Below are positions 1-64,000 of a DNA stretch of 64,000 nucleotides, in pieces. Positions within the stretch are counted from its first letter, which is position 1, and each line of letters starts with the position of its first letter. The position numbers were made by a program, and so were the translations under genes. The notes under the pieces are model-generated. The model searched no databases. It saw only the letters and a program-made list of their open reading frames with translations, and was not told the DNA's origin. This DNA comes from Lactobacillus sp. ESL0785 (lineage in GTDB: Bacteria; Bacillota; Bacilli; Lactobacillales; Lactobacillaceae), in the NCBI RefSeq assembly GCF_029395455.1, contig NZ_CP113916.1, positions 1,116,001 through 1,180,000 on the forward strand. The letters are read 5' to 3'.

Positions 1-950
1 GCATCAAAAGTTTGTGGGCCTTCACTACCATCAGTATTTTTACGTTTAGGCCAATCTTCTTCTAAAGTATCAGCGTTAGATAAAGTCATATTCTGATATG
101 GCACATGGTGCATCATTAAGTTCATCCGTGCTAAGTTGTATGTTGTCGTATTTAATTCTTGTCCATAAAAGCGGACCGGAATCTTTTTAGCAAGTTGCTT
201 ACTTAATTCACCTTGAACTGTTAATAACAGCGAGCCTGATCCCATTGCAGCATCATAGACACTAAATGGTTCACCATTATCTGTTGCAGATGCAGTTGCC
301 AATCTTGCTAAAACTTGTGAGACTTGGTGTGGTGTATAAAACTCCCCGGCTTTTTTACCAGAATTACCAGCAAACTTAGCAATTAGATATTCATAAACAT
401 CCCCTAGAATATCATGGCCAGATTCATCGTTATATTCAAACTGATCAACCAAATTAACAATCTTCATTAATGACTTAGCACGTTGATTAGTATTATTTCC
501 TAAACGACTGTTACCTAAGTTAATATCTGCAAAGACCCCGCTAAAATCTTGTTCGGCATCAGTATTAATCTTAGTGTTGTCGTTGAAGCGATTAAACATC
601 TCTTGAAAGTCTTCTGGCTTCAACGTATTATTATTGACTTTATCAGTAATTGACTGCCAAGTATATTCTGGCTCAATTGCATAACCTAGGTCTTCAGCAA
701 TTGCTGTTAGGAAGTCTTGTAGTTCATCTCCTACTGCTTGCTCTAGATAGTCTTTATTTAATTCTTCAAAAGTATTTCCAGTCAATAGATCACTTTTACG
801 TAAATGATCTAATTGATTTTCTGACAAATAACGATAAAACATGAAACCCAGAATATAATTACGATATTCATCAGCTGCCATATTTCCTCGCAATTCATTG
901 GCCATAGCCCATAATTTACTTGTAATTTCTTGAGCACGATTTTCACTCAT
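1..950 (-). CDS. hsdM: Type I restriction-modification methyltransferase subunit HsdM (3' end off the window)
   Basis: This is the N6-adenine methyltransferase subunit of a type I restriction-modification system; it methylates the site chosen by HsdS and so protects host DNA. About 316 codons are visible and the gene runs off the left edge. The ATG at 948-950 follows a GGGAGA ribosome site and starts MSENRAQEITSKLW. A helical HsdM_N-type region is followed by GEFYTPHQV and the SAM-binding motif I, DAAMGSGSLLL, near residue 232. The catalytic NPPF/Y motif should lie just past the edge and is not seen. The gene starts 11 bases after the hsdR stop, so the two are co-transcribed. The assignment is firm; completeness cannot be judged. 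Confidence 0.93.
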   Translation of the reverse strand, partial: MSENRAQEITSKLWAMANELRGNMAADEYRNYILGFMFYRYLSENQLDHLRKSDLLTGNTFEELNKDYLEQAVGDELQDFLTAIAEDLGYAIEPEYTWQSITDKVNNNTLKPEDFQEMFNRFNDNTKINTDAEQDFSGVFADINLGNSRLGNNTNQRAKSLMKIVNLVDQFEYNDESGHDILGDVYEYLIAKFAGNSGKKAGEFYTPHQVSQVLARLATASATDNGEPFSVYDAAMGSGSLLLTVQGELSKQLAKKIPVRFYGQELNTTTYNLARMNLMMHHVPYQNMTLSNADTLEEDWPKRKNTDGSEGPQTFD

Positions 951-961
951 TTGTTTCTCCC

Positions 962-3900
962 TTACTTATTTAACTGATCTGCAAACTTTTTAAATGATTG
1001 ACGCAACTTAGTATGATATTTAATTTTACTAAGTTCTCTAACCATTGTATCTTCTGCGTCATTTTGGTAATTCTGTTGGCCTTCCTGCACTATCTTGGAT
1101 AGACCGCCTTCAACATCCAAGTCATCTTGACCAACAACGTGTTTTTCTAATAGCTCGTTGATTCTTTGTGAATCAGTAATATCAACTAAGCCCCATTTTT
1201 TCTTAAAGTCTAGAATTTCTGTTCGATGGTTCTTCTCGGTATGATCTTTAATTAACTGTTTTACTTCTTCTGATAAAACCGGATATTTTTGAATATCTAC
1301 TTTATGAACCATTAAGTCATTAGCTACAGTTTGAACATCTTTAGCATATTTTTCATCTTCTAATTGGGCAATGAAGTTTTCAATTTGCAGTTTGGTTTTA
1401 ACAGCCTCGGTCATTTGCTCATCATTAACTTGATTTGCCAACTGTGCAATTAATTCATCGAGGTAGTCATAGTCAACGTCAATATCTTTGATATGTTCCA
1501 TTTCTAAAGTTAAGTCACTAACGTCCAAATGCCGACTTTTAGCTACACATTCTTTTATTTGACTAGTAAATGCACCTGTAAGTTTTGCCTCATCATCTTC
1601 AGACATTCCGAGCTCTTGCAATAATTTTTCTGGATGTTCCTCATCATATTTCTCATCCTGCTTAATTCTAGCCATTGAATGACTGTAATCATTCAGAGTG
1701 TTATACATTTGCTTTTGTTTAACTTCACTATGAGGAATATCATCAAAATTATTAGTTAACGTGGCTAATTCATCCACTGTCTTCTTTAGCGCTTCAACTT
1801 CTTCATCGTACGACTTTGCTAAAATTGAGGTTGCGGCAACTTCAGGTAATTCTTCTTGCACAAAAGCAGATTGCCTGTCAGCATAAGTTGCCAAAGCTTG
1901 CTTCATTAGCTTTTCAGCGTTCTTAGGCCAGCGATAATTAACAATGCGACCAAAGGGCTTTTTCTGCATATCATGAACCCTATTTGTTCTTGAATAAGCT
2001 TGAATCAGAGCAGACCCTTTCAGCGTTCGGTCAACATAAAGAGTATTTAATTCAGGAGCATCAAAGCCCGTCAATAATTGATCAACTACAATTACTAAAT
2101 CCAGATAATTTCGATCATCAGCACTGCGATTGAGCCTAGACATCAGGTCTTGTTCATAATCATCTACCTGATCATCTGTAAAATTGGTATTAAACAGTGA
2201 ATTGTAATTATCCATTGCTCTTCTTAAATTAGTATTATTAATTAATTGGGTATCATCATTACTTGTACTTTGACTAAAAGTTACGGCAACCTTTAATGGC
2301 TTAGCCATATTTGCCATCTGCTTATTAAATTCATCAAGATACATCATTGCCATTTCTGATGAAGAACCTTGACCAACATGAGTAGTCAGTAACGCGTTAT
2401 ATTGACCTTTATTGGAACGCTTGTCCCACTTTTCAAGAATATCCTCAACCACTTTTTCAACATGTTTAGGATTACGATCATAGACGCTTGGCTCCACCAT
2501 CTCATCCATATCATCGGGTGTTAAATTATTAATTCGCTCTTCAATTTGAGCTTGAGAAAACTTAGGGTATCTAAATTTAAAGTATCTTGGTAAATATTGG
2601 TTCTTCATCACTTCTTCTGATAAAGTCGTTTCAAAATCAACTTTAAAACCTAAGACGTTTTTATCAGAAATTGCGTCCTTGATGGTATAGATATGAAGCG
2701 GGTCTCCGAATACTTCTTGGGTAGTTGGACCTTTTTTGGCATCAAAATTTGGCGTTCCTGTATAGCCAACAAATGCTGATTTTGGAAATGCTGCCTTAAT
2801 CTTTTGCATCATGTCACCAGCAGTAGAACGATGAGCTTCATCCATGATAAAGACAATATTTTTATTAGACCCATAAACTTCTTTATGACTAGCAAGACTA
2901 GATAATTTCTGAATCGAAGTCACAATAATATTATTACTTTTAGACCTCAATTGCCGACCTAAATCATAATGGTTTTTAGTTTTAGAAATTGATCCACCAA
3001 CGGCAGTATCTGCTGTTGGATCATAGGATAAATACTGTTCAAAAGTTTGCTTAGTTAATGCTTTTCGATCAACTGCAAAAACAACTTTATCAACATTAGG
3101 TAATCTGGCAGCTAACCAAGCAGCTTTAAAGGAACTAATAGTTTTACCAGAACCTGTTGTATGCCAAATATAGCCAACCTCTTTAGGGTCAAAACCAAAG
3201 GAATGATGCCGTAATTTTTCTAAAATTTGTTTAGTTGCATATACCTGATATGGACGCATTACTTTAACATTTTCATGATTTTTTGTACCGTCTAAAATCA
3301 TAAAGTTAGTTGCCATTTCATGAGCCATCGGAATTGAAAGCATTTGTCTAGCAAACTCACGCCATTCATATACCGGATGGTTGTCTTTTTCTCGTTGCCA
3401 TCGAAAAGCAAAGTCTGTATTAAACTTATCCAAAGTGGTATTAGCCATATAACGTGCGTCATGCGGCGTTAATGCAACTAAAATCTGTACTGTTGAAAAA
3501 ATATCACTATACTGATTTTCTGAAATATATTGTTGCATCTGATTGAGTGCTTCTTTAGCATCATGTGCATCAGCTTTTTCTTCAATCTGAATAATCGGCA
3601 GACCATTAATTAACAAGGTAGTATCAAATCTTCGTCTTTTGCGACCTACTATTACAGGGTCACGCCAAATCTGATTAACAACTTGATAAACAGTATTACC
3701 AGCACCAATATGACTTTGATCAAAAACGGTAAGGAAAACATGGTTACCATTATCCAAATCTACTTCAACTTGGGAAATTCCATTAACTCCGTATAAAAAT
3801 TGCCCTGCTTCATAAGGTGTAGATAAATTCTTAATTTGCACCTTAACTTGGTTAAATTCATTAGTAGTTAGTGGCTGATCTAATTTATCTTGATTATTTT

Positions 3901-4045
3901 GTTCTAAAATTTGCTTAAAGTTCGCCCATAATTGTTCAGTCGTTTTTATTTTTGACATATAGGTCCATTGCTTGTCACCACCAATTTTAGTTAAATAATC
4001 AATTAATTCATCTTCAAATTTTAATTCGCTGTTTTCAATTGCCAT
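962..4045 (-). CDS. hsdR: Type I restriction endonuclease and DNA translocase subunit HsdR
   Basis: HsdR cuts unmethylated DNA after ATP-driven translocation, as part of the HsdR-HsdM-HsdS complex. From the ATG at 4045 it has 1027 residues, normal for the family. An N-terminal nuclease domain shows INGLPIIQIEEKAD near residue 150, a PD-(D/E)xK-type core. The SF2 motor follows, with TGSGKT near 297, DEAH near 401 and YTGTP. A reading frame open to 4069 would add MVLKQRRK, but the ATG at 4045 has its own AGAGGCG ribosome site and matches the usual start. It overlaps the end of the upstream half-length hsdS by 11 bases, which suggests translational coupling. No frameshift is seen. Confidence 0.95.
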   Translation of the reverse strand: MAIENSELKFEDELIDYLTKIGGDKQWTYMSKIKTTEQLWANFKQILEQNNQDKLDQPLTTNEFNQVKVQIKNLSTPYEAGQFLYGVNGISQVEVDLDNGNHVFLTVFDQSHIGAGNTVYQVVNQIWRDPVIVGRKRRRFDTTLLINGLPIIQIEEKADAHDAKEALNQMQQYISENQYSDIFSTVQILVALTPHDARYMANTTLDKFNTDFAFRWQREKDNHPVYEWREFARQMLSIPMAHEMATNFMILDGTKNHENVKVMRPYQVYATKQILEKLRHHSFGFDPKEVGYIWHTTGSGKTISSFKAAWLAARLPNVDKVVFAVDRKALTKQTFEQYLSYDPTADTAVGGSISKTKNHYDLGRQLRSKSNNIIVTSIQKLSSLASHKEVYGSNKNIVFIMDEAHRSTAGDMMQKIKAAFPKSAFVGYTGTPNFDAKKGPTTQEVFGDPLHIYTIKDAISDKNVLGFKVDFETTLSEEVMKNQYLPRYFKFRYPKFSQAQIEERINNLTPDDMDEMVEPSVYDRNPKHVEKVVEDILEKWDKRSNKGQYNALLTTHVGQGSSSEMAMMYLDEFNKQMANMAKPLKVAVTFSQSTSNDDTQLINNTNLRRAMDNYNSLFNTNFTDDQVDDYEQDLMSRLNRSADDRNYLDLVIVVDQLLTGFDAPELNTLYVDRTLKGSALIQAYSRTNRVHDMQKKPFGRIVNYRWPKNAEKLMKQALATYADRQSAFVQEELPEVAATSILAKSYDEEVEALKKTVDELATLTNNFDDIPHSEVKQKQMYNTLNDYSHSMARIKQDEKYDEEHPEKLLQELGMSEDDEAKLTGAFTSQIKECVAKSRHLDVSDLTLEMEHIKDIDVDYDYLDELIAQLANQVNDEQMTEAVKTKLQIENFIAQLEDEKYAKDVQTVANDLMVHKVDIQKYPVLSEEVKQLIKDHTEKNHRTEILDFKKKWGLVDITDSQRINELLEKHVVGQDDLDVEGGLSKIVQEGQQNYQNDAEDTMVRELSKIKYHTKLRQSFKKFADQLNK

Positions 4046-4628
4046 TTTTCGCCTCTGCTTTAATACCAATGATATTGTCTAAAGTTTGATACACAATCCT
4101 ATCTCTATTTAAAATATTTTTATACAATTGATTAGACTGTTTTAACTGGTCCACATATAACTTTCCAATTGTTTTTTGATTTTCAACGCTCAATTCCGGA
4201 ACAATAATTTCTTTGAGAATTTTTGTTGTATATTTAAAAACAATGCTACCCTGCAAATATTTTTTTATTTGTCGATCAAAACATCTACTTTCGTTTAATA
4301 GAAAAAGAATATATTCAATTGATACAGAAGTTCTAGGAATTAATTTAACAAAATTCTGTGTTAAAATGTATTTGTCGTGTTTCTGAGTTATAATGGCTGC
4401 TTTTCCACTTTGTAGGTTAAAAATCAAGTCACCTTGCTTAACCAGAACCACATCAGATGTAGTTTTTATTTGCTTTGTTTTGCTATTATTTGTTAGAGAT
4501 TGAAAAGTATCTTCTAAATAACAATTTCTATCATAAACAAAGTAAGATTTTGTATTACTTTTATTATTGGCTTCTAGTCTAGATTGTAATGAACCACTTT
4601 TAAATTCGAAAAGGTTCTTTAATTTCAA
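4035..4628 (-). CDS. hsdS: Half-length type I specificity subunit HsdS (single target-recognition domain)
   Basis: This 197-residue protein resembles one half of an HsdS subunit: one target-recognition domain followed by a conserved helical spacer (IIVPELSVENQ, then a Lys/Gln-rich helix). Normal HsdS is about 400 residues with two such halves. It starts with TTG at 4626-4628 behind an AAAGGAG site. It is the first gene of the operon, ahead of hsdR and hsdM, whereas hsdS usually comes last. Half-length HsdS proteins can work as homodimers that read a palindromic bipartite site; that is known for the family and only inferred here. It could instead be a remnant, or an accessory partner of a full HsdS outside the window. 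The frame is intact. Confidence 0.8.
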   Translation of the reverse strand: MKLKNLFEFKSGSLQSRLEANNKSNTKSYFVYDRNCYLEDTFQSLTNNSKTKQIKTTSDVVLVKQGDLIFNLQSGKAAIITQKHDKYILTQNFVKLIPRTSVSIEYILFLLNESRCFDRQIKKYLQGSIVFKYTTKILKEIIVPELSVENQKTIGKLYVDQLKQSNQLYKNILNRDRIVYQTLDNIIGIKAEAKNGN

Positions 4629-4649
4629 ATTTGGTTCTCCTTTCTTTCG

Positions 4650-4667
4650 GTAATTTAGCTAAATTAC
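4650..4667. promoter_or_regulatory. Palindromic operator-like site 1 in the hsd control region
   Basis: GTAATTTAGCTAAATTAC is a perfect 18-bp palindrome (7-bp arms GTAATTT/AAATTAC around AGCT). It lies just downstream of the hsdS -10 box, around the expected transcription start, where a bound repressor would block initiation. The same arms recur at 4705-4722. No regulator gene is identified in the window. Confidence 0.6.
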
Positions 4668-4674
4668 ATAAATA

Positions 4675-4702
4675 ATTATAATACATTGTTCACTAAAATC
4701 AA
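4675..4702 (-). promoter_or_regulatory. Promoter of the hsdS-hsdR-hsdM operon
   Basis: On the minus strand TTGATT (4697-4702) and a perfect TATAAT (4675-4680) are separated by 16 bp. This is the only strong promoter-like pair before hsdS and it sits exactly between the two palindromes. Confidence 0.65.
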
Positions 4703-4704
4703 GT

Positions 4705-4722
4705 GTAATTTTTAAAAATTAC
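4705..4722. promoter_or_regulatory. Palindromic operator-like site 2 in the hsd control region
   Basis: GTAATTTTTAAAAATTAC is a second perfect 18-bp palindrome with the same GTAATTT/AAATTAC arms as the site at 4650-4667. The centres are 55 bp apart. It lies just upstream of the hsd -35 box and next to the likely -35 region of the divergent ArsC/Spx-family gene, so one regulator could act on both. Confidence 0.6.
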
Positions 4723-4743
4723 TTTATTTTCATCACTTATTGC

Positions 4744-4749
4744 TATAAT
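4744..4749 (+). promoter_or_regulatory. -10 box for the ArsC/Spx-family gene
   Basis: A perfect TATAAT lies 34 bases before the ATG at 4783. The -35 region is weak (CTTTAT-like at about 4722-4727) and abuts the palindrome at 4705-4722, so this promoter may depend on, or be blocked by, whatever binds there. Confidence 0.45.
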
Positions 4750-4782
4750 TAATTATGATTACTATAAAAAGAAGGTACAAAA

Positions 4783-5139
4783 ATGATTAAATTTTATGGT
4801 TATAAACGTTGCTCAACCTCACGCAGTGCCGAAAAGTGGCTGCATGAACATGATGTTGATGTCGACTTTCAAGATTTGGTAGAACAGCCACCTAAAAAAG
4901 AAGACCTGGTTAAGTGGATGACTGACCATCAAGACCGCGGTTTGCGCTACTTCTTCAACACCCACGGCATGGACTACCGCAAATTGCACTTGAAGGATCA
5001 ATTACCAAGTATGACCATTGATGAGGCAGCCGAGATGATGTCTAAGAACGGCAAGCTAATCAAGCGCCCACTAGTTGTTGACGGCGACAAGTTAACTTGC
5101 GGCTTTAATGAAGATGTTTACAAAGATACTTGGCTATAA
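4783..5139 (+). CDS. ArsC/Spx-family thioredoxin-fold protein (YusI-like)
   Basis: This 118-residue protein belongs to the arsenate reductase/Spx/MgsR family of small thioredoxin-fold proteins. The active-site loop is GYKRCSTSR with Cys10. It is not the CxxC of Spx, so it should not be called Spx. RPLVVDG near residue 97 is the conserved Arg-Pro turn, and Cys106 is a second cysteine that might serve in redox chemistry. Length and sequence resemble Bacillus YusI, whose function is not settled. The ATG follows AGAAGG. The gene is single, with its own terminator, and diverges from the hsd operon. True arsenate reductase activity is not supported by context, as no ars genes are nearby. Confidence 0.85.
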   Translation: MIKFYGYKRCSTSRSAEKWLHEHDVDVDFQDLVEQPPKKEDLVKWMTDHQDRGLRYFFNTHGMDYRKLHLKDQLPSMTIDEAAEMMSKNGKLIKRPLVVDGDKLTCGFNEDVYKDTWL

Positions 5140-5140
5140 G

Positions 5141-5168
5141 GGCGAGCTTAATGCTCGTTTTTATTTTG
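5141..5168 (+). terminator. Rho-independent terminator after the ArsC/Spx-family gene
   Basis: A short GCGAGC/GCTCGT hairpin with a TTAAT loop directly follows the stop codon and is followed by TTTTTATTTT. Confidence 0.75.
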
Positions 5169-5224
5169 TCTATTTTCTATGCCTGCAATAACCCTTATAA
5201 TAGGAAATAAAAAAGGAGCACAGT

Positions 5225-7624
5225 ATGAAATACAATCAATATGCCTATGTCGAAACTGACTTTCAAACACAGGTGCAAGAATTACTTACTATCAAATTTT
5301 TACCAGAAAATTATCAAGAACTGTCTTTTAGCGAGTTACTGACGGAATTTGTCGAAAACGCGCTGGCAGAAGTTAATCCCTCTGCGGATTTTGCTAGACA
5401 AGCCAAGTTAGGCGAATTTGCCGTTTCTGAAACGCAGAACTTAGCCGACTTTTTAGCAACTAATCCAGAAAATATTACACCAGACCAATTTTACAATGTT
5501 GCCCTGCAGCTGTTGGGTTATCATGTTCACTATGATTATCAACTGTCTGACCCATTAGGCTTTATGACTAAGCAAGCCTTGCCAGCTGTTTCTAGCATTA
5601 ATAATCAGAATGAACTAATTCATGCCTTTTACCGCTTATTAAATACCCGTGCTAAAAACGGTCAGCTCTTAATTGACGTCATGGCTGGCAAAGGTTACTT
5701 TCACGGAAAACTTCTTGGTGATCTCGATAACAAATTCATCTTATTTAACGGCAAAAGCTTACCCATATTTGATACCAGTAACGTAATTCATGAGGTTGTC
5801 TATGTGGAAAGTGACCTTGATACTGATGACGATGGTAAATCTGACCTATTACAAACGACCATTTTTCGGCCAGTGGAAAGCGAAATGATGCAGGTACCAG
5901 CACTCTATACTGCTAGTCCCTACTTTGGCGGCGTTATCGATAATGTTAAGCGTAATCACAATGTCGATGAGAACTTGAGTGATGCTACTGACTGGACTAA
6001 TCCGCAATATGAACCAGCTGCACGCGTAAAGGCCAAGCAGTCCGGCTCTGAAAATCATGTAGCAACTGAAGAAGCTGTCGGCAAATCCTCTTACCCACTA
6101 AACGAATACATGCTGGCACGCGGCTTCGCCAGTGCTTTCGCCGGCGGTATCGGCACGCGTGGTTCTGATGGCTTACGGATTACTGGTTCTCCTGAAGAAA
6201 CAGAAAGTGCTAAAGAAATTATCGAATGGCTGCACGGCGATCGAGTTGCCTATACTGACCGCAACCGCACTCATCAAATTAAGGCTTCATGGTGTAATGG
6301 TAATATCGGTATGACTGGTCGCTCTTACCTTGGTACCTTGCAAATCGCAGTTGCCACAACTGGTGTTAAAGGTTTAAAAACCGTGGTATCTGAAGCCGCA
6401 ATCTCTTCTTGGTACGACTATTACCGCGAGCACGGTCTGGTAATTGCTCCTGAAGACTGCCAAGGTGAAGACATGGACTTGCTGGCTGAGACTTGTCAGT
6501 CTAACTTATGGGACGCAGGTTCCTATTTAAAAATCAAACCTAAGTACGACGCCATGCAAGAGCAGCTTTTAACTAAAGAAGACCGCAAAACTGGACAATA
6601 TTCAGACTTTTGGGAAGCCCGCAATTACCGCCACCAGACGGATAATATCAAATGCTCATGGATCAGCGTTCACGGCCTAAATGATTGGAATGTTAAACCT
6701 AAAAATGTCTACAAAATTTGGCAAAAAGTAAAACAGCTGCAGCTGCCAATTAAGCCGCACTTATTCCTGCATCAAGGGCCACATTATAACATGAATAATT
6801 TGGTTTCAATTGACTTTACCGATTTAATGAACCTTTGGTTTGTTCATGAATTGCTTGAAGTTAACAATGGTGCTGAACAGCAATGGCCAACCGTCATGGT
6901 TCAAGACAATCTAGAAGCAGATACTTGGCATCAAGAAGATGACTGGAGTGATGATCTAGGTCAAGAAGTGACCTATTACCCAACTGACGATGGTAAATTG
7001 CAAAAAGATGGCAATGGTAAAAAACAATTATCATTCGTTGATGTGGGCGGACAAAAATTTAAGCAAGCTCATATCTCCGAAAGTGAATGGCAATACCAAT
7101 TTATCTGTGGTCAAAAGCCGTGGGCTTCATCAAGCCTGCGTTTTACAACGGATGAATTTATTCATCCCGTAACAATTGTTGGCCGGCCTGAAGTTACAAT
7201 CCATGTTTCTTCCATTGTGAACAAAGGTCAGCTTTCAGTCGCTTTAGTTGAATTAGGTGACCGCCAGCGCCTAACCGCCACACCTAAATTCATCATGCCC
7301 GGTGGGCAAGAACTTGGTTACCGTTTTGGCACCGACACTCTGCAAGAATTTATGCCGGACAAATTGACTCATGCCAAGTTAATTACTAAGGCACACATGA
7401 ACCTGCAAAATTACGCCGACATGAAGAAACCATCGGCAATTGAATCCGGTCAATTTTATGACCTAACCTTTAAATTACAGCCGACTTATTATCGCCTACC
7501 TGTTGGCAGTCAGCTTTGCTTAATCATCTATTCGACTGACCAAGGCATGACTAAGCGTCCACTTGAAGAAGTAACTTATACAATTGATTTGGCAAAAACC
7601 GCAATCAAGTTTAGTCAAAAATAA
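5225..7624 (+). CDS. pepX: Xaa-Pro dipeptidyl-peptidase PepX
   Basis: PepX (EC 3.4.14.11) is a cytoplasmic serine peptidase that removes X-Pro dipeptides from the N-terminus of proline-rich peptides, a key step in using casein fragments. At 799 residues it fits lactobacillar PepX. The nucleophile motif GRSYLG places Ser at about 367. The His of LHQGPHYN is at about 520, and the likely Asp lies in VHGLNDWN between them. An N-terminal helical dimerisation domain precedes the alpha/beta-hydrolase core, and a C-terminal beta-rich PepX_C domain follows. The ATG is preceded by AAAAGGAG. A TATAAT box at 5196-5201 is the likely -10. The gene is monocistronic with a strong terminator. Confidence 0.97.
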
Positions 7625-7628
7625 TATC

Positions 7629-7665
7629 AAAAATACAGATGTAAACCAATACATCTGTATTTTTT
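7629..7665. terminator. Bidirectional terminator between pepX and carB
   Basis: An 11-bp stem (AATACAGATGT/ACATCTGTATT) is flanked by an A-run on the left and a T-run on the right, so it can stop transcription of the convergent genes pepX and carB. Confidence 0.85.
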
Positions 7666-7679
7666 ATTTTTAAACTATT

Positions 7680-10600
7680 TTACTTCAAACTAGTTGTTAA
7701 AAATGACCGATTGGCAAGTGCCGTTAATAATGCGCGTGCTGTATCTAAGCTAGTAATTAGTGGCACATTCTGTTGAATTGCCGTCTGCCTAATAATAAAC
7801 CCATCAGAATTTTTGGCCAGGTCATGCCCCATTGTATTGATTACCAGATCAATCTGGCCACTACGCAATATTGCCAACAAATTATTGTCTGCCGGTTCAT
7901 GAATTTTACTGAGTAAGGTTACATGTAAATTATATTTTTGCAGAAACGCTGCGGTTCCACTGGTTGCAAATATCCGATAACCAATCTGAGCGAACTTTTG
8001 CGCTAACGGTAAAATTGCTTCCTTATCACTATCCTCAATAGTTAACAATACATTGCCACTATCAGGAATCTGCATCCCCGCACCAGCAAAAGCCTTATAG
8101 AGAGCCTTAGGAAAACTCACATCACTGCCCATTACTTCACCAGTTGACTTCATTTCTGGTCCCAAATAACTATCAACATCAGCTAATTTACTGAATGAAA
8201 AAACAGGTGCTTTTACACTAACCAATTTTGGCTCTGGTGCCAAACCAGCGGCATAACCTTGACTGCGTAAACTTTGCCCCATAATCACTCGCGTTGCAAC
8301 TTGGGCCATTTCAATACCAGTAATTTTACTTAAAAACGGTACGGTTCGACTAGCTCGGGGATTAACTTCAATGATATAAATTTCATTATTCCGTTCAATC
8401 AGCTGCAAGTTCATAATTCCGTGGCAATTTAGCTTTAATGCTAACTCCTTCGTAAGTTTGACAATTTTTTGCTTAATTTCAATCGAAAAAGTTTGAGCCG
8501 GATAAACAGCCATTGAATCTCCTGAATGCACACCGGCATGCTCGATATGTTCCATAATTCCGGGAATGAGTACTTGCTCGCCATCACAAATGGCATCAAC
8601 GTCGCACTCCCGACCATCTAAATAATCATCTACTAAAATTGGATGACTGCTGGCAATATCTACATGGTCCTGTAAATAATCTTCTAATTCATCTTGACTG
8701 TATACAATTGCCATTGCTTTACCACCCAGAACATAACTTGGCCGTACTAAAACTGGATAACCTAGTTTGGTTGCTGCCTGAATAACGCCAGCGTGGGTTG
8801 TCGCCGTAATCCCCTGTGGCTGCTTTAGATGTAATTCCTTAACTGCTTGGTCAAACAATTCACGGTCTTCAGCTCGATTTAAGTCTTTGACGCTTGTTCC
8901 TAATACTTTGATACCGTGTTCTTCAAGTCCTGCAGCAAGATTAATTGATGTCTGACCGCCAAACTGAATAATAATACCTTCTGGCTGTTCCAAATCACAA
9001 ACATTAAGCACATCTTCAAGTGTTAAAGGCTCAAAGTATAATTTATCAGAAATTGAAAAGTCAGTCGAAACTGTTTCTGGATTGGAATTAATAACGATTG
9101 CCTCATACCCCATCTTTTGCAATGCCTTAACACAATGCACAGTTGCATAATCAAACTCAACCCCCTGACCAATTCTAATTGGCCCAGAACCAATAACCAA
9201 TACAGATTTTTTATGGTCACGTTGACTTTCATTTTCTAAGTCATAAGTTGAATAAAAGTATGGCGTTTGCGAAGCAAATTCTGCCGCACAGGTATCAACC
9301 ATTTTGTAAACAGGAACAATACCATGCTTCTTACGTAATTGCCTTACTTGTTCAGGTGTTTGATGCCATAACTTACCAATTGTTTGGTCACTAAAACCAT
9401 ACTTCTTGGCTGTTTTAAGTACAGTAATATCATCTGGATGTGCTCCAATGGTCTTCTCCATATCAACGATGTGGCGCACAATATCCAAAAAATAAAAATT
9501 AATTTTGGTCAATTCATGGACATCCGTCATCGAATAGCCCCGGCGAAAGGCTTCGGCAAGATAAAAGAGGCGATCATCTTGTGCTTTAACTAGCTTTTGT
9601 TCCAAATCTTCATCGCTTGCCTTGTGTGCGTCTGCTGAATAAAAGTCTTTTTGATCAATTTCTAGTGACCGGACAGCTTTTTGAAAGGCTTCCTCAGCTG
9701 TACGTCCAATCGCCATTACCTCACCTGTTGCCTTCATCTGGGTACTGAGCTCGCGGTTAGCCTTAGGAAATTTATCAAATGGCCAACGCGGAATTTTGCA
9801 AACGACATAATCAAGTGACGGTTCAAATTCTGCAAAAGTTGTTCCTGTTACTGGATTCTTGATTTCATCTAGCGTTAATCCAACCGCAATTTTCGCAGCC
9901 ATCTTGGCAATTGGATAGCCCGTTGCCTTTGAGGCCAGAGCTGATGAACGTGACACTCTTGGATTAACTTCAATCACGTCATAATTAAAACTATTCGGAT
10001 CAAGTGCTAGCTGCACATTGCAGCCGCCCTCAATCTTTAATGCCCGAATTAGTCGCAGTGAACAGTCACGCAACATTTGGTATTCCTTGTCTGACAGTGT
10101 CTGTGATGGTGAAAAAACAATCGAATCACCAGTATGAATACCAACAGGGTCAAAGTTTTCCATGCAGCAAACAATCATTGTATTATCGGCATGATCGCGC
10201 ATAACCTCAAATTCAATCTCCTTATAGCCAGCAATCGATTTTTCTACTAAACATTCAGTAACCGGCGATAATTCCAAACCATTTTTGGCAACACGCGCAA
10301 GTTCATCGTGGTCGTTGCAAATTCCGCCGCCAGTACCACCCATGGTAAATGCAGGACGAACAATGATGGGATAACCAATTTCATCCCCAAACGCCAATGC
10401 TTCAGCGACTGTTTTAACACTTTTAGATGGTGGAACTGGCTCACCCAGCTGCTGACACAGTTGCTTGAACTTTTCCCGATCTTCTGCCTGCTCAATTGAC
10501 GCTAATTTAGTTCCCAAAAGCTCAATCCCCAATTCTTGTAAGATACCGCTTTTGGCCAAAGACAAAGCCATATTTAAGCCAACCTGACCGCCCAATGTCG

Positions 10601-10862
10601 GCAAAATTGCATCTGGATATTCTTGACGAATAATTCGCGAAACTGCATCAACTGTCAATGGTTCAAGATAAACCTTGTCGGCAATTGCCGTATCCGTCAT
10701 AATCGTTGCTGGATTGGAATTAACCAGCACAACTTCATAACCTTCTTCACGCAAAGCTAAACATGCCTGCGTTCCCGAATAGTCAAATTCTGCGGCTTGA
10801 CCAATAATTATTGGGCCCGAGCCGATGACCATAATTTTATGAATATCTGTTCTTTTAGGCAT
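7680..10862 (-). CDS. carB: Carbamoyl-phosphate synthase large subunit
   Basis: CarB uses ammonia from CarA, bicarbonate and two ATP to make carbamoyl phosphate, the first step of pyrimidine synthesis. It has two homologous ATP-grasp halves. Each begins with a glycine-rich motif ([12 protein letters not shown] near the N-terminus, [13 protein letters not shown] near the middle), with an oligomerisation segment between and a C-terminal MGS-like allosteric domain. An ATG at 10862 gives 1060 residues. The frame extends to 10889, but [10 protein letters not shown] is the family start and the carA stop overlaps it by 8 bases (ATGCCTAA), a coupled junction. It is the last gene of pyrR-B-C-carA-carB and so falls under PyrR attenuation. 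Confidence 0.97.
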
Positions 10863-11940
10863 GTTGACTAATTTCCTTTCTTTGATCAATCATTTGCATA
10901 AAGTAGTCAAAAATCCCTTGCTGATCGTGTGGTCCAGGAGTTGCATCCGGATGAAACTGCACTGAAAATGCTGGATACTTCTTATGCCGCAGACCTTCAA
11001 TTGTACCGTCATTAACTTCAACATGGGTTACCATCAGGTCAGTTGCCGCAATTGATTCTGACTTAACCGCATAACCATGATTTTGCGAGCTAAAGCCAAT
11101 ATTACCTGTCGCAATTTCGCGAACTGGATGATTAAGTCCTCGGTGACCAAATTTCATTTTGAATGTCTTGGCACCATTAGCCAAAGCAAAAACTTGATGT
11201 CCCATACAGATCCCCATTAACGGCAAATGCTGCTCAACTTGCCGCACCATTGTTGCAGCACTCGACATTTCCTCAGGATTACCGGGACCATTAGAAAGCA
11301 ATACTCCATCTGGATGCAAGCTTAAGATACGCTCGGCTGTGATATTATAAGGTACAACGATACAGTTACAATCACGCTGTGCTAGTTCGCGCAAGATACT
11401 ATTTTTAATGCCAAAGTCAACTACTACAATATTACGTTTAGAACCGGGAACTGGGTACGAATGGGTTGTTGAAACTCGGCTAACTGCTCCCTTAGTTAAA
11501 TTTTCTTTTTGCAAAGTTTGAACAATTTTAGCTGCCTCAGTCGCAGAATTAGCAATCTGACCGCGCATGGTGCCGTGCAGTCGCAATTTTTTAACTAAAG
11601 CACGTGTATCAATTCCTTGAATACCGGGAATATTTAATTTTTTAAGAAAATCTGGCAAGGTTGTCTGCATTCGCCAGTTATCAGGATGATGCGCCACTTG
11701 ATGACAAATCACGCCCTTAATCCCCGGCTCAAGCGATTCATAATCTGCTAATGTAATGCCATAATTACCAATTAAGGGGTTAGTAAAGACCAAAATCTGA
11801 TCAGCATAAGATTGATCCGTAATGGCTTCCTGATAACCTGTCATCCCTGTTGTGAAGACAACTTCGCCTTTTGCTTCACCTGCAGCGCCGAAACCTTCAC
11901 CCTGATAGATACTGCCATCTTCTAAAATCAGATACTTCAT
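10855..11940 (-). CDS. carA: Carbamoyl-phosphate synthase small (glutaminase) subunit
   Basis: CarA hydrolyses glutamine and passes ammonia to CarB. The 361-residue protein has the CarA-specific N-terminal domain and a class I glutamine amidotransferase domain with the nucleophile in GICMGHQ. The catalytic histidine motif reads [11 protein letters not shown]: where most CarA proteins have His-Pro-Glu, this one has His-Pro-Asp (the codon is GAT, read directly). Aspartate may still polarise the histidine, so activity is likely but not certain. The ATG overlaps the pyrC stop by one base and the 3' end overlaps carB by 8 bases, so all are translated as a tight operon. Confidence 0.95.
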
Positions 11941-13214
11941 TATTGCTCCTTTGCTTGATAAACTACACGCCCAGCAACCATTGTCATCATTGTTGAACCG
12001 TAGACAGTGTCACCGGTAAACGGAGTGTTACAACTTTTTGAAAAGTAGTCCTGCTGACGCCATTTTTTCTTAGTCTGTAAGTCAAAAATGGCAATATCGG
12101 CTGGTTCGCCAATTGCAATCCTACCTGCATGTTGTAAATTGAAAACTGTCGCTGGCTTAATTGTTAACCAAGCTAGTACTTGCGTTAAACTGCAATGACC
12201 CTTCTTGACTAGCTGCGTATAAAGCTCACTAAAAGCAGTTTCACTGCCGGTAATGCCAAAAGCTGCTTGGGCAAAATCCCCAGCTTTATCCTGCCGGGTA
12301 TGTGGCGCATGATCGGTGGCAATCATGTCAATTGTGCCATCGAGCAGTCCGGCAATTAACGCTTGCTGGTCTTTCCTTGACCTTAACGGCGGGTTCATCT
12401 TAAAATTACTATCATTTTGCGCAATATCATTTTCTGTTAATAACAAATGATGCGGCGCTGCTTCACAAGTAACATGTACGCCACGCTTTTTGGCAATTCT
12501 GATTAAGTCAACGCTGGTTTTAGTTGAAACGTGACAAACATGATAATGCACACCAGTCTTAGCAGCTAATAACAAGTCACGAGCAATTTGCGTGGTTTCC
12601 GCTAATTCCGTAATCGGTCGCAAGTTAAATTCTGTTGCCTTGGGGCCATTATTGATTACTCCAAGATCAAAAAGAGTGTCATCTTGAGCATGTTCGGCAA
12701 TGATTAAATGATTGTCTTTTGCCTGCTGCATCGCCCGGTACATCGTTTGTGCATTCTGGACACCTTTGCCGTCATTACTTAAAGCAATTGCCCCAGCTTT
12801 TTTTAAACCAGCATAATCAGTAAGCGTATCGCTAGTTTCATCAACTGTAATTGGGCCGTATTGTAAAACATGAACGATACCATTCTGTTCATTATTAGTT
12901 ACCATCTTTTGCAGTAATTCCTCGGTATTAGGAACTGGCACTACATTAGGCATTGCCGCGGTAGTTGTAAAACCGCCATGAGCTGCAGCCAGCGTCCCCG
13001 AATGAACATTTTCCTTTGCCGTTTGACCAGGATCACGATAATGAACGTGCATGTCGATTAACCCTGGACTAACCAACTTATCTTGCGCGTCAATGACTTG
13101 TTCAGCAGTCAAATCTTGACCAATAGCACTAATATAGCCATTTTCAATTAAAATATCGCACTGGGTAAGCCGGTTATCCAAATATACCTGACCATTTTTA
13201 ATAACCAGAGCCAT
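11940..13214 (-). CDS. pyrC: Dihydroorotase
   Basis: PyrC closes N-carbamoyl-aspartate to dihydroorotate. The 424-residue length and motifs match the class I, zinc-dependent family of Gram-positive bacteria. DMHVHYRDPG near residue 55 supplies the first metal-binding histidines. Further histidines lie in EHAQ and HVCHVST, and the conserved acidic motif is MIATDHAPHT near residue 300. The ATG is preceded by an excellent GGAGG and overlaps the pyrB stop by one base. It is in the middle of the PyrR-controlled operon. Nothing is missing. Confidence 0.96.
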   Translation of the reverse strand: MALVIKNGQVYLDNRLTQCDILIENGYISAIGQDLTAEQVIDAQDKLVSPGLIDMHVHYRDPGQTAKENVHSGTLAAAHGGFTTTAAMPNVVPVPNTEELLQKMVTNNEQNGIVHVLQYGPITVDETSDTLTDYAGLKKAGAIALSNDGKGVQNAQTMYRAMQQAKDNHLIIAEHAQDDTLFDLGVINNGPKATEFNLRPITELAETTQIARDLLLAAKTGVHYHVCHVSTKTSVDLIRIAKKRGVHVTCEAAPHHLLLTENDIAQNDSNFKMNPPLRSRKDQQALIAGLLDGTIDMIATDHAPHTRQDKAGDFAQAAFGITGSETAFSELYTQLVKKGHCSLTQVLAWLTIKPATVFNLQHAGRIAIGEPADIAIFDLQTKKKWRQQDYFSKSCNTPFTGDTVYGSTMMTMVAGRVVYQAKEQ

Positions 13215-14170
13215 TATTCTAGTCCTCCTAACCGACGACCTCGCATTACGGCTTCAATCATTGCCATACGCATAAAGACACCATTTTGCATCTGGCGGAC
13301 AAACATACTCTTGGGTGCCTCAACTAATTTGCCAGCCAATTCAACATCATGATTAATTGGACCTGGATGCATAATAATTGTATCCTTTTTTAGTGCATGA
13401 TAACGACGTTCGTTAATACCAAATTGCTCGTGATATTGCTCTGGATCAAACTTACTTTCATTCAGGTCACCCTCATGTCGTTCATGCTGAACTCGCAGTA
13501 GCATCATCACATCAACTTGACTAACCAAATCGTCAAGTGGCGCAAACTGCCCATACTTATCAAACTGCTTATCATACCAATATTCTGGTCCAGAAAAGTA
13601 AACTTGTGCACCAAGCTGAGTTAATAACTCCATATTGCTTTTGGCCACCCGAGAATTTGTAATGTCACCAACGATCGCCACTTTTAAATTTTTAAAATAG
13701 CCAAAATGCTCGTGAATTGTCATCATATCAAGCAGACATTGCGATGGGTGCTGACCACTGCCATCACCAGCATTAATGACACCGATGTCTAAGTGCTGCT
13801 CAGGCTCTAAAGAAATTAACTCATTGTAATATTCATTTTGCGGGTGGCGAATAACCTCAAGGTCAACCCCCAAGGCTGCCATAATCAGCGAGGTATCATA
13901 TAAAGTCTCACCTTTTTTAACTGAACTATGAGCTGGATCAAAGGGAATAACGGTCAAGCCCAATTTACGTTCCGCAATTTCAAAGCTAGTATGAGTTCGG
14001 CTTGAATTTTCAAAAAACATGTTGGTCACATAAACCGGCTTAGCTAATTTTGGTCTAGCCCCACCACGCTTAAAATACTCTGCACGGTCAATCAGGGCGC
14101 GTACTTCATCTGCCTGCAAACCAGCTACACTAACAAAATGCGGCAAACTAACTAAATTATAATTTTTCAT
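13214..14170 (-). CDS. pyrB: Aspartate carbamoyltransferase catalytic subunit
   Basis: PyrB joins carbamoyl phosphate and aspartate, the committed step of pyrimidine synthesis. The 318-residue protein has the carbamoyl-phosphate loop [11 protein letters not shown] near residue 55 (SSRT where many have STRT). It also has HPSQCLLD in the second half of the active site and [10 protein letters not shown] near residue 230 in the aspartate domain. No regulatory pyrI gene follows, as is usual in Firmicutes. It is the first structural gene after pyrR, separated from it by a PyrR-responsive attenuator at 14205-14312, so its expression is set apart from that of pyrR. Confidence 0.96.
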
Positions 14171-14204
14171 GATCTAAACCCTTTCTTTAAGATACAAAAA
14201 AAGA

Positions 14205-14312
14205 TACAAAAAAACCTGAAGCATTTAGATTGCTCCAGGTTAATCAAAAGGGATTTTTGGCCTATTTTAAGATACTCCAAAAGAACTCAAACCCTTCTGA
14301 CCCTCTCTGGAG
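14205..14312 (-). promoter_or_regulatory. PyrR-responsive attenuator in the pyrR-pyrB gap
   Basis: Read on the minus strand, the leader carries CCAGAGAGGG (14301-14310), the core of the PyrR-binding anti-antiterminator. About 60 bases further on is a terminator: stem AACCTGGAGC/GCTTCAGGTT (14213-14241) followed by seven or more T. In known PyrR systems, UMP-bound PyrR stabilises the binding loop and lets the terminator form. Just after it, TTTTTTTGTATC occurs twice in tandem (14187-14212), the second copy partly forming the T-run. Confidence 0.85.
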
Positions 14313-14352
14313 TCAATTAAATGGTTGAATGATTAAATTAACTTAACTTATA

Positions 14353-14910
<558 letters not shown>

Positions 14911-14920
14911 TCATATCCCT

Positions 14921-14987
14921 AAAATAAAAGCACCTAGTCGAGAAACTAGGCGCTAACTTGTGATTGCCTTGCTAGCCTCTCTGGACT
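14921..14987 (-). promoter_or_regulatory. PyrR-responsive attenuator upstream of pyrR
   Basis: AGTCCAGAGAGGCTAGC (14971-14987, minus strand) is a near-canonical PyrR-binding element. The terminator stem GCGCCTAGT/ACTAGGTGC (14929-14953) is followed by TTTTATTTT. GCTAGC of the binding element can pair with GTTAGC at the foot of the terminator, and GAGA with TCTC in its loop. That makes the alternative antiterminator fold. Confidence 0.88.
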
Positions 14988-15008
14988 AATTAAAGGAATA
15001 TTAAGTTA

Positions 15009-15037
15009 AATATACGAACAATTATGATAATTGTCAA
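15009..15037 (-). promoter_or_regulatory. Promoter of the pyrR-B-C-carA-carB operon
   Basis: A perfect TTGACA (15032-15037) and TATATT (15009-15014) are spaced 17 bp apart on the minus strand, just before the PyrR attenuator. The operon therefore starts independently of pyrD, which ends at 15047. Confidence 0.85.
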
Positions 15038-15046
15038 ATTAAATTT

Positions 15047-15970
15047 TTAATTAAATTGAGCTTGACCGACAAGATCATTGATATCACTAACACCCAATTT
15101 ATTTAATAATGCTGGCAATTTTTGAATAATATGCTGGCAGACTAAGTCATCATGAAAATGTGCACTACCAACGGCCACAGCACTGGCTCCTGCCAACATA
15201 AATTCAACCACATCTTCAGCGCTTGCAATCCCGCCCATCCCAATAATTGGCAGCTTGGTTGCCTGATATACCTGATGAACCTGATATAGAGCCAGCGGCT
15301 TAATACAACTACCTGAAAGTCCACCAACATTGTTACCTAAAAATGGCTTACGCGTTTCAAGATTTATCCGCAAACCCATCACTGTATTAATCAGGGACAA
15401 GCCAGCGGCGCCACCACTCTCGGCAGCACGAGCAATCTCAGTAATATCAGTTACGTTCGGAGTTAATTTGACATAAATTGGCACCTTAACTACTTGCTTA
15501 ATGGCAGTTGTCAGCTGCTCAACCAATTCCGGATGAACGCCAAAGGTCATGCCGCCGCGAGCCACATTAGGACAAGAAAAATTAAGTTCCAGTGCATCTA
15601 CTAGACCAGATGCAGACAATTCTTTTGCTACCTGAACATAGTCGGACTCAGTACTGCCGCCAACACTTGCAACAATTGGTAAGTTTGGATATTGCTGCCG
15701 CAAACGCGGTATTTTTTCACTGACAACCTTGCTAACTCCAGGATTAGTTAACCCTACCGAATTTAAAACACCAGATTCTAAAACCGCAATTTGCGGCTGC
15801 GGATTACCAAGGCGAGCTAATGGCGTCGTTGTTTTTAGTACCAATGCTCCTAACTCATTTAAGTCAAACTTACTAGCAGCAGGAACATCGCCAAAGCCGA
15901 AAGTGCCACTTGCCGGCATCACCGGATTTTTCAAGTTTAGACCGGGTAATTTTACACTAAGATTAGTCAT
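15047..15970 (-). CDS. pyrD: Dihydroorotate dehydrogenase, class 1B catalytic subunit
   Basis: PyrD oxidises dihydroorotate to orotate with FMN. The 307-residue protein belongs to class 1B by sequence: [20 protein letters not shown] at the N-terminus, [13 protein letters not shown] with the catalytic Cys near residue 130, and [11 protein letters not shown] in the phosphate-binding region. The frame extends four codons upstream, but there ATGGAGGTAAAG is itself the ribosome site, so the ATG at 15970 is the start. Class 1B enzymes normally pair with PyrK (FAD, Fe-S) to pass electrons to NAD. No pyrK is in this window, so the electron acceptor is open. Its own promoter precedes it and no PyrR leader is visible. 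Confidence 0.93.
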
Positions 15971-16022
15971 CTTTACCTCCAAAAATGTATGCTCACAGAC
16001 ATTACAATTATTTTTGCAGTTT

Positions 16023-16050
16023 ATTTTACACGTTTTTAATTATTTGCCAA
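16023..16050 (-). promoter_or_regulatory. Probable pyrD promoter
   Basis: TTGGCA (16045-16050) and TAAAAT (16023-16028) are spaced 16 bp apart on the minus strand. The roughly 45-base leader that follows shows neither a PyrR-binding motif nor a terminator, unlike the other pyr units. Confidence 0.55.
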
Positions 16051-16060
16051 GATTTAATTT

Positions 16061-16918
16061 TTATTTCAGTTTAACATCCCACACAGCCTGCTGCATTGAA
16101 CCATAAAATTTACGATAAAGTTTCTTAGTTTCTGCAGTTTGGTAACATTTTACAACATCTTGATAGTCAGGATCGTTTTTCTTAGCCGCGGTAGTACAAA
16201 TATTATTAATTGCTCCTGCTGACTCTTTATTAATTGGCTCAACATAAATAGTTTCTTTTGGGCCAAGACCAGCTGGCACGGCAAAATCATTATTAACAAT
16301 TACAGCATCAACCGAATTAATAATCCGCGCACACTGCTCGTCACTGACTTCTTTAATCTTGATATGATGAGGATTACTTGTAATATCCGCAACTGTTTTC
16401 AATTTTTTACCTGCAGTCAACCGGATTAACTTAGCATTTTTTAAAACATGAAGTGCTCGTGACTCAGTTGCGGCATCATTAGGAATCGCAATCGTGGCAC
16501 CTTGCGGCAACTGACTTAACTTGTGATACTTTTTGGAATATAGCCGAATGGGCGCAATATAGGTTTTACCAATTGAAACAATGTTGGCATGGTTGGCCTT
16601 GGACCAAGTATGCATAAACGTTGTTGTCTGAATTGCATTTAGATCAATTTCACCATCACGCAAGGCCTTGTTCGGTTGATTATAATCCGTAAAAACTTTG
16701 GTCTTAACGATAATGTTATAATCACGCTTGGCCTTTTGCGCAACATGCTGCCAAATTACTTGTTCAGAATTACTTTCGCCGACAACACCAATCGTCACTA
16801 CTCGCTGCTTGGGTGTATTATTAGAAATGCCTGGGCCGAAGCTAAACCAGCCGGCAACGAGCAAAACTAAAATAATAATTGACCAAGTAATAATATGTTT
16901 CTTTCGCTTCTTACTCAT
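16061..16918 (-). CDS. Orphan NlpA/MetQ-family substrate-binding protein, membrane-anchored
   Basis: The 285-residue protein belongs to the NlpA/MetQ family, which binds methionine or related amino acids outside the cell for ABC import. The N-terminus is MSKKRKKHIITW followed by a hydrophobic stretch (about residues 10-28) with no cysteine. It therefore has no lipobox and is probably held by an uncleaved helix. Family features include VTIGVVGESNSEQ, the TFMHTW segment and IAIPNDAATESRAL. No ATPase or permease gene is adjacent, so it must share a transporter encoded elsewhere or do something else. It sits between pyrD and pyrF with no visible link to pyrimidines. The exact ligand is unknown. 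Confidence 0.82.
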   Translation of the reverse strand: MSKKRKKHIITWSIIILVLLVAGWFSFGPGISNNTPKQRVVTIGVVGESNSEQVIWQHVAQKAKRDYNIIVKTKVFTDYNQPNKALRDGEIDLNAIQTTTFMHTWSKANHANIVSIGKTYIAPIRLYSKKYHKLSQLPQGATIAIPNDAATESRALHVLKNAKLIRLTAGKKLKTVADITSNPHHIKIKEVSDEQCARIINSVDAVIVNNDFAVPAGLGPKETIYVEPINKESAGAINNICTTAAKKNDPDYQDVVKCYQTAETKKLYRKFYGSMQQAVWDVKLK

Positions 16919-17021
16919 TTTTTATTCCTTTTCTTAATAAAAAATTCACCTGAATTTATAATAATTATACCAAAATAAACTACTAGAATTAACATTTATT
17001 AAAATTACTAGCAAGAATTAG

Positions 17022-17050
17022 TTGTCTTTTGAGTAAGATGATGCTAGACT
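17022..17050 (+). promoter_or_regulatory. Promoter of pyrF-pyrE
   Basis: TTGTCT (17022-17027) and TAGACT (17045-17050) are spaced 17 bp apart, about 20 bases before the PyrR-type leader at 17071. Confidence 0.6.
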
Positions 17051-17070
17051 TACTAACAATGAACTTTAAA

Positions 17071-17157
17071 CGGTACAGAGAGACCGCAAGTTAAACATGA
17101 CTAAATTACCAAAAAAGTCTATTTTGACGCGCTCTGTGCCAGAATAGACTTTTTTTG
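17071..17157 (+). promoter_or_regulatory. PyrR-responsive attenuator upstream of pyrF
   Basis: CGGTACAGAGAGACCG (17071-17086) is a PyrR-binding type hairpin with the CAGAGAG core. A terminator follows: AGTCTATT (17116-17123) with AATAGACT (17143-17150) and seven T. GGTACAGAG (17072-17080) is complementary over nine pairs, one of them G-U, to CTCTGTGCC (17132-17140) in the terminator loop, giving the exclusive antiterminator. This is direct sequence evidence of a three-state switch. Confidence 0.88.
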
Positions 17158-17167
17158 GAGGTTTGCA

Positions 17168-17875
17168 ATGGAAAAAGCAGTTTTCGTCGCCCTAGATTAT
17201 GCTAACGAGCAAGAAGTTGCACAACTTTTGCCAAAGCTTGGTGCAGCGCAAGAAACTTACTTAAAAATTGGTATGGAGCTTTTTTATCATTCTGGAAGTA
17301 CCCTAGTTAAAAAATTAAGCGAACAAGGATACCACATCTTCTTGGATTTAAAATTACATGACATTCCTAACACCGTTTATCATGCTGCCAAGCAATTAGC
17401 TAAGCTTAACGTATTTTGCATTACTATTCATGCCCTAGGTGGGAGTGAAATGATTAAGGCTGCCAAAGACGGCTTAATTGCTGGTACACCAGCTGGTCAA
17501 AGTGTACCTAAACTCTTAGCAGTGACAGAATTAACCTCAATTTCTGATTCAATTCTGCAAGATGAGCAAAATTGTCAACTGCCAATGAATGAACAAGTTG
17601 TAAGCCTTGCCCAAACCGCCCAAAAAGCTGGTGCTGATGGTGTTATCTGTTCGCCACTAGAAGTTGAAAATCTCCGGTCACAAATTGGCTCTGACTTTCT
17701 CTATGTTACGCCGGGAATTAGACCTGCTCAAACTAGTAATGGCGACCAAAAACGTGTCGCTACGCCAAAAGAGGCAAAAGAATACGGTGCCAGCGCAATT
17801 GTTGTTGGTCGCCCGATTACTCAAGCTGCTAATCCACAAATGGCCTATCAAGCAATTAAGAAGGAGTTTAACTAA
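17168..17875 (+). CDS. pyrF: Orotidine-5'-phosphate decarboxylase
   Basis: PyrF makes UMP from OMP, the last step of the pathway. The 235-residue protein is a TIM barrel with the catalytic strand FLDLKLHDIPNTV near residue 60 (Asp-Lys-x-x-Asp site) and the phosphate-binding end IVVGRPITQA near 215. The ATG follows GGAGG. It is the first gene of a two-gene unit with pyrE and is transcribed opposite to the other pyr genes. Control is by the PyrR attenuator just before it. Confidence 0.97.
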   Translation: MEKAVFVALDYANEQEVAQLLPKLGAAQETYLKIGMELFYHSGSTLVKKLSEQGYHIFLDLKLHDIPNTVYHAAKQLAKLNVFCITIHALGGSEMIKAAKDGLIAGTPAGQSVPKLLAVTELTSISDSILQDEQNCQLPMNEQVVSLAQTAQKAGADGVICSPLEVENLRSQIGSDFLYVTPGIRPAQTSNGDQKRVATPKEAKEYGASAIVVGRPITQAANPQMAYQAIKKEFN

Positions 17876-17876
17876 C

Positions 17877-18521
17877 ATGCATCAAGAACAAATTATTGCC
17901 AAATTAATCGCCGAAAAAATCATTACGGTATCACCTAACAAGCCATTCACTTACGCAAGCGGTATGCTTTCACCCATCTATACCGATTTACGCCTGACAG
18001 TCTCTTATCCTGACTTGCGCGATTGGATTGCCAGTGACTTAGCTACCTTAATTAAAGCTAAGTTCCCAGACGTTACAATTATTGGCGGTGTTGCAACTGC
18101 TGGTATTCCTCATGCTGCATTGGTCGCAGCTAAACTTGAATTGCCAATGATTTACGTCCGACCAAAGCCTAAAGATCATGGCAAAGGCCGTCAAATCGAA
18201 GGTCGCTTTACTGACCAAGAAAAAATTGTCTTGATTGATGATTTAATTACCACCGGCGGTTCCGTCTTAAATGCAGTTAAGGCAACCCAAAACGAAGGCG
18301 GCAATGTTATTGGTGTCAGTTCCATTTTTACTTATTATCTACCAGACGCAAAGCAAAATTTTGCGGCAGCCAACGTTGCCTTCAATCCCCTACTTTCTTA
18401 TCCAGAACTGCTAGCAAAAGAAAAAGAATTGAATTACATCACGGAAGCTGAATATGATGCACTTAAAACTTGGCATGAAGACCCTTGGCAATGGGGCAAA
18501 AAATTTAATCAAGATAAGTAA
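17877..18521 (+). CDS. pyrE: Orotate phosphoribosyltransferase
   Basis: PyrE transfers phosphoribose from PRPP to orotate. The 214-residue protein shows the PRPP loop IVLIDDLITTGGSVLNA near residue 120, the orotate site FTYASGMLSPIYTDLR near 25 and the lysine-rich RPKPKDHGKGRQIEG loop. The reading frame is open far upstream into pyrF, but the ATG at 17877 matches the family. It lies one base after the pyrF stop and has AAGGAG inside the end of pyrF. It ends at a strong terminator. Confidence 0.97.
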   Translation: MHQEQIIAKLIAEKIITVSPNKPFTYASGMLSPIYTDLRLTVSYPDLRDWIASDLATLIKAKFPDVTIIGGVATAGIPHAALVAAKLELPMIYVRPKPKDHGKGRQIEGRFTDQEKIVLIDDLITTGGSVLNAVKATQNEGGNVIGVSSIFTYYLPDAKQNFAAANVAFNPLLSYPELLAKEKELNYITEAEYDALKTWHEDPWQWGKKFNQDK

Positions 18522-18531
18522 CTTTAATCCC

Positions 18532-18562
18532 AAAAACACAGGTAAAAATACCTGTGTTTTTT
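18532..18562. terminator. Bidirectional terminator between pyrE and the HXXEE gene
   Basis: AAAAACACAGGTA and TACCTGTGTTTTT form a long stem with A and T flanks. It can serve pyrE on the plus strand and the convergent gene ending at 18561 on the minus strand. Confidence 0.85.
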
Positions 18563-19064
18563 ATCTTTTCCGATTAATAATTTTCTTACCTATTTTAAAG
18601 CAAATTTGTATATTCACAAAAATTAAAACTAGTATTATAACTGAACAATATAAAACAAAAGACCAATTATGTACTGGCATCGCACTTATCCAATAGATAC
18701 TAACTATACTACTAGCTATACCAAAAATAAGTCCTGGTACATAAGATTTAACTATAATTGATTGAATTATATGTCCTAAAATATGGTAGTTATATGCCAA
18801 CATCAGAGATACATAAAATTCTAAGTATGAAATTTTAAGTAACGTAATCCAAGTAATCAATACTAAAATTATATATTCTTCAAATATTGTAAAAATAAAT
18901 GTTGTTGACGATAAATTAAGATATTTTTTCAAATAGTTACCTTTGAACATTTTAGGCACTTTATTATTTATTAGTTTTCTGTAATTCTTAAAGAATAAAA
19001 TTTCTTCTAATTCATGGAACATAAAAACCGTTGGAAATAAGGCAATATATATCCTAAAATCCAT
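18561..19064 (-). CDS. HXXEE-domain membrane protein of unknown function
   Basis: The 167-residue protein has about four hydrophobic helices. It carries the defining HXXEE motif in FMFHELEEILFF near residue 17, then FTIFEEYI near residue 59 and YHILGHIIQS near residue 93. These conserved His and Glu residues in membrane helices resemble a metal or catalytic centre, but no activity is known for the family. The ATG follows AAGGAG. Codon and base use look more AT-rich than the pyr genes next door, as expected of accessory DNA. It stands alone between the pyr region and a permease. Substrate and role cannot be stated. Confidence 0.75.
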   Translation of the reverse strand: MDFRIYIALFPTVFMFHELEEILFFKNYRKLINNKVPKMFKGNYLKKYLNLSSTTFIFTIFEEYIILVLITWITLLKISYLEFYVSLMLAYNYHILGHIIQSIIVKSYVPGLIFGIASSIVSIYWISAMPVHNWSFVLYCSVIILVLIFVNIQICFKIGKKIINRKR

Positions 19065-19134
19065 TATTATTCTCCTTATTTGTTTTATATATTTTTATTA
19101 GAAATTTATCTTGTTTAACTAACTTAGCCATAGC

Positions 19135-19169
19135 AAAATCCCAAAGTTAGTTAAACTAACTTCAGGATT
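19135..19169 (-). terminator. Terminator downstream of the YjeM-like permease gene
   Basis: On the minus strand AATCCTGAAGTTAGTT pairs over 16 positions (two G-U) with AACTAACTTTGGGATT, followed by TTTT. A further copy of AAGTTAGTTAAA at 19113-19124 could form a competing hairpin with part of it. Confidence 0.75.
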
Positions 19170-19190
19170 CAGATCAAATATAGATATTTT

Positions 19191-20684
19191 TTAAAATTTT
19201 GCATCATGATGTTCACGATAAGTGTAATAGACATAAGCAATGACACCAAAGGCAACTGGTCCAATTGCCGTCCAGAACGACGTCATATAGTCTCCAGACA
19301 GCATTGGCTCAACACAAGTAAAGATAATTCCCATGGCAACAACCAGCCAGACAACAATTGTTACTGCCCATACTTTGCCTTTACCTTTGATAAAGACAAA
19401 TGGTCGATCAATATCCTTCTTCATCTTGAAGAACGGAAATACCCCAATCAAGAACAGATACGGTACAGTTGAAGAAACGTTCATCATATCCATTAAAATC
19501 GTGTAAAATTGTCCCGCAGCATTACCACCAAAGGAAATAAACAAGATAATGACACTAATAAGCGCTGCTTGTGCCCACATTGCCCGTTCAGGCATATTAT
19601 GCTTGTTCAATTTTACTAATTTTTTAGGTAACAGCCGCGCATCACAACCCTCAATAAAGGACTTAATTGGTGAATAAACCATTAAGAAAGCTGCGGAAAT
19701 TCCAGATAAAACGTCAGCTAAACCAGCAAGACGGGAAAAAATCGTCCCTAATGCCAATGTAGCAGATTGCGATAAGCCCATACTGTGACCCATCACAATT
19801 CCCAAATTGTTGACTAACACATATTCCATATTGGCAATATTGACATTTTTTGCACCCAGAATAGCAGTCCAATTGGTTGAAATACCACACATTAAAATAT
19901 TAATTACATAAAGACCAGTCATCAGAGCCATTGCTCCCATCATGGCCTTGGGGAAAGTCTTCTCAGGCTTGTCAACTGAATCAATGACCCCAGCCGAAGT
20001 TTCAAGGCCACCATAAGCAAATAGCGCGTAAACAATAAATGATAATACCGCAACTGGTGTCTGAAAGGCTGGATTAGGCGACTTAGTAAAATTCATTGCT
20101 GTAACTGGTTCAGCAAAATGCCCATGACTAACGGCAAAGACTACTAGTGACGCCAACATGAAGCCTAAAGCAATGATAATTGCAAAAGCCCCGCCAACTT
20201 TATCAACGGCAGTAATCTTATCAATCCCTTTGGCAGCAAAGAACGTGACAATTACCATGAAGGCAACTTCAAGAACACCTAAGAGTTGTGTTGATGACAA
20301 GAAGCCCAAATGCCACGTTTGCGTCATGTCTTTACCCGAAATTAAGGTTGACAGCGCAACCAGGAAAAATTGCGTGGAAGAAACCAGCCATACAACCCAA
20401 GCAGCTAACCAAATAAAGGTCCCTACAAACGCCACCTTCTCATTAGCTGATTCTTCAAGCCAAGAGAAGATACCACCCTTGACGCCCTTAAAAGACGCAC
20501 CATACTCCGCAAAGATTAATGCAGACGGCAGAAAGAACAGGATTGCTGCAATCACATACCAAATAATACTTGCATAACCCATTTGGTAATACGCCGTTAG
20601 TGAATTACTGAATCCAAAAATGGACGAAAAGATCATTAAAATTAACGTACCAAGTGTAATTTTATTCGGCTGTTTTTTATCCAT
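19191..20684 (-). CDS. yjeM: APC-family amino-acid permease, YjeM-like
   Basis: The 497-residue protein has about 12 to 14 membrane helices and the amino acid-polyamine-organocation fold. It closely resembles E. coli YjeM across its length, for example LILMIFSSIFGFSNS, FAYGGLETSAGVIDSVDKPEK, GISTNWTAILGAKNVN and DIDRPFVFIK. The family is related to glutamate/GABA-type exchangers. The YjeM substrate is not established, so none is claimed here. The ATG follows AAAGGAG. It is monocistronic, with a strong terminator, and no decarboxylase gene lies beside it, which argues against an acid-stress antiporter pair at this site. Confidence 0.9.
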   Translation of the reverse strand: MDKKQPNKITLGTLILMIFSSIFGFSNSLTAYYQMGYASIIWYVIAAILFFLPSALIFAEYGASFKGVKGGIFSWLEESANEKVAFVGTFIWLAAWVVWLVSSTQFFLVALSTLISGKDMTQTWHLGFLSSTQLLGVLEVAFMVIVTFFAAKGIDKITAVDKVGGAFAIIIALGFMLASLVVFAVSHGHFAEPVTAMNFTKSPNPAFQTPVAVLSFIVYALFAYGGLETSAGVIDSVDKPEKTFPKAMMGAMALMTGLYVINILMCGISTNWTAILGAKNVNIANMEYVLVNNLGIVMGHSMGLSQSATLALGTIFSRLAGLADVLSGISAAFLMVYSPIKSFIEGCDARLLPKKLVKLNKHNMPERAMWAQAALISVIILFISFGGNAAGQFYTILMDMMNVSSTVPYLFLIGVFPFFKMKKDIDRPFVFIKGKGKVWAVTIVVWLVVAMGIIFTCVEPMLSGDYMTSFWTAIGPVAFGVIAYVYYTYREHHDAKF

Positions 20685-20796
20685 AAATAGTAGCTCCTTT
20701 TCAAAATAGACCTTACTATTATGGACCTTTTTCGCTAATTATTCAAAAAATCTTATCTTTATGTAATTTATTTTTAAAATTTTATTCAGATAAAAT

Positions 20797-20819
20797 TAAA
20801 AAGCAGGCAAAGCCTGCTC
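20797..20819 (-). terminator. Terminator downstream of the MFS transporter gene
   Basis: On the minus strand AGCAGGC, loop TTT, GCCTGCT and then TTTTTAATTTT form a compact, GC-rich terminator directly after the stop codon. Confidence 0.85.
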
Positions 20820-20824
20820 ATTAA

Positions 20825-22003
20825 TTAATGCTGCTTAATTGCATTATTCAATCGCTTGCGATAACGCAGATAAATAATAATTACTAGTGGAATAATAAGT
20901 AGTTGAACCAAATAAAAGTACTTAATTGGTAGCATGTCATTAACAAAACCCATAATAATCGGGCCAAATGACATCCCAACATCTAACCCCAAATAAAAGG
21001 TACTGCTGGCCAAACCTTGCTCATTGATTGGTGCCAGTAAGAGTGCCGTAGACTGCAAGACCGAATAAATGACGCCATAGCCAACTGCCATTCCACAAGC
21101 TGCCAATGCCATTTCCCAGTTATTTTTCATAAAAGCTAAAAGCAAAATATAAATTGCTGTCCCCGCAGTACTTAGCCAAAACCAAATACCAAAACGAACC
21201 GTATCAAATAAATTCTTTAAGCCAATTCTAATAACAAGTAAAACTACGGCATAAATAAGGAAATACGACCCAACAGCCACACTCAAATGTCGCTCCTCAG
21301 TATACGTTACTAAATCTGCCTGAGTTGCAAAATACGGAAACGCAAATAAAGTTGTAAGCAAAGCAATCGGAAGATCTTTCATCTCAATAATTTTGAAATG
21401 TTTAAAAGAAATTGCTTCTTTTGCTTTATTTTTAGGTTTGGCGCGATTACCAACAAATTGAATAGTAATGATCATCAAAAAAGAAGAAACTGCTGAAGCA
21501 ATAATTGCTAAGCGATAACCTGTTTTTTGATAAACATTAATTGCTAATGCTGGAGCTACTGCCATTGCTAGTGCATTCATCAAACCATAAAAGCCCATTG
21601 CCTCACCGACATGTTCCCGCGGAACCAAAAACGCCAACCAAGTTGTCATGCAAACAGTGTCTAAAACATAGCCAGCACCATTAATTAACCGAAATAAGAG
21701 TAGCCAACTACTTTTTGGCGCAACTACATAACCCGTTACACCAACAAAAATTAAAATACCGCCAATTAATGATAAGCGGTATTTAGAAAATTTATCAGTT
21801 AAATTACCAGCAATTGGTCGTAAAAACATCGCCGCAATACTCATGATACCAACAATAATACCGGCAAAAGCACTACTAGCACCCAAACTTTTGGCATACC
21901 CATTGATTAACGGATTGACAAACATCGTACTAAACATAAAGAAAAACGATGCTGCCATTACTAATATAACATCTTTAGTATAAATTGATTTTTTATGTAT
22001 CAC
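20825..22003 (-). CDS. MFS transporter, 12 helices
   Basis: The 392-residue major facilitator protein has about 12 predicted membrane helices. The loop after helix 2, RPIAGNLTDKFSKYR, fits MFS motif A (G-x-L-x-D-K-x-x-x-R). It resembles drug or metabolite exporters of the YfcJ/AraJ type, but the substrate cannot be read from sequence. The start codon is GTG at 22001-22003, with AGGTGAGG six bases upstream. It is a single gene with its own terminator. Nothing next to it hints at a substrate. Confidence 0.88.
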   Translation of the reverse strand: MIHKKSIYTKDVILVMAASFFFMFSTMFVNPLINGYAKSLGASSAFAGIIVGIMSIAAMFLRPIAGNLTDKFSKYRLSLIGGILIFVGVTGYVVAPKSSWLLLFRLINGAGYVLDTVCMTTWLAFLVPREHVGEAMGFYGLMNALAMAVAPALAINVYQKTGYRLAIIASAVSSFLMIITIQFVGNRAKPKNKAKEAISFKHFKIIEMKDLPIALLTTLFAFPYFATQADLVTYTEERHLSVAVGSYFLIYAVVLLVIRIGLKNLFDTVRFGIWFWLSTAGTAIYILLLAFMKNNWEMALAACGMAVGYGVIYSVLQSTALLLAPINEQGLASSTFYLGLDVGMSFGPIIMGFVNDMLPIKYFYLVQLLIIPLVIIIYLRYRKRLNNAIKQH

Positions 22004-22115
22004 TTTTTACCTCACCTAAATTATTAATACTTTAATTTTACCACTTCTAACGAAGTTAATTAATGCTTTGATAAATTTAGATTAACATTAAAACTATCTA
22101 TTGTTCTCAATACAC

Positions 22116-22150
22116 AAAAAAGTAGCTTGATCTGATGATCAAGCTACTTT
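22116..22150 (-). terminator. Terminator after the SLAP-domain fragment
   Basis: On the minus strand GTAGCTTGATC, loop ATCA and GATCAAGCTAC are followed by TTTTTTG. This very stable hairpin directly follows the stop codon at 22154. Confidence 0.88.
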
Positions 22151-22153
22151 TAG

Positions 22154-22780
22154 CTATTCAATATTAGCTGCATTAATATAATAGCCACTCCCAATATCAA
22201 CTAAAGTATTACCTTTTATCTTTTTAGTACCTTCAACATTTACGCGTGTTTTTGCAGCTAAAATTACCTTATTTTGGTGTTTACCATTGATATCATATAG
22301 ATATGCTGCATGTGTAATTAAACGCTTACCAGGCTCAATATTAGATTTTTTAAGGTGTAGATAATTGTGCCCATTAGCAAAATTACCCACTTTTAACCAG
22401 CGCTTACGTCCAATTTGAAAATAGTGTTGACCGTGAATTTTACTTGGTTCACCATAAGTTTTTACCATTTGATGTGCTTTCAAAGCTTTTTTATGATAAA
22501 TACGTTTACCATGACTGTCATATAGCAGTGCACGATGCTTCAACCACCGCATACAACCTTGAACATCACTGGTTGCAAGGTTAAGGTCATTTGTCAGTGC
22601 ATAATAACTGTTCACAGCAATAACCTTCGTTTCATAAACCGGAACAATCGAACCAGCTTGTAAAATAATGCTAGGTATTCTGCGTCCTTGACTATCAGCC
22701 AACAACAAATTATGTTCATGAAGAAATTCAAGACAAAATAAAAAGATCGCTTGATAAATAATCAAACGATCTTTTCTCAT
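22154..22780 (-). pseudogene. SLAP-domain surface protein fragment, probably 5'-truncated
   Basis: The 208-codon frame encodes little else but SLAP cell-wall-binding repeats. Three are visible, each with the Y-D-x-x-G-K core: NLLLADSQGRR (about residue 26), ALLYDSHGKR (about 87) and AYLYDINGKH (about 156). No signal peptide is present, so it could not be exported as it stands. The only early ATG, at 22780, has no ribosome site, and its first 15 codons are the hairpin and T-run of the terminator for the upstream surface-protein gene (22737-22777). It is best read as the 3' end of a former surface-protein gene. A real small gene starting at an internal TTG or GTG remains possible. Confidence 0.6.
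22737..22777 (-). terminator. Terminator of the 935-residue surface-protein gene
   Basis: On the minus strand AAAAGATCGTTTGAT (22761-22775) pairs over 15 positions with ATCAAGCGATCTTTT (22741-22755), loop TATTT, then TTTTATTTT. The one imperfect pair is G-U on the minus strand but C-A on the plus strand, so the hairpin is oriented for minus-strand transcripts. It lies about 50 bases after the stop at 22827 and inside the 5' end of the downstream SLAP frame. Confidence 0.88.
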
Positions 22781-22826
22781 GTATATGCTATTTTAATAAT
22801 ATAGAAAGGATTATAAATATTAGTTA

Positions 22827-25634
22827 TTAACGAAAGTTAGCTTTCTTAACAAGTTTATTTGCACCAATGATGTAAAATGACTTGCCATGGCGCTTAACAG
22901 CCGTACCATAAGTCTTAACATATTTACCCTTCTTCAAGGCCTTCTTGCTAGCACGCTTCTTACCGTTGTTCTTATAAACATAAGCACTGCGCTTCAGCTT
23001 TCTCTTAGTACCGTCAATATTAGAAGCAATAATGTACTTACTATCACCTAAGCTGTAATACTTGCGACCATTAATACTCTTTGTACCATAAGTATCAACC
23101 TTGGTACCAGCCTTGTACTTGTTAGTGGTGTGAGAACCATTAGCATCGTAAACATAAGCATCATGTTGAATCTTCTTTTGAACAGCTGGTTGACTTGAAT
23201 TATCTGAACCAGTTGAAGGATTAGAAGTATTTGAACCGTTAGAACCAGTTGAAGTGTTAGTAGGTGCAGGATTTGGTGCAGGTGTATTTCCATTAGTCGA
23301 AGAACCACCACCATTGGAACTAGTTGAGCTATTTGAACTATTGCTACCGTTTGAAGTAGTTGAACCGTTAGAACCATTGCTGCCGTTTGAAGTAGTTGAG
23401 CCGTTAGAACCGTTACTACCGTTTGAAGTAGTTGAGCCGTTAGAACCGGTTGAGCCATTGTCTGTATTGCTACCAGTTGCATCGTCATTAACTTGGACTT
23501 GTACTGGAACAAAGTCCTTAGTACCATCAGCATAAGTTACAATAGCAACTGCATTACCCAATTCATTGGCAGTAGTATTACCAACAGTCTTATCAAGATG
23601 GCCGTCATTTCTAGTTACTACACCACCATCAATGATAGAGCCATCAGATGCCATCGCTTTACCAGGCATCCAAGCAACACCAATAACTACTTTCTTATTA
23701 GTCAAATCATTAAGAGTAGCGTATTCACCAGTCTTAGAATCAACTACTGAAATAATATTAGCAGCTGAACCAATAGAAGTTTCATCCTTAGCAACAGTTT
23801 GCTTATTAGCAGAAACATTAAATCTGCCAGCACCAGTCTTAATTAAGACGTCATCTAAGTCAGTACCAATTTCAAGACCTGGAACAGTATTAATTCCAAG
23901 CAGCTTGTTAATTGCATCACCAGCTACACCACCAACAATTGGCAGGCTAGAGGCATTAAACAATGGACCATTCAGGTATGAAGCATAATCACGGAAATCT
24001 TTTGCCGTACTCATAGCAGCATAAGCTTTTGATGCCTTACCCTTAGTTGGAATATCAGCTACTGGAGTTGGGTAGTTATCTTTCAAAGTAGTGTTAAAGC
24101 CAGTTAAGTTAAGTTGTGGGAGGATAGTACTTAGAATATCGTTAATTGGATCACCCAAATTAAAGTAATTAGTTAATGCAATTAAGTTAGAATTCTGAGC
24201 AGTAAATGTCCAGTTTCTACCCTTAGCAGCATCAGACATACCTAAGTTACCAGAAATATCGGTACCAACATAAGTAACCTGTGGTCGATCAAGATCTGGG
24301 TTAGTTGTAATAATCTTAATTGACTTAGGACTATTAGCAGTCAAAAATACCCAGTTAGCAGTTGCATCAAGTATTGGTGAGGCAATTGCAGGTGCATTAT
24401 CAACCATCTTGAAAGTTGCACCATTAGCAACATCAATGTTAAGCAAAGCTGAATCACATAAACGAGTTACTGTTGAATCAAGGTTTACATTAACATTAGC
24501 GTTCTTACCAATAGCAAATCTAGAACCAAGTCTAACATTGGAAATAGCATTCCATAAGCCATCAGACTTAATTTGATTCCAATCTGGAATTATATTACTG
24601 ATGTCATTCATCGCTTCACCATTGAAGACTTGAATTAAGTTTGCTGCATTAATCTTAACATTGGCACCATCAGCAATAGTGACATTACCATCAAATAATG
24701 TTGAATTCTTAGAATTCTTGTCATTACCATTGTAATCAATCGTAGTAGTGCCAGAAATATTAACTTTACTGCTAATAAGACTTGCATCTAAGCCACCACC
24801 AAAGGTAATACCACTAGTGTGAACATTATTCAAGTTAATATTACTGAAATCACCTAATGTAGTCCAAGGGTAACCATCAATAATTGGCAAGTCTGCCATA
24901 TAAGATCCTGTACCTTCAATTGTAATATTATTAAAGGTTACGCTTGGCAATTTACCACTTTGAATGATGTTACCACTTAATTGATTATTGTTCAGTTTTA
25001 AGGTGTGACCATTACCGTTAATAACTTTATTACCCTTAACACCAATTTGGCCAAGACCAACATTACCGCCGATAACTGGAACCTTCCAATCAGTAATACC
25101 GCTTGGAATATCAACATCAGTAAGCAAGTTAACAGTCGTATAGTCACTGTTAGCCATAGCAGTAAGGAAATTCTGAGCATCACGAACATCAGCAGTGTTA
25201 GGGTCACTTACTTGAGGTCCATTTGATGTTGCTGTATTATTGTCATTAGTAGTGTTAGTATTCGATGCTGTATCACTACTATTAGCATCTTTTAAGAAAG
25301 AGTTTAAACCTTTATATGAAGATAAATCTGATTTAGAATCTTTCTTAGTTTTGTTTAAAGCAGCTTCAGTGTTAGTGGCACTTGGAGCTGCTTTTTGGTC
25401 TGCCTTTGTAGTGTCTGTGGCACTACTATCAGTTTGCTTTCCTGATACCTCTGTAGCTTGTGCATCTGGCGAAACTGTATCAGCTTTAGCAGTTTGTGAA
25501 TTCAACCCTGCAAAAGTTAAGCCGATCAATACAGATGCTGCTCCAATGGTTAATTTACGAATAGAAAAATGATCTTGCTTAGATTCATTTTCTATTTGTC
25601 TTAACCTCTCATTAAAATTGTTTTTTCCTAACAT
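22827..25634 (-). CDS. Large secreted SLAP-anchored surface protein with adhesin-like domain
   Basis: The 935-residue protein has a YSIRK-like signal peptide (HFSIRKLTIGAASVLIGLTF, likely cut after AKA-51). A Ser/Thr/Asn/Asp-rich region (52-150) follows. Residues about 150-440 look like a right-handed beta-helix (pectate-lyase-like adhesin): many Asn/Gly turns such as VINGNGHTLKLNNNQ and TIADGANVKINAAN. A Rib-like stretch ends near VQVQVNDDATG (about 720). A Gly-Ser-Asn-Thr linker with 12-residue repeats runs to about 815, and two SLAP repeats end the protein. It should bind cell-wall polymers noncovalently, as no LPXTG is present. Adhesion is inferred, and no enzyme site is seen. A strong promoter and terminator make it monocistronic. 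Confidence 0.88.
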   Translation of the reverse strand: MLGKNNFNERLRQIENESKQDHFSIRKLTIGAASVLIGLTFAGLNSQTAKADTVSPDAQATEVSGKQTDSSATDTTKADQKAAPSATNTEAALNKTKKDSKSDLSSYKGLNSFLKDANSSDTASNTNTTNDNNTATSNGPQVSDPNTADVRDAQNFLTAMANSDYTTVNLLTDVDIPSGITDWKVPVIGGNVGLGQIGVKGNKVINGNGHTLKLNNNQLSGNIIQSGKLPSVTFNNITIEGTGSYMADLPIIDGYPWTTLGDFSNINLNNVHTSGITFGGGLDASLISSKVNISGTTTIDYNGNDKNSKNSTLFDGNVTIADGANVKINAANLIQVFNGEAMNDISNIIPDWNQIKSDGLWNAISNVRLGSRFAIGKNANVNVNLDSTVTRLCDSALLNIDVANGATFKMVDNAPAIASPILDATANWVFLTANSPKSIKIITTNPDLDRPQVTYVGTDISGNLGMSDAAKGRNWTFTAQNSNLIALTNYFNLGDPINDILSTILPQLNLTGFNTTLKDNYPTPVADIPTKGKASKAYAAMSTAKDFRDYASYLNGPLFNASSLPIVGGVAGDAINKLLGINTVPGLEIGTDLDDVLIKTGAGRFNVSANKQTVAKDETSIGSAANIISVVDSKTGEYATLNDLTNKKVVIGVAWMPGKAMASDGSIIDGGVVTRNDGHLDKTVGNTTANELGNAVAIVTYADGTKDFVPVQVQVNDDATGSNTDNGSTGSNGSTTSNGSNGSNGSTTSNGSNGSNGSTTSNGSNSSNSSTSSNGGGSSTNGNTPAPNPAPTNTSTGSNGSNTSNPSTGSDNSSQPAVQKKIQHDAYVYDANGSHTTNKYKAGTKVDTYGTKSINGRKYYSLGDSKYIIASNIDGTKRKLKRSAYVYKNNGKKRASKKALKKGKYVKTYGTAVKRHGKSFYIIGANKLVKKANFR
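23344..23451 (-). repeat. Tandem 36-bp repeats encoding the Gly-Ser-Asn-Thr linker
   Basis: Three consecutive 36-bp units (23344-23379, 23380-23415, 23416-23451) differ at only a few positions. They encode the 12-residue unit GSNGSTTSNGSN, with a decayed fourth copy beside them. Such repeats change number by slippage, so linker length may vary between strains. Confidence 0.9.
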
Positions 25635-25676
25635 AATTCCTCTCTTTCTTAGTTATAGTAAATAACTATATGAATT

Positions 25677-26242
25677 ACATAACCATAGTAATCAAATTAC
25701 CAAAATATGTCAATAAAATACCGCAAAAAAATTGGTATAAACTCAGAAGCAGATAAACTGATTATCATTATGTAACTAGATTAAAAATAACATAAAATCA
25801 ATTAGATTAAATTATAGCATTGACAGTACTAAATCGCTTCTAAAAATAGAATAACACTTTTTTAACTTTTTGCAACTAGATTTAAATTTTATTTTCACCA
25901 ACTTTTGGCTTAAAATCACCTTTTCTAAGCCCTTTATGTTATGTAAATAAGAAATTAAAATTTGAATAACATAATTATTATGTAGCTGGCAATAATTATT
26001 ATCGCCCTCATAAAACATGTGATTACTTGGGTGTTAAATAATAACAAACTTATTTAGTGATTTTTTTGGATCTCCAACTTTTAAATAGCTATATATTATA
26101 TGATAATTTTATCAAAAACTCGTGTAAAGCATTAACAAATCAGTCTAAATAAATATGTTATTTTTTCGATTTTCTAATCATTTTGAGCTCTAGTCCAATG
26201 ACTAATTCTTAATAATTTTCAATTTTTAAATAACTAACATAA
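25677..26242. promoter_or_regulatory. Cluster of TTATGTWA motifs upstream of the surface-protein promoter
   Basis: TTATGT or its complement ACATAA occurs at 25677, 25768, 25790, 25934, 25939, 25969, 25978 and 26237, plus one at 25631 across the start codon. All but the 25978 copy extend to TTATGTWA, in both orientations. The pair at 25969-25983 forms an inverted repeat with a 3-bp centre, and that at 25768-25795 one with a longer gap. About one copy would be expected by chance at this AT content. It may be a set of binding sites for a regulator of the surface gene. Confidence 0.45.
25685..25713 (-). promoter_or_regulatory. Promoter of the surface-protein gene
   Basis: A perfect TTGACA (25708-25713) and TACTAT (25685-25690) are spaced 17 bp apart on the minus strand. 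The mRNA leader would be about 45 bases and contains AGAGAGG as the ribosome site. Confidence 0.8.
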
Positions 26243-26361
26243 TCAAAAAAGTTAATTTTTAATAAATTAACCACCTCCCCTTAAGATATTTTGGTTATCT
26301 GATAGTACAAAAGAGAATTATTTTTTTGAAATTTACAATTGGTCTAGTTCTTAGTAGAAAA

Positions 26362-26397
26362 CAAAAAGCATATGATTGCAACCGCAATCATATGCTT
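26362..26397 (-). terminator. glnA terminator
   Basis: On the minus strand AGCATATGATTGC, loop GGTT and GCAATCATATGCT are followed by TTTTTG. The stem is perfect over 13 bp, about 65 bases after the glnA stop. Confidence 0.9.
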
Positions 26398-26461
26398 AAA
26401 ATAAAGACTTAGCTGCTGCTTTAGCAACTAGACTAAAATAACTCGAAGTTTAAATTGGTTT

Positions 26462-27799
26462 TTAATAATTCATGTAACGATTACGTTCCCAATCAGAAAC
26501 AGTTTGAGTATATTGAGCCCATTCAAATTCCTTAGAAGAAATAAAACTCTTAGATAAGTGTTCACCTAATGCATCTTGAATCAGTTTATCTGCCTTAAAG
26601 GACTTAAGAGCACTATGTAAAGTTGCTGGTAATGGCTTAATTCCTAATTCTGAACGTTTTTCTTCACTCATTTCAAACAAGTTAGAAGTAATTGGAGCCA
26701 TTGGCATTTCTTCCTTCTTAATGCCATCTAAACCAGCGGCTAAGCAAGCTGCCAACAGTAAATATGGATTAGCAGTTGGATCAGCTGACCGCATCTCCAA
26801 TCTGGTATTAATCTCTTCAGCTGATGGAATCCGCACCATTGGTGAACGATTCTTTGAGGCCCAAGAAATATAAACTGGTGCTTCAAAACCAGGAATTAAA
26901 CGTTTATACGAGTTAACAGTTGGATTACCCACAGCTGTAATTGCTCGTGCATGCGTCAAAATACCATTTAAGAAGTAAAGTGCCGTGTTAGACAGATGGA
27001 ATTTATTATTCGGATCATAAAAAGCATTTTTACCATTTTTAAATAATGACATATTAGTATGCATCCCGTTACCAGCTTCACCTTGCAATGGTTTAGCCAT
27101 GAAAGTTGCAAATAAATTATGCTTCTTAGCAACCTCACGAACAACCATTTTAAAAGTCTGTACTCGATCAGCAGTTGTCAAAGCATTATCAAATTTAAAA
27201 TCAATTTCTTGTTGACCATCACCAACTTCATGGTGAGCAGCTTCAACTTCAAAACCGATACTTTCCAACGTTTCAACAATATCACGCCGACAACTAGCAC
27301 TTTCATCATTTGAGGTCATATCAAAATATGAAGCATGATCTGGTACTTGTGTAGTCCAATCACCATTTTCATTTAGTTTAAGTAAGTGAAATTCAGCTTC
27401 AAAGCCAATATTAAAGTCAGAAAAGCCCATTGCCCGCATTTGCTCAATAATCCGCTTCAAATTATTGCGCGGATCTCCAGCAAATGGCTTACCATCCGTT
27501 GTATGTACAGAACAAATTAGTCGCCCAATCTTACCACCTTGTTGATCACTCCAAGGCAATACTGCCCAAGTTGAAAAGTCAGGATACAATACCATGTCGC
27601 TTTCTTCTAAGCGAACAAAGCCATCAATTGAAGAACCATCAAAGCGAATATCATTCGTTAATACCTTTTCAAGTTGACTATTCGGCACTTCAACGGCCTT
27701 TAAAGTACCATTAATGTCGGTAAACGCCAAGCGTAAAAAGCGAACGTCATTATCAGCGACGCTCTTTCTAATATCATCTGCTGTAATTTTCTTTACCAT
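26462..27799 (-). CDS. glnA: Glutamine synthetase, type I
   Basis: GlnA makes glutamine from glutamate, ammonia and ATP and is the entry point for nitrogen. From the ATG at 27799 it has 445 residues, typical of the GSI-alpha form of Firmicutes. It shows the catalytic-loop start [16 protein letters not shown] near residue 55, metal-site motifs GFEAEFHLL and [13 protein letters not shown], and the ATP-site segment [14 protein letters not shown]. The frame starts seven codons earlier, but AGGTGG five bases before the ATG at 27799 fixes that start. In many relatives glnR sits directly upstream; here ynbB is followed straight by glnA and no glnR is present. Confidence 0.96.
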
Positions 27800-27882
27800 T
27801 TTTCCACCTAAAAAACTCAAATTGTATAATAATTGGTCTGATTCAAGCAGAGCTTCCTTAGCCTGCTATAAATCTGATTAAC

Positions 27883-27911
27883 ACGATAGCAGACCCCTTG
27901 CCAAAAGTCAA
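27883..27911 (-). promoter_or_regulatory. Probable glnA promoter with overlapping dyads
   Basis: TTGACT (27906-27911) and TATCGT (27883-27888) are spaced 17 bp apart on the minus strand. ATAGCAG across the -10 region (27886-27892) is mirrored by CTGCTAT at 27863-27869, and CAGACC (27890-27895) by GGTCTG at 27835-27840. No good GlnR box (TGTNAN7TNACA) was found. Confidence 0.5.
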
Positions 27912-27969
27912 AGTGGTCTAGTAAAAATAATGTAACCTTTAACAAACTTTTACTTAATTAAATAAGACC

Positions 27970-29217
27970 TTAATTTTTGAAAAATAATTCGTTAACTGCA
28001 TTAGTTATCGCAATTTTAACATGGGCATAAGTTAAACCACCCTGCATATAAATTGCGTATGGCGGACGAATGGGACCATCACCAGAAAATTCAATACTGG
28101 CACCATCAATGAAGGAACCATCAGCCATAATCACCTTATCTTCATAACCCGTATCATGACTAGGAATCGGATCAACAAAGGAATTAACCGGAGAATTTTC
28201 CTGTAAAACCTTTGCAAATTTGATCATCTTGTCTTGATTATGAAAAATCACAGTCTGAATTAAGTCAGTTCTGTCTTCATCCCATGTTGGTGTCACTTCT
28301 TCACCCATTCTAGCAAGCAAAGCAGAAGAGTAAATTGCTCCCTTAATAGCATTACCAGTTGTGTTAGGAGCAATGAACAAGCCTTCAAAGTAATCCAAAT
28401 TATTATTAAGGCTAGCACCCTCTTCACGACCAATACCACCAGCAGTCAGCCGCGCAGCCGTATTTTCAATTAACTCATGTTTACCGACAACATAGCCACC
28501 AATCTTAGCAAGACCACCTCCAGCGTTTTTAATTAATGATCCCGCCATCAAATCAGCACCATATTCAGTAGGCTCATGCTTTTCTGAAAATTCACCGTAA
28601 CAATTATCAATCATAATGATACTATTTGGACTAACTTCACGGATCATCTTAATCATTGACTTAATCTTAGCTACGGTAAAACTTTGCCGCGTGTCATAAC
28701 CGCGTGAACGCTGAATAACAACCATTTTAGGCTGATGTGCACTTAATAATTTACGTGCAGCCTCATAATCCACTGCACCATCCTTTAAGTCAACATGTGA
28801 AAACTTAACCCCATATGCTTTTAAGCTACCACGACCGTCACCAGCAACACCGATAACCTGTTGCAAAGTATCATAAGGCATCCCTGTAAGATAAGTTAAT
28901 TCATCTCCCGGCAGCAAATTGCCCGCCATCGCTGTTGCGATCGTATGCGTACCCGATACAAATTGTGACCGTACCAATGCATCTTCTGTCTTAAAAATCT
29001 GCGCATAAATTCGGTCAAGCTTATCGCGACCAGAATCATCTGAACCATAGCCGGTTGTCCCTAGTAAGTCAGCTTCAGCAACTGCCTTATCCTTAAATGC
29101 CTGCAAAACTTTATTTTGATTATAAAAAACATTATCATCAATTTTTGCTAACTGTGGCGCAATTTGCGCATCAATTTCTTTCACAATTTCTTGTAATTCT
29201 TTTGGCCAATTATTCAT
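27970..29217 (-). CDS. ynbB: PLP-dependent enzyme of the YnbB / methionine gamma-lyase-like family
   Basis: The 415-residue protein belongs to the PLP-dependent fold type I family annotated as methionine gamma-lyase-like or aluminium resistance protein. The PLP-binding lysine is in DLMAGSLIKNAGGGLAKIGGYVVG near residue 230. ATDGYGS-like GTTGYGSDDSGRDKLD and VSPNSIIMIDNCYGEF supply other cofactor contacts. Its true substrate is unknown, and the aluminium name comes from an old screen. The frame could begin at a TTG at 29232, but the ATG at 29217 with GAGG upstream matches the family. It overlaps the miaA stop by 8 bases. The order miaA-ynbB-glnA is conserved in Firmicutes. Confidence 0.9.
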   Translation of the reverse strand: MNNWPKELQEIVKEIDAQIAPQLAKIDDNVFYNQNKVLQAFKDKAVAEADLLGTTGYGSDDSGRDKLDRIYAQIFKTEDALVRSQFVSGTHTIATAMAGNLLPGDELTYLTGMPYDTLQQVIGVAGDGRGSLKAYGVKFSHVDLKDGAVDYEAARKLLSAHQPKMVVIQRSRGYDTRQSFTVAKIKSMIKMIREVSPNSIIMIDNCYGEFSEKHEPTEYGADLMAGSLIKNAGGGLAKIGGYVVGKHELIENTAARLTAGGIGREEGASLNNNLDYFEGLFIAPNTTGNAIKGAIYSSALLARMGEEVTPTWDEDRTDLIQTVIFHNQDKMIKFAKVLQENSPVNSFVDPIPSHDTGYEDKVIMADGSFIDGASIEFSGDGPIRPPYAIYMQGGLTYAHVKIAITNAVNELFFKN

Positions 29218-30130
29218 GAAGCCATTCCTCAACTTTCTGTTCTATCTTTGTAATACATTCTTGATCATTCAGAGGATCAAACCAATAACAAGGTAATTGA
29301 TTTCGAAAATAAGTCAACTGCCGTTTAGCATAGCGGCGAGAAGCCGTTTTTAGCTGGGTAACACACGCTGACAAACTTTTTTCACCAGCAAAATATGGAA
29401 AAAATTCTTTGTAGCCGATTGCCTGCAAGACCTGGTATTCACGCGCCCGATTTTGATAAACAAATTTAGCTTCGTTAAGCATTCCTTGTTGCATCATCTG
29501 ATCAACCCGCAAATTAATGCGGCGGTAGATTTCCTGACGATCAGAATTAAGACCAATAATCAAATAGTCATAACGGGGCTTAATCTCCGTTTGCTGCTCG
29601 GAAAATTTTTGACCAGTTCTTGCAATTACTGTTAGTGCGCGTAAGACACGCCGCGAATTAGCAGGGGGGATTTTATTAGCTGCAGCAGGGTCACGCTTAT
29701 TTAATTCTTGCCATAATGTTGCCGAATCATGTTCCCGCAAAAATTCTTGCCATTCAGATGCAACCGCTGTTTCATGTACCTGCTTTTCACCTAGCTGCAT
29801 TTGATTAAGTAATGCATTAACATAAAATCCCGTTCCACCAACTAGTACTGGTAATTTCCCTTTAGCAGTAATTTCATTAATTGCCACCTGTGCCTGCTCA
29901 ACAAAGTCCTTAACTGAATACGACGAAAAAACCGACTGCGTGTCAACTAAGTAATGCTTAACTTGTGCTTGTTCTTCTGGCGTTGCCTTGGCCGTTCCAA
30001 TTGCAACTTCTTGGTAAACCTGCATAGAATCACCAGAAACAATCTCTGCATTTAACTTTTGTGCTAGCTTAATTGCCAAACTGGTCTTACCAATTGCCGT
30101 CGGTCCTACAATTGCTACTACTTTCTGCAT
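29210..30130 (-). CDS. miaA: tRNA dimethylallyltransferase
   Basis: MiaA adds a dimethylallyl group to A37 of tRNAs that read codons starting with U, improving decoding. The 306-residue protein has the P-loop GPTAIGKTSLA near residue 10, EIVSGDSMQVYQ near 35 with the catalytic Asp, VLVGGTGFYVNAL near 97, and a Lys/Arg-rich insertion that holds the tRNA. The length is normal. It is co-transcribed with ynbB through an 8-base overlap. No anomaly is seen. Confidence 0.97.
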   Translation of the reverse strand: MQKVVAIVGPTAIGKTSLAIKLAQKLNAEIVSGDSMQVYQEVAIGTAKATPEEQAQVKHYLVDTQSVFSSYSVKDFVEQAQVAINEITAKGKLPVLVGGTGFYVNALLNQMQLGEKQVHETAVASEWQEFLREHDSATLWQELNKRDPAAANKIPPANSRRVLRALTVIARTGQKFSEQQTEIKPRYDYLIIGLNSDRQEIYRRINLRVDQMMQQGMLNEAKFVYQNRAREYQVLQAIGYKEFFPYFAGEKSLSACVTQLKTASRRYAKRQLTYFRNQLPCYWFDPLNDQECITKIEQKVEEWLHE

Positions 30131-30161
30131 CTTTATTATTCCTTATTATCTTTCTAAAAGT

Positions 30162-30201
30162 AAAAAACACGTTTGCGAAAGTGCGTCAAACATGTTTTTT
30201 A
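30162..30201 (-). terminator. Terminator after the rhodanese gene
   Basis: AAAAAACATGTTTGACGC and GCAAACGTGTTTTTT (minus strand) form a long stem with A and T flanks. It separates the yqgN-to-rhodanese run from miaA. Confidence 0.8.
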
Positions 30202-30202
30202 C

Positions 30203-30607
30203 TTAATATTTAGATGTTTTAGTGCGACCATTCCACTCATCAAAACCGTTCTTTAACCATTTAATAGAAGTAAACTTCTTTTTTTGTAAAAAGCGGGCTG
30301 CACGTAAGGTTACAGTTAAAGAATCTGAGTACAAATAAACCGGCAAATCAGCTCGGAGCTCATTATATTGATATTTTAACGTAGTGTAAGGAACATTGCG
30401 GGCACCATCAATGTGCTTTCTTTTAAACGGTGCTTTTTCCCGTAAATCAACAATCTGTGCCTTACGCATTCCTTGATTAAATTCTTCATTAGTCAGGTCA
30501 CCATTGCCTAGCCGCTTAGTCTGAATTTTATTCCAAAGCCAAACTGCGACAAAAGCCAAAATGACAACAACTAATACCGTATCCAAAATAATTAAAAAGG
30601 TTGACAT
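30203..30607 (-). CDS. Membrane-anchored rhodanese-like protein (YqhL-like), probably non-catalytic
   Basis: The 134-residue protein has one N-terminal membrane helix (about residues 5-25) and a rhodanese domain (VDLREKAPFKRKHIDGARNVPY, then WLKNGFDEWNGR). The active-site loop, where rhodaneses have a cysteine that carries sulfur, reads VYLYSDSLTV, with no cysteine in the whole protein. It therefore probably does not transfer sulfur and may serve a binding or structural role at the membrane. It lies at the end of the yqgN-gluP-yqgQ run. The ribosome site is weak. Confidence 0.85.
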   Translation of the reverse strand: MSTFLIILDTVLVVVILAFVAVWLWNKIQTKRLGNGDLTNEEFNQGMRKAQIVDLREKAPFKRKHIDGARNVPYTTLKYQYNELRADLPVYLYSDSLTVTLRAARFLQKKKFTSIKWLKNGFDEWNGRTKTSKY

Positions 30608-30662
30608 CGACTTAACTCTTTTCTAAATAAACTTAATAGAATAATTTTACTACTAAATTATT

Positions 30663-30881
30663 CTAGCTTCTATGCTTTTCTTTTTCTTTGCGTTCTTCAT
30701 ACTCATGCTCGCGCCGTAAAATCATTTTAGCAATTAAGTAATCATGCTTACTAATTAACTGTGATCTGTTAATATTATCAAGCTCAAGTGCCATCAGCTC
30801 AATGTCCCAAATGCGTTTACCAACATGCACTAAGACACCATACTTTTCAAGGAGCTGCTGAACATCATACAAAGTCTTCAT
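30663..30881 (-). CDS. yqgQ: YqgQ-family small protein (DUF910)
   Basis: The 72-residue cytoplasmic protein matches the YqgQ family, a small helical bundle of unknown function with the core YGVLVHVGKRIWDIELM and a charged C-terminal tail rich in Glu, Lys and Arg. Its ATG overlaps the gluP stop by one base (TAATG), so the two are translated together. In Bacillus the same pair precedes the glucokinase gene; here that kinase is absent from the run. Confidence 0.88.
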   Translation of the reverse strand: MKTLYDVQQLLEKYGVLVHVGKRIWDIELMALELDNINRSQLISKHDYLIAKMILRREHEYEERKEKEKHRS

Positions 30882-31558
30882 TAAAATCTGATAACCATGC
30901 CCATTCTAACCGTTGCAACCAAATAAACAAGCAAAATTCCGCCAGCAACAAACCGCGACTTAGCTGAATATTTTTGCATTGAACGATCACCAAGAATAAT
31001 TGCCAACAAACAGCCAGCAATAAAACCACCAATATGACCTTGAATATCAATATTAGTATCAAATAAGTCAAGCCCAATATTAATTAGTGCCAGCCAAAAT
31101 GCCTGCTTACCTAAATAAACAATTACGGGATTATCACGATTATGCAAGCCAATTGCCGTCATCGCGCCCATCAAGCCAAACAAAGCTGTTGAAGCTCCAG
31201 CACTAATTGCCTGATCACTACCAAGAGCCAAACTTAATAAGTTACCGCCAATCCCTGATAATAGATAAACAAGTAAGAAACGCCAATGACCCAAAATTTG
31301 TTCCATATAAATGCCCAAATAATAGATCATCACAGCATTAGAGACAATATGCATAATCCCCATATGTAAAAATTGCGCGGTAAACAAGCGCCACCATTGA
31401 CCGCCTGCCACCACAGCATAATTACTCATCGCGCCCATTTTGATTAAAACGGCGGAATTTTGTGAACCACCTAGGGCAGTTTCGATTAAAAAGACCACAA
31501 ACAAAACAATTAAAATGGTCCATGTCATGTAACTATCTTTAAAACTTTGTTTTTGCAT
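30881..31558 (-). CDS. gluP: Rhomboid-family intramembrane serine protease (GluP/YqgP-like)
   Basis: The 225-residue protein has six to seven membrane helices and the rhomboid catalytic pair: Ser in SAGASTALFGLMGA near residue 122 and His in DIQGHIGGFIAG near 175. The HMGIMHIVSNA segment near residue 70 is the conserved His/Asn region of helix 2. Rhomboids cut other membrane proteins within or next to the bilayer, and the target here is unknown. Unlike Bacillus GluP it lacks long cytosolic and C-terminal TPR domains. It is coupled to yqgQ downstream and lies 15 bases after yqgN. Confidence 0.92.
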   Translation of the reverse strand: MQKQSFKDSYMTWTILIVLFVVFLIETALGGSQNSAVLIKMGAMSNYAVVAGGQWWRLFTAQFLHMGIMHIVSNAVMIYYLGIYMEQILGHWRFLLVYLLSGIGGNLLSLALGSDQAISAGASTALFGLMGAMTAIGLHNRDNPVIVYLGKQAFWLALINIGLDLFDTNIDIQGHIGGFIAGCLLAIILGDRSMQKYSAKSRFVAGGILLVYLVATVRMGMVIRF

Positions 31559-31573
31559 TATAGCCTCGCTAAC

Positions 31574-32140
31574 TTACAAGACTGCATCGGGCGTGATAAT
31601 CGTTTGCATCGGTACATCCGTTCGTTCAACGTCCCATACAGTTGTATCAAAAATCATCTGTGAATTTACCAGAGCAACCGTCTTAGTCTGCTGATGCTGG
31701 GCTAAGAAGCGATCATAATAACCGCCGCCAAAGCCAAGCCGTTGGTGTGTATCTTCAGCAAAAGCAAGCCCCGGCACAATAATTAAGTCCAAGTCATTAT
31801 TGATTTTCGCATTCGGATCGTCAACTTCCACAACACCAAACTTAGAAGTCGTCAATTTAGTCATATAACTATAATACAGAAAATCTTGAGAACGTTCTGA
31901 ATTATTATAGGCTTTAGCCAAGTAAACATCCTTGCCCTGATCCCAGAGTAAGGCAATTAACCGTGAAGTATCAACTTCATAAGCAAGCGAAGAAGTCACG
32001 CCAACTGTTTGACTATTTTTCAATTCGTCCCAAGCAATTATTTTTTCTAATAGTTGCTGGTCCTCAAGCTCTTTTTGTTCAGTTTTTGCAAAATCTTGCA
32101 ATCGACTTATTTGTTTTTGTCGTAAATCTTTTTTATTCAT
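31574..32140 (-). CDS. yqgN: 5-formyltetrahydrofolate cyclo-ligase
   Basis: The 188-residue enzyme converts 5-formyl-tetrahydrofolate to 5,10-methenyl-tetrahydrofolate with ATP, returning a storage folate to use. Its C-terminal motif GLAFAEDTHQRLGFGGGYYDRFL near residue 130 is the family signature (RLGxGGGYYDR). The N-terminal KKDLRQKQISRLQ is the usual basic start. It begins 57 bases after rpmG and leads into gluP. Confidence 0.95.
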   Translation of the reverse strand: MNKKDLRQKQISRLQDFAKTEQKELEDQQLLEKIIAWDELKNSQTVGVTSSLAYEVDTSRLIALLWDQGKDVYLAKAYNNSERSQDFLYYSYMTKLTTSKFGVVEVDDPNAKINNDLDLIIVPGLAFAEDTHQRLGFGGGYYDRFLAQHQQTKTVALVNSQMIFDTTVWDVERTDVPMQTIITPDAVL

Positions 32141-32155
32141 CGATTTCTTTCACTA

Positions 32156-32187
32156 CAAAAAATAGCAGGAACAAAATGCCCCTGCCA
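32156..32187 (-). terminator. Possible terminator or attenuator after rpmG
   Basis: On the minus strand GGCAGG and CCTGCT form a six-pair hairpin (one G-U, 11-base loop) followed by ATTTTTTG, between rpmG and yqgN. It is modest in strength and may only reduce read-through. Confidence 0.5.
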
Positions 32188-32197
32188 TATTGGTTTA

Positions 32198-32347
32198 TTA
32201 CTTAGTTTCACGATGAAGAGTTGCGTGTCTTTCAACAGGGCAATACTTCTTCAAACTTAAACGTTCCGGATGCTTACGCTTGTTTTTCTTAGATAAGTAA
32301 CTTCTATCGCCACATTCGGTGCATTCCAAAATGATGTTATCTGCCAT
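32198..32347 (-). CDS. rpmG: Ribosomal protein bL33
   Basis: A 49-residue protein of the large ribosomal subunit, starting [18 protein letters not shown] and ending HATLHRETK. It has the CTEC pair near residue 9 and a single cysteine in YCPVERH near residue 37, as in the RpmGA form of Bacillus; the second CxxC pair is incomplete. The ATG is preceded by AGGTGGTGAAAGAA. It lies between the class B PBP gene and yqgN, the conserved Firmicute order. Confidence 0.95.
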
Positions 32348-32431
32348 TTCTTTCACCACCTACAATTTATTATTCTGACTGAATTATGATAGCATTTTTC
32401 TAACGTTTTTACCAGTGATATTGCTAAATTT

Positions 32432-34525
32432 CTAGTTTTTATGTAATTTGAAGTAATCTTGAACCATTGCCTTAGTCATTTGCAACGTATATGAACCCTC
32501 CAAATCGGGATCAAGTCCCGGAAAAATAACCGCAACTGCTAATTTAGGATTATTTGACGGGGCATAACCCACAAAGGTTGCATTAATTAGTTCTGGTGGA
32601 TTCTTTCGGTTAGGATGATCTGGATCATAGTAAAAAGTCTGCGCTGTCCCTGACTTACCTGAGATGGAAGGCTTAATATCCTTAAGCTTATGAGCTGTAC
32701 CCCAACCGTTAGTGCCATGAACTACTCGCCAAAAACCTTGATGAATTACATCTAGCTCATCCGGTGTCCACGGAATCCGTAATTGAACATTTGGCCGTTT
32801 ATTATAATCAATATAAATTTTCTTACCATCATTAGCCGTGCGTCCAACTGATTGGACAACATACGGCTGGAGACGGTAGCCACCATTAGCAATCGTTGAC
32901 ACGTACTGCGCCAATTGAATTGGGGTATAAGCATCATAGTTGCCATAAGCCAAATCAAGCACAGAACCCGACAGAATTTGTCCTTGGCTATTAAAGGACT
33001 TCCCTTGAATACCCGCAGATTCACCGGGTAAATCAACACCTGTTTTTTGCCCTAAGCCAAACATATTAAAATTACGCCGCAATGTGTCAAACGCCGTATC
33101 CGGCATGCTAATAAATTCCTTAGGTACATACTTAGCATGAACCCAATTCATTGCTAAATGCATCATATAAATATTACTAGATACTTCCAAAGCCGTTGGC
33201 GCATCTAATGCACCAAACGTGCCAACCGGATAAACAGATTTTTTGATCGGTGAACCGGGTAAATAAATTGGCGTATCGGGCAAAGTATTATTAGTCGGGG
33301 TAATTACTTTGTTAATTAAGCCGCCGCCGACCATAGCACCCTTAACCACTGACCCCATAACGTAAGTTTGATTAATCACGCCTAAGGCATTATCGGTTAC
33401 TTTATTTTTATTCGGATCACGGCTAATTCCTGCCATTGCCAGTAACGCACCCGTTTGCGGATTCATTGCTACAGCATAAGCCCCGTTAGAATAATGAGCA
33501 GCTCCAGATGCAATTGCTGATGAATACACCTGCTTAAGTGCATTCTGGACTTCTTTTTGATACTTAGCATCTAGGGTTAAAACTAAACTTGCCCCAGCCT
33601 GACCAGAATAAATTGACTTAGTCTGCTCAATGTTGCCATCTGTCTTAGTCCAAACCTTACTAGTTGACTTGGTTCCCTTTAACAGCGGTTCATATTCTTC
33701 TTCTAAATAGGAAGTACCCACCCGATCATTACGTGAATAACCGTTAGTTAAATAATATTGTAAATTATCACTTGGCAGCCCAGCCTTTTCTGTTGAAACA
33801 GAACCGATAATACTCTGAATTGATGAGCCGTTAGGATATGACCGCTGCCAATCAGTTCCAATCCCAACTCCAGGCAAACTAGATAAATGCTCACCCACTT
33901 CGGCAATTTCCTTATCAGTTAAACCCTTATTCTTAACATAAATAGTTGATAAGGTGTACGCACCAGAAATTTTATTATAAATTAGTGCAGCAGTCTTTTG
34001 CTGCCGCGTTAACTTAATATGTTCTTTGCGCACTTGGTTGTCGATTGCATTATTGATCAATTCCTCATCTTCAGTAGCCTTAATTGCTTTAGGTACCTTA
34101 GCTGTTTCCTTGATACTATTATTTTTGTCACCCAAATAATAATCGATTACTTGCTGCTCAGTGGGTTTTTCATCATCTAAACTAATGTAATAACTCAAAG
34201 CATTAGAAATCGAATAAACTTGGGCTGCGGTAGTTGATGCACTTTTAGTATAAGTAATTGCGTTTTGAGCCTTGTTACCAACCAAAACACGCCCCTTACT
34301 ATCATACATTACTCCCCGCGGTACTTGACTGGACACAACGGCCGAATTAGACTTCTGCACTTCCGCCTTAAAGCGCGAACCGTAATCTAACTGCAAGTAA
34401 GCCAGTTGCCCCACAAGAGTTGCAAACAAGACAAAAATAATTCCTAAAATAATCTTCATTCTAATTGGTGTTGAAGACTGATTCTTGGAATTAGCAGTTC
34501 CGTGATTTTTATTAGAATATTTCAC
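32432..34525 (-). CDS. Class B penicillin-binding protein (PBP2-type transpeptidase)
   Basis: A monofunctional peptidoglycan transpeptidase of 697 residues, acting outside the membrane in cell elongation or division with a SEDS partner. It has one N-terminal membrane helix (about residues 22-45), a PBP dimerisation region with RGVMYDSKGRVL near 70, and the transpeptidase domain. The nucleophile tetrad is SVVK in VMGSVVKGA near residue 390, SSN in EVSSNIYM near 450 and KSGT in SGKSGTAQT near 620. The start codon is GTG at 34523-34525, with AGAGAGG upstream. The place next to rpmG and yqgN fits the pbpA-type locus of Bacillus. Whether it is PBP2a- or PBP2b-like is not decided. Confidence 0.93.
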   Translation of the reverse strand: MKYSNKNHGTANSKNQSSTPIRMKIILGIIFVLFATLVGQLAYLQLDYGSRFKAEVQKSNSAVVSSQVPRGVMYDSKGRVLVGNKAQNAITYTKSASTTAAQVYSISNALSYYISLDDEKPTEQQVIDYYLGDKNNSIKETAKVPKAIKATEDEELINNAIDNQVRKEHIKLTRQQKTAALIYNKISGAYTLSTIYVKNKGLTDKEIAEVGEHLSSLPGVGIGTDWQRSYPNGSSIQSIIGSVSTEKAGLPSDNLQYYLTNGYSRNDRVGTSYLEEEYEPLLKGTKSTSKVWTKTDGNIEQTKSIYSGQAGASLVLTLDAKYQKEVQNALKQVYSSAIASGAAHYSNGAYAVAMNPQTGALLAMAGISRDPNKNKVTDNALGVINQTYVMGSVVKGAMVGGGLINKVITPTNNTLPDTPIYLPGSPIKKSVYPVGTFGALDAPTALEVSSNIYMMHLAMNWVHAKYVPKEFISMPDTAFDTLRRNFNMFGLGQKTGVDLPGESAGIQGKSFNSQGQILSGSVLDLAYGNYDAYTPIQLAQYVSTIANGGYRLQPYVVQSVGRTANDGKKIYIDYNKRPNVQLRIPWTPDELDVIHQGFWRVVHGTNGWGTAHKLKDIKPSISGKSGTAQTFYYDPDHPNRKNPPELINATFVGYAPSNNPKLAVAVIFPGLDPDLEGSYTLQMTKAMVQDYFKLHKN

Positions 34526-34725
34526 TTAATTCAAACCTCTCTAAACTAGAGTCATTTTAACAAAAACTAGGCTGCAATTCTATTACTTACCCTGAGCTTT
34601 GGCAAAATTTTAAAAGATTAGCAGCTACCGCCAAAAAGTGAAGAAGCAAGCCTAAAAATTTCTTCTGTATCTACCCTATTTGTAATAAAATGAAGACGAT
34701 AACAAAAAAGAAAGAGGATTTAATA

Positions 34726-35637
34726 ATGACACTTAAATATCAAATTGGCGTTGATGCTGGCGGCACCCACACGACCGCAATTGCTTACGACTTAGACGGT
34801 CAAGAACTAGGCCGCGCTGAAGCTGGTCCCGGACAAGTAAATACTGATTATGACAACGCAATTGTTAATATCAGTCAGGCAATCAACCAGTTAATTAACC
34901 AAATCGATGGTGACTGTCAGCGCGTCTTATGCGGTATGGCAGGCTTATCCGTTATCGGCAATGCACCACAGGTAGCTGCCACCATTTCTGCTAAAATTAA
35001 TAATCTACCTACACGAGCAGTAACTGACTCACTCCTTGCCCTTTATAATGGACTTGAGGGCGCTGATGGCGGACTAGTTATTGCCGGAACTGGTTCTGTT
35101 TTTAACGGCTTACAAAACGGTCATATTATTACAACAGGCGGCTATGGTGCTACTTTAGGCGATGAAGGTTCAGGATATGCTATTACTTTAGCCGCAATTA
35201 AATCTGCCCTCCTTAGTTGGGACAAACGTGAAGAAAACGATCTAATTCAAATGTTTAATCATTTACTTGGCGTTACTAATATTGTTGACGGTACTGCTAA
35301 GTTTTACCAAATGACTAACCCTGAAATTGCTGCAATGGCGGTCAGTGTTGCTAAGTTAGCCGATGAAGGCGAGCCAAATGCTACTGCCGTCATTAAGGAA
35401 CAAGCAGAATTGCTGGCTCGCGATATTATCATCGGCATGGATCGCTATGACAATCCGAAACCGATGAAAGTGGCGTTGACTGGCTCAGTTTTAGCTAATA
35501 ACTCGATGCTGCGGGGCTTTTTAGAAGACAAGGTTCATACTAAATATCCGCAAGCAGAATTTTCAATTTCCAACGGTGAGAATGCCCGTGGTGTCGTTTT
35601 TGATAGAAGCAATGATTACCGGCATTTTACTAACTAA
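34726..35637 (+). CDS. BadF/BadG/BcrA/BcrD-type sugar kinase (N-acetylglucosamine kinase-like)
   Basis: The 303-residue protein has the actin-like ATPase fold. It shows the phosphate 1 motif GVDAGGTHTTAIAYD, phosphate 2 in VIAGTGSVFNG near 115, GGYGATLGDEGSGYAI near 133 and an adenosine motif KVALTGSVLANN near 250. This family includes N-acetylglucosamine kinases, and a hexosamine kinase role is the best guess. The benzoyl-CoA reductase activator role of relatives is excluded by context. The frame starts at 34690, but the ATG at 34726 has GAGG nine bases upstream. It stands alone, divergent from the PBP gene. Confidence 0.82.
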   Translation: MTLKYQIGVDAGGTHTTAIAYDLDGQELGRAEAGPGQVNTDYDNAIVNISQAINQLINQIDGDCQRVLCGMAGLSVIGNAPQVAATISAKINNLPTRAVTDSLLALYNGLEGADGGLVIAGTGSVFNGLQNGHIITTGGYGATLGDEGSGYAITLAAIKSALLSWDKREENDLIQMFNHLLGVTNIVDGTAKFYQMTNPEIAAMAVSVAKLADEGEPNATAVIKEQAELLARDIIIGMDRYDNPKPMKVALTGSVLANNSMLRGFLEDKVHTKYPQAEFSISNGENARGVVFDRSNDYRHFTN

Positions 35638-35651
35638 TTAAATTTAACAAT

Positions 35652-35685
35652 AAAAAAGGAGCAGCCTTAACAGCTGCTCTTTTTT
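35652..35685. terminator. Bidirectional terminator between the sugar-kinase gene and greA
   Basis: AAAAAAGGAGCAGC, loop CTTAACA and GCTGCTCTTTTTT form a hairpin usable from both sides, between convergent genes. Confidence 0.88.
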
Positions 35686-35692
35686 GTTAATC

Positions 35693-36169
35693 TTATTCTT
35701 CAACTTTATCAATGACAACATCAAATTTGCCGCCTGGCGTTGTAATTGTTACTTTGTCACCCTTCTTTTTACCCAAAATAGCTTGGGCAATTGGTGAATC
35801 GTTAGAAATCTTACCATTTAATGGGTCAGATTCATCACTACCGACAATCGTGTAAGTTTCTGGATCATCTTCACCAACTTCAGTATAAGTGACTGTCTTA
35901 CCAACAGAAACTTCATCAGGATCAGTTGCATTAGCATCAACAACGTGCGCATATTTGAGCATTTCCTCAACTACACTAATTCGATCTTCAAGATGACTTT
36001 GTTCATCCTTAGCGGCATCGTACTCTGAGTTTTCCGATAAGTCACCATATGAACGCGCAACCTTAATTCGTTCAATTACTTCTGGACGTTTAACAACTTT
36101 TAAATTCTTAAGTTCTGCTTCAAGCTTTGCTTTCCCTTCAGCAGTCATTGGATATGATTTTTCAGGCAT
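35693..36169 (-). CDS. greA: Transcription elongation factor GreA
   Basis: GreA inserts a coiled coil into the secondary channel of RNA polymerase and triggers cleavage of backtracked RNA. The 158-residue protein has the coiled coil with the acidic tip [18 protein letters not shown] (about residues 38-55; Asp and Glu at the tip are essential) and the C-terminal FKBP-like domain ending [15 protein letters not shown]. The ATG follows AAGGAG. A good promoter lies 42 bases upstream, so it is expressed apart from pheT. Confidence 0.97.
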
Positions 36170-36210
36170 AAAATATACTCCTTAAAGCTAAATTTTCTTT
36201 GCAATGGTCT

Positions 36211-36239
36211 ATGATATTAATTTCTACGCCTAAAGTCAA
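36211..36239 (-). promoter_or_regulatory. greA promoter
   Basis: TTGACT (36234-36239) and TATCAT (36211-36216) are spaced 17 bp apart on the minus strand, directly after the pheT stop at 36243. Confidence 0.7.
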
Positions 36240-36242
36240 CCT

Positions 36243-38660
36243 CTAACGAATTTTTGCTGCAAGTTTTTCTGTTAAGGCAGTACTAATTACACTCATTGCC
36301 TGAGAAACAACTTCATCAGTCAACGTATCCTGCTCATTTAAGAAACGTAAACTATAAGCTAAACTCTTCTTATCATCATCAATGTGTGAACCTTGGTAAA
36401 CATCAATTACTCTTACAGTCTTAAGGTACTTACCACCATTAGCCCAAATAACTTTTTCAAGCTCACTGTTAGTAATTTCTTTTTTAACCAAAATTGACAA
36501 ATCACGTTCAATTGCTGGGAATTTCGGAGCCGGTGTTGAAACCGTCTTAGGCCGTAAAATGAGCGGAATAATCTGATCCAAATCAAGTTCATAGCAATAT
36601 AGCTCGGAGCCATTTAGTGCCTTATCAGCCATCGTAATCATTGGAATAATCATCCCAATTAAACCAACATATTGTCCTTTAATATAGATACCCGCAGTTC
36701 TTGTTGGGTGCATCCCCACAATTACTTCTGCACGGTATTCAACATCATCAAGATTAATACCAATTGCAGTAAACAGGTTAGTTAATTGACCCTTAACATA
36801 ATAGAAATCAACCTTTTCATCTTCATGTTGCCAGTTAGCAAAATAAATATTACCCGAATATAATGCTGCTAAGTGCTCATGTTCATTGTAAGTACCATTT
36901 TCTCGGTCATAAACACGGCCTTGCTCATAGAGAGCTAATTGGTTCTGCTTACGTGCCATGTTATAACTAGCAGCATCGACTAAGCCCGTTAACAGATTTT
37001 GCCGTAAAGTTGAGCGACTAGAATTAAGTGGCATCTGTACTCTAACAACTTCTTTAGGCTGTTTAACAAAAGATAGTGCCTTTTCCGGTGAGGTTAAAGA
37101 ATAAGAAATTGCTTCAATTAAGCCTTGCCCTTGAGCAACCTTCTTAATTCGTCTTAATGCCGTTTCTTCTGCAGAATAACCACCGTGGGTTTCTGCTAAA
37201 ACCGGCTGTGTCGACTTAATATTGTCATAGCCATACAAGCGGCCAACTTCTTCAACTAAGTCAGCAGGAATCGCAATATCCCAACGTCTTGCTGGTACAT
37301 TAACCGTTAAATTATCACCAGCAAGTTCGGCTTGGAAGTTCAATCGGTCAAAAATATGAACCATTTCGGTACCAGAAATTTCTGTTCCCAAAACTTTATT
37401 AATATATGAAACTGTCGTTTTGATAACAACTGGTTTATGCTTTTCATCGCTGCCCTTAATTACACCCTGACAAACTGTTCCTTGCGCATCATTTCTGAGC
37501 AGCAAGGCAGCCATGTCAAGAGCACGCATCGTAGCATCCCAATTAACACCCTTTTCATAACGACTAGAAGCTTCAGTTCTGTTAGCGTGACGCAAGGCAG
37601 CTTTTCTAATTAAAGTTGGATCAAAAACAGCTGACTCTAAGATAACATCAGTCGTATCATCTTCAATTTCTGAATTCAAGCCACCCATGACACCGGCCAT
37701 CATGACTACTCGGTCACCATCAGTAATGACAATATCATTAGGATCAAGGTCAACATCCTTGTTATTAAGCAGTGTCAGCTTTTCACCCTGCTTAGCCTTT
37801 CTGACAACCAACTTACCACTCTTAAATGCCCGAGCATCATAGGTGTGCATTGGTTGGCCCGTTAACAACATCATGTAATTAGTGACATCAACAACATTAT
37901 TAATTGGCCGAATACCAGCATTCCACAAGCGACGCTGCAACCATAATGGACTATCTGCAATTTTAACCCCAGTTATTTTCCGCAAATAAAACTTAGGTGC
38001 TAATTTGGGATCAACCTCAACAGTAAAATCCTTAGTCCAATCTGGACCGTCAGCTTTTAGTGTCACATCTTCAACTTTAACTGGCTCATCAACAATTGCG
38101 CCAACTTCATAAGCTGAGCCCTCCATTGACAGAGTATCAGCACGGTTAGGCGTAATGTCAAAATCAAAAATGTAGTCGTCCATCCCTAAAGGTTCATAGG
38201 CATCTTGACCTGGTTTAATATCTGCATCTTCAGGGAAAACATAAATCCCATCAGTGTATTTTTCAGGAACTAAATTGTCAGCAAAGCCAATTTCCTGTAA
38301 ACCACAAATCATGCCGTTAGATTCAAAACCGCGCAGCTTGCCCTTTTTAATCTTAACGTTGTCAGCAATTCGTGCACCTGGCAAGGCAACAACTACATTT
38401 TCACCAGCGGCAACATTCGGCGCTCCACAAACGATTTGATGTGGTTCATCTTCGCCAACATCAACGTGAGTTATGTTAAGGTGCGTCCCCTCAATTGGCT
38501 CACAATCAATAATATGACCGATAACCAACTTCTTTAATCCTTCTTGAGGGTGCTTAACTTCAGCTACTTCAACACCGGTTCGGGTAATTTTTTCGCCTAA
38601 TTGTTTGGGATCTTGATCTAATTTTAGAAAATCTTGTAGCCAATTGTATGAAACTAGCAT
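36243..38660 (-). CDS. pheT: Phenylalanyl-tRNA synthetase beta subunit
   Basis: PheT is the large subunit of the alpha2-beta2 synthetase that charges tRNA-Phe. The 805-residue protein has an N-terminal tRNA-binding OB domain (VIGHIIDCEPIEGTHLNITHVDVG, near residue 45). It also has the B3/B4 editing region, the B5 domain, an inactive catalytic-like core and a C-terminal FDX anticodon-binding domain beginning FPAIERDLSILVKKEI near 710. The ATG overlaps the pheS stop by one base (TAATG). Expression follows the Phe T-box ahead of pheS. Confidence 0.97.
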   Translation of the reverse strand: MLVSYNWLQDFLKLDQDPKQLGEKITRTGVEVAEVKHPQEGLKKLVIGHIIDCEPIEGTHLNITHVDVGEDEPHQIVCGAPNVAAGENVVVALPGARIADNVKIKKGKLRGFESNGMICGLQEIGFADNLVPEKYTDGIYVFPEDADIKPGQDAYEPLGMDDYIFDFDITPNRADTLSMEGSAYEVGAIVDEPVKVEDVTLKADGPDWTKDFTVEVDPKLAPKFYLRKITGVKIADSPLWLQRRLWNAGIRPINNVVDVTNYMMLLTGQPMHTYDARAFKSGKLVVRKAKQGEKLTLLNNKDVDLDPNDIVITDGDRVVMMAGVMGGLNSEIEDDTTDVILESAVFDPTLIRKAALRHANRTEASSRYEKGVNWDATMRALDMAALLLRNDAQGTVCQGVIKGSDEKHKPVVIKTTVSYINKVLGTEISGTEMVHIFDRLNFQAELAGDNLTVNVPARRWDIAIPADLVEEVGRLYGYDNIKSTQPVLAETHGGYSAEETALRRIKKVAQGQGLIEAISYSLTSPEKALSFVKQPKEVVRVQMPLNSSRSTLRQNLLTGLVDAASYNMARKQNQLALYEQGRVYDRENGTYNEHEHLAALYSGNIYFANWQHEDEKVDFYYVKGQLTNLFTAIGINLDDVEYRAEVIVGMHPTRTAGIYIKGQYVGLIGMIIPMITMADKALNGSELYCYELDLDQIIPLILRPKTVSTPAPKFPAIERDLSILVKKEITNSELEKVIWANGGKYLKTVRVIDVYQGSHIDDDKKSLAYSLRFLNEQDTLTDEVVSQAMSVISTALTEKLAAKIR

Positions 38661-39709
38661 TATCTTTCCTCCTTACGGAATTGCTCTAAGAAACGGACGT
38701 CATTAGTATAAAAGTCGCGAATATCGTCAATGCCATATTTCAAAATAGCAAACCGATCCAAACCGACACCAAAGGCAAAACCACCGTAAACATTTGAGTC
38801 AACACCAGCATTTTCTAACACATTCGGGTGTACCATACCAGCACCTAAAACTTCAATCCAGCCGGTATACTTGCAAATTGGACAACCCTTACCATCACAA
38901 TTAAAGCAGGAAACATCCATTTCAACTGATGGTTCAGTAAATGGAAAGTAACTTGGACGCAAACGTGTTTCCCGGTCTTCACCAAAGATATGCCGGGTTA
39001 ATAATTCCAGCGTTCCTTTTAGGTCGCCCATCGTCACATTTTTATCAATTACTAAGCCCTCCATCTGCATAAATTGGTGGGAGTGCGTTGCATCATCATC
39101 ATCGCGCCGATAAACCTTACCGGGACCAACCATCTTTAAAGGTCCCTTAGTAAAGTCATGCTTCTCTAAAACTCGCGCTTGATCACCTGACGTCTGTGAC
39201 CGTAACAAGTCTTCAGAATCAACATAAAAAGTCGCCTGCATATCACGAGCTGGGTGATCCTTAGGTAAATTCATCATTTCAAAACAATAATGATCAGTTT
39301 CAATTTCTGGACCCTGCACTACCTGATAACCCATCCCAATGAAGTACTTCTCTAAATCATCCAAGATAATATTAATTGGGTGCTCTGAGCCAAGATGCGT
39401 TTCCCGTCCCGGCAAAGTTACATCAAGTTCTTCTTTTTCTAGTTGTTCTTCAACTAATGCCTTAACAATTTCTGCTTTAGCATCATCCAATTTGGTGTTA
39501 AATAAGTCGCGAAGTTTATTTACCCGCTGACCAATTTCACGTCTATTTTCTGGTGCAACATCTTTCATTGAATGTAGGATTTCTGTCAATTCGCCTTTAC
39601 GACCAATCAGCTTTACCCGTACATCATTCAATTTCTTTTCGCTCTTTGCCCTGTCAATTTCGGCAAGACCTTTATCACGAAGTTCTTTCAACCGATCAAA
39701 TAAGTCCAT
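38660..39709 (-). CDS. pheS: Phenylalanyl-tRNA synthetase alpha subunit
   Basis: PheS holds the active site that makes Phe-AMP and charges tRNA-Phe. The 349-residue class II synthetase has an N-terminal coiled coil (residues 1-85). Motif 2 is [19 protein letters not shown] near residue 200 and motif 3 is [18 protein letters not shown] near 315. The frame is open to 39772, but that part lies inside the T-box terminator; the ATG at 39709 with AAAGGA upstream matches the family. A CysX2Cys pair in [17 protein letters not shown] is typical of Gram-positive PheS. Confidence 0.97.
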
Positions 39710-39721
39710 AAAACTTTTCCT

Positions 39722-39950
39722 TTCAAACAAAAAAGCTCCATCCCTAAAAGGGACGAAGCTACGCGGTACCACCCTAGTTTGAACTCTTGCAAGTCCACAC
39801 TCAAGTCTTCGTTAACGGTGAATACCGGAATTGATTAGATTCTACTAGCAAGGTGAAATTCACAGCTCTATTTAAATCCTTCTCTCAGCTCAATAAAAGG
39901 CTCTCTCTAATAAATGAGTACTGCTACTAGTCTTGCTCTTAGTAATTAAT
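39722..39950 (-). promoter_or_regulatory. Phe-specific T-box leader of pheS-pheT
   Basis: Minus strand: the T-box core AGGGTGGTACCGCG (39762-39775) is followed by a terminator hairpin GTCCCTTTTAGGGAT and a T-run. Stem I contains AGAGAG, and in its specifier loop the Phe codon TTC (39855-39857) precedes the closing CTTGC, which pairs with GCAAG upstream. Uncharged tRNA-Phe binding favours the antiterminator and switches the operon on. Confidence 0.92.
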
Positions 39951-39954
39951 TACT

Positions 39955-39983
39955 AGAATAATTCTTTTGCAGACAACTTGCAA
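39955..39983 (-). promoter_or_regulatory. pheS T-box promoter
   Basis: TTGCAA (39978-39983) and TATTCT (39955-39960) are spaced 17 bp apart on the minus strand, just before the T-box leader. Confidence 0.65.
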
Positions 39984-39996
39984 GTAAAATTTTACT

Positions 39997-40347
39997 TTAA
40001 ACCCAATTATCAGCCCATTCATGAATTTGATCAAAAACTGGCTGCAATTCTGCACCTTTTTTAGTTAAACCATATGAAATAATCTTAGTCTGATCATCTA
40101 CTGAGCGTTTAACAATTTTTTCTTGTTCAAGTTCTTTAAGGCGCTCAACAAGCACGCGATCAGAACAAGCAGACACGCAACTAGCCAGATCCTTGAAACG
40201 CATATAATTAGTTTCGCATAGAGAACTAATAATTAAACCATTCCACTTCTTGCCGATAATCCGAAATGCATTAATAAAATGGGGACATGACTCATACGTA
40301 ACAGCCCGACACCCATTAGTTTGTTTAAATTTTGCTCCTTGGGCCAT
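39997..40347 (-). CDS. HxlR-family transcriptional regulator
   Basis: The 116-residue winged-helix protein matches the HxlR family (single HTH_HxlR domain: AFRIIGKKWNGLIISSL, then DRVLVERLKELEQEKIVKR and SYGLTKKGAEL). It has five cysteines (13, 21, 43, 57, 61). Cys21 lies in the N-terminal TYESCPHFI position that is conserved in redox- or electrophile-sensing relatives, so a thiol sensor is possible; the signal is not known. It stands alone downstream of the rRNA methyltransferase gene with no obvious target next to it. The ATG follows GGGAGG. Confidence 0.85.
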   Translation of the reverse strand: MAQGAKFKQTNGCRAVTYESCPHFINAFRIIGKKWNGLIISSLCETNYMRFKDLASCVSACSDRVLVERLKELEQEKIVKRSVDDQTKIISYGLTKKGAELQPVFDQIHEWADNWV

Positions 40348-40428
40348 ATAACCATTCCTCCCACTACTACTGTAATAACCTCAAGAATTATTATAAAAAA
40401 ATTACTTACTAAAAACAAGCACCTACGC

Positions 40429-41202
40429 TTATGCAAAGTAATAGATCATAATGCCAGCCGCAACTGCTGCATTCAATGACTCAGCCTGCCCTTTAATTGG
40501 AATATACAACTTTTCATCACAGCTATTAGCTACCTCAGTGCTTACACCATGGGCTTCATTACCAATTACTAAACCTAATTGCGGCTCCTGCTTAAAGTCA
40601 GGCAGCTTTTGCGCTGATTGATCCAACATACTAGCGTAAATTGGAATTCCGTTATTTCTTAGAGTATTAATTGTTTCTACCAAATCCGCAATGATCAGAT
40701 TAATATGAAATTGGCTGCCCTGCATTGCTCGCTGCGTCTTAGGATTGTATAAATCAACACTACTTGGTGATAAAATCACACCATCAAAGCCAGCTGCATC
40801 AGCAGTTCTAATGATCGTACCCACATTTCCGGGGTCAGCTAACTGATCAAGTAACACCCACTTACCATAATTAAAGGGATAAGCTTTGGGCTGAGCAATT
40901 TTAAGTACCATAAAGATATCTTGTGAATTTTTAGTACTAGATAAATGCCGTACAATCGCAGTATTAATCAGAATAACTTTAGTAGTTAAATCAATTATTC
41001 CTTCTGCTTCTAACTTCGCTAATGCCTGCTGGGTTCCCAACAAATACACAAATTTTCGCTTGGCCTTAATTGCTTCTTCAACTAGATGAAAGCCTTCAAT
41101 TAAGTACATTCCTGTTTCTTCACGGTGCTTCTTTTGCTTCAACTTCGCTAAGTCTTTAATTAGCTTATTGTTAACTGAACTAATTTGTTCCAATTCAAAC
41201 AT
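40429..41202 (-). CDS. SpoU/TrmH-family RNA 2'-O-ribose methyltransferase (YsgA-like)
   Basis: The 257-residue protein has an N-terminal substrate-binding domain (residues 1-90) and a knotted SPOUT domain. Its motifs are LLDQLADPGNVGTIIRTADAAG near residue 115 (motif 1, key Asn and Arg), LGLVIGNEAHGVS near 205 (motif 2) and IKGQAESLNAAVAAGIMIY at the end (motif 3). It methylates a ribose in rRNA or tRNA; the site cannot be named. It sits near pheS and diverges from the acylphosphatase gene, a common lactobacillar order. Confidence 0.92.
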   Translation of the reverse strand: MFELEQISSVNNKLIKDLAKLKQKKHREETGMYLIEGFHLVEEAIKAKRKFVYLLGTQQALAKLEAEGIIDLTTKVILINTAIVRHLSSTKNSQDIFMVLKIAQPKAYPFNYGKWVLLDQLADPGNVGTIIRTADAAGFDGVILSPSSVDLYNPKTQRAMQGSQFHINLIIADLVETINTLRNNGIPIYASMLDQSAQKLPDFKQEPQLGLVIGNEAHGVSTEVANSCDEKLYIPIKGQAESLNAAVAAGIMIYYFA

Positions 41203-41285
41203 CTTCTTTCAGACTCTATTTTAATGTAAACTTTCTAATTTTAAAAATGGTAAAATCAAGTAAACAAGTATTGAAAGGATTAATT

Positions 41286-41618
41286 ATGGGCTTTTTTAAT
41301 CGAAATAACCATCAAAATAGCAATAATTTTACAAATAGTAGCAATGAAACTTGGCAATTAACCGTATTCGGCATCGTCCAAGGCGTTGGCTTTCGCTGGA
41401 ACGTCCAAGTATTAGCGGACAAACTGCAATTGCCCGGCACAGTCCACAACAATGCAGATCAGACGGTAACTATTATCTTGCAAACAGACTCAAGTCATGT
41501 CAATCAATTTTGCCAAGAACTGCCGCATAATATCTCACAATTTGCCCATATTACAAAGATTAAGAAAGAAAAACTAACAAATACGGGCAAAATGCATGGT
41601 TTTCATGTATTATATTAG
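41286..41618 (+). CDS. acyP: Acylphosphatase
   Basis: A small enzyme that hydrolyses carboxyl-phosphate bonds. From the ATG at 41286 it has 110 residues; AGGATTA upstream supports that start rather than the ATG at 41247. The core FGIVQGVGFRWNVQVLA holds the catalytic Arg, with the Asn in GTVHNNADQTV. An Asn/Ser-rich tail of about 25 residues precedes the domain, which is longer than the usual 92 residues and probably disordered. It lies 34 bases ahead of yidC. Confidence 0.93.
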   Translation: MGFFNRNNHQNSNNFTNSSNETWQLTVFGIVQGVGFRWNVQVLADKLQLPGTVHNNADQTVTIILQTDSSHVNQFCQELPHNISQFAHITKIKKEKLTNTGKMHGFHVLY

Positions 41619-41652
41619 ATGTTGACTAAAAATAATGATGTGGTGAATTTAA

Positions 41653-42621
41653 ATGAAAAAATATCGTAAATATCTGGGATTGGCTGTTTTAACTTTGACA
41701 GTCATGCTTATCGTGACTGGCTGTGCTCAAAGCAGCAATGCCTTAAATACGCCGCCTTCAAGCGGAATTTATGGCTGGATCTATAGTTTTATCGGCCGAC
41801 CTTTGCAGAATATTATGCTTCGTTGCTACGCTGTGATTGGCGGAACTAATGGTGCTGGCTGGGCAATTATTTTAATGACTTTGATTGTGAGAATGATTTT
41901 ACTGCCATTAATGTTAAACCAACAGAAGAAGACAACAACTCAGCAAGAAAAAATGTCCCGTGTGCAGCCGCAGATGAAACTAATCCAGGACGCAATGAAA
42001 AACAAGAATTTGACTCAAGACCAACAAATGACCTTGGCAACTTGGCAGCGTCAGTTATACTCACAAAATAATCTGTCACTAACTGGTGGCATGGGCTGTT
42101 TACCACTGATTATTCAATTTCCAATTATGATTGGAATTTATCAGGCTGTAATGTATTCCAAGACTTTAGCTAATTCTACTTTCTTAGGTATCTCACTGAG
42201 TAGCAGATCAATGTTAATGGCAATCATCGGTACTGCTTTTGCCTTTGTTCAGGGCTATATTTCACTAATTGGCATTCCCAAAGAACAGAAAAAGCAAATG
42301 CAGTCAATGATGCTAATGAACCCAATTATGACACTGTTTATTTCAATGTCTGTTTCGGGTTCAGTTGCTCTATATTGGGCTGCTGGTAACTTCTTTACTA
42401 TTATTCAGCAGGTAATTGTAACCTTCATTATCATGCCGCGGGTAAAGAAAAGTGTCGATGCAGAGTTACAACATGAGCCAATTAAAGAAATTGTCACACA
42501 AGCTAAAATTGACGATTTACTTAACCAAACAGCAGCAACACCGACAGCTAATAAAGACACAGTACAAATGCACGAAAATTTGCGGAATCGCAATAAAGGC
42601 AAGCAACACAAACATAAATAA
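41653..42621 (+). CDS. yidC: Membrane protein insertase YidC (lipoprotein form)
   Basis: YidC inserts and folds membrane proteins, alone or with Sec. The 322-residue protein has a lipoprotein signal peptide with lipobox VTGC (Cys24) and five core helices. The conserved hydrophilic groove is supplied by LIVRMILLPLMLNQQ near residue 77 (key Arg). A basic C-terminal tail ending GKQHKHK may contact the ribosome. This matches the YidC2/SpoIIIJ-type proteins of Firmicutes. A second paralogue near rpmH is usual but lies outside the window. It follows acylphosphatase and ends at a strong shared terminator. Confidence 0.95.
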   Translation: MKKYRKYLGLAVLTLTVMLIVTGCAQSSNALNTPPSSGIYGWIYSFIGRPLQNIMLRCYAVIGGTNGAGWAIILMTLIVRMILLPLMLNQQKKTTTQQEKMSRVQPQMKLIQDAMKNKNLTQDQQMTLATWQRQLYSQNNLSLTGGMGCLPLIIQFPIMIGIYQAVMYSKTLANSTFLGISLSSRSMLMAIIGTAFAFVQGYISLIGIPKEQKKQMQSMMLMNPIMTLFISMSVSGSVALYWAAGNFFTIIQQVIVTFIIMPRVKKSVDAELQHEPIKEIVTQAKIDDLLNQTAATPTANKDTVQMHENLRNRNKGKQHKHK

Positions 42622-42638
42622 TCCTGCTTTATGCAAAT

Positions 42639-42682
42639 AAAAAGGTCTAGTTATGAGTATTAGTCATAACTAGACCTTTTTT
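42639..42682. terminator. Bidirectional terminator between yidC and the histidine kinase gene
   Basis: AAAAGGTCTAGTTATGA and TCATAACTAGACCTTTT form a 17-bp stem around GTATTAG, with A and T flanks on the outside. It can stop both convergent units. Confidence 0.92.
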
Positions 42683-42687
42683 GTTAG

Positions 42688-44262
42688 CTACTTTTCTTTT
42701 TCATCGCCTTCTGCGCGCTTGCGCAACTTTGCCGCCTGCTCCTTAGTCAAAGCTGGAAAGACAATCTTAAATTGGCTGCCCTGTCCTTCTACAGAGTCAA
42801 CACTAATTTGACCGTGATAACTGGTTACTAACTTTTGCGCAATCGACAAACCTAGCCCATTGCCGCCCTTTTCTCGCGTTCGGGCTTTATCAACCCGGTA
42901 AAAGCGGTTAAAAATTTTATCTTGCTCTTCTTTAGAAATACCCTCGCCAAAGTCTTGCACCATAATGCTAACCTCATCATGCGAAAGTCCTGCTGAAACA
43001 TTCATCTGCTTACGATCAGTTGAATACTTAATTCCATTATCAATTAAAATAACCAGTAACTGCTCTAAATGCCCCTGATAAATTTGAATTTCTGTATCTT
43101 GTGGTAAATCATCCATATCCAAACCAATTTCAAAATCTTGATGCACAAGTGACATATCACCAACAACACGATTAAGAACTTCAGAAACTCTTGTCACTGC
43201 ATTCGGGTATTGAACGTTAATTTGTTCTGCTCGCGTTAAATCAAGCATTTCCTGAATTAAATGCTGCATTCGCTTAGCTTCTTGCAACGAAGCCTTAATC
43301 GATTCATCCAAGATCTCTGGATCATCTTTTCCCCAACGCTCAAGCATGTTCAGGTGTCCTTCAATTACCGCAACTGGTGTTCGTAATTCATGAGAAACAT
43401 CACCGACAAATTCTTTCTGCTGCTCAATATAACGCTGCATTCTATCCAACATTTGGTTAAAGGAAACGGCCAATTCCTGTAATTCATCATGCCGGTGAAA
43501 ATTCCTAATTCGTACTGTACTATTGGGATCATCATTAACTTCACGCGCAACTTTAGACATTTCCTTAATTGGCTTAACAATATTATGAACAATCATAAAG
43601 GCGATTATTGTAAATACCACTACCGCAATTAACGAAATGCGCACCATCCACTTAAGCAAATTCCGCATCAAGCCATTATAATAAGACATTCTGTTGACTA
43701 CTATAATATAACCTGTCAGTTTTCCGTTTTTAACTGACCGCACCTTCTGATAAGTGACTAACTCTTGGCGGTGATTTTGAAAAACACGTTCCATGTGATA
43801 TTCACCATTAAATTGCTTAAAAGCTGGAATTGCATCATCACTGCCATTGTCAAAAACATCTTGTTTTTGCAAATTATAAACAACTACGTTTAAATCTGGA
43901 TTAGTCAAAGATGACAACAGGTCGTCATTAAAGGCCTTATTCTCACGCTGATCGTTTTCAATCGCAGGATTACCCTGCAATATCTTTCTAGTAGATGGCG
44001 TTAATGCTGGCACAACGTTAGCAATCTGCAATTCAGTTGGAATTTCACTAAGACTATTATTTAGTTTAACAATCATTTGGTTAGACGTTGCTTTTTGCTG
44101 GCCCAAAGATTGCTGCCCTACAAAAGAATAAATAATAACTGAAAAAGCAATAAAAGAGACCATAATCGTCAAACTGACGATACTGACCCACCGAACAATA
44201 AGTGATGAGTGTTTGGTCTCTTTTTTATTTTTATGATTTTTACTTTTCTTCATCGTCTTCAT
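42688..44262 (-). CDS. Sensor histidine kinase (ArlS/CovS/LisK-like)
   Basis: The 524-residue membrane kinase has two helices (about 24-46 and 205-228) enclosing an extracellular sensor of about 155 residues. A HAMP domain, then the dimerisation box VSHELRTPVAV with phospho-acceptor His near 291, follow. The ATPase domain has IDNGIKYS (N box), DFGEGI (G1) and GGNGLGLSIA (G2). Family features point to ArlS/CovS/LisK, which act in envelope, acid or surface control; the signal is not known. The start is either the ATG at 44262 or that at 44253. It overlaps the response regulator gene by about 20 bases and ends at a shared terminator. Confidence 0.9.
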   Translation of the reverse strand: MKTMKKSKNHKNKKETKHSSLIVRWVSIVSLTIMVSFIAFSVIIYSFVGQQSLGQQKATSNQMIVKLNNSLSEIPTELQIANVVPALTPSTRKILQGNPAIENDQRENKAFNDDLLSSLTNPDLNVVVYNLQKQDVFDNGSDDAIPAFKQFNGEYHMERVFQNHRQELVTYQKVRSVKNGKLTGYIIVVNRMSYYNGLMRNLLKWMVRISLIAVVVFTIIAFMIVHNIVKPIKEMSKVAREVNDDPNSTVRIRNFHRHDELQELAVSFNQMLDRMQRYIEQQKEFVGDVSHELRTPVAVIEGHLNMLERWGKDDPEILDESIKASLQEAKRMQHLIQEMLDLTRAEQINVQYPNAVTRVSEVLNRVVGDMSLVHQDFEIGLDMDDLPQDTEIQIYQGHLEQLLVILIDNGIKYSTDRKQMNVSAGLSHDEVSIMVQDFGEGISKEEQDKIFNRFYRVDKARTREKGGNGLGLSIAQKLVTSYHGQISVDSVEGQGSQFKIVFPALTKEQAAKLRKRAEGDEKEK

Positions 44263-44953
44263 CTCTTACCATATAACCAGTTCCGCGAACGGTCTTGATA
44301 TATGATGGCTTGCCCGGAATATCAATCTTATTACGTAAATAGCGAACATAAACTTCAACAACATTAGTTTCAATATTTGAACCTGGTCCCCAAATTTTAG
44401 CTAATAATTGGTCACGACTGACAACATTGTTCTTATTCTTAATCAACATCATAAACAGATTATATTCCCGCTTAGTCAGATCAACTGCTTTACCATCACT
44501 GCGGCGAACAATTCGGTTAGCAGTTTCGATTGTCATATCTTTGAACTTGATAACCTTCTTTTCGATTGTATCATCAGAAGCTTCTTGTTCAATCTTTACT
44601 CGCCGTAAAACTGCACGCAGACGAGCCAACAATTCCTCAATTGCAAATGGTTTAACGATATAGTCATCAGCACCATGATCAAGACCAGAAACACGATCAA
44701 TCACAGAATCACGCGCCGTCATCATAATAATTGGTGTTGTCTTGACTTGCCGAACCCGACGAGCAATTTCTAAGCCATTTAGATCCGGCAGCATTAGGTC
44801 AAGCAAAATAGCATCAAAGTCTTCGTTTAAAGCGGTTTCCAAGCCCTTGCGGCCATTGCTCTCAACAACTGTTTCATATTTTTCATGTTTTAATTCCAGC
44901 TCGACAAAGCGAGCCAAGTTCTTTTCATCTTCAATAATTAAAATTTTTGCCAT
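44240..44953 (-). CDS. OmpR-family response regulator (ArlR/CovR/LisR-like)
   Basis: The 237-residue regulator has a receiver domain (IIEDEKNLARFVELEL at the start, phospho-acceptor Asp in ILLDLMLPD near 53, switch Thr in MMTARD and Lys in IVKPF). A winged-helix DNA-binding domain ends KTVRGTGYMVRDEDD. Its close likeness to ArlR of Staphylococcus and CovR of Streptococcus is clear in the first 120 residues. The genes it controls cannot be read here; the large surface-protein gene at 22.8-25.6 kb is one candidate, as a guess only. It is the first gene of the pair with the kinase. Confidence 0.93.
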   Translation of the reverse strand: MAKILIIEDEKNLARFVELELKHEKYETVVESNGRKGLETALNEDFDAILLDLMLPDLNGLEIARRVRQVKTTPIIMMTARDSVIDRVSGLDHGADDYIVKPFAIEELLARLRAVLRRVKIEQEASDDTIEKKVIKFKDMTIETANRIVRRSDGKAVDLTKREYNLFMMLIKNKNNVVSRDQLLAKIWGPGSNIETNVVEVYVRYLRNKIDIPGKPSYIKTVRGTGYMVRDEDDEEK

Positions 44954-45090
44954 TTTTTACATCCCTTAATATCTATATTCCATACAAAACTTAAATATTT
45001 CTAATACTCTAATATTAATTCAAGCATACTTTAAAACTTGTGTTAAGACAAGATTAAAAATTCAAGTTACAGCAAACTTAAGCAGTTAAT

Positions 45091-45654
45091 CTACTTACCC
45101 TTATTTTGTTGTTCATCCTTCTGTTCAAGTAGTTGCTTTAACTTAGCAAATGCTGGATTGACCTGATTCTTTTTACCGGCATCAAACTCAGCTTCCGAAA
45201 TAACAGACCAGCCTTTACCTTCTGGGTAAATATCTTTTTCTTTCTCTTCAGAAGTCAAAATTGTTGTCGGAATATGCAACAGTAAATTATCTTCAATGGC
45301 TGTTTGCAAATCAATCACATCATCTTCAACCGGTACAATCGGTGTTGCACTCTTTTCCAGTTCTTCTTTAGCCACCTTGTCCTCTGAATAATTTTCATTA
45401 AACTGAAAATCTTCATGATAACTAACCGGTGCTAAACTACGACTTGACGGTACAATCAAGTCCGCTGTCACACGCAAAGCACAAGTAACATATGGCACAT
45501 TATAAAAAGCATCTCCTGTTACTTGCACATTTTCTACCTGATAAAGCAATTTTTGACTTCTTTTTAAAAACTCTGGCCGTATCACAACTTCATTTTCAAA
45601 ATGCGTGAGTGGGGTTTTACTATTTTTTATTTGTGAAAAATTAATCGTCAACAT
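45091..45654 (-). CDS. yceD: YceD-family protein (DUF177)
   Basis: The 187-residue protein belongs to the YceD/DUF177 family, linked to 23S rRNA processing and large-subunit assembly. It has the conserved core ALRVTADLIVPSSRSLAPV near residue 70 and an acidic middle containing DDVIDLQTAIEDNLLLHIPT near 115. In many bacteria rpmF (bL32) follows directly; here the 137-base gap after the stop contains no rpmF. It starts two bases after tmcAL ends. Confidence 0.88.
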   Translation of the reverse strand: MLTINFSQIKNSKTPLTHFENEVVIRPEFLKRSQKLLYQVENVQVTGDAFYNVPYVTCALRVTADLIVPSSRSLAPVSYHEDFQFNENYSEDKVAKEELEKSATPIVPVEDDVIDLQTAIEDNLLLHIPTTILTSEEKEKDIYPEGKGWSVISEAEFDAGKKNQVNPAFAKLKQLLEQKDEQQNKGK

Positions 45655-45656
45655 TT

Positions 45657-46811
45657 TTAAACCTCCAGCGGTCGTCGACCAAAGTTTTGATCGACCTGCA
45701 AAATCTGCTCAACTAAACGGTCAACCCGTAACTGTAAGTGCAATGAACCCTGTTGGGTATTCTTTTGGTCAATTTTAGAAACAATCTCAGCCGTAGTTTC
45801 TTTTCTGATTTTTTTCAAATAACGCCGGCCAATTTTACTATAACCCAATAAAAATAATGATTCATGATTAAAACTAGCCAGCATATCATCTTGAGTAACA
45901 TTTAGTAAAGTATACAAACTAAGTCGACGTAAGCGGGAATAAGTATACCGCTTTGACTTAATCGCACGCAAGAATTCAGTAAAATTATGCGCTTGGTGAA
46001 TTTCTTGCTTCATTTTGTATTCTAACCCTTCACTCATTTGATAAATTTGGCGTAACTGTTCTACTGATGAGGACTCAAGCCGATATTTTAAAAATGGAAA
46101 CAATAGATTCCAATTAGGATATTCCGGTTGCTTATACAAAGCAGCTACTTCCTTTTTAGGAAGCCATTGCTCTAGCGCTGTGCCGGTTTTACGGTGCAAA
46201 ATAATATTGCGAATTGCACTAGCACTTTGTACAACACCTTCACGCTGCAACAAATCATCATGTCCAGCACCAATTCTGTTTACTGCATGCAAAATAAGCG
46301 GCGTGCCCAAATTATAGTTAGCAACTGCATAAGCTAACCCCAAAATCGCATTAGGTTGATTAACCTCATAGCCAACTTCCCGCGTAACCATTTGGTTATA
46401 CTGCGTTGAATAAGTTTGACTATAATCATTAAAATCCATGTGATTGGGCGGAATTTCAGCAATTTTGCTGCCTAAATAGGCAAAATTCAGCGTTGCATCT
46501 TCCACACCAAATACCAAGTCACTTACTCCCAACTTGGCTAACTGATTAATGCTACCAAGCGAAAATAGGTTAGCCGGCTCAACTGACGTCGAAAATGGCA
46601 TTTCAAAGACAAGATCTGCTCCACTTGCTAAAGCTGCTTGCGCACGGGCCCACTTATCCATAATTGCCATTTCACCGCGCTGCACATAATTCCCTGACAT
46701 TAAAACCACAATCGGGTCACTACTACCAGCTAATAAACGTGCCTGATTTAATAAAAATTCATGGCCGCTATGCAAGGGATTAAATTCAGCAATGATCCCC
46801 ACTACACTCAT
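45657..46811 (-). CDS. tmcAL: tRNA(Met) cytidine acetate ligase TmcAL (YlbM)
   Basis: TmcAL uses ATP and acetate to make N4-acetylcytidine at position 34 of elongator tRNA-Met, sharpening AUG decoding. The 384-residue protein has the nucleotidyltransferase HxGH motif in [17 protein letters not shown] near residue 15, [20 protein letters not shown] near 37, and the family segment GAGHDD near 183. An alpha-helical C-terminal part contacts the tRNA. It is in the nadD-yqeK-rsfS run, six bases from rsfS. Confidence 0.93.
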
Positions 46812-46817
46812 TATTTA

Positions 46818-47165
46818 TTAATCTTCCTTTATTTCCAATTTTTTACCAGCAGACCATAATTTTTCAACATTATAAAATTCACGTGCTTCTTGTGTAAAAA
46901 TATTGACAACTACATCGCCTAAATCGAGCAAAAGCCAGTTAGATTCACTTGAACCTTCAATCCGATAATCATAATAGTCAACTTGATGGGCCTCATCAAT
47001 TACAGCATTAGCAATCGCGTGTAATTGGCGGTTTGAGCTGGCACTAGTCACAACATAATAATCGGCTAAGATACTAATTCCCTGCATATCATATGCTGCT
47101 GTATCTTCACCATGACGATCACTAATCGCCTTCAACGCAAAAGTTAAAATTTCTTTACTAGTCAA
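46818..47165 (-). CDS. rsfS: Ribosomal silencing factor RsfS
   Basis: RsfS binds ribosomal protein uL14 and blocks subunit joining when nutrients are scarce. The 115-residue start is set at a TTG (47163-47165): AAGGAG lies six bases before it, and LTSKEILTFALKAI then begins just where the family begins. Calling the ATG at 47213 would add 16 residues that overlap the end of yqeK and have no ribosome site. The core motifs are SASSNRQLHAIANAVID near 50 and IEGSSESNWLLLDLGDVVVNIF near 70. It is the third gene of nadD-yqeK-rsfS. Confidence 0.93.
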   Translation of the reverse strand: MTSKEILTFALKAISDRHGEDTAAYDMQGISILADYYVVTSASSNRQLHAIANAVIDEAHQVDYYDYRIEGSSESNWLLLDLGDVVVNIFTQEAREFYNVEKLWSAGKKLEIKED

Positions 47166-47175
47166 ATTGTTCTCC

Positions 47176-47775
47176 TTAATTATTATCAATACTCCACACA
47201 TTATATGCTTCAAACGTGCGAGGATAGATTTTTTCTCTTTTAGTAGCCAAATAACTGAGGCTATGGGCTAATTGGTAACCAACCCCAGCATCTAAATTAG
47301 CAAATGTAATTTTACGAGCTTCTTCAACTCCGGGAAAATCGCGTCCAGGCTCAATAAAATCAGCCATAAAAACGATTTTATCCAAAGTTGTCATTTTTGT
47401 ATCACCTGTAGTATGACGATCAACAGCAGTTAAAATTTCTGGATCAGTAATCTGCAAGTCCCGTTTAATAAAGTATGTACCCACAATGCCATGCCAGATT
47501 GCCCGATTCCAGTTTAACAAATCTTGGGCAAAACCTTGCGTCTTAATTACTTGTTTATATTCTGCAACTGGCACTTGCTTAGCATAATCATGAACAAAAC
47601 CTGCTAATGCCGCCTTTTGCTCATCATAATTATTCAAGCGTGCTAACTTTTGCGCTGTTTCACTAACACGGACACAATGGTTAAACCGCGTTTCATCCAT
47701 ATTTGCTTTTTCCTTAGCAATAATTGCACTACTAGATAATGGTGAATACGTTTTGGCAAAAAATAAATCAGTCAT
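47176..47775 (-). CDS. yqeK: HD-domain Ap4A hydrolase YqeK
   Basis: YqeK symmetrically hydrolyses diadenosine tetraphosphate, a stress alarmone, to two ADP. The 199-residue HD-family protein shows HCVRVSETAQKLAR near residue 33, the HD pair in AGFVHDYAKQVP near 65, and IWHGIVGTYF near 95 and DRHTTG near 118 as further metal ligands. It overlaps nadD by 8 bases and precedes rsfS, the standard order in Firmicutes. Confidence 0.94.
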   Translation of the reverse strand: MTDLFFAKTYSPLSSSAIIAKEKANMDETRFNHCVRVSETAQKLARLNNYDEQKAALAGFVHDYAKQVPVAEYKQVIKTQGFAQDLLNWNRAIWHGIVGTYFIKRDLQITDPEILTAVDRHTTGDTKMTTLDKIVFMADFIEPGRDFPGVEEARKITFANLDAGVGYQLAHSLSYLATKREKIYPRTFEAYNVWSIDNN

Positions 47776-48406
47776 AATACAAGCCCTTTCGATGAATATA
47801 ATCGCGAACAGATTCTGGAACTAAATATCTAATTGAACCGCCCATCGCAATTGTTTGCCTAATTGAAGATGAACTTAAATCAATCTGCGGCACATCAACC
47901 CAAATAATTGGTAATTGTGCTTTTTGTTCATAGCCTGGGCGCCTAATGCCAACTAAAGTTGCCAATTGTGCCAGCTTTAACGGTTCTTTCCATTCAGCTA
48001 AATTATTAACCTGATCACTACCCATAATCAAATAATAATGATTTTGCGGTGCTTTTGCATGTAAGTAAGTTAGTGTATCAACCGTATAAGAAACACCACC
48101 GCGAAATAATTCAAATAATTTTACATGAAAATGTAGATTATCTTGCGTTGCTAGTTCCAACATATTAGCTCGATCTTGAGCAGCAACTGTTGGCTTATCC
48201 TTTAACGGTGGAATATTCGTCGGAATAAACCAAATTTCATCCAAATGTAATTTAGTTAATACTTGCTCAGCTACAACTAGATGTGCTAAATGAACCGGAT
48301 TAAAAGTACCACCCATAATCCCAATTTGTCGACCTTGATTATCAGCTATTGTTTCTTCTTTAACTTGAACAACTGGTTTCTTTTCAATACTTTTTGCAAA
48401 CGTCAT
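47768..48406 (-). CDS. nadD: Nicotinate-mononucleotide adenylyltransferase NadD
   Basis: NadD adenylates nicotinate mononucleotide in NAD synthesis. The 212-residue protein has the nucleotidyl-transfer motif GIMGGTFNPVHLAHLV and the C-terminal ISSSxIR-type motif (SSSSIRQTIAMGG near 180). An N-terminal extension of 28 residues precedes the first strand and has no known role; the only good start (AGAGGC before the ATG at 48406) includes it. It begins ten bases after yqeH. The usual aroE and yhbY between yqeH and nadD are not here. Confidence 0.95.
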   Translation of the reverse strand: MTFAKSIEKKPVVQVKEETIADNQGRQIGIMGGTFNPVHLAHLVVAEQVLTKLHLDEIWFIPTNIPPLKDKPTVAAQDRANMLELATQDNLHFHVKLFELFRGGVSYTVDTLTYLHAKAPQNHYYLIMGSDQVNNLAEWKEPLKLAQLATLVGIRRPGYEQKAQLPIIWVDVPQIDLSSSSIRQTIAMGGSIRYLVPESVRDYIHRKGLYYD

Positions 48407-48415
48407 TTTTTGCCT

Positions 48416-49528
48416 CTAAATTAACGCACGCCTTATTCCCAAACCAATCTTACCAGGCGTATAAATCTTAACTAAACAATCTGCTGGAACCGTAATAAAG
48501 CCAATCCCGCCAAACAGTAAGTCACTCTTGTAAGTCGTATGCATTTCTTGCCCCTTAAGTGCCGGTAAAGTTGTTGCTTCAGATGGTGGCGTTAACAAAT
48601 CACCCAAGTGCTTTTGATAAAAATTAGCCGCATTTTCTGTCTTTGTTCGGTGAACATACAAGTCCCGCGCTACATAAACTGTGAAGCTAGTTGACTCACC
48701 TTGCAAATAATCAATTCGACCCAATCCCGCCAAAAAAAGTGTATTACCCGGCTTTAATTGATAAGTTGCTGGCTTAAGCGGCTTTTGCGGAGAAATTGCT
48801 GCTAAATCTTTAACATCAAGATGTGTTGCCAGTTGATTTTCTGACATAATTCCTGGTGTATCAACCAAAAAATGGCCGTTCTCCAGCGGTATTTCAATTC
48901 GATCAAGTGTTGTCCCCGGAAAACGAGAAGTTGTAATCAAATTTTGAATATCACCCATTTTGTCAACGATTGCATTGAGTAACGTTGATTTACCTACATT
49001 AGTCATGCCAACAAAATAAACATCTTCAGTACGTGATTTTTTATCTAAATAGGCAATTAAATTATCTAAATTTTTCTTTTTAGCAGCACTAATTAAGAAA
49101 ATTTTCTTAGGAAAAAGGCCAACACGATTGGCTTCTTGCCGCATCCAATCTTTAATCTTGCTTGCCCGTGAATTTAACGGAAACAAATCAAACTTATTCC
49201 CAACTAAAATCAACTCATTATTACCAACAAAACGTTTCATTGATGATAAAAGTGAATTCGTAAAGTCAAATAAGTCAACAACATTGACAATTAACGCCTT
49301 TTTTTCAGCTAATGAATTAAGCAAAGCTAAAAAATCATCATTATCGACCTTAACTGGCATAATTTCATTATAGTGCCGCAACCGAAAACACCGCTGACAA
49401 TAAATATCATTGTCTTCATCCTCGCTTGCTAACGCCTTCGTTAAACGTGAAGCTGGTAAATAGCCAGCTTCCTCAGGGTTAGCAGATTGCAGCTTTGCCC
49501 CACAACCGATACAAATAATATCATCCAT
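48416..49528 (-). CDS. yqeH: Circularly permuted GTPase YqeH
   Basis: YqeH is a ribosome-associated GTPase needed for 30S assembly. The 370-residue protein has an N-terminal zinc finger (CIGCGAKLQ and YCQRCFRLRHYNE). The G motifs come in permuted order: VGNKFDLFP (G4) and ISAAKKKN (G5) before GMTNVGKSTLLNA (G1, near 183), then TTSRFPGTTLD (G2) and DTPG (G3). A C-terminal domain follows. It overlaps the end of yqeG by 8 bases, as a coupled pair. Confidence 0.96.
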   Translation of the reverse strand: MDDIICIGCGAKLQSANPEEAGYLPASRLTKALASEDEDNDIYCQRCFRLRHYNEIMPVKVDNDDFLALLNSLAEKKALIVNVVDLFDFTNSLLSSMKRFVGNNELILVGNKFDLFPLNSRASKIKDWMRQEANRVGLFPKKIFLISAAKKKNLDNLIAYLDKKSRTEDVYFVGMTNVGKSTLLNAIVDKMGDIQNLITTSRFPGTTLDRIEIPLENGHFLVDTPGIMSENQLATHLDVKDLAAISPQKPLKPATYQLKPGNTLFLAGLGRIDYLQGESTSFTVYVARDLYVHRTKTENAANFYQKHLGDLLTPPSEATTLPALKGQEMHTTYKSDLLFGGIGFITVPADCLVKIYTPGKIGLGIRRALI

Positions 49529-50045
49529 TTTTTAATGTCTCCTTAAAAGTTACCCGGTGTGAAATTGCCAAAAAGAAAAAGATGATCTTCTCAAAAAAAC
49601 GATTAATTCGAGTATTCCATTTATCAGTTTTTATCAGTGGCTCAACTAGAACCGACTCTACACCAGCTAAATTACCAGCCTGAATATCAGTAATCAATTG
49701 GTCACCTACCATCATTACTTGCTTTTGACTCAAACCCATTTCCTTACGCTTTCTTGTAATTGCAAACGGCAACGGCTTTTTAGACTTAGCAACAAATTGA
49801 ATATGGTACGGATTAAGTACTTTACCCACTCTTTGCGCATTATTATTGGAAATCACTACTAGTGTAATCCCAGCTTGCGCAAATCGCCGATTAAGCTGAT
49901 CCATCTTTTGTGCCGTTTCAAACTCGTTCCAAGCAAGCAATGTATTATCTAAATCCGAAAACACTGCCTGAATGCCCATCTGATGCAAGACAGCAGTATC
50001 TAAATGATAGATTGTATCAATTGTATAACGTGGCCTGAATATCAT
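49521..50045 (-). CDS. yqeG: HAD-family phosphatase YqeG
   Basis: The 174-residue protein belongs to the YqeG branch of the HAD superfamily, with the nucleophile Asp in VFSDLDNTLLAWNE (DxD type, near 32), SNNN near 68, Lys in VAKSKKPLP, and the acidic MVGDQLITDIQAGN near 118. The substrate is unknown, though phosphoglycolate- and phosphatidylglycerophosphate-type phosphatases are relatives. It heads the yqeG-yqeH-nadD-yqeK-rsfS-tmcAL-yceD run. Confidence 0.92.
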   Translation of the reverse strand: MIFRPRYTIDTIYHLDTAVLHQMGIQAVFSDLDNTLLAWNEFETAQKMDQLNRRFAQAGITLVVISNNNAQRVGKVLNPYHIQFVAKSKKPLPFAITRKRKEMGLSQKQVMMVGDQLITDIQAGNLAGVESVLVEPLIKTDKWNTRINRFFEKIIFFFLAISHRVTFKETLKNG

Positions 50046-50119
50046 CTGGCTACCCCTTCTCTGCCATGTTCTTAGTCTAATATATCAAAAATCAGCGTCA
50101 AGGTCATAATTTTTGACAT

Positions 50120-50147
50120 AAAAAAATGGCGCCATAAGCGCCATTTT
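50120..50147 (-). terminator. Terminator of infC-rpmI-rplT
   Basis: Minus strand: AATGGCG and CGCCATT around a short loop, followed by TTTTTT, begin three bases after the rplT stop. Confidence 0.88.
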
Positions 50148-50150
50148 TAA

Positions 50151-50507
50151 TTAATTTAAAGCCTTCTTAGCAGTTTCTGCTAATTGTGCAAAAGTCTTTG
50201 AATCGTTATAAGCAATGTCAGCTAACATCTTACGGTTAATGTCAACACCGGCAACTTTCAAGCCGTGCATTAACTTAGAATATGAAATATCATTTTGTCT
50301 TGCTGCAGCATTGATTCTGGCAATCCATAACTTTCTAAAGTCGCTCTTACGTCTTCTCCGGTCACGGAATGCATATCTGTAAGATACAAATAATTGTGTA
50401 CTTGCAGCCTTAAATTGCATATGCTTTGCGCCACGGTAACCCTTGGCAAGCTTCATAACCTTCTTACGACGTTTACGTGTTACTGTTCCACCTTTAACTC
50501 TTGGCAT
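50151..50507 (-). CDS. rplT: Ribosomal protein bL20
   Basis: A 118-residue protein of the large subunit, essential early in 50S assembly. It has the long basic N-terminal helix ([20 protein letters not shown]) and a globular C-terminal half ([19 protein letters not shown]). In Firmicutes bL20 also binds the infC leader and represses the operon; an attenuator-like leader is present upstream of infC. It is the last gene of infC-rpmI-rplT. Confidence 0.98.
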
Positions 50508-50551
50508 CTGAAATTCCTCCTAAATATCGTTGTTCTCGTCTAACTTGATAA

Positions 50552-50752
50552 TTAACGCATTTGAGAGAGCATCTGTTTGATGCGTTTCAAGTCGCTGCGT
50601 GAAACTAATGCAGCCTTTCTCAAATGACGACGTTGCTTCTTGGTCTTACCGTGGAAACGGTGGCCAGTAAATGCGTGATGACGCTTTAATTCACCAGAAG
50701 CAGTTCTCTTAAAACGCTTTGCAGAAGCGCGGTGGGTTTTCATTTTAGGCAT
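50552..50752 (-). CDS. rpmI: Ribosomal protein bL35
   Basis: A 66-residue basic protein of the large subunit ([17 protein letters not shown] at the start, [18 protein letters not shown] at the end). The ATG is preceded by GGAGG. It lies 28 bases after infC and 44 before rplT, the normal order. Confidence 0.98.
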
Positions 50753-50780
50753 TTTTCAATTCCTCCAAATTAACTAGTTT

Positions 50781-51305
50781 TTACTTTTTGTCACTCTTAG
50801 GAGCGAGTATCAAGAACATTGAACGACCTTCCATCTTCGGCTTGCTAATCACAGTAGCAATATCCGAAGTAGCTTCAGCCATCTTCTCCAGCACTTCACG
50901 TCCTAATTCCTTGTGGGTGATTGCACGACCTCTGAACCGAATCGAAACACGAACCTTAGCACCCTCTTTAGTGAGGAACTTTTGCGCGTGCTTTAGCTTA
51001 GTGTTAAAGTCGTTACCTTCAATGGTTGGACTTAAACGGATTTCTTTAACGCTAACCGTCTTGGACTTCTTACGCGACTCTTTGAGTTTCTTTTGTTGTT
51101 CAAAACGGTACTTACCATAGTCCATGATGCGGGCAACTGGTGGCTTAGCATTAGGCGAAATCAGAACTAAATCTAAATTCGCAACACTTGCTTGCCGTAA
51201 TGCTTCAGTCTTAGTTACTACACCAACTTGATCACCATCTGCATTAATTAAACGAACTTCGCGTGAACGAATTTGATCGTTTAATATTAAATTTCTTGGT
51301 ATGAT
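50781..51305 (-). CDS. infC: Translation initiation factor IF-3, started at an AUC codon
   Basis: IF-3 keeps ribosomal subunits apart and checks the start codon. The visible protein is 174 residues if it starts at ATC (51303-51305): GGAGG lies six bases before it. The product reads (M)[19 protein letters not shown], the normal IF-3 N-domain, joined to [15 protein letters not shown] and the C-domain. The first ATG in frame, at 51125, would delete the N-domain. Rare AUU/AUC/AUA starts are the known basis of IF-3 self-control. The next codon is ATA, a less well-spaced option. It heads infC-rpmI-rplT. Confidence 0.93.
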
Positions 51306-51335
51306 TCTTCACCTCCGTGTTAATTTGAGGACAAG

Positions 51336-51450
51336 AAAAAGACGGGTATTAAGTTACCCGCCTTTAATCAACAGAAAATATCGATTAGCCCAGAGGTCAA
51401 TTTAACTTAGGCGAGAAGCGGGAGCTCCTTCTTGTTCTCAACTAATTAAC
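51336..51450 (-). promoter_or_regulatory. infC leader with attenuator, L20-leader type
   Basis: The roughly 140-base leader before infC ends in a terminator: GGCGGGTAACTTAATACCCGTC (51341-51362) then TTTTTCTT. Upstream, AAGAAGGAGCTCC and the following GC-rich segment (GCTTCTCGCC) offer alternative pairing. In Bacillus such a leader is bound by bL20 to shut the operon. The place and layout match; binding is inferred. Confidence 0.7.
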
Positions 51451-51451
51451 A

Positions 51452-51481
51452 ATTATAGGACATTAACTAGCCATCTGTCAA
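51452..51481 (-). promoter_or_regulatory. Promoter of infC-rpmI-rplT
   Basis: A perfect TTGACA (51476-51481) and a perfect TATAAT (51452-51457) are spaced 18 bp apart on the minus strand, 24 bases after the last ABC permease gene. Confidence 0.85.
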
Positions 51482-51504
51482 TCACTATTATCATTTTAAC
51501 TAAA

Positions 51505-52158
51505 TTAATTTAACTGTTTGCCAAGTAGACTGCCAACAATTGACAAAATAAAACAAACAACAAAGTAAAGTACTGCCAAAGCTACAAACATGGGCAATGT
51601 AAAATTAGCATTTTGACCATAAACAATCTGCGCCTGCTGCGTCATCTCAGGGACAACAATAATCGTTGCCAGTGACGTATCCTTAATTAAGGACACTAAC
51701 TGACTAACTAAGGTTGGGATCATATGCTTATAGGCTTGGGGTAAAACCACATAGCGCATTGCCTGTGCAAAACTCATTCCCGTTGAACGCGCACCCTCCA
51801 TTTGACCACTAGCAACTGATTGAATTCCGGAACGCACAATTTCTGCGATCATTCCTGATTCAAAAATAGTCATGGCAATAATTGCTGCTGGAATAACATC
51901 AGGCCGAAAGCCAAAGTTAGGCAAGCCAAAGTAGGTAAAGAAAATAATTAGCAGTAATGGCAAATTACGTACAACATCAATTATTAAGCCAGTAACTTTT
52001 GACACATACTTAATCTTGGCAAAACGGATAATTCCTAAAAATGAACCGATAATGAAGCTCAAGATCATTACAATTAACGAGATATACAGTGTTACTTTTA
52101 AACCTAGCAATAAAAATCTAATATTAATCCAGGCAAAAGCATTAATCCAAGTTTGCAT
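51505..52158 (-). CDS. Amino-acid ABC transporter permease (GlnP-like)
   Basis: The 217-residue His/Glu/Gln/Arg-type permease has about five helices and the EAA loop that docks the ATPase (ARSTGMSFAQAMRYVVLPQAYK near residue 120). It is 10 bases after the sister permease gene and shares its architecture, so the two form a heterodimeric channel. The substrate is likely glutamine or another polar amino acid, based on family only. No terminator separates it from the infC promoter. Confidence 0.93.
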   Translation of the reverse strand: MQTWINAFAWINIRFLLLGLKVTLYISLIVMILSFIIGSFLGIIRFAKIKYVSKVTGLIIDVVRNLPLLLIIFFTYFGLPNFGFRPDVIPAAIIAMTIFESGMIAEIVRSGIQSVASGQMEGARSTGMSFAQAMRYVVLPQAYKHMIPTLVSQLVSLIKDTSLATIIVVPEMTQQAQIVYGQNANFTLPMFVALAVLYFVVCFILSIVGSLLGKQLN

Positions 52159-52168
52159 AACCTTCCTC

Positions 52169-52807
52169 CTAACCCAATTTCTTTTCTAAATGATGCATAT
52201 AGTAACTCAGTGGCATAGTTAACAATAGGTACAAAATACCAACCACTAAGTAACTATTGATCGTATCAAAAGTTGTTGAAGCAATCGCATTAGCCTGATA
52301 AAGCAAGTCAAACCCGGCTACAAAAGCCAAAATTGAAGAATCTTTAATCAAATTAACAAATTGATTACCTAAAGAAGGGATCACAATTTTAAATGCCTGT
52401 GGCAAAACCACATATCTCATTGCCTGCCAGTAAGTCATCCCTGTTGAACGTGCACCTTCCAGCTGCCCTGATTCAACAGATTGAATTCCTGAGCGAATAA
52501 TTTCAGCAATAAAGGCAGATGTGTATAGTGTCAACCCAATTGTTCCCGCGGTAAAACCATTAATCTTAAAGAAATACAATGGAATAATCAGGTAAAAGAA
52601 CATCACAATGACCAACAATGGAATATTACGAAAGATCTCAATATAAACACGGCACAGAAAATGAACTAACTTACTCGGCAGCATCTGTAAAAGTGCCAGC
52701 GTAGTGCCAATTATTAAACTTAAAACTAACGTAATTAAGCTAGCTAACAGCGTCCAACCTAGACCAACTAAAAGTTGCTTACTAAAATGCGTAAAAATAT
52801 AAATCAT
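52169..52807 (-). CDS. Amino-acid ABC transporter permease (GlnM-like)
   Basis: The 212-residue second permease of the importer has about five helices and the EAA loop ARSTGMTYWQAMRYVVLPQAFK near residue 115, very similar to that of the neighbour and suggesting an old duplication. Its ATG overlaps the binding-protein gene stop by 4 bases (ATGA). It is coupled within glnQ-glnH-permease-permease. Confidence 0.93.
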   Translation of the reverse strand: MIYIFTHFSKQLLVGLGWTLLASLITLVLSLIIGTTLALLQMLPSKLVHFLCRVYIEIFRNIPLLVIVMFFYLIIPLYFFKINGFTAGTIGLTLYTSAFIAEIIRSGIQSVESGQLEGARSTGMTYWQAMRYVVLPQAFKIVIPSLGNQFVNLIKDSSILAFVAGFDLLYQANAIASTTFDTINSYLVVGILYLLLTMPLSYYMHHLEKKLG

Positions 52808-53622
52808 TGTTGATACATCTCCCGATAGTTAAATCCTGGAACTTGGCCAAACCATTTTTTAATTAACCGGTTATATTCACCATTACGCTGCAATTGCTTA
52901 ATTGCGCGGTTAACTGCGTGCTCAAATGGCTTCTGCTGCTGGTTAATAGCAATCCCGTATGGTTCTTTAGTAAAGGTGCCACCTTTAACCACTAAACCCG
53001 GATTTTCAACAGCTAGTCCATAAAGCACACCGTTGTCAGATACTAAAGCATCACCTTGATGCGACTTCAGTGCACTGACAGCTTGACCGTAATTCTGCAT
53101 CCCAATTACTTTTGCTTTTGGAGCAAATTTTTTTACTACTTCAGAAGAATTATCGCCAACAATCCCAATGACTGTTTTGCCATTCAGATCATGTACATTT
53201 TTAATACTAGAATTTTGCGGTACAAGTAAGGACTCACCAGCATTAAAGTATGGTGTAGAAAAAGCAATTACTTGTTTCCGCTCAGGTGTAATTGACATCG
53301 TTGCAATCACAGCATCCACATTACCATTTTTAAGTAGAGGAATCCGCGACTGAGCTGTCGCTGTCACGAACTTAGCCTGCCCTTGTGGTCCCAAAATTTG
53401 TTTGGTAATTGCTTGAGCCAAATCAATTTCAAACCCTTTGTGTAAGTCATCGCGCACATCAATTAAACTAAACAATTTCATATCAGCTTCGACACCCCAA
53501 GTAATTGTCTTGGAAGCTTGAGCATTCTTTAAAACTGCCTGATCAGCAACTTTTTGCTTACTACCTGTCAAAAGTAGCACGCACATGATTAGAGGAATTA
53601 ACCAAAATTTCTTTTTCATCAT
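52804..53622 (-). CDS. Amino-acid ABC transporter substrate-binding protein with lost lipobox cysteine
   Basis: The 272-residue type 3 solute-binding protein has ITWGVEADMKLFSLID and GFEIDLAQAITKQIL in lobe 1 and ends with IKKWFGQVPG. Its signal peptide has the usual h-region and lipobox context LLLTGS, but the expected cysteine is serine (AGT, one base from TGT, read directly). It would then not be lipidated and could be released, or stay attached by the uncleaved helix. The start is the ATG at 53622 with AAGGAG six bases upstream; a TTG at 53643 is less likely. It lies ten bases after glnQ. Confidence 0.9.
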   Translation of the reverse strand: MMKKKFWLIPLIMCVLLLTGSKQKVADQAVLKNAQASKTITWGVEADMKLFSLIDVRDDLHKGFEIDLAQAITKQILGPQGQAKFVTATAQSRIPLLKNGNVDAVIATMSITPERKQVIAFSTPYFNAGESLLVPQNSSIKNVHDLNGKTVIGIVGDNSSEVVKKFAPKAKVIGMQNYGQAVSALKSHQGDALVSDNGVLYGLAVENPGLVVKGGTFTKEPYGIAINQQQKPFEHAVNRAIKQLQRNGEYNRLIKKWFGQVPGFNYREMYQQ

Positions 53623-53632
53623 GGTCAGCTCC

Positions 53633-54370
53633 TTAATGCGCAATAATTTTACTTAAAAATTGTTGGGCGCGTTCAGTCTTGGGCTGCTTAAAGAAACTAC
53701 TGGTATCATCGTCTTCAACTAAATGACCCCGATCCATGAAAATTACCCGGTTGGCAACTTCTTTGGCAAAACCCATCTCATGCGTCACAATCAAGGACGT
53801 CATGTCACTAGCAGTTGTAACCCGCTTTATTACTTGCAGTACTTCATCAATCATTTCGGGATCAAGTGCTGAAGTTGGTTCATCAAATAGTAGTAATTTA
53901 GGTCGCATTGCTAGAGACCGAGCAATTGCAACCCGCTGCTTTTGCCCGCCGGATAATTGGCGCGGCATGTTTTCTGCCTTATCAGCTAAACCAACCATCT
54001 TAAGTAAGTTCAGCGCCCGTTCTTTATTCTCGGCTTCTGGAAGATGACTGACAACCCGCGGTGCTAACATGATATTTTCAAGGACATTTTTATTAGCATA
54101 CAAATTAAAATGTTGAAATACCATCCCGACATCACGACGTAAAATATTCGCATCAGTCTTTGGATCCGACAGATCATGATTGTTAACGATTAATTGTCCA
54201 CCTTCAATTGTTTCTAGGCGGTTAATCGTCCGAATTAAGGTACTCTTGCCAGATCCAGATGGACCAATTAAAACTACTGTTTCACCCTGATCAATTTTCA
54301 AATTAATATTATGCAAAGCATGGAACTTACCGTAAAATTTCTGCACATTGCGGAATTCGATCATCGACAT
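53633..54370 (-). CDS. glnQ: Amino-acid ABC transporter ATP-binding protein (GlnQ-like)
   Basis: The 245-residue ATPase drives the polar amino-acid importer. It has Walker [19 protein letters not shown] near residue 38, the Q-loop VFQHFNL, the signature [16 protein letters not shown] near 138, Walker [15 protein letters not shown] near 158 and the switch His in [10 protein letters not shown]. The ATG at 54370 has AAGGAG six bases upstream, which decides it against the earlier ATG at 54388. It heads the four-gene operon. Confidence 0.95.
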
Positions 54371-54465
54371 AAATTTCTCCTTAATCAAAATTAATTCTAA
54401 ATTTAAGTATCAAATTGAACACTCAGCTAGCTAAAATCCAGTAAAGTAAATCGTCTACACAACCG

Positions 54466-54483
54466 TTGTAACTCGACTTACAA
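54466..54483. promoter_or_regulatory. Inverted repeat in the glnQ leader
   Basis: TTGTAA, six-base spacer CTCGAC, TTACAA: a perfect dyad of 6-bp arms about 100 bases before glnQ. It could be a protein site or an RNA hairpin. No known consensus was recognised. Confidence 0.35.
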
Positions 54484-54493
54484 TACCTAACGG

Positions 54494-54511
54494 ACTTTTA
54501 AATTTAAAAGT
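54494..54511. promoter_or_regulatory. Perfect palindrome next to the likely glnQ transcription start
   Basis: ACTTTTAAATTTAAAAGT is its own reverse complement over 18 bp. It lies just downstream of a plausible minus-strand promoter (TTGTCA 54543-54548, 17 bp, TTAATA 54520-54525), at about +2 to +19, a usual repressor position. Confidence 0.45.
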
Positions 54512-54572
54512 GCTGAAATTATTAATACGTTGTTTAGTCCTATGACAAACTAAATTATTCTAGTTAAACTTT

Positions 54573-56507
54573 TTATTTTTCGCGTGAATATGACTTAACG
54601 TCAGCATCAATTTCTTTAATAAATTCGTCTAAACTCTTAGCAATTTCCTTGTCAGTACCATAAGGACGAACATTAACACTGTCAGCTGCCATTTCCTTAT
54701 CACCCAAAACAAGCGTGTAAGGAACTTTTTGGGTTTGAGCTTCACGAATCTTGTAACCTAATTTTTCATTTCTAAAGTCAACTTCTGCTCTGAAACCACG
54801 CTTGTTCAATTCATCGCGAACCTTCTTAGCGTAGTCGCCATGAGCATCAAGATTAACTGGAATAATTTCTACTTGAACTGGAGCCAGCCAAGTTGGGAAG
54901 GCACCCTTGTAAATTTCAATCAAGTAAGCAATAAATCTTTCCATGGTACCAACAATTCCGCGGTGAATCATAACCGGACGGTGTTCCTCGCCATCTTGAC
55001 CAACGTAAGTTAAGTCAAATTGCTCCGGCAACATGAAGTCAAGTTGAATAGTTGACATCGTTTCGTCGCTACCCAAAGCTGTCTTAGTTTGAATATCAAG
55101 CTTAGGACCATAAAATGCTGCTTCGCCTTCTGCTTCAACATAGTCAAGGCCCATGTCATCCATAGCGCCCTTAAGCATTGATTGACTTCTTTCCCACATG
55201 TCATCATTAGCAAAGTACTTTTCAGTATTCTTTGGATCACGGTATGACAAACGGAAATAGTAGTCAGTAATGTCAAAGTCCTTGTAAACATCCATGATTA
55301 ATTGCAAAGTTCTGGCAAATTCATCTTTGACTTGGTCCAAAGTAACAAAAGTATGACCATCGTTCAAAGTCATTTCTCGAACCCGTTGCAAACCTGACAA
55401 AGCACCTGATTTTTCATATCTGTGCATCATTCCTAGTTCGGCAATCCGCACTGGTAATTCACGGTATGAACGAATGTGATGCTTATAAATTTGAATATGT
55501 GATGGACAGTTCATTGGTCTTATTTCAAGCATTTCGCCATCACCCATGTCCATTGGTGGGAACATATCATCACGGTAGTGTGCCCAGTGACCAGAAGTCT
55601 TGTAAGCATCAAGATTCATTAAGACTGGTGTATAAACGTGTTGGTAGCCGCGAGAAACTTCCTTATCAATAATGTAGCGCTCAATTACGCGGCGAATGGT
55701 AGCACCCTTTGGCATCCAATAAGGAAGACCAGCACCGACTTTAGGGTCAACAAAGAACAAGTCCAGGTCGCGACCGATTGTCCGGTGATCACGTTCCTTA
55801 ATTTCCTCGCGGCGCTTAATGTCGTCATCAAGGTCAGCCTTCTTGAAAAAGGCAGTTCCAGAAATCCGTTGGAGCATTGGGTTAGCTGATTGACCTCGCC
55901 AATAAGCACCGGCAACTGACAACAACTTAAATTGCTTAATCTTACCAGTATTCGGTAACAATGCACTAAAACCAAAGTCAACGAAGTTGCCTAACTTGTA
56001 AGCTGCAACTGTGTCGCCTTTTTCAGCTTTTAATAATTCAAGCTTGAACTTGTCATCCTTGTAAATATCTTCTAATTCGCTCTTAGGCATCTCTACTTGT
56101 TCAATCTTGGCGCCGCTTTTAACTGCCTTTTGAATTGCCTTTTCTAATTGTGGTAATTCACCAATTTTGATTTGATTTTCCTTGTCTGTATCAACAAAGA
56201 AACCATCGGCGTCAGCTGCATGTTCACCAAACCGTAATTCTGGATACGCCTTTTTAGCAACTGCTTCAAAAACAAAGGCAACAGTTGCGCGTAAAACGTT
56301 CAAACCGTCTTCATCTTTATCAGTAATAATTGCTACTTCTGCATCATCATTTAATTCGTAATCAACTGGCTTCAATTCACCGTTAACTTTTCCGGCTAAT
56401 GCTGCCTTACCAAGTGATGTTGAAATGTCATGTGCCAAGTCGGCAATTGATACAGCCTGATCAAAGTCGCGTTTTGACCCGTCTGGCAAAGTAATTGAAA
56501 AACTCAT
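54573..56507 (-). CDS. thrS: Threonyl-tRNA synthetase
   Basis: ThrS charges tRNA-Thr and edits mischarged serine. The 644-residue protein starts [15 protein letters not shown] (TGS domain, 1-65), followed by the N2 editing domain, the class II core with [16 protein letters not shown] and motif 2 [17 protein letters not shown] near 375, and the C-terminal anticodon domain ending near [17 protein letters not shown] before the ATG at 56507 sets the start; the frame open to 56549 lies in the T-box terminator. It is controlled by the Thr T-box upstream. Confidence 0.97.
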
Positions 56508-56516
56508 ATTTCCTCC

Positions 56517-56735
56517 GTAAACAAAAAAAGTCCCAGTGCAATTAAGCACTGGGACGTATGTAGCGTGGTTCCACCCAAATTAGATTAGAATAGCTCTAAC
56601 CCTCTCTTAAGATCGATAATGGAATCCAGCCTTTGTTAAAACCCTTATTAGTAGAATGAGTGGGGTCTTGCTCATGAAAGACTTTCAGAAAAACGTCTTT
56701 CTCTCTGAGTTGAGCAACATCATGTTCATTCATTG
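56517..56735 (-). promoter_or_regulatory. Thr-specific T-box leader of thrS
   Basis: Minus strand: the T-box core TGGGTGGAACCACGC (56563-56577) is followed by terminator GTCCCAGTGC/GCACTGGGAC and seven T. Stem I has base helix GAATGA/TCATTC and upper helix TTGCTCA/TGAGCAA. The specifier loop between them holds ACC (56664-56666), a Thr codon. Confidence 0.93.
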
Positions 56736-56741
56736 TTCTTT

Positions 56742-56769
56742 ATTATACGCAATTAATATTTAATTGCAA
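56742..56769 (-). promoter_or_regulatory. thrS T-box promoter
   Basis: TTGCAA (56764-56769) and a perfect TATAAT (56742-56747) are spaced 16 bp apart on the minus strand, in the gap after dnaI. Confidence 0.7.
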
Positions 56770-56787
56770 GAACTTTTTAATCGAAAA

Positions 56788-57687
56788 CTAATGCCGGCGA
56801 TTTTCACCTGACACCACAACTTCAGTTGCTAAGGTTTTAACTCGCTCCATCAACCGTGCTGCCTTAACTGGATCAATCGCATTCTTTGTTTCCTTAAAAT
56901 GCTCTTCTAAATCAGCCATTGCCAAATTTGATGAGAAAAAGGTGGGCAAGATATTATCCATCCGCGCTTGTAAAATCACACCCAAGACATCATCACGCGA
57001 CCACTGACTCAGGCTTTCAGCACCAATATCATCAAGAATTAGCAAATCAGCTTGTGCCACCCGGTCAATTTCCGTCTGCAGACTATTATCTTCAAAGTGA
57101 CTTGACAGTTCCGCAATAAATGTCGGCACATGCAAGAAGACAACTTCCTTACCCATTGCTGCCACTTGATTAGCAAGGCCAGCAAGCAAATAGGTTTTAC
57201 CACGACCAAAATCTCCAGATAAATATAGTCCCTTTTGGTGTGGATTTTGGGCAAATTTTGCCAAAAACTGCTGAATAGCGGTTAGCACCTGAGAGCGGCC
57301 TGGGGTTACTTCAACCTGACTTAAACGAACATTGTGCAGTGACTCCGGCAATTTGATTAAATGCAAATGCTTCTTAGTTGCAAGTTCTCGATCATGATCA
57401 ATTTTGCTCTTATCCGGTACGTAACGCAGATCAATCGCATTATTATTCAAAAACAATTCTGTCTTGTACCCCACTGTTACTGGATCGGCCTTATGCTGAC
57501 GGACATAATATTCGTATAAGTTAGGCCAACTTTTTTTAAGCATTTCAGAATTAATTTGTCCGCGATGAGCAGTTAAAAATTCATGCACACTAGGATCTGC
57601 CAGTACTTGCTGATAAACCTTAGCCAAATCATGCTTTTTGACAAGCTCTGGATTTAATTTATTAATAATTTTTTCAATTGATTGCAT
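56788..57687 (-). CDS. dnaI: Primosomal helicase loader DnaI, without the usual zinc module
   Basis: DnaI loads the replicative helicase DnaC on DNA together with DnaB and DnaD. The 299-residue protein has an N-terminal helicase-binding domain and a C-terminal AAA+ domain: Walker A GDFGRGKTYLLAGL near 165, Walker B LLILDDIGAESLSQW near 222, and arginine-rich ARLMERVKTLA at the end. Bacillus DnaI has a cysteine cluster in the N-domain that binds zinc. Here this part (about residues 50-90) has no cysteine; indeed the whole protein has none. It follows dnaB by eight bases. Function is assured by context. Confidence 0.93.
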   Translation of the reverse strand: MQSIEKIINKLNPELVKKHDLAKVYQQVLADPSVHEFLTAHRGQINSEMLKKSWPNLYEYYVRQHKADPVTVGYKTELFLNNNAIDLRYVPDKSKIDHDRELATKKHLHLIKLPESLHNVRLSQVEVTPGRSQVLTAIQQFLAKFAQNPHQKGLYLSGDFGRGKTYLLAGLANQVAAMGKEVVFLHVPTFIAELSSHFEDNSLQTEIDRVAQADLLILDDIGAESLSQWSRDDVLGVILQARMDNILPTFFSSNLAMADLEEHFKETKNAIDPVKAARLMERVKTLATEVVVSGENRRH

Positions 57688-57695
57688 TTCATCAC

Positions 57696-59072
57696 CTACT
57701 TCATTCCGTTTTCATCTTCCAAATGCTTAAAAAAGTTCTTCAAGTCTGTAGAAGAAACTTCCGCATTATCAGCCGCTTTTTTCTTACTCCAATCAGTACC
57801 CTTTTCAACATGCTTTTGTTTACTATTGTACGCAGTATAGTACCTTTTTTGTGCTTGCTTACGTCTAGCCAGCTTCTTAGCATCCCGTTCTTTCAAATAA
57901 TTAAGCGCCTTTTCAGCACTTGTAATTCGATGCTGCAACCAATCATCAGCCGTAGTCTGTACAAAAGACGTACTTAAATGCGGATAATCGCGCAACCGTG
58001 CATATATTAAAATATTAGTTACTTCAGCAGAAAGACCATACCGATTCATTATCATATAGAGTAGCTGATTTTCATTAGGCGCGACAGCACCGCCTTTTTT
58101 GCGTTTTAATTTATACAAAAAATTACTTGGTGACATTGATTTAGCTGCCTTAAGTAAATTTTGCTCTTGAGCAGTAAAATTATAATTCACAGCTTGTGGT
58201 TGCGCGGTATTTAACTGGCGCTTAAGTTCATTACTCTGATCAAGTGCATGAATATTTTCAGCAATCGTTTTTTTAATTAAGGGGATATCCAACTGATAGC
58301 TGCCATGCAGACAAGGCAAAGTTTCATCAACAAATTCTTGTTCAGATAAGCCATAAGTGCGCATAATTCCGCGAATAGCGTCCTGATTTTGGTCAATCTC
58401 AATATCCTTAATATGGTAATTTGCGAATTGCTGCTTAAGCCAAGCCCAGTCAACATCATCTTGCTTATTAACGCTGGCTGTTTTTACCGGTTTAACCTGA
58501 TTTTCTTTAGCAGCCGTTCGGACATCTGCAGACGGACTAATTGCCTCCTCTTCAGGCAACCGAAAAACATCCATAAAAGAAGCCGAAACATCTGGAGCAC
58601 TCTGCATCCCTACAACATGATTCTTTTCTTTTTTATTTTCCGCAGCAAAGGCATGACTTAACTCTTGAAAAGTTGTTAGCCCTACCTTTTCTTTTAACAA
58701 ACTTGCCAAAAGTTCCGTCGCAAAAAACTCACTACTGCTAGGCACGCGAGTTAATTGAAAGAGTAAAACTTGCCCCATAATTTCATTAGTAATTACTCTA
58801 GTTTGCACCAAGCCAACTGCTTCAATCTTATGCAATGCACTAAACAAATTCTGCAAGCTGCAATCAAGCTGCTCTTGCAAGTGATAAATTCCCTTACTGT
58901 CAGACAAAATCATCTGAGCATCATAATCTTCTATTAGCGTTAAATACAGGGCTAAGCCCAAACCACCAACTAGTGGCTGGTACAGCTTAATCAAAATGCG
59001 CAAATCATGAGGGAAAACATCAACATGGTTAACAATTAAAAAAGGTTGTTTGGGATCAGCAGTCGCAAACAT
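57696..59072 (-). CDS. dnaB: Replication initiation and membrane attachment protein DnaB
   Basis: This Firmicute DnaB is not the E. coli helicase but a helicase co-loader that works with DnaD and DnaI at oriC and at stalled forks. The 458-residue protein has an N-terminal winged-helix domain (HVDVFPHDLRILIKLYQPL), a middle part with several inserted acidic residues and a DnaB_2 (DDBH2) domain (about 330-400, NFLYKLKRKKGGAVAPNENQ then YGLSAEVTNILI). It lies two bases after nrdR and just before dnaI, the conserved order. Confidence 0.92.
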   Translation of the reverse strand: MFATADPKQPFLIVNHVDVFPHDLRILIKLYQPLVGGLGLALYLTLIEDYDAQMILSDSKGIYHLQEQLDCSLQNLFSALHKIEAVGLVQTRVITNEIMGQVLLFQLTRVPSSSEFFATELLASLLKEKVGLTTFQELSHAFAAENKKEKNHVVGMQSAPDVSASFMDVFRLPEEEAISPSADVRTAAKENQVKPVKTASVNKQDDVDWAWLKQQFANYHIKDIEIDQNQDAIRGIMRTYGLSEQEFVDETLPCLHGSYQLDIPLIKKTIAENIHALDQSNELKRQLNTAQPQAVNYNFTAQEQNLLKAAKSMSPSNFLYKLKRKKGGAVAPNENQLLYMIMNRYGLSAEVTNILIYARLRDYPHLSTSFVQTTADDWLQHRITSAEKALNYLKERDAKKLARRKQAQKRYYTAYNSKQKHVEKGTDWSKKKAADNAEVSSTDLKNFFKHLEDENGMK

Positions 59073-59074
59073 TA

Positions 59075-59542
59075 TTAATTTCCTTTCTCACGTTTAGCAA
59101 TCATATCTTCCATTGTCTTCATAAAACTAGACATGTCCTTAAATTCACGATAAATAGACGCAAAGCGAATATAAGCAACATCGTCAATATTAGCTAGTTC
59201 ATCCATCACAATTTGGCCAATTTTCTTTGATGAAATTTCACTAACTCCTAGTTTACGAACCTTGTTTTCGACATGATCAACTAATTCTTCGAACTGCGCA
59301 CTGGTAATTGGCCGTTTTTGTCCTGCAGCCATTACCCCATGCAAAATTTTCTTGCGACTAAAAGGTTCGCGTGTACCATCATTTTTAATTACTAATAAAG
59401 GTGAAGTTTCGACCCGCTCAAAAGTCGTAAAACGAAAACCACAATTTTCACATTCACGCCGGCGTCTAATCGCCCGATTTTCATCACTGGGACGAGAATC
59501 AATTACACGCGAGACATTTTGTCGACAATTAGGACATTCCAT
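59075..59542 (-). CDS. nrdR: Transcriptional repressor NrdR
   Basis: NrdR represses ribonucleotide reductase genes when dATP is high. The 155-residue protein has a zinc finger (MECPNCRQN near 1 and ECENCGFRF near 30) and an ATP-cone domain (VIKNDGTREPFSRKKILHGV near 50). A C-terminal helical part completes it. It overlaps the coaE stop by 14 bases. NrdR boxes are not evident in this window, so its targets lie elsewhere. Confidence 0.96.
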   Translation of the reverse strand: MECPNCRQNVSRVIDSRPSDENRAIRRRRECENCGFRFTTFERVETSPLLVIKNDGTREPFSRKKILHGVMAAGQKRPITSAQFEELVDHVENKVRKLGVSEISSKKIGQIVMDELANIDDVAYIRFASIYREFKDMSSFMKTMEDMIAKREKGN

Positions 59543-60143
59543 TCTTATCTCCTCTCAATTTCAATAGCAATTGTGCCAATTTTGCTGTCAATTCTTCTAT
59601 TGTACCAGTATTTGTAATTACATAATCAGCCAATTTTGCTTTTTGTGCAAGCGGCATTTGACTATTAATCCGTTCTAGAGCAGCTTGCTTACTCAATTGG
59701 TCACGCTGCATCAGCCTTTTGACCTGCAATGCTTTAGGAATGGCAATAAGCAGTGTCTGGTCACAATATTTTTGCCCACCGGACTCAAATAACACTGGTG
59801 CATCAACAATTACGATTGCGGCACCAGTTTGTCTATTTTGCGTAATTTTAGTCTGAATTGTTTGAAAAATCAACGGATGGGTAATCTGATTTAATATTGC
59901 TAGTTGTTCAGCATCCCCAAAAACAAGCTGTCCCAACTTACGGCGATTAATTGTTCCATCAGCATTTAAAATTGTGGGGCCAAATTGCTGCACAACTTGC
60001 TTATAACCAATTTTACCAGGATTTAAAATATCATGAGCAATCAGATCGCTATCAATAATCGGAATTTGCTTTTGCCTAAAAAAAGCATCAGCTGTGCTTT
60101 TACCACTGGCAATACCGCCAGTTACTCCTAAAACTAAAGTCAT
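59529..60143 (-). CDS. coaE: Dephospho-CoA kinase
   Basis: CoaE performs the last step of coenzyme A synthesis. The 204-residue P-loop kinase starts MTLVLGVTGGIASGKSTADAF, with the Walker A at residue 8, DSDLIAHDIL near 32 and the conserved RMQRDQLSKQAALERINSQ lid near 135. The frame opens at a TTG at 60161, but the ATG at 60143 makes the familiar ATGA overlap with the mutM stop and begins the domain. It is coupled to mutM and nrdR. Confidence 0.95.
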   Translation of the reverse strand: MTLVLGVTGGIASGKSTADAFFRQKQIPIIDSDLIAHDILNPGKIGYKQVVQQFGPTILNADGTINRRKLGQLVFGDAEQLAILNQITHPLIFQTIQTKITQNRQTGAAIVIVDAPVLFESGGQKYCDQTLLIAIPKALQVKRLMQRDQLSKQAALERINSQMPLAQKAKLADYVITNTGTIEELTAKLAQLLLKLRGDKNGMS

Positions 60144-60970
60144 TTGTAAATTACCTGACAATTAGGACAAAATGTCGTGCCGCGGCCGTTAACCTTGATC
60201 TTTTCAAGAGGTGTTGTACAACGCGCACAAGGTTCACCTTGATGACCATAAACCTGTAGCATTTTTTGAAAGCCACCGGTTTCACCATTGGCATCAAGGT
60301 AGGTATGAACCGTTGTCCCTCGCTTAGCAATTGCTAGTGTAATCAGCGCATTAATATTGTCATGCAGCTGGGCCACCTTAGCAGCAGAAATTTGACTAGC
60401 AACACTTAATGGGTGAATTTTAGTTTTCCACAAGACCTCGTCAACATAAATATTACCTAGACCAGCAACAACTGTCTGATCCAATAAAGTGCTTTTAATG
60501 TTTTTCTTTTTGCGTTTAAGTCCAGCCTGCAAATATTCCGTAGTAAAAGCAGCAGAATTAGGTTCATAGCCAAGTTTACTAATTCCTGTAACTATTTTTT
60601 CCGTTCCGGTTTCAACTAATTGCATGCGGCCGAACTTGCGCACATCATTGTAACGCAAAGCTGTCCCATCACTAAAGGCAAATTGCACGTGGTCATGCTT
60701 ATCCTTAGGTGCAGCAATTGTCGTTAAGCGATACTTTCCTTCCATCCGCAAGTGCGACACAATCGTCAGATCACCACTTAAACGAATTAATAAATACTTT
60801 GCATAACGATCAATGGTTAGAACTTTACAGCCCGCAACTTTCTTAACAAATTCATCATGATCACTAGCAATAATTTTGGGGTACCACAAGGTCACCTTAG
60901 TAATCATTTTTTCCTTAATTAGTGGCATCAAAGTGCGGCGAACTGTTTCAACTTCCGGCATTTCTGGCAT
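60140..60970 (-). CDS. mutM: Formamidopyrimidine-DNA glycosylase
   Basis: MutM removes oxidised guanine from DNA and nicks the strand. The 276-residue protein starts MPEMPEVETVRRTL; Pro2 and Glu3 are catalytic after Met removal. Lys at TIDRYAKYLLI near 57 and the zinc finger CARCTTPLEKIKVNGRGTTF-CPNC near the C-terminus complete the family signature. The usual second residue pattern is Pro-Glu-Leu-Pro; here the Leu is Met, a mild change. It lies 12 bases after polA. Confidence 0.97.
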   Translation of the reverse strand: MPEMPEVETVRRTLMPLIKEKMITKVTLWYPKIIASDHDEFVKKVAGCKVLTIDRYAKYLLIRLSGDLTIVSHLRMEGKYRLTTIAAPKDKHDHVQFAFSDGTALRYNDVRKFGRMQLVETGTEKIVTGISKLGYEPNSAAFTTEYLQAGLKRKKKNIKSTLLDQTVVAGLGNIYVDEVLWKTKIHPLSVASQISAAKVAQLHDNINALITLAIAKRGTTVHTYLDANGETGGFQKMLQVYGHQGEPCARCTTPLEKIKVNGRGTTFCPNCQVIYK

Positions 60971-60982
60971 TAATTTATCTCC

Positions 60983-63661
60983 TTATTTTGCATCATACCA
61001 ATTGTGGCCCCAGCCTGAATCGGCAATTAGCGGAATATCAAGTTTAACAGCTGATTGCATTACTTCAGGAACAATTTGTTTAATCGTCTCTAATTCAGCT
61101 TTAGGAACATCAAAAATCAACTCATCATGAACTTGAACAACCATCTTGGTCTTAAGATGCAAGTCATCTAACTTCTTTTGCATATTAATCATGGCAATCT
61201 TAATAATATCAGCGGCTGATCCCTGAATTGGTGAATTAATTGCAGTTCTCTCTGCAAATGACCGCACATTAAAATTCTTAGCGTGAATATCTGGCAGATA
61301 CCGACGACGATGCATAATTGTTTCAGCATAACCTTTTTCACGTGCTTCTTGAACGGCCTTATCCATATAATCGTGAATTTGTGGGTATTGCTCAAAATAA
61401 TTATCAATAAATTCTTTTGCTTGCTTACGGCTAATGTTCAAATTCTTAGACAAGCCATAATCAGAAATTCCATATACAATCCCAAAGTTGACAGCTTTAG
61501 CACGTCGCCGCATTAACGGCGTCACCTCATCTGGTGAATCTAGATGAAAGATCTTCATGGCCGTATGTGAGTGAATATCATACCCCGTCTTAAAGGCTTC
61601 CTGCATATGTTCGTCCCCAGAAACTTGAGCTAACACCCGCAATTCGATTTGCGAATAGTCACACGAAAAAATATAGCCATCAGGCTCACTAGGTACAAAG
61701 GCCTTGCGAATTTGCTTACCTTCTTCAGTTCTCGTAGGAATATTTTGCAAGTTCGGATCAACTGACGAAAGTCGCCCTGTTGCCGTCAACGTCTGCAAGT
61801 AGCGGGTATGAACACAGCCGTCTTTTTGAATAACATCTAGCAGCCCTTTTACGTAAGTCGATTGAATTTTAGCAATCTGGCGGTAAGTCAAAATTTCATC
61901 AATAATCGGACTCTGCTCTTTTAGCTGATTCAAAACGTCAACAGAAGTTGAATAACCTGTTTTAGTCTTTTTAATTGGCGGCAAGCCCATCTTTTCAAAC
62001 AAAATATGCCCTAATTGTTTAGGAGAATTGAGGTTAAAACGTTCCCCAGCCTCTTGATAAATCTTATTTTCTAAATCTTGCAGCTCCACAGCGAATTCAT
62101 TTTGCAACTGAATTAAAGTTCCAGCCTGCACCTTAATACCGTTCATTTCCATCACTGCTAAAACACGCGCTACTGGAATTTCAATATTGGCATAAAGGTC
62201 ATCTTGCTCATGATCTTGAAGCCGCTTAAGTAGTTCAGCTTTAAGACTTACCAGGGCTTGAGCTTTACTTGCCAAGTGATTAAACAGAAGCTGGTCATCA
62301 TCAGGAATATGCTCTTTCTTGCCTTTGCCATATACTTCAAGGTCGGTTTTAACTGAATAGTCACCGTATAAATGACAAATCTCACCCATATCATTTGAAT
62401 TGTTTTCGTTATTTAACAAATAAGATGCCAGCAACATATCATAATCAATACCTTGAACATGGATTGCCAACCGATTAAGGCCGACCATTGTCCGCTTTAA
62501 ATCAAAAACATCTTTTGGAATTTGGGCATTTTCTAGTAAATCTTTAAGTGGCGCACGTTTTAACAATTCAACATCGCGGCTGACATAGGTTTGATCAGCA
62601 ATTTTTAAGGCAAAACCAATAAATTCTGCCAAGTGATAATTGGCACCTAACATCCCCAAATAAAAGCTAACTGGCGTTCCTGCAGCAACTTTAATTTGAG
62701 CTAATTCGTCTTCTGTTAGTTCAATATAATCAATTTTAATTGCTTCATGCTTAGTTTCAGTTTCACCGGCAGCAGTATCACTCAAGGTATCCATTTGGTT
62801 TAAAAATTTACGAAAGTTCATTTTTTCATAAAATTGCCGTAATTCTTCCTGCTTAACATCTTGACGTTTAACATCAGCTAAAGTAATTGTCACTGGCGTT
62901 GCACGGTTAATGGTTGCTAATTTTTTAGCTAAAAAGGCCTTATCCTTGTCATTAATTAAGTTTTCCTTTAACTTAGACTTTTTCATATCAGCTACATGCT
63001 CGTAAAGTCCTTCAACTGAACCATACTCCTGGATTAAACGTGAAGCTGTCTTTGGGCCCACCTTAGTAACACCCGGGTAATTGTCAGAATTGTCCCCCAT
63101 TAAGGCCTTCATATCAATAAATTCGGTTGGCGTCACGCCATTAACTTCCTGCATGTGCTCAGGCGTATAAGCTTCTAAGTCCGACACGCCTGACTTAGTA
63201 ACCATCACTGTCGTCTTAGTTGAAGCCAATTGTGTTAAGTCCTTATCCCCGGTCACAATCGTGACGGTAAAGTTCTGTTCTTCACCAAGACGCGCAAAAG
63301 TACCAATGATATCATCGGCTTCATAATTTTTTAACTCATAAGTAGTAATACCCAAATCATGCAGCATTTCTTGAATATACGGTAACTGCTCCAGTAATTC
63401 TGGCGGTGTTTTCTGACGACCGCCCTTGTAATCATCGTACATTTTATTTCTAAAAGTGGTTTTACCAGCATCAAAAGCTACTAAAACGTAATCAGGCTGA
63501 ACATCTTTTAAAAGTACATCCAGCATGTTTTTAAAAGTATAAATTGCATTAGTATGCAAACCTTCCGCGTTCTTAAAATTCTCCAGTTGGCGATACAACG
63601 CATAAAAAGCACGAAAAGCAACGGAATTACCGTCAATTAAAAGTAATTTTGGATCAGCCAT
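60983..63661 (-). CDS. polA: DNA polymerase I
   Basis: PolA fills gaps and removes RNA primers. The 892-residue protein has a 5'-nuclease domain (1-290, with IVTGDKDLTQLA and DNYPGVTKVGPKTA), a middle 3'-exonuclease-like domain that lacks the acidic DxE residues (YLGMLGANYH where proofreading forms have FDTET), so it probably cannot proofread, and the polymerase domain. Motif A is CDYSQIELRVLAQ near 655, motif B RRRAKAVNFGIVYG near 710, and motif C QVHDELIFDV near 850. The ATG follows AAGGAG. It heads polA-mutM-coaE-nrdR-dnaB-dnaI. Confidence 0.97.
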   Translation of the reverse strand: MADPKLLLIDGNSVAFRAFYALYRQLENFKNAEGLHTNAIYTFKNMLDVLLKDVQPDYVLVAFDAGKTTFRNKMYDDYKGGRQKTPPELLEQLPYIQEMLHDLGITTYELKNYEADDIIGTFARLGEEQNFTVTIVTGDKDLTQLASTKTTVMVTKSGVSDLEAYTPEHMQEVNGVTPTEFIDMKALMGDNSDNYPGVTKVGPKTASRLIQEYGSVEGLYEHVADMKKSKLKENLINDKDKAFLAKKLATINRATPVTITLADVKRQDVKQEELRQFYEKMNFRKFLNQMDTLSDTAAGETETKHEAIKIDYIELTEDELAQIKVAAGTPVSFYLGMLGANYHLAEFIGFALKIADQTYVSRDVELLKRAPLKDLLENAQIPKDVFDLKRTMVGLNRLAIHVQGIDYDMLLASYLLNNENNSNDMGEICHLYGDYSVKTDLEVYGKGKKEHIPDDDQLLFNHLASKAQALVSLKAELLKRLQDHEQDDLYANIEIPVARVLAVMEMNGIKVQAGTLIQLQNEFAVELQDLENKIYQEAGERFNLNSPKQLGHILFEKMGLPPIKKTKTGYSTSVDVLNQLKEQSPIIDEILTYRQIAKIQSTYVKGLLDVIQKDGCVHTRYLQTLTATGRLSSVDPNLQNIPTRTEEGKQIRKAFVPSEPDGYIFSCDYSQIELRVLAQVSGDEHMQEAFKTGYDIHSHTAMKIFHLDSPDEVTPLMRRRAKAVNFGIVYGISDYGLSKNLNISRKQAKEFIDNYFEQYPQIHDYMDKAVQEAREKGYAETIMHRRRYLPDIHAKNFNVRSFAERTAINSPIQGSAADIIKIAMINMQKKLDDLHLKTKMVVQVHDELIFDVPKAELETIKQIVPEVMQSAVKLDIPLIADSGWGHNWYDAK

Positions 63662-63752
63662 ATTTCTCCTTCATCAATCAATTAGTTAATTATTACATAC
63701 TATTCTAGCAGTTTTTACTAGCTTCTAGCAGCATACTGACTTAATGACAGTT

Positions 63753-63782
63753 AAAAAAACTAGTCGCACTGCAACTAGTTTT
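63753..63782 (-). terminator. murC terminator
   Basis: Minus strand: AAAACTAGT, loop, ACTAGTTTTTTT lie ten bases after the murC stop and ahead of the polA region. Confidence 0.85.
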
Positions 63783-63791
63783 CTAATTAAT

Positions 63792-64000
63792 CTATTTTTG
63801 CAATAATTTTTCAAAGGCATCTTCATACTTAGGAATATCGCCGGCACCCATGAAGACAATCACACTATTTTTATTTTGTGTTAAGTCAGCAATGTTGTCT
63901 AAGTCAATGACTTCTGAACCTGGAATCTGGGCGGTCAAATCCTCGCCAGAAATATCGCCAGCACTCTCACGCGCTGATGCATAAATCGGAGTGACATATG
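63792..64000 (-). CDS. murC: UDP-N-acetylmuramate--L-alanine ligase MurC (3' end only)
   Basis: Only the last 69 codons are in the window; the 5' part runs off the right edge. They read VTPIYASARESAGDISGEDL near the start and VIVFMGAGDIPKYEDAFEKLL at the end, the C-terminal domain of MurC, which adds the first L-Ala to the peptidoglycan precursor. The GAGDI turn is the conserved C-terminal motif. The stop TAG is at 63792-63794, followed by its terminator. Confidence 0.9.
   Translation of the reverse strand, partial: YVTPIYASARESAGDISGEDLTAQIPGSEVIDLDNIADLTQNKNSVIVFMGAGDIPKYEDAFEKLLQK

Follow-up and report, generated by a model that had tools for sequence, protein, structure and literature searches.

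The type I restriction-modification operon at the start of the window (the whole stretch of 64,000 nucleotides of Lactobacillus sp. ESL0785 analyzed here) is probably autoregulated by the product of its own first gene, a stand-alone half-HsdS protein that, judging from sequence comparison, would bind as a homodimer to two palindromes with identical arms on either side of the operon's promoter. A part that evolved to recognize foreign DNA appears in this way to have become the operon's control. The preliminary description of this DNA had proposed two sites for one dimeric regulator of a restriction operon, and that proposal now gains support of a computational kind.

The half-HsdS operon and its promoter

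The half-HsdS gene (4035..4628, minus strand, TTG start), found as an open reading frame and by PADLOC, encodes a 197-aa protein of the HsdS_short type with one target-recognition domain (TRD) and one conserved region. The PADLOC match (Specificity_I, E=1.6e-11) comprises one domain only. The protein shows sequence homology to the HsdS (Methylase_S) specificity family and carries this single domain rather than two TRDs per chain. The gene had been described as hsdS; it does belong to the specificity family but is not an ordinary hsdS, and the full-length gene lies farther downstream. A profile of the half-HsdS family matches the HsdS structures 1yf2, 5ybb and 3okg, and the family also has weak matches (27–29 bits) to PDB chains 8vsq and 8vsr ("Esub1", about 200 aa); with the window protein alone as query, no HsdS structure was found. 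PF01420 is detected in 21 of 28 family members, the window member not among them, and the window protein has neither a Pfam match nor a helix-turn-helix NCBIfam match. Among 398 genomes of the class, the best 25 matches are frames of 190–234 aa, and the weaker matches listed comprise one short frame (G524, 218 aa) and others in frames of at least 371 aa. Stand-alone genes of 190–234 aa occur in 26 of these 398 genomes, and half-HsdS is, by sequence, a distinct family.

The next gene on the minus strand is hsdR (962..4069; Pfam and NCBIfam hsdR), whose ATG (MAIENSEL) lies at 4045, giving an 11-nt overlap with the end of the half-HsdS gene. It is followed by hsdM (minus strand), of which only the gene start is in the window (1..950; 551 aa in L012:11295-12950). 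The operon order is half-HsdS, hsdR, hsdM and full-length hsdS (402 aa), the last outside the window, and past it lie a RelB/YafQ-type toxin-antitoxin pair, an integrase and an inverted second hsdS. The locus L012:6927-11302 (window about -5073 to -698), which holds the full-length hsdS, the integrase and the oppositely oriented second hsdS, is likely an inversion (phase-variable) type I locus; since inverted repeats of 138 and 33 nt connect the two hsdS genes, the full-length specificity gene probably shuffles. The toxin-antitoxin pair sits inside this locus.

Across 70 half-HsdS loci (near-duplicates included, three loci without downstream sequence), the gene after half-HsdS is hsdM in 55 and hsdR in 10, with L046 and L099 as exceptions. 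Some loci have unusual neighbors. In L093:4156-7577, half-HsdS is followed by tandem HsdM-like proteins that differ from each other (457 and 512 aa, each a Pfam N6_Mtase), and in L085:1-3590 by two different HsdM-like proteins in tandem, recognized by phmmer only. L047:9135-15166 encodes half-HsdS and an HsdM-like protein, then proteins without a Pfam match; this locus adjoins a Cap4-like nuclease and a weak AAA match, and has twin palindromes of its own with ATATTTC arms.

Direct reading of the sequence bore out the two perfect 18-bp palindromes reported earlier, 55 bp apart from center to center, and the location of the hsd promoter between them on the minus strand. The predicted -10 (TATAAT, 4675..4680) and -35 (TTGATT, 4697..4702) are separated by a 16-bp spacer. 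The candidate downstream operator, GTAATTTAGCTAAATTAC (4650..4667; strandless, arms GTAATTT/AAATTAC, center AGCT), starts 7 bp past the -10 and covers about +1 to +18 of the predicted hsd transcript. The candidate upstream operator, GTAATTTTTAAAAATTAC (4705..4722; strandless, same arms, center TTAA), ends 2 bp short of the -35. The first gene of the operon is thus accompanied by two dyad-symmetric putative operators at its own promoter, and the window holds no further match to the palindrome motif even at up to two mismatches.

In a genome-wide search of the kind that the preliminary description had suggested, the motif GTAATTTNNNNAAATTAC matches without mismatch at two places among 1,694,003 bases, both at this promoter; five more copies appear at one mismatch, versus two for a reversed control. 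At least one exact copy is found in 21 of 395 genomes of the order, the window's genome included, and these searches bear out the earlier view that such a pair is unlikely to arise by chance. G417 and G420 each have exactly two exact copies, both at the half-HsdS promoter. In a search of seven genomes, the half-HsdS carriers G201, G522, G627 and G719 had no exact copy of the window motif and G700 had one; the exact motif is missing from four of six half-HsdS carriers besides the window's genome and G420.

Another point raised beforehand was whether strains with the same operon keep the sites, and G417, G1189 and G420 do. The palindromes of G417 are identical to those of the window in all 36 bases. 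Its half-HsdS is 95–96% identical (dN 0.017, dS 0.071; 8 synonymous and 8 non-synonymous changes) and its full-length HsdS only 36% identical. The full-length HsdS is therefore an unlikely reader of the palindromes, since it has diverged this far while half-HsdS remains 96% identical and both operators are unchanged. In G1189, half-HsdS is identical to the window protein at 190 of 197 positions, the palindrome at 4650–4667 is identical, and the counterpart of 4705–4722 has the same arms and a changed center. Lactobacillus pasteurii (L044, G420) carries the twin motif as in the window, 71 bp apart, with a half-HsdS about 30% identical to the window's and a different neighbor gene; contig NZ_CAKD01000010.1 of this species carries the two palindromes of G420 at equal spacing.

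Joint control of the divergent ArsC/Spx gene, also suggested earlier, did not hold up. The gene is present at this place in G417 and G1189 as well, and G420 has another neighbor. G417 lacks 19 bp that include the arsC-side TATAAT, with both palindromes unchanged. In locus L004 (genome G010, where no half-HsdS match was found), the DNA upstream of arsC matches the window only from about 5–10 bp right of the second palindrome. We rejected co-control on these grounds, the DNA shared with this half-HsdS-free genome starting to the right of both palindromes, and from the comparison with L004 and G417 the contact between the right palindrome and the supposed ArsC/Spx -35 looks incidental.

Twin sites and half-HsdS genes in other genomes

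Computation, from both the DNA and the protein side, shows the sites themselves and their geometry, how they accompany half-HsdS in many genomes, and how their arms agree in a lineage-specific way. A scan of 257 Gb of genomes for two palindromes with six-base arms, 26–56 bp apart, returned 24 twin-motif places. Twenty-one of these are directly upstream of a half-HsdS frame (L086, one of them, is G420 itself; the frames of L080, L086 and L095 are partial, cut by the locus end), and they are distributed over Lactobacillus, Companilactobacillus, Periweissella, Oceanobacillus, Lentibacillus, Vaginisenegalia, many Lachnospiraceae and others. One further place (L099) is 1.5 kb from a solitary half-HsdS. 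The remaining two were discarded as spurious, L090 being a tandem repeat and L098 having one palindrome inside a coding frame. Half-HsdS is the likely regulator, since it accompanies 22 of the 24 twin sites. L099, from Levilactobacillus namurensis (L099:4122-6323), has a half-HsdS without hsdM or hsdR within 8 kb, and its twin sites are located not at the half-HsdS promoter but at that of an 83-aa ORF without a Pfam match. A search for twin GATATT/GCTATT sites gave no match in 39 genomes including G743, for whose own second site the pattern was unfit.

For the converse approach, 45 promoters were picked by half-HsdS protein match alone. This set omits the window, L043, the DNA-scan loci, repeats and near-repeats (L049, L050, L058, L103–L105, L111, L112, and L038, which nearly equals L046), the weaker matches L041 and L042, frames of more than 260 aa and matches with E above 1e-10; from the half-HsdS-sized frames of one search, only those in 30 retrieved loci entered. 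The 45 promoters are 73% AT and contain GTA-N12-TAC 30 times, versus 1.04 in dinucleotide shuffles and 1.4 when 250,738 bases of flanking DNA from these loci are scaled to the same length. Other GTA/TAC spacings from 0 to 30 occur 0–4 times each, with the exception of N9 (nine matches, eight of them in L059–L065). In the upstream regions of L059–L065, GTA-N9-TAC partly overlaps the N12 sites, and in several of them the upstream site lies within a longer hairpin-like inverted repeat. At least one GTA-N12-TAC is found in 17 of the 45 promoters and at least two in 13.

When the 45 promoters were tested, without a preset motif, for two palindromes with four half-sites in common, 23 passed at p<=0.05 and 18 at p<=0.01. 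The failures include L051, L052, L068, L117 and L134, which have no clear pair; outside the set, L165, L167 and L168 have none either. Also outside it, and seen later, L151 has a pair, and L155/L167 and L163/L168 do not. L045, L076, L108 and L113 pass the test with odd arms, which may be chance. Plasmid loci, taken blind to the promoter as 5 of 19 records, have the pair in L133, L135 and L137 and lack it in L134 and L136. The half-HsdS promoter of L136 (L136:2783-2983, a Vagococcus plasmid) has two 19-bp palindromes with N5 centers and unlike arms, TCGCAAT and GTATGTT, which fall outside the usual geometry. L134:5986-8732, from a Leuconostoc gasicomitatum plasmid, encodes half-HsdS and, after it, two methylases (C5 cytosine, then D12 adenine), with no hsdM annotated nearby and no twin sites upstream of half-HsdS.

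We sought a sigma-70-like pair between the sites in 33 well-scored promoters, those of the DNA scan and the window included; four gaps were too short, which left 29 scorable promoters. At least 9 of 12 hexamer positions match in 24 of them, with a mean of 9.7 versus 7.6 in letter shuffles. By the best pair, the upstream site ends 0–3 or 9–11 bp before the -35 in all 29, and the downstream site starts 2–9 bp after the -10 in 17 and 14–23 bp after it in 12. By analogy, this layout is that of a repressor that would cover the start region and touch the upstream edge of the promoter.

The arms vary by half-HsdS group while the 7-N4-7 geometry is constant. They are GTAATTT in the window group, GCTATTT in L069 (a search for whose relatives gave a family of one genome only), GATATTT/GTTATTT in L070–L073, GAAATAT/GTAATAT in L066 and L067, and ATATTTC in L047. 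In a staphylococcus-like group the arms are of GTAG type, the inner positions are less strict, and most promoters fail the four-half-site test. Arm identity is 88% between the two sites of one promoter versus 63% between promoters. Among the 18 protein-found promoters with p<=0.01, half-HsdS identity is correlated with arm similarity (rho 0.49; 0 of 5000 permutations), a correlation that is not fully independent, as common operon ancestry contributes to it. Because this ancestry feeds the correlation, a contrast among three loci is cleaner evidence: L066 and L067, from different families, have half-HsdS proteins 79% identical and GAAATAT/GTAATAT arms in common, whereas L054, from the genus of L066, has a half-HsdS 31% identical and the arms GTAATTC, GTACTTT, GTAATTT and GTATTTC.

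Proposed autoregulation and alternative readings

Under the proposed autoregulation, the first gene of the operon would give a stand-alone half-HsdS, two copies of which would pair so that their two TRDs read one palindromic operator, GTAATTT-N4-AAATTAC here and with GTA-N12-TAC as its commonest core. One operator would adjoin the -35 on its upstream side, the other would cover the transcription start, and the dimer on both would shut or throttle its own promoter. The downstream hsdR-hsdM-hsdS genes would be co-regulated through the half-HsdS promoter, and the upstream site might perhaps activate at low dose, as in C-protein switches. We infer homodimeric binding, the negative sign of the regulation, and half-HsdS rather than another factor as the reader. 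The solitary half-HsdS of L. namurensis, with a twin site at another promoter and no hsdM or hsdR within 8 kb, counts for half-HsdS as reader. Counting against autoregulation are the 22 of 45 promoters that miss p<=0.05 and the 32 of 45 without two GTA-N12-TAC sites.

The palindromes could instead be methylation targets of a half-HsdS2-HsdM2 complex, with the methyl mark or the binding of the whole complex setting expression. An engineered half-HsdS with HsdM methylates palindromes according to the available part of PMC6158711, HsdS_short affects methylation in its own system (PMC10030836, as far as that text is available), and hsdM is the usual next gene, as described above. We nevertheless consider this reading unlikely: only two exact sites per genome, in three genomes, would make a pointless restriction specificity, and L099 has its half-HsdS without hsdM within 8 kb. 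The outer adenines, the ones open to methylation, are spaced 10 or 12 bp, as against 8–9 bp by the same count in the enzymes of PMC6158711, in the part available; this argument is weak because 10 bp is close to that range.

It is less probable still that half-HsdS only stabilizes the modification complex and that the reader of the palindromes is an unrelated regulator with its gene elsewhere. Support for such a role comes from the staphylococcal hsdRSMS systems, which encode HsdS_short, a half-HsdS-like protein of 191 aa whose function was left open in the accessible text (Schiffer et al. 2023, PMC10030836). In E. coli, under a foreign promoter, methylation was spoiled when HsdS_short was left out, with mRNA at 0.36–1.23-fold (hsdM) and 0.52–1.06-fold (hsdS) of the full construct. 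A methylation defect at those levels, which concern mRNA and not translation, points to a role of HsdS_short in the enzyme complex and counts against a purely transcriptional one. HsdS_short overexpressed alone was toxic, and complementation failed for that reason (PMC10030836, same portion). However, an unlinked regulator does not account for arms that change with the half-HsdS lineage or for the 21 of 24 twin sites in 257 Gb that are located at half-HsdS, and it would have to be common to distant Bacillota without other exact sites in three genomes.

That the downstream palindrome acts as an mRNA leader hairpin, with the upstream one a by-product, is very improbable. The palindrome near +1 does fold as a hairpin in the predicted leader, but at about -2 kcal/mol only and with a leader z-score of -0.34, and the upstream palindrome lies outside the predicted transcript with its arms conserved nonetheless. 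Chance in AT-rich DNA, to which the composition of the 45 promoters and the 21 of 395 genomes with a copy might point, has a negligible probability and was rejected, as it is contradicted by three genomes with exactly two copies each, both at this promoter, by the 257-Gb scan and by the GTA-N12-TAC excess of 30 observed to about 1 expected at one spacing.

Returning to autoregulation by half-HsdS, we tentatively suggest a broader idea, namely that half-HsdS represents a new transcription factor class, a palindrome-reading homodimer with a single TRD per chain, which HsdM titrates off the operators. Half-HsdS would then also join HsdM, the activity of the promoter would report free modification subunit, and this gauge would balance restriction and modification once the mobile operon enters a new cell. 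A protein that binds DNA alone and also joins HsdM would fit the operators as well as the methylation and toxicity effects of HsdS_short. The half-HsdS of L099 appears to have left restriction behind, near another gene with the same operators. In the window's operon, a fixed half-HsdS beside a shuffling full-length hsdS suggests one controller for an enzyme of changing specificity. To our knowledge, how type I systems, especially mobile or phase-variable ones, avoid host killing or imbalance is poorly known, RptR being one answer. The candidate operators give half-HsdS a testable function, with predicted binding sites for several lineages, and if the proposal is true, the HsdS fold joins the transcription-factor folds.

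Comparison with known systems

The C proteins of type II restriction-modification systems, which are Xre-type helix-turn-helix proteins, are small autoregulators encoded first in their operon with two operators at their own promoter. The half-HsdS differs from them in consisting of a TRD and a conserved region of the type I specificity family, and the first gene here has no Xre-type helix-turn-helix match.

Some type I systems are controlled by RptR, a 9-kDa protein acting through TAGCTA direct repeats (PMC12255303). The earlier statement that dedicated control is unknown for most type I systems thus holds only in part now, as far as the available part of that source goes. Like the proposed half-HsdS regulator, RptR is a homodimeric repressor encoded by the first gene of a type I island, with repeated sites at its own promoter; it binds 6-bp TAGCTA, whereas the sites here are 18-bp palindromes and the protein is HsdS-like. 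We rejected RptR-type control for the window since TAGCTA occurs once, in the center of the palindrome at 4650–4667, and not in that at 4705–4722, instead of at least twice at the promoter, and the first gene encodes a 197-aa half-HsdS.

No report of a half-HsdS binding its own promoter, and no paper on the Esub1 chains, was found in the open-licence literature searched. Half-HsdS proteins that dimerize and read a palindrome, as proposed here, are known from engineered M-half-S enzymes, in which half-HsdS homodimers with HsdM recognize palindromes (PMC6158711), and from the half-HsdS systems NgoAV and EcoDXXI (PMC10030836). From what these texts present, half-HsdS guides methylation in those systems; here it is proposed to control transcription beside a full-length HsdS. 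As regards transcription factors, the available part of PMC6158711 goes no further than comparing half-HsdS dimers with examples such as BmrR. BlihIA from Bacillus licheniformis (PMC12429846), likened here by description, is a type I system that encodes a half-size HsdS besides a full-length one, and its authors speculate on a regulatory role via hybrid HsdS dimers; the portion available describes no operator or transcription control.

The closest parallel is the staphylococcal HsdS_short. The window protein resembles it in its length of about 190 aa, in its place in an hsd operon beside hsdM or hsdR, and in the separate full-length hsdS of that operon, as described in the available text of PMC10030836. 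The next gene is hsdR after the window half-HsdS and hsdM after HsdS_short of S. xylosus. HsdS_short of S. xylosus TMW 2.1324 matches the window protein by tblastn with E 3e-11 and 28.5% identity over 79%. In that text, the authors noted a promoter, left palindromes unmentioned and speculated on a stabilizing role in the enzyme complex. On the plasmid of this strain, two GTAG-type palindromes, GTAGTTTTAGTAAACTAC and GTAGAAAAACACAACTAC, are located 55 bp apart upstream of the HsdS_short gene.
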